Source of the DNA: an uncultured Candidatus Saccharibacteria bacterium
GTDB lineage: Bacteria; Patescibacteriota; Saccharimonadia; Saccharimonadales; Saccharimonadaceae
DNA: 11,045 nt
Direction of reading: 5' to 3'
NCBI GenBank assembly: GCA_947364965.1
Contig: CANAUU010000026.1
Span: forward strand, 1-11,045
The position numbers and the translations under genes are program-made. Positions 1 through 11,045 of this stretch are shown here, in pieces. Under the pieces are notes generated by a model. The model did no database searches, had not been told where the DNA came from, and saw only the letters and a program-made list of their open reading frames with translations. Numbering within the stretch: position 1 is the stretch's first letter; each line of letters begins with the position of its first letter.

Positions 1-944
1 AAGAAATCTTCCGTCAGCATAAAATTAATCTTCCACCCGCGGTCGAATTTGCTCAGGTTCAAACCGATGGACACGATTTTCACTACCGCAACAAAATGGA
101 ATATGCGCTTTATTTCGATCACGCTGGTCAGAAAATCCACCTGGCTTTCCGCGCTCGCGGCAGCCACCAGAAGATTGTCGCCAAATCCTCTAGCCTAGAA
201 CGCCCGGAGATATTTCAAAGGGCCCAGCAAATTGTCGATACCTTGAACGCTCAACATGAGGAGGCACGCAAATATCAATCGCTGCTTCTCCGCGCCAATC
301 AAAACGGCGAAGTCAGCGGCGGTTTGATCGAAAATCATCAGCCTCGCCCGAAGTTTAAACTGCTCGAGGATAACATCTTGGGGCAGACGTATTCCTATTC
401 GCCGAATGGCTTTTTCCAGATCAACTTGCCAGTCTACGAACTGGCGCTCCAAGAAATTAAGCAGCATATCGCGACCGAAAAAGTTCTCGACCTCTATGCT
501 GGTGTTGGCACGATTGGGCTGTCAGTGGCTCGCGACTGCAAGTTGACGCTCGTCGAATACGACAAACCAGCCTTTCTTGAAATGGAGAGAAATTGCCAAG
601 GAACGGGTACTCATCCTGTTCTTGCTAAATCCGAAGAAGCACTCAAATATATCGCTCCTGACCAAACCGTCATCGTCGACCCGCCGCGCGCCGGATGTCA
701 GCCGGAATTGCTCGAAAAGCTCCTCGCCGTGCGACCAGAAGCCGTCATCTATCTATCTTGCAACCCTGCCACCCAGGCCCGCGACCTCAAAATCCTTGAA
801 CCGGTCTATGAAATTGCCAAAATCGTCCCGTTTAACTTCTTTCCGCGCACGCCGCACCTCGAAAATCTCGTTATCTTGAACCGTCGCGCAAATATAAACC
901 GACCGTCGGTAGGCCCAGAGTCGGGAGAGAAAAATGCCGCTTAA
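1..944 (+). CDS. Class I SAM-dependent RNA m5U methyltransferase, TrmA/RlmD family (5' truncated)
   Basis: This is the C-terminal part of an RNA uridine-5 methyltransferase. The reading frame is open from codon 3-5 and runs off the left edge, so the true start lies outside the window and the first ATG in view (96) is internal. Seen in order: YRNKMEY, typical of the TrmA/RlmD/RlmCD family; the SAM-binding motif I DLYAGVGTIGLSVA near 484-525; motif IV VDPPRAG near 676-696; SCNPATQARDL near 759-791, which carries the predicted nucleophilic cysteine; and a C-terminal TPHLEN whose glutamate matches the family general base. Family knowledge says the cysteine attacks uridine C6 and SAM methylates C5 in tRNA or 23S rRNA. 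Which RNA is modified cannot be told, because the N-terminal part (TRAM or Fe-S region in some members) is missing. The end overlaps the helicase gene by 11 nt, implying co-transcription and translational coupling. Confidence 0.9.
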   Translation, partial: EIFRQHKINLPPAVEFAQVQTDGHDFHYRNKMEYALYFDHAGQKIHLAFRARGSHQKIVAKSSSLERPEIFQRAQQIVDTLNAQHEEARKYQSLLLRANQNGEVSGGLIENHQPRPKFKLLEDNILGQTYSYSPNGFFQINLPVYELALQEIKQHIATEKVLDLYAGVGTIGLSVARDCKLTLVEYDKPAFLEMERNCQGTGTHPVLAKSEEALKYIAPDQTVIVDPPRAGCQPELLEKLLAVRPEAVIYLSCNPATQARDLKILEPVYEIAKIVPFNFFPRTPHLENLVILNRRANINRPSVGPESGEKNAA

Positions 945-3900
945 TCAAGAACAAAAAGCCGCTGTCGAATATATTGAAGGTCCACTCCTGGTATTGGCTG
1001 GACCGGGCACCGGTAAAACTCAGCTGCTCTCGGCGAAGGTCGCCTACATTCTCGAGCATACTGACGCCAACCCGGAGAATATCCTTTGTTTAACCTTCAC
1101 CGATGCTGGTGCCGAAAATATGCGTGATCGCCTCCAAACCATGATTGGCAAAGCTGCGCTCGATGTTAATATTTATACCTATCACGCCTTCGGGTCGAAT
1201 GTGCTCGAACGCTATAAAAACTACGCCGAAACTCTCGACCGCAAGCTCGACGCCCCAATCGACCAAACCGCGCAATACAAAATTGTCGCCGATATTCAAA
1301 AATCTCTCCCCGCGACCGACATTCTCAAGAACTCCAGCGTGAAGGACATTATCGAGACAATTTCAAATGCCAAATCTGCCCGTCTAGCCGCGAGCGATCT
1401 CCAGAAAATTGCCACCCAGAATGTCGAAGATAGTCAAGCGATTAGCGCCGAAATTTCGCCCATTTTTCTAAGCGCGCCAGCACGAATGAAATTTGACCAA
1501 GCCGTGAGCGAGGTCTACGGGCCAGTGTTAGAAATTTTGGCGAAGTATACCTCGCCGGAGCCGATTACTGGCGGAATTGAACGTATTGCTAATACGATGG
1601 TTCGTGAGTTAAATCAGGTTATTGATGAGTTGCGCGCAGCCGACCCGGGCGTCACTGCGACTGGCAAACCGAAGCAGCCCAGCGTTCAACCGCTTTCAGC
1701 CTGGAAGAAAAAATACGTTGAGGCTTATGATGCTGGCGACCTTGAACACCCTCAACCCGCCTACCGCCTCTCGGATACTATTGCGAACAAAAAACTCTTC
1801 TCGCTCGCCCACATCATGGAGAAATACGACCAGTATCTTAAAGCAAACGGACTCTTCGATTTTGACGACATGATTGAATTCGCGATTCACTATCTCAAAA
1901 CCGATCGCGGCTTCCGCCTCAGCCTTTCCGAACTTTTCCAATATATCCTTCTCGATGAGTTCCAAGACACTAACCCTTCGCAATTCGAGCTAATCAAGTT
2001 GCTGATCGATTACGAAAAGCCAGTCGTTATGGCGGTCGGCGACGATGACCAGGCTATTTATGAATTCCAGGGTGCGAACGCCTCCAACCTGATGGACTTC
2101 CAGCAATATTACAATGCTAAAGTCATCACACTCGTCAACAATTATCGTAGTATCGGCGCCGTTCTCGAGTTTTCGAAGCATATTGCTGATCAGATTACTG
2201 ACAGTTTCGCGAAGAACTACGAGCAAGTTGATAAAACTCTACACTCAATGCGTGATGAATGGGACGGCGTGACGAATGCTCCTGAAATCGAGCGGCATGA
2301 GTTTGCCTGCGCTGAAGCGGAGTATTACTGGATTGCCGAAAAAATCCGTGGGCTGGTTGATGCTGGCGAAGACCCGAATGAAATTGCCATCCTCGCCCCG
2401 AAGCACAAAAATATCACCCCAATTCTCCCGTATCTGAAGGCAAAAAATCTCGACGTCACCTACGAAAAGCGCGATAACCTGCTCCAGGATGACAAAATTC
2501 GTTCCCTCATTACGATTGCGCGCTTTGTTCGGGAGCTCGCCGAGGGAAAGAAGCCCGCTCATCGCCTGCTTGAAATTCTTTCCTACGATTTCTGGGAAAT
2601 CCCCGCCGGCGTTGTTATTTCCGCCATTGAATCATCGCGCCTCACGAATAAGCCGACTTTAAGCTACCTCTCTGGCGACGAGCGGCTTGAGACTCTGGCC
2701 GAATTCTTTGCGAATCTCGCGACCGCCTCGACGACCGCCCCGCTTGAGCTCTGGCTAGATTATCTTATCGGTGCCGTCCCGCTAAAGGGTTTCGCTTCTC
2801 CTTTCTTGGCTTATTACGACAAACACGCCACCGATTTCGAGAAGCTCGAGTTCTATGAAAACCTCGCCACCTTCCGCCAAACTATTCTCAATCACGCAAA
2901 AAGCCTCGACCCGAACGCTAACCTCGATACACCGAAGCTGAAAGACTTCGTCAATACGATCGATGACTACGAAGCGGCCGAGGCTGAAATTATGCGTATT
3001 AGCACCTATCGCGACGACAGCAAGGCTATCCAGGTGATGACAGCGTTCAAGAGTAAGGGTCTAGAGTTCAAGCACGTTTTTCTCAGTTCGGTCGACGACC
3101 ATGCCTGGGGCAAAGCGAAAGGGAATAACAACCTCCTTGCATTGCCCAAAAACCTCGCACAAATCCGTCATACTGGCGTGAGCGACGATGAGAAATTACG
3201 TGTACTTTTCGTAGCGATTACTCGCGCCAAACAAAGTCTCTACCTCACTAACTCCCGCCTAAATAGCGGTGGCAAAGAAATCCATCGCCTCGCCTATCTC
3301 GAGGAAGAAAGTCGTGATAGCGTCGCCGGTACTTCGCCTTATCTCCCCACCGCCGATAAAACCATCCAGCTTCACGACGGCGAACTCAGCCCCGACCAAA
3401 AGATTGAGACCAAGCGCCTCAGCTGGATTTCCGCTTACCAGAACATCGAACCATCCAAGCTTGAGCCGCTTCTGAAAGCTCGCCTCGAGAACTACCGTCT
3501 CACCGCCTCCGATCTAACAACTTTCATCGATCTCACCTATGCCGGCCCGCAAGTAATCTATCAACGCAAGGTCCTCCGCGCCCCCGACGAACCGGCTTCT
3601 CGTGCGCTCTGTTATGGCACCCTCATCCACTCCGCTTTCGAGCAAATCACCAACCAGCATATCGACGATGAAGCTGCGCTCGAGTTCTTCCGTGCCTCCG
3701 TTCCGAAGACAGCTCTCGACGCAGACGAGCAGAAAGAACTACTCGAACAGGGCACGCATGATCTCAAAATCGCCCTTGCTGAGTTTAGCGACATCCTGCG
3801 CCATCCTCATGCTCGCGCCGAGGTTAACCTCTCCCCGGAAGGTCTGGCTTTTGATGGGGTGCCATTAACTGGCAAAATTGACCACGTCCATCTCGACGAA

Positions 3901-4302
3901 GATGCTAAAACCATCGAAGTTTATGACTTCAAAACCGGCACTTTCCACGACGGCAAATGGGACAGCCGCCCATCGCTTTATAAATATCGTCTCCAGCTCG
4001 GATTCTATAAGCTCCTCTTGAACCTCTCCCTGACCTATAGCAAATACAAGATCACTCGCGGGCATATTCTTTTCGTCACCCCTGACGCCGACGCAAAAGT
4101 CCATGATAAGGTTTACGAATATAATGACGTTGACGAAGCGGAACTGAAGAACCTCGCCAAAGCAATTTATCATCAGATTAAATCGCTCGACTTTGTCAAG
4201 AACCCAGACCTTTTCCTGCCGGCCGACAAAGACAATACTATGAAGCAAATCCGCACCTTCGTCGATCTATTAACCTCTGCGACCGAGGAGAGCAGCGACT
4301 AG
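934..4302 (+). CDS. UvrD/PcrA-type superfamily 1 helicase fused to a RecB-like PD-(D/E)XK nuclease (AdnA/AdnB- or AddA-like)
   Basis: This 1122-residue protein has all the SF1A helicase motifs: Walker A GPGTGKT at residues 23-29, motif Ia LCLTFTDAGAENM at 51-63, Walker B DEFQD at 341-345, motif III GDDDQAIYEFQG at 369-380, motif IV NNYRS at 402-406, motif V VMTAFKSKGLEF at 701-712, and motif VI with AITRAK at 761-766. The last 240 residues form a PD-(D/E)XK nuclease with a complete apparent catalytic set: H899 in the GTLIHSAFE helix, D983 in GKIDH, and D998/K1000 in YDFKTG. I see no cysteine cluster for a Fe-S site. By family, this is a DNA translocase that resects double-strand ends, as in RecBCD, AddAB and AdnAB. 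Domain order and length resemble one subunit of mycobacterial AdnAB, but no partner subunit is nearby. The ATG at 934 follows GGGAG at 923-927 and overlaps the preceding gene. No clear terminator follows the TAG stop. Confidence 0.92.
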   Translation: MPLNQEQKAAVEYIEGPLLVLAGPGTGKTQLLSAKVAYILEHTDANPENILCLTFTDAGAENMRDRLQTMIGKAALDVNIYTYHAFGSNVLERYKNYAETLDRKLDAPIDQTAQYKIVADIQKSLPATDILKNSSVKDIIETISNAKSARLAASDLQKIATQNVEDSQAISAEISPIFLSAPARMKFDQAVSEVYGPVLEILAKYTSPEPITGGIERIANTMVRELNQVIDELRAADPGVTATGKPKQPSVQPLSAWKKKYVEAYDAGDLEHPQPAYRLSDTIANKKLFSLAHIMEKYDQYLKANGLFDFDDMIEFAIHYLKTDRGFRLSLSELFQYILLDEFQDTNPSQFELIKLLIDYEKPVVMAVGDDDQAIYEFQGANASNLMDFQQYYNAKVITLVNNYRSIGAVLEFSKHIADQITDSFAKNYEQVDKTLHSMRDEWDGVTNAPEIERHEFACAEAEYYWIAEKIRGLVDAGEDPNEIAILAPKHKNITPILPYLKAKNLDVTYEKRDNLLQDDKIRSLITIARFVRELAEGKKPAHRLLEILSYDFWEIPAGVVISAIESSRLTNKPTLSYLSGDERLETLAEFFANLATASTTAPLELWLDYLIGAVPLKGFASPFLAYYDKHATDFEKLEFYENLATFRQTILNHAKSLDPNANLDTPKLKDFVNTIDDYEAAEAEIMRISTYRDDSKAIQVMTAFKSKGLEFKHVFLSSVDDHAWGKAKGNNNLLALPKNLAQIRHTGVSDDEKLRVLFVAITRAKQSLYLTNSRLNSGGKEIHRLAYLEEESRDSVAGTSPYLPTADKTIQLHDGELSPDQKIETKRLSWISAYQNIEPSKLEPLLKARLENYRLTASDLTTFIDLTYAGPQVIYQRKVLRAPDEPASRALCYGTLIHSAFEQITNQHIDDEAALEFFRASVPKTALDADEQKELLEQGTHDLKIALAEFSDILRHPHARAEVNLSPEGLAFDGVPLTGKIDHVHLDEDAKTIEVYDFKTGTFHDGKWDSRPSLYKYRLQLGFYKLLLNLSLTYSKYKITRGHILFVTPDADAKVHDKVYEYNDVDEAELKNLAKAIYHQIKSLDFVKNPDLFLPADKDNTMKQIRTFVDLLTSATEESSD

Positions 4303-4378
4303 CCTTAAAATCTGCTGTAGTAGTTTTGGATGGTGCCAGTGTTTTTTGCGCACTAGTGGCCAAGGTTGAGTTTCTAAC

Positions 4379-4407
4379 TTGACATATCTCACCACCCGTG
4401 ATACAAT
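4379..4407 (+). promoter_or_regulatory. Sigma70-type promoter for the orphan 72-codon gene
   Basis: TTGACA (4379-4384), a 17-nt spacer and TACAAT (4402-4407) are a near-perfect housekeeping promoter. The predicted start is around 4413-4415, exactly at the left foot of the folded leader described next. Confidence 0.8.
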
Positions 4408-4410
4408 TAT

Positions 4411-4528
4411 AGCAAGCTAGCCAGTTTTTGGTGTTTCGGTAAGGCGGAAAAGTGATAATTTTCGTGCTAAAAACTCGAGAAACGCGCCAATTTCCCGAAA
4501 ACCACCAGCTGGTTTGCTTCGCAAGACC
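4411..4528 (+). promoter_or_regulatory. Long structured 5' leader RNA upstream of the 72-codon gene
   Basis: The region from the predicted transcription start folds into one long interrupted hairpin. Helices from outside to inside are AGCAA 4411-4415 with TTGCT 4514-4518, CCAG 4421-4424 with CTGG 4509-4512, TGGTG 4429-4433 with CACCA 4503-4507, TTTCGG 4434-4439 with CCGAAA 4495-4500, and GGCG 4443-4446 with CGCC 4485-4488. An inner GAAAA/TTTTC hairpin lies at 4447-4463. The outer strand TTGC (4514-4517) can pair instead with GCAA at 4521-4524, forming a small hairpin GGTTTGC-TTC-GCAAGACC, so two states are possible. I recognise no known riboswitch class. It could be a cis-regulatory leader or the body of a small RNA. 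Confidence 0.55.
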
Positions 4529-4572
4529 CAAAAATCGCAACCTATTCCATTTCAGAAAAGAGGTGAATATGA

Positions 4573-4791
4573 ATGGGTCTTTTTACTCAACACAATGACG
4601 ACCTGATTCCTGCCGGAACGCAGCGTTCCGACCAGTATGGTCGTACGGTCGTCGGAGGCCCTCTCGAGGCCTTCCTGTCTGGCGCCAGCAGCACTCCCGG
4701 AACCTATATCGACCGGGAGACTGGCAAGTCTTTCACGTCTGAGCGCGCTATGCGCGAGTATCAGTGGAAGCACGCCCGCGGGCTGGCGTAA
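4573..4791 (+). CDS. Orphan small protein, 72 residues, unknown function
   Basis: I do not recognise this protein family. Several points argue that the gene is real. GAGGTG at 4560-4565 lies 7 nt before the ATG. A near-consensus promoter lies about 160 nt upstream and an intrinsic terminator downstream. Codon choice resembles the neighbours. The product is soluble, with no signal peptide, membrane segment or cysteine. It starts MGLFTQHNDDLIPAG, has a glycine/serine-rich middle (GGPLEAFLSGASS), and ends in a basic, probably helical segment (YIDRETGKSFTSERAMREYQ, then WKHARGLA). The basic end could suit nucleic acid or ribosome contact, but that is only inference. A competing ATG at 4569 in another frame gives nine codons. 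The gene sits between structured RNA on both sides, so it may be a small ORF carried on a functional RNA. Confidence 0.65.
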   Translation: MGLFTQHNDDLIPAGTQRSDQYGRTVVGGPLEAFLSGASSTPGTYIDRETGKSFTSERAMREYQWKHARGLA

Positions 4792-5013
4792 GCCTCGGCA
4801 CCATCCAGCGCCACCGTTCTTCAGCGAGCTGAAAGGCTAGCCCAGTCCGTCGAGGTTCGATGGCAGCGGCGCGGCGGCGTCAAGCAACCCAGGCGCCATA
4901 CCTGTGGTGCCATATGCGGCCCAAGTTCCAGGCGTACTCTGCGCCAGCACATTTTAAAAGGGCGAAAGTCCAGTACCTCCTAATCCCGAGCGTAATCACG
5001 CGCTCAACGCCCA
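4791..5013 (+). other. Structured 3' untranslated region with interlocking helices
   Basis: This stretch between the orphan gene and its terminator has no supported ORF but many complementary segments. AGCCT 4791-4795 pairs with AGGCT 4834-4838 around the hairpin TTCAG-CGAG-CTGAA (4820-4833). CCTCG 4793-4797 can pair with CGAGG 4851-4855 while CCATC 4801-4805 pairs with GATGG 4859-4863, an order that makes a pseudoknot. GGCGCC 4892-4897 pairs with GGTGCC 4906-4911 across an 8-nt loop. GGCG/CGCC (4931-4945) and GAGCG/CGCTC (4988-5005) form two further hairpins. No match to tmRNA, RNase P RNA or SRP RNA signatures is visible. It may be a stable 3' UTR or a processed small RNA. Confidence 0.4.
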
Positions 5014-5042
5014 GGGCGGTCCCAGCGACCGCCCGCTTTTTT
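5014..5042 (+). terminator. Strong intrinsic terminator
   Basis: GGGCGGTC (5014-5021), a 5-nt loop and GACCGCCC (5027-5034) form a perfect 8-bp stem. GC and six T (5037-5042) follow directly. This ends the transcript begun at about 4414, giving an RNA of about 630 nt. Confidence 0.92.
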
Positions 5043-5058
5043 GCTAAATTTACTAGGT

Positions 5059-5070
5059 TCTTGATCAAGA
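5059..5070. other. 12-bp perfect palindrome, possible operator
   Basis: TCTTGATCAAGA is a perfect inverted repeat in the gap between the terminator and the next promoter. It lies inside a wider weak repeat, GCTAAA 5043-5048 with TTTAGC 5082-5087. A dimeric regulator site is conceivable, but nothing identifies the protein, and a chance palindrome of this size is possible. Confidence 0.25.
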
Positions 5071-5144
5071 GCTTTTGTAATTTTAGCTATGATTGCTAGA
5101 CTATGCCTCCGGTTTCAGCGATTTCCCTCACAGTATAGAAATCG

Positions 5145-5153
5145 TGTTATAAT
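5145..5153 (+). promoter_or_regulatory. Extended -10 promoter for the pseudoknot RNA
   Basis: TGTTATAAT contains a perfect TATAAT (5148-5153) preceded by the extended -10 TG. No good -35 box is visible at 5124-5131, as is usual for extended -10 promoters. The predicted start is near 5160. Confidence 0.6.
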
Positions 5154-5159
5154 AAAAAT

Positions 5160-5303
5160 GTTATCATAATTTATTCATTGAAAGACCGGGTTTACCCCAG
5201 AAGATCGTGGTTTAGAATATGAACGGCGCCGCAAGGAACAGTCGTTCTAGAACCATGACGGTCTCTGGATAAATTGTGATAACACCCTTGCGGTGCCATT
5301 TTT
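5160..5303 (+). ncRNA. Candidate structured RNA with a 12-bp pseudoknot or attenuator
   Basis: Two large helices interlock. AGACCG (5183-5188) pairs with CGGTCT (5259-5264). Stacked directly inside it, 5205-5217 pairs with 5245-5258 over 13 bp, with one bulged G (5250) and one G-U pair. The 27-nt loop of that hairpin contains GGCGCCGCAAGG (5225-5236), which is complementary over 12 bp (one G-U) to CCTTGCGGTGCC (5286-5297). A GGG-TTTA-CCC mini-hairpin lies at 5188-5197. The second helix is followed by ATTTTT (5298-5303), so it can also act as an intrinsic terminator, with the first hairpin as its partner or competitor. No known RNA class is recognised. The transcript could continue to T6 at 5401-5406 or to the terminator at 5501-5528. 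No convincing protein is encoded. Confidence 0.55.
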
Positions 5304-5500
5304 GTATTCAGCCCAGAATTCCAAACTTCGGCGCGCCTGGGTATCCAGTAGCCTCCGCAGCCGCCAGGCAGCTTCACACTATCGGTATAGCACCTACGCC
5401 TTTTTTACAATTTGATGCCGAAATGTACAAGCGGCTGTTTGACGGTGCGGCGGTTGGAGCTGAAATTTATTAAACAACACTAAATTGCCTAAACTATCCA
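5304..5500 (+). other. Unassigned stretch with further GC-rich pairing
   Basis: No conserved gene is seen. GCCTGG 5335-5340 can pair with CCAGGC 5364-5369, or locally CTGG-GTAT-CCAG forms at 5337-5348. GGCG 5330-5333 can pair with CGCC 5397-5400, which is followed by six T (5401-5406), so a weak terminator may end here. A frame opening with GTG at 5276 runs to TAA at 5473 (65 codons) without a ribosome-binding site. I do not call it a gene, although its end (QFDAEMYKRLFDG) does not look obviously random. Confidence 0.3.
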
Positions 5501-5528
5501 AAAATCCCAGCCTCACGACTGGGATTTT
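5501..5528. terminator. Bidirectional intrinsic terminator, chiefly for rpmE
   Basis: AAAATCCCAG (5501-5510), an 8-nt loop and CTGGGATTTT (5519-5528) form a perfect 10-bp hairpin. On the minus strand it begins 18 nt after the rpmE stop and ends in five T. On the plus strand it has four T and would stop read-through from the structured RNA region. Confidence 0.88.
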
Positions 5529-5546
5529 CGAAACCTGAAAACTAGA

Positions 5547-5885
5547 CTAAGCCTTTGCTTCGGCTTTTTCAGCCTTTTTGGCAGCTTCTTTTTCAGCTTT
5601 CTTGGTCTTGTTGCCTAGGGAAGCACGCAACTTCGCCGCACGCTCGGCGCGAGCCTTGAAGCGATCGACACGACCCTCGGTATCGATAATCTTCTCTTCA
5701 CCAGTGAAGAACGGATGTGAAGCAGAAGAAATCTGCACCTTCACCAAAGGATACTCATTTCCATCTTCCCACTTAATCGTTTCTTCGCTTTTAGCCATCG
5801 AGCGCGTCAAGAACGAATAATTTGCCGCCTCATCCATAAAGACAACATAGCGATATTCTTGCGGTTGTGAAACTTTTTTACTCAT
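5547..5885 (-). CDS. rpmE2: 50S ribosomal protein L31, type B
   Basis: This is a large-subunit ribosomal protein of 112 residues from the chosen start. The core [10 protein letters not shown]...[12 protein letters not shown] matches L31. It has no CxxC zinc ligands, so it is the zinc-independent type B (RpmE2/YtjA-like) form. The N-terminal [19 protein letters not shown] segment is also typical of type B. A lysine/alanine-rich tail of about 25 residues ([15 protein letters not shown]...) extends past the usual end and probably contacts RNA. The frame is open further upstream to an ATG at 5930, but I chose the ATG at 5885. The extra residues do not resemble L31, GGGGGAAG lies just before 5885, and the promoter -10 box lies inside the longer version. 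The gene is monocistronic, divergent from the rpsB operon, and ends at a strong terminator. Confidence 0.93.
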
Positions 5886-5895
5886 AACTTCCCCC

Positions 5896-5924
5896 AGTTT
5901 ATCACACTTTGCGTCACCTGTAAA
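5896..5924 (-). promoter_or_regulatory. rpmE promoter
   Basis: On the minus strand TTTACA (5919-5924) and TAAACT (5896-5901) are separated by 17 nt, with an extended TGA before the -10. Only 10 nt separate the -10 from the ATG, so the mRNA leader would be about 0-5 nt and the GGGGGAAG would be mostly untranscribed. Confidence 0.65.
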
Positions 5925-6007
5925 GCCCAACTTTTCGCCATACCCTGTAAAACCAAAACTTCAACCCTCACTCAAAACGCCAACCTTTCAAAATTCACAG
6001 AAACCAT

Positions 6008-6036
6008 TTGACATCGTTAGCAAAATCCGCTATAAT
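6008..6036 (+). promoter_or_regulatory. Perfect-consensus sigma70 promoter of the rpsB operon
   Basis: TTGACA (6008-6013), a 17-nt spacer and TATAAT (6031-6036) match the consensus exactly, as expected for a highly expressed translation operon. The predicted start is near 6043. Confidence 0.93.
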
Positions 6037-6042
6037 GAAAGG

Positions 6043-6189
6043 GTAAACTAATCAACGAAACAGCTTCGGGAGGTTTCCTGATTTCGAAGGTACAGTTTCA
6101 TCATTATGACTATGATAAAACGCCAGAGGATGACGAAACTTCGCACGAGAAATCCCGCCCGTTGCAAAGAGAAAGGATAACCACAAGTT
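6043..6189 (+). promoter_or_regulatory. rpsB mRNA leader with nested hairpin, candidate S2 autoregulation site
   Basis: The untranslated leader is about 147 nt. GAAAC 6057-6061 pairs with GTTTC 6095-6099. Inside it CTTCG 6064-6068 pairs with CGAAG 6085-6089, and GGA 6069-6071 pairs with TCC 6076-6078. S2 is known to repress rpsB-tsf through the leader in other bacteria. Whether this fold does so here is inference. Confidence 0.45.
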
Positions 6190-6897
6190 ATGACAGTCGA
6201 TCCAAAAAACATCGATATCAAAGCCCTGCTTGAAGCAGGCGCCCACTTCGGTCACAAAACCAGCCGCTGGCACCCGAAGATGGCCCCATACATCCACAGC
6301 AAACGCCAAGGCGGCCACATTATTAACCTCGAAAAAACCGTCGAAGCTCTCGAGAAAGCCCTTCCGGAACTCACTAAAATCGCAGCTAACGGCAAGAAGA
6401 TTCTCTTCGTCGGCACCAAGAAACAGCTCAAAGACGCGACCAAAGCCGCTGCCGAAGCGGTCGAAATGCCCTACGTCACAGTTCGCTGGGTTGGCGGCAC
6501 CTTGACTAACGTCGAAACTGTCAATCGCCAGATCAAGAAACTGAAAGATCTCGAACGTCGTATGGCTTCTGGCGAACTCGAAGCCCGCTACTCCAAGCTT
6601 GAAGTCCAGCGTTTCCAGGAGGAAATCGACCTCTTGAACGAGCGCTATGGCGGCATTAAAGACATGACCGAGCAGCCAGCCGCCGTCATCGTCATCGACG
6701 CTTGCCAGGACAAGAACGCTATCAAGGAAGCCAAGACCTTGAATATTCCAGTCTTCGCCATTGTCGACACCAACGTCGACCCGACCAATGTCGATTACGT
6801 CATCCCAGCCAACGACGACGCTATCAAGTCTGTCCAGCTCCTGCTCGACTACTTCGTCGCCGCCATCAAGCTCGGTGAAGCCAAGAAAAACGCTTAA
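6190..6897 (+). CDS. rpsB: 30S ribosomal protein S2
   Basis: S2 joins late to the 30S subunit at the head-body junction and is needed with S1 for mRNA binding. The 235-residue product shows family signatures: LLEAGAHFGHKTSRWHPKM at residues 13-31, the YIHSKRQGGHIINLEKT segment, FVGTKKQ, RWVGGTLTN, and the C-terminal stretch with DTNVDP and VIPANDDAIKS. Length is close to the usual 230-260, with a short tail ending LGEAKKNA. The start follows AAAGGA (6173-6178) by about 11 nt, slightly longer than ideal, and the N-terminus lines up with S2. It is the first gene of the operon, behind a consensus promoter, with tsf 28 nt downstream as in most bacteria. An open frame on the opposite strand across the whole gene is a codon-bias shadow. 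Confidence 0.98.
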   Translation: MTVDPKNIDIKALLEAGAHFGHKTSRWHPKMAPYIHSKRQGGHIINLEKTVEALEKALPELTKIAANGKKILFVGTKKQLKDATKAAAEAVEMPYVTVRWVGGTLTNVETVNRQIKKLKDLERRMASGELEARYSKLEVQRFQEEIDLLNERYGGIKDMTEQPAAVIVIDACQDKNAIKEAKTLNIPVFAIVDTNVDPTNVDYVIPANDDAIKSVQLLLDYFVAAIKLGEAKKNA

Positions 6898-6925
6898 TCT
6901 CACACAATAATTTTAAGGAGGCACA

Positions 6926-7549
6926 ATGAGCCAAGAACTCAAAGAAAAAGCTGGCGAAGTCAAAGCCATCTCAATCGAACTCATCAAAAAACTCAAGGAA
7001 TTGTCTGGCGTCGGCTTGACCGATGCAAAGCAAGCTCTCGTCGAAGCTAAAGGCGATTTCGACAAAGCCCTTGACGCTATGCGCAAAAAAGGTATGACCA
7101 AAGCCGAGAAACGCGGCGACCGCGAAACTCGCGAAGGCATCATCGAGACTTATGTCCACGATGGTCGCCTCGGCGCTATTGTTGAAGTCAACTGCGAGAC
7201 CAGCTTCGTCGCCAAGACCGACGAGTTCAAGGATCTTGCCCATAAGATTGCGATGCAGGTCGCCTCAATGAGTCCGCTCTATATTTCTCTCGAAGACATC
7301 CCAGAGAAAGAGCTCGAAGCCAAGAAAAAGGAATTCGAAGCTAACTTCCACGGTCCAGAGAATATGAAAGACCAGATCATCGGCGGTCAGGTCAAGAAAG
7401 CCTTCTCTGACAAGGTTTTGCTTGAGCAGCCATACATCTTGGATGATAGCATGACTGTCGCCCAGTTCATCAAGGAAGCAATTGCGAAGACCGGCGAGAA
7501 CATCACCGTTCGTCAGTTCAAGCGCCTTGAGCTCGGCGTCACCGAATAA
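6926..7549 (+). CDS. tsf: Translation elongation factor Ts, short form
   Basis: EF-Ts releases GDP from EF-Tu so that it can bind GTP and aminoacyl-tRNA again. The 207-residue protein is the short (Thermus-like) form, against about 280 in E. coli. The N-terminal UBA-like domain reads LIKKLKELSGVGLTDAKQAL (residues 19-38), followed by GDFDKALDAMRKKGM. The core has IVEVNCETSFVAKTDEF (85-101). In most EF-Ts the motif is TDFVA, whose Asp-Phe pair enters EF-Tu near the magnesium site. Here the aspartate is Ser93, with Phe94 kept. The end has TVAQFIKEA and the ITVRQFKRLELG strand. TAAGGAGG at 6914-6921 is 4 nt from the ATG, so translation should be strong. A GC-rich hairpin follows the stop. Confidence 0.97.
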   Translation: MSQELKEKAGEVKAISIELIKKLKELSGVGLTDAKQALVEAKGDFDKALDAMRKKGMTKAEKRGDRETREGIIETYVHDGRLGAIVEVNCETSFVAKTDEFKDLAHKIAMQVASMSPLYISLEDIPEKELEAKKKEFEANFHGPENMKDQIIGGQVKKAFSDKVLLEQPYILDDSMTVAQFIKEAIAKTGENITVRQFKRLELGVTE

Positions 7550-7555
7550 TTAGTT

Positions 7556-7596
7556 AAGTTGCTTGGCGCTAGGCTTATAGTTCCTGGCGCCAACTT
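7556..7596 (+). other. GC-rich hairpin between tsf and frr
   Basis: AAGTT 7556-7560 pairs with AACTT 7592-7596. After a 4-nt bulge (7561-7564), GGCGCTAGG 7565-7573 pairs with CCTGGCGCC 7583-7591 (9 bp, one G-U) over a 9-nt loop. TTATAAT follows without a T-tract, so it is not a standard terminator. It may stabilise or process the mRNA or attenuate frr. A TATAAT at 7597-7602 lacks a convincing -35 box. Confidence 0.6.
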
Positions 7597-7620
7597 TATA
7601 ATCCTAACGAGGAGGTATCA

Positions 7621-8163
7621 ATGTTTGATGATGGTGAATATCGCAAGGCTATGGAAGCCGCAGTCCAACGTTTCCGAGATGAGATGAAGAAGGTTCGCAC
7701 TGGTCGAGCTCACCCAGATATGCTCGCAAACGTCAAAGTCGAAGCCTATGGGCAGTTCATGCCTTTGAACCAAGTCGCCAACGTCACCGCATCCGGCGGC
7801 ACCATGCTTCAGGTCACCCCATTTGACCCCAGCACTATCCAGGCTATCGCGACCGCTATCCGTAGCGACGCTACGCTCGGTCTCAATCCTTCCGATGATG
7901 GCCATGTCGTGCGTGTTCCGGTTCCACCGCTCACCGAAGAGCGTCGCAAAGAAATCGTCAAAACCACTTCCTCCAAGGTTGAAGATGCCAAAGTTGCCAT
8001 TCGCAACGTCCGTGAAGACGCCCGCAAGGAACTGAAGAACGCCGAACTCCCCGAAGACGTTAAGAAAAAAGCCGAAAAATATGTCGACGAACTTACGAAA
8101 ACTTTCACCGATAAAATTGATGCCGCTTTCAAAGAAAAGTCTGCGGAGATTATGGCAATCTAA
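7621..8163 (+). CDS. frr: Ribosome recycling factor
   Basis: RRF works with EF-G to split the post-termination ribosome. The 180 residues match the usual length of about 185. Visible family blocks are KVRTGRAHPDML at residues 24-35, the domain II segment YGQFMPLNQVANV, ATLGLNPSDDGHVVRVPVPPLTEERRKE in sections across 84-111, and AIRNVREDARKEL at 126-138, which carries the conserved arginines (R128, R131) of the three-helix bundle. GAGGAGG at 7610-7616 lies 4 nt before the ATG. The stop TAA shares its last A with the ATG of uppS (TAATG), implying coupled translation. pyrH, which usually lies between tsf and frr, is absent. Confidence 0.98.
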   Translation: MFDDGEYRKAMEAAVQRFRDEMKKVRTGRAHPDMLANVKVEAYGQFMPLNQVANVTASGGTMLQVTPFDPSTIQAIATAIRSDATLGLNPSDDGHVVRVPVPPLTEERRKEIVKTTSSKVEDAKVAIRNVREDARKELKNAELPEDVKKKAEKYVDELTKTFTDKIDAAFKEKSAEIMAI

Positions 8164-8843
8164 TGGCTGGTGAACTCATTCATATTGGCTTTATTTGTGA
8201 TGGCAATCGCCGCTGGGCTCGCAATCAAGGCTTACCCACTCTCGAAGGGCACAAACGCGGTTTCGATAAAGTCGAGCTCATTATCGACGCCTTCAAAGAT
8301 ACCGAAGTTAAGTTCCTTTCCTTCTTCCTTTTCAGCACCGAGAACTGGGATCGCTCCCCCGAAGAAGTATCTTATCTCATGGAGCTGGTTGAGAAGAAAA
8401 TCGACCAGCTCACCCAGAAAGCTATGAAAGAAAATATGCGAGTCGTTGTCATGGGCCGCCCAGAGCCGGTCAAACCAAAACTCTGGCAAAAGATCATGGA
8501 CTCCGAAGCCAAAACCAGCGAAAACACTGGTAAAACTATTTGCATTTGCTTCAACTATGGTGGCAAATGGGAAATTGCCGACGCCGCCACCAGGGCCATT
8601 GCTGCTGGCGAGACCGAGCTCACCCCAGAAACCTTCGAGAAGTATCTCTATCATCCTGAAGTTCCAGCTTGCGATTTGGTTATTCGCACTTCTGGGGAAG
8701 AGCGCATCTCTGGTTTCCAGCTCTGGCGCGCGGCCTACTCCGAGTTCCTCTTCATCGAAAAGCATTTTCCAGCTATTGAGGCGGAAGACTGCCAGATGTT
8801 CCTTGAGGAATTTCATCGTCGTCAGCGCCGCTTCGGAAAATAA
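8163..8843 (+). CDS. uppS: Isoprenyl transferase (undecaprenyl diphosphate synthase type)
   Basis: This cis-prenyltransferase extends farnesyl diphosphate with isopentenyl diphosphate to make the C55 lipid carrier for cell-wall and surface glycans. It works at the inner face of the membrane. The 226-residue protein has the expected motifs: HIGFICDGNRRWA with the magnesium-binding Asp13, FFLFSTENWDRSPEEV (54-69), CFNYGGKWEI (129-138), DLVIRTSGEERISGF (171-185) and LWRAAYSEF (187-195). No catalytic residue appears lost. The start overlaps the frr stop by one base, and the only nearby SD-like sequence is about 15 nt away, so translation probably re-initiates. The usual next genes cdsA and dxr are missing, so the cell may import or salvage isoprenoid precursors or carry those genes elsewhere. 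Confidence 0.97.
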   Translation: MAGELIHIGFICDGNRRWARNQGLPTLEGHKRGFDKVELIIDAFKDTEVKFLSFFLFSTENWDRSPEEVSYLMELVEKKIDQLTQKAMKENMRVVVMGRPEPVKPKLWQKIMDSEAKTSENTGKTICICFNYGGKWEIADAATRAIAAGETELTPETFEKYLYHPEVPACDLVIRTSGEERISGFQLWRAAYSEFLFIEKHFPAIEAEDCQMFLEEFHRRQRRFGK

Positions 8844-8865
8844 CCGTAATAACTTCCGGATTTTT
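8834..8865 (+). terminator. Weak intrinsic terminator at the end of uppS
   Basis: CGGAA (8834-8838) pairs with TTCCG (8854-8858), and GA plus five T (8861-8865) follow. The stem is only 5 bp with a 15-nt loop and overlaps the uppS stop, so efficiency is doubtful. Confidence 0.3.
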
Positions 8866-8866
8866 G

Positions 8867-8875
8867 TGCTACAAT
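8867..8875 (+). promoter_or_regulatory. Extended -10 promoter abutting the rseP start codon
   Basis: TGCTACAAT gives an extended -10 with TACAAT at 8870-8875. The -35 region (around 8847-8852) is poor. Only 7 nt separate the -10 from the ATG at 8883, and there is no Shine-Dalgarno sequence, so the predicted mRNA is leaderless or nearly so. Confidence 0.6.
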
Positions 8876-8882
8876 AATAACT

Positions 8883-10145
8883 ATGAACATTGTATTTGGG
8901 ATTATTGTTGGTTTGGTTATTTTAATGCTTCTCGTGGTTGCGCACGAATTTGGGCATTTTATCATGGCGCGGAAAAATGGCGTCAGGGTGCTTGAATTTG
9001 GTATTGGTTTTGCGCCGCGGGCTATTGCATGGGTTAAAAAATCAGTCGAGCAAAAAGACAAAGACGGTCAGCCGCTCCTCGACGAAAAAGGTCAGCCCAT
9101 TGTCAAAGAAAAATGGGTGCGTATTCCAAAATCGGAGTGGAATAAGCCTCAAGACAGTATGATTTTTAGCCTCAACTGGCTCCCGATCGGCGGTTTCTGT
9201 GCAATGGACGGCGAGTCCGACGCTGACCGGCGGAAGGGAACTTTTGGCGCAGCCAGCTTCTGGGGCAAGACTAAAATCCTCTTCGGCGGCGTCGCTATGA
9301 ACTGGCTAGTCGCCTTCGTTATCTTGACCGTGCTCGCTCTCACCGGTATGCCGCAATTCCTTGAACACCAATTTTATCTCGGTCAAGACGCTAAACAAAT
9401 CGACGTCAGTCGTAGCGTGCTCGTCGATAAAGTCGTTGAAGACTCGCCCGCCGACAAAGCTGGCTTCGAAGAAGGTGACGAGATCATCGCCATCGAAGGC
9501 GAGACCGTCTCCTCGGCTGTAGTCATCAGCCAATACGGCAAGGATCATGCCGGCGAAACCGTCAAATATACCGTCAAACGCGACGACACCGAACGCGAAT
9601 TGACCGCTGAACTTAACCCATCTGATGCCGAATATGCTCTCGGTGTTAGTATGGCAAGCTACGGCCAGACTTTCATCCGCTCGACCTGGTCGGCGCCCAT
9701 CGTCGGTCTCGGCGTCACTGTTCAAATCACTGGCGAAACTTTCAAAGGGCTCGGACAGTTAGTCTGGAACCTGTTCTCCGGGGTTTTCCGCCAGTTTAGT
9801 CCGAATGACGATATCCGTGAAGAAGGTCGCGAAGACCTCGCCGTCGTCGGCGACTCAGTATCCGGACCAGTTGGCATTATCGGTACGATTTTTCCAGCTT
9901 TTGCTAGCACAGGCGCCGCCAACCTCGCCTTCCTTACTGCACTGATCTCGATCTCCCTCGCTTGTATGAACGTCCTCCCAATCCCCGCGCTCGACGGTGG
10001 TCGCTGGCTCATTATCGCTATCTATAAACTCCGCCGCAAAAAACTCACCAAGGAAACTGAAGAAAAAATCGTTTCTCGCGCCTTCATGATTCTCCTCATG
10101 CTCATCGTGATTATTACTGTTCTTGATATTATTAAACTCTTCTAA
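8883..10145 (+). CDS. rseP: Site-2 intramembrane zinc metalloprotease, RseP/RasP type, with PDZ domain
   Basis: This is a membrane protease of the M50 family that cuts substrates inside the bilayer, typically anti-sigma factors or leftover signal peptides. The 420-residue protein has the zinc motif HEFGH at residues 21-25 in the first membrane helix. A PDZ domain spans about 175-250 (DKVVEDSPADKAGFEEGDEI). GPVGIIGTIFPAF precedes the third segment, and NVLPIPALDGG contains the third zinc ligand, Asp371. A hydrophobic helix closes the C-terminus. Between the first helix and the usual SLNWLPIGGF loop lies a charged insertion of about 45 residues with a repeated GQP unit (DGQPLLDE/KGQPIVKE). The ATG lacks an SD sequence and lies just after a -10 box. 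The downstream CPBP protease is 3 nt away, so two membrane proteases probably share a transcript. The substrate is unknown. Confidence 0.95.
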   Translation: MNIVFGIIVGLVILMLLVVAHEFGHFIMARKNGVRVLEFGIGFAPRAIAWVKKSVEQKDKDGQPLLDEKGQPIVKEKWVRIPKSEWNKPQDSMIFSLNWLPIGGFCAMDGESDADRRKGTFGAASFWGKTKILFGGVAMNWLVAFVILTVLALTGMPQFLEHQFYLGQDAKQIDVSRSVLVDKVVEDSPADKAGFEEGDEIIAIEGETVSSAVVISQYGKDHAGETVKYTVKRDDTERELTAELNPSDAEYALGVSMASYGQTFIRSTWSAPIVGLGVTVQITGETFKGLGQLVWNLFSGVFRQFSPNDDIREEGREDLAVVGDSVSGPVGIIGTIFPAFASTGAANLAFLTALISISLACMNVLPIPALDGGRWLIIAIYKLRRKKLTKETEEKIVSRAFMILLMLIVIITVLDIIKLF

Positions 10146-10148
10146 ACC

Positions 10149-11042
10149 ATGAAAAAGCCCGAACCATCTCAACCGAAGTCCACCAAAGCCGCATCACGGC
10201 CCGCCCATGCCCCGTCTGAAAAGTCGGAGCGCGCAACGAAGGTAAAGAAATCTACTCGCGAAAAAATCTATTATGCTATCTTCGTCCTCGCTTGGACTGC
10301 TTTTTCGGTTATTGCCAGCCAATATGTCATTGCTTTTCCGATGGCTTGGCTTCTAGGCACTGAGGCTACTGAGCCGTTCTGGACCTTAATTTACTATACA
10401 TTATATAATGTACTTGCTCTCATTCTTGTTCTTTTTGTCCCGCCCAAACTAGTCGCCCTCTACCGCCGCAATCACGACAAGAAAGGCCAGCTCAAGCCCA
10501 CAAAAGCTGCAAAAAACGACGCCGCCAAAACCGGAACCGACACCGCAAATTCGCTCTTTTCAACCAACCCTGAAGAACTGGGGGTAGCCAAATGGCCTAC
10601 TTTTGTCGACATCGGGCTTGCGCCCATTGCCTATATCGCCTATGCCGTCATCGCTAATATCATTGTTAATTTCTTCACCCTTTTCTCTTGGTTTGACGCC
10701 AATCAAGAGCAAAATGTTGGCTTCGGATATTTCATCACTACCAGCGACCGAATTTTTGCCATGCTCGCCATTGTCTTCATCGCACCTATCGTCGAGGAGA
10801 TTATTATGCGGGGTTGGCTCTATGGCAAACTCCGTGATAAGTTCAAAATTCCGCTCGCCATTTTTCTCACCTCTATTCTTTTCGCCGTCCTCCATGGTCA
10901 GCTCAATGTTGGTATCACCGTCTTTGTCTTGAGCGTTGTCCTTTGTGGCTTACGTGAAATCACCGGCACTATCTGGAGCGGTATGCTCCTCCATATTCTC
11001 TCAAACGGTATTGCTTTCCATATCTTATATATCGGCATCTAG
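10149..11042 (+). CDS. CPBP-family intramembrane glutamic protease (Abi/Rce1-like)
   Basis: This is a 297-residue polytopic membrane protein of the CPBP family, whose members process prenylated or other membrane substrates or help immunity to peptides. Residues 1-38 are a lysine/serine-rich cytoplasmic tail, followed by membrane helices near 41-62 and 79-98. A basic, alanine-rich linker (about 105-145) precedes the protease core. The core shows EEIIMRGWLYG with catalytic Glu216/Glu217 and Arg221, FAVLHG with His249, and LLHILSNG with His282 and Asn286, which is a complete active site set. The start ATG is 3 nt after the rseP stop with no SD sequence, so coupling or reading of a very short leader is likely. 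The TAG stop lies just before the right edge, and no terminator can be seen. Confidence 0.92.
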   Translation: MKKPEPSQPKSTKAASRPAHAPSEKSERATKVKKSTREKIYYAIFVLAWTAFSVIASQYVIAFPMAWLLGTEATEPFWTLIYYTLYNVLALILVLFVPPKLVALYRRNHDKKGQLKPTKAAKNDAAKTGTDTANSLFSTNPEELGVAKWPTFVDIGLAPIAYIAYAVIANIIVNFFTLFSWFDANQEQNVGFGYFITTSDRIFAMLAIVFIAPIVEEIIMRGWLYGKLRDKFKIPLAIFLTSILFAVLHGQLNVGITVFVLSVVLCGLREITGTIWSGMLLHILSNGIAFHILYIGI

Positions 11043-11045
11043 CCG

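Follow-up and report, generated by a model that had tools for sequence, protein, structure and literature searches.

The window, that is, the whole 11,045-nucleotide stretch of DNA that was analysed, carries on its forward strand a predicted RNA of compact fold, which lies directly behind a promoter-like box and faces the end of a gene on the opposite strand, named rpmE in a preliminary description of this DNA. The parts of this copy are listed below, with the evidence for them in brackets.

5145..5153, forward: extended -10 promoter box TGTTATAAT (sequence; fixed box placement across the genus copies)
5160..5303, forward: predicted RNA, from the predicted +1 (G5160, base 7 past the hexamer) through the last U of the tract
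5159..5177, forward: 5' strand of the 19-bp outer helix P1 (sequence, folding, alignments A3 and A6)
5183..5188, forward: 5' strand of P2, AGACCG (sequence, A3, A6)
5188..5198, forward: small side hairpin, the weakest helix, its first base common to P2 (folding, A3, A6)
5205..5217, forward: 5' strand of hairpin P3 (sequence, folding, A3, A6)
5225..5236, forward: loop strand of the pseudoknot, GGCGCCGCAAGG (pairing kept across A3)
5245..5258, forward: 3' strand of P3 (sequence, folding, A3, A6)
5259..5264, forward: 3' strand of P2, CGGTCT (sequence, A3, A6)
5266..5284, forward: 3' strand of P1, whose final bases double as the CACC 5' arm of a small 3' hairpin
5286..5297, forward: 3' strand of the pseudoknot, CCTTGCGGTGCC, which doubles as the GGTG 3' arm of the small 3' hairpin
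5299..5303, forward: U-tract TTTTT (T5 kept across copies)
5305..5475, forward: putative linker remnant and 3' flank of a gene now gone (resemblance to a recurring segment)
5547..5930, reverse: frame named rpmE in the preliminary description

P1 encloses all other helices of the RNA, and the predicted start, G5160, lies inside it. The preliminary description had overlooked this 19-bp helix; the two large helices that it did describe are present as it gave them. The 13-bp hairpin, now P3, contains one bulge and one G-U pair and is extended by AGACCG/CGGTCT; its loop pairs downstream through 12 bp (11 Watson-Crick and one G-U), which are followed at once by A and TTTTT, and the extended -10 box stands upstream. 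Just outside the pseudoknot, C5224 and A5298 are mismatched in the window copy, a position that is paired in most copies. Folding of 5155-5306 by a program without pseudoknots gave -47.0 kcal/mol versus -32.6 (sd 3.6) in 200 dinucleotide shuffles, none of which was as low (z -3.96).

A multicopy RNA family

Seven close copies (alignment A1) served to build a covariance model, R1, and 43 aligned matches, 41 of them distinct (alignment A3), a second one, R2. The R1 match to the window copy spans 5154-5305. A nucleotide search of the window's own genome returned 8 matches, only three of which exceed 60 bases, the element itself included, the other two being 74-75% identical; across 99 genomes of the genus and order (own genome included), such a search found a match in 12, all of the same genus. 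In the own genome, R1 recovers 20 copies (E <= 1.1e-4), and this difference between 8 nucleotide matches and 20 model copies led us to reject a repeat or insertion element.

With R2, a copy was found in 60 of 118 genomes of the genus (37/77 among those at least 90% complete), with at least 406 copies in total when no more than 25 candidates were scored per genome; the remaining 58 gave no match under the stricter filters of that search. Beyond the genus, 14 of 40 genomes of the same family, from 13 of 39 genera, contain a match (weakest E 9.5e-4), and the six positive genomes in a sample of 286 from the phylum all belong to this family. Fuller scoring at E <= 0.001 gave 23 matches in the own genome (G000), 41 in G055, 38 in G142, 44 in G102, 43 in G139 and 23 in G123, a few of which may be antisense echoes, as may part of the own-genome counts of 22 and 23 from R2 searches. 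Some Saccharibacteria carry 20 to 40 copies of this folded RNA per genome. A pattern scan of named genomes found at least 115 stretches; of the 80 matches listed, 78 bear Saccharibacteria titles, with ruminant gut as a frequent source, and the other two lie in bins titled Dysosmobacter (CANQPD010000012.1) and Clostridia (CANQXS010000030.1), which we suspect to be misbinned Saccharibacteria. The copy in the Dysosmobacter bin looks like the same leader, with an exported-looking frame behind it. The two-part pattern had no exact match in viral_contigs, and a viral element was rejected.

The copies share a fold that is maintained by compensatory change. Of 1777 cells in A3, 94.5% are paired, and 41 of the 48 pairs have changed on both sides; none of 500 shuffles equalled this, and sliding the 3' partners by one to three columns reduced pairing to 36-43%. 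Chance, which had been judged very unlikely from the lengths of the helices, is ruled out by these values together with the folding of shuffled sequences. A further 59 loci (A6, some of them orthologues of A3 copies), obtained by repeating a 73-row alignment at E 1e-6, which removed 13 antisense echoes and one other locus (L183), gave the same 94.5%, of 2939 cells, with double changes at 39 of 51 pairs. By helix, P1 is paired in 98.5% of cells in A3 and 97.7% in A6, P3 in 95.3% and 95.6%, and the side hairpin in 80.6% and 75.9%; as the A3 alignment was fitted to the model, the figures for P1, P2 and P3 lean towards it. The pseudoknot is absent from the covariance model, so that its pairing in A3 (97.2% of cells, with double changes at 7 of 13 pairs) is not built in; in A6, with three extra A-U pairs, it reaches 94.9%. 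Both large helices of the preliminary description show compensatory changes. G-U pairs are common in both alignments.

The same holds in other genera. Across 26 rows (A7, including two weak antisense or second-place rows), the four nested helices pair in 93.3% of 747 cells, with double changes at 34 of 35 pairs, and by eye the pseudoknot strands co-vary as well, for example GGACACCG with CGGTGTCC. The family is a clear example of an RNA in which nearly all helix sequence can change and the topology stays constant. In these genera (L307-L324), a short motif recurs by eye past the pseudoknot loop strand, such as ATAAGCA, GTAAACA or CGAAACA, a possible candidate for a recognition site.

Promoter and genes behind the copies

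The copies have a promoter-like sequence at a fixed distance. In 105 of 113 genus copies (the count omits L052, which overlaps L042, and L180-L183), the best TATAAT-like hexamer, with five or six of six matches, abuts the model start; upstream of it, the second and third bases are T in 83% and G in 89%, and the predicted +1, paired in P1, is G in 98%. In 22 copies from other genera, the hexamer ends 0-2 bases ahead of the model start. T5 is present in 111 of the 113 and in 20 of the 22.

For the genes behind the copies, 118 fetched copies, a subset of all, were used, here and for the linkers discussed below. A frame had to have at least 80 aa (60 if running off a contig end) and to start within 300 nt, and a hydrophobic segment was sought in its first 130 residues. 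For 92 genus copies, at least 300 nt of downstream sequence had been fetched (L052 and L179-L183 omitted), and 91 of these copies are followed by such a frame. One of the 91 is a spurious frame behind the window copy, so that 90 of 92 are plausible, 87 of the 90 with a hydrophobic N-terminal segment. L018 lacks a frame, and L160, L169 and L171 lack a hydrophobic segment at the set threshold. As controls, the divergent strand upstream has a frame in 24 of 48 cases (6 hydrophobic) and the antisense strand downstream in 9 of 78 (1 hydrophobic). L018 and L171 belong to one genome (G044) and both lack the usual exported protein behind them, L171 having a different kind of frame 130 nt on.

In G055, where 20 copies were fetched and one is cut by a contig end, the other 19 all precede frames of 491 to 659 aa within about 220 nt. 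Five of these proteins were scanned, and all match the FISUMP family TIGR02145, four above the cut-off and one just below; Pfam PF09603 matched three of the five, in each case below the cut-off. Of the 118 genomes of the genus, 116 have FISUMP matches, and so these are also present where no RNA was detected. Outside the genus, 21 of 22 copies have a frame of at least 60 aa within 300 nt; the products are varied, some of the frames are doubtful, and by eye several products have no obvious hydrophobic start. A leader exclusive to FISUMP genes was rejected on these grounds. Considering promoters and genes together, the element is very probably a cis-acting leader of one kind or another. The preliminary description had treated it as an element beside rpmE; it is instead one of many scattered copies of a leader that serves protein genes. 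Several copies of the own genome lie near contig ends and point endwards (for example on G000 contigs C76, C3, C57, C41, C39, C73 and C31), as if the genes behind them broke the assembly.

The window copy differs from nearly all other genus copies studied, in which a promoter is followed by a codirectional gene: no ribosome site and gene were found in the 170 bases between it and the end of rpmE. Positions 5350-5411 resemble a segment that recurs in the own genome (best identity 71%; 17 rows at E <= 1, itself included), and a similar segment lies about 150 bases past the stop codon of the gene behind another copy, L039. In all likelihood the gene behind the window copy has been deleted, which would make this copy an orphan, and it may have no importance to the cell now. 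The short segment that recurs in these rows lies around CCTTTTTTACAATT (window 5382-5416) and is possibly a shared 3' element. Upstream of the element, a 72-aa frame (4573-4791, forward) has no NCBIfam match at E <= 0.1.

Exclusive pairings at the 3' end

The 3' end can fold in a second way. A small hairpin consisting of CACC, 3-8 nt and GGTG, followed by U5, is available in 132 of 134 copies; since its arms otherwise belong to P1 and to the pseudoknot, the two folds are mutually exclusive, as in an attenuator. Among 25 copies from G000, G014 and G049, the outer pair of the hairpin is A-T 16 times, A-C 7 times and G-C once; among 87 other genus copies it is G-C 71 times and A-C 15 times, and among 22 copies from other genera A-T 21 times and G-T once. 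These tallies omit L052 and draw on lineages that are not independent. Against an attenuator speaks the shortness of the hairpin, 4-6 bp with a mean of -5.8 to -7.4 kcal/mol. In 22 copies its outer pair is A-C and so does not form; the window copy has no more than 4 bp, and a terminator scan of the window had no entry there. According to A6, up to three of the five U can pair with AAA ahead of the loop strand, so that part of U5 may serve the pseudoknot. A U-tract kept solely for this pairing was rejected, as at most three U have a partner there.

In several genomes, a third strand could compete for the same segment. In G000 and G014, the linker between U5 and the ribosome site has a GGGTGTCTA-like strand complementary to the 3' strand of P1, 5-14 nt ahead of GGAGG where found. 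It fits the P1 of its own copy better than that of other copies (-17.5 versus -13.4 kcal/mol; 0 of 5000 permutations, 21 copies), and at least 8 contiguous Watson-Crick pairs form in 16 of 21 copies versus 19 of 1050 shuffles, the window copy having 5. An own-P1 preference at p < 0.05 was absent in the other seven groups, groups being defined by hand with short-linker copies left out. In five genomes, the linker instead repeats the loop strand, in 17/19 copies of G055, 16/17 of G142, 6/6 of G102, 7/9 of G123 and 8/8 of G009 (sum 54/59); the repeat is weak in G133 (3/5), G023 (1/4), G012/G051/G059 (1/7) and G000/G014 (4/21). When 32 chosen leaders were folded, 10-14 of the 14 bases of the pseudoknot-strand region paired with the linker in each, an available alternative only, because the rival pseudoknot is beyond the program. 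As transcription reaches the linker only when the U-tract has been passed, the linker cannot steer a termination event at U5.

We propose, with a probability of roughly 55%, that the element represents a new riboswitch-like family of 5' leaders acting in cis, which would switch by these exclusive folds. Formation of P1 and the pseudoknot would block the small hairpin, and RNA polymerase would continue into the gene; when this fold fails, the small hairpin and U5 would cause transcription to stop or pause. The signal might be a ligand, a protein, an ion or temperature. The third strand in the linker, present in most but not all genomes examined, could then tune the read-through mRNA or the access of ribosomes. 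The preliminary description had offered a pseudoknotted RNA or a regulated, riboswitch-like terminator, and this reading is supported and retained here.

It is also conceivable, if unlikely, that the leader acts after transcription and that termination is not involved: P1 would bury the 5' end, the pseudoknot would block 5'-3' decay or act as a ribosome standby, and the linker strand near the ribosome site would switch translation or stability. The pairing of the predicted +1 within P1 and the place of the competing strand just ahead of GGAGG in G000 and G014 agree with this, and a 5' pseudoknot is required for standby translation of tisB, as described in PMC7708055. Such a leader, however, leaves two things unexplained, the partnerless U at places four and five of the tract and the hairpin before U5 with its co-varying outer pair.

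That the element is instead an independent small RNA, some 145 nt long, ending at U5 and acting in trans, with the genes transcribed separately or by read-through, seems to us quite improbable. It would account for the own promoter, the compact fold and U5, and also for the window copy, which retains its fold though geneless, but not for the position of 90 of 92 copies directly ahead of a same-strand frame, nor for linker strands that match the copy's own P1 in G000 and G014.

A DNA-level hairpin used by a recombinase, a transposon or the diversity-generating retroelements of the genus is scarcely credible: the copies are dispersed and multicopy, and the PF00078 reverse transcriptase is matched in 49 of 60 RNA-bearing versus 21 of 58 RNA-free genomes of the genus (Fisher p 7e-7, relatedness uncorrected), but what the copies have in common is a fold rather than a sequence, with frequent G-U pairs and a constant promoter distance, 11 of the 60 RNA-bearing genomes lack a PF00078 match, the template-like variable part of the genes in G055 lies at their 3' end, away from the RNA, and viral_contigs yielded no exact match to the two-part pattern.

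Relation to known RNAs and surface-protein genes

No Rfam family reaches its cut-off over the element. A search of the window against Rfam 15, a database that the preliminary description had suggested, gave two matches at E <= 5, both away from the element. Across 14 loci that hold other copies, only tRNAs scored above the gathering cut-off, none overlapping a copy; the sole overlap was an antisense mir-263 match (E 0.083; 24.2 bits versus a cut-off of 51.3). A known Rfam family was rejected, as none of the copies searched matches above the cut-off, and so was a tRNA or tmRNA, ARAGORN having found 0 genes in the window. We did not find a description of such an RNA in the open-licence literature of PubMed Central; the main text of PMC8040213 does not mention TM7, Saccharibacteria or Patescibacteria, and PMC11665869 names riboswitches twice, as tools.

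A leader switch as such is of a known kind; its architecture is new. In riboswitches and attenuators, antiterminator and terminator are mutually exclusive. Like them, the element is a probable 5' leader whose sequence allows two exclusive folds, one of which would be a hairpin with a U-tract. Unlike them, it has long, freely changing helices with P1 beginning at the predicted transcript start, many copies per genome ahead of genes for surface proteins, a linker that in several genomes brings in a third competitor, and no Rfam match above the cut-off. The preQ1 riboswitches are much smaller and have other targets, and GOLLD, ROOL, OLE and other large bacterial RNAs are far larger. The element shares with the former (PMC11625349) a pseudoknot as the folded unit of the leader, and with the latter (PMC12286853) a strong fold discovered by comparison; the lack of an Rfam match sets it apart from all of these. 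The mRNA of E. coli tisB likewise has a pseudoknot near its 5' end, distant from the ribosome-binding site, but it is a single toxin mRNA, and the abstract of PMC7708055 mentions no terminator-like end.

The number and position of the copies, up to about 40 in genomes of about 0.8 million bases and mostly before genes of exported or membrane proteins, suggest a regulon controlled by an RNA fold. Saccharibacteria live on other cells, and to our knowledge hardly anything is known of how they regulate their surface proteins. We tentatively consider a stronger form of the proposal, a new riboswitch class in which a sensing pseudoknot, its outer helix opening with the very first transcribed bases and with up to three strands vying for one 3' segment, would switch 20 to 40 surface proteins; this seems possible, though we would not expect it. 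The exclusive folds offer directly testable mutants.

If this were true, a riboswitch-run battery of surface proteins would sit in genomes that often have reverse transcriptases of the diversity-generating kind. G055 contains a diversity-generating retroelement (locus L302, contig C3, 17500-25500). Nine dispersed genes of this genome differ from the template at many non-adenine positions too, and so we do not claim them as active targets. Within the locus, the template lies at 3146-3331 (forward), the reverse transcriptase frame with its YVDD motif at 3379-4308 (reverse), and the variable end of a FISUMP-like neighbour at 5447-5632 (reverse); compared with the template, 23 of 56 adenines are changed in this end, and of 130 other bases, 0 are.
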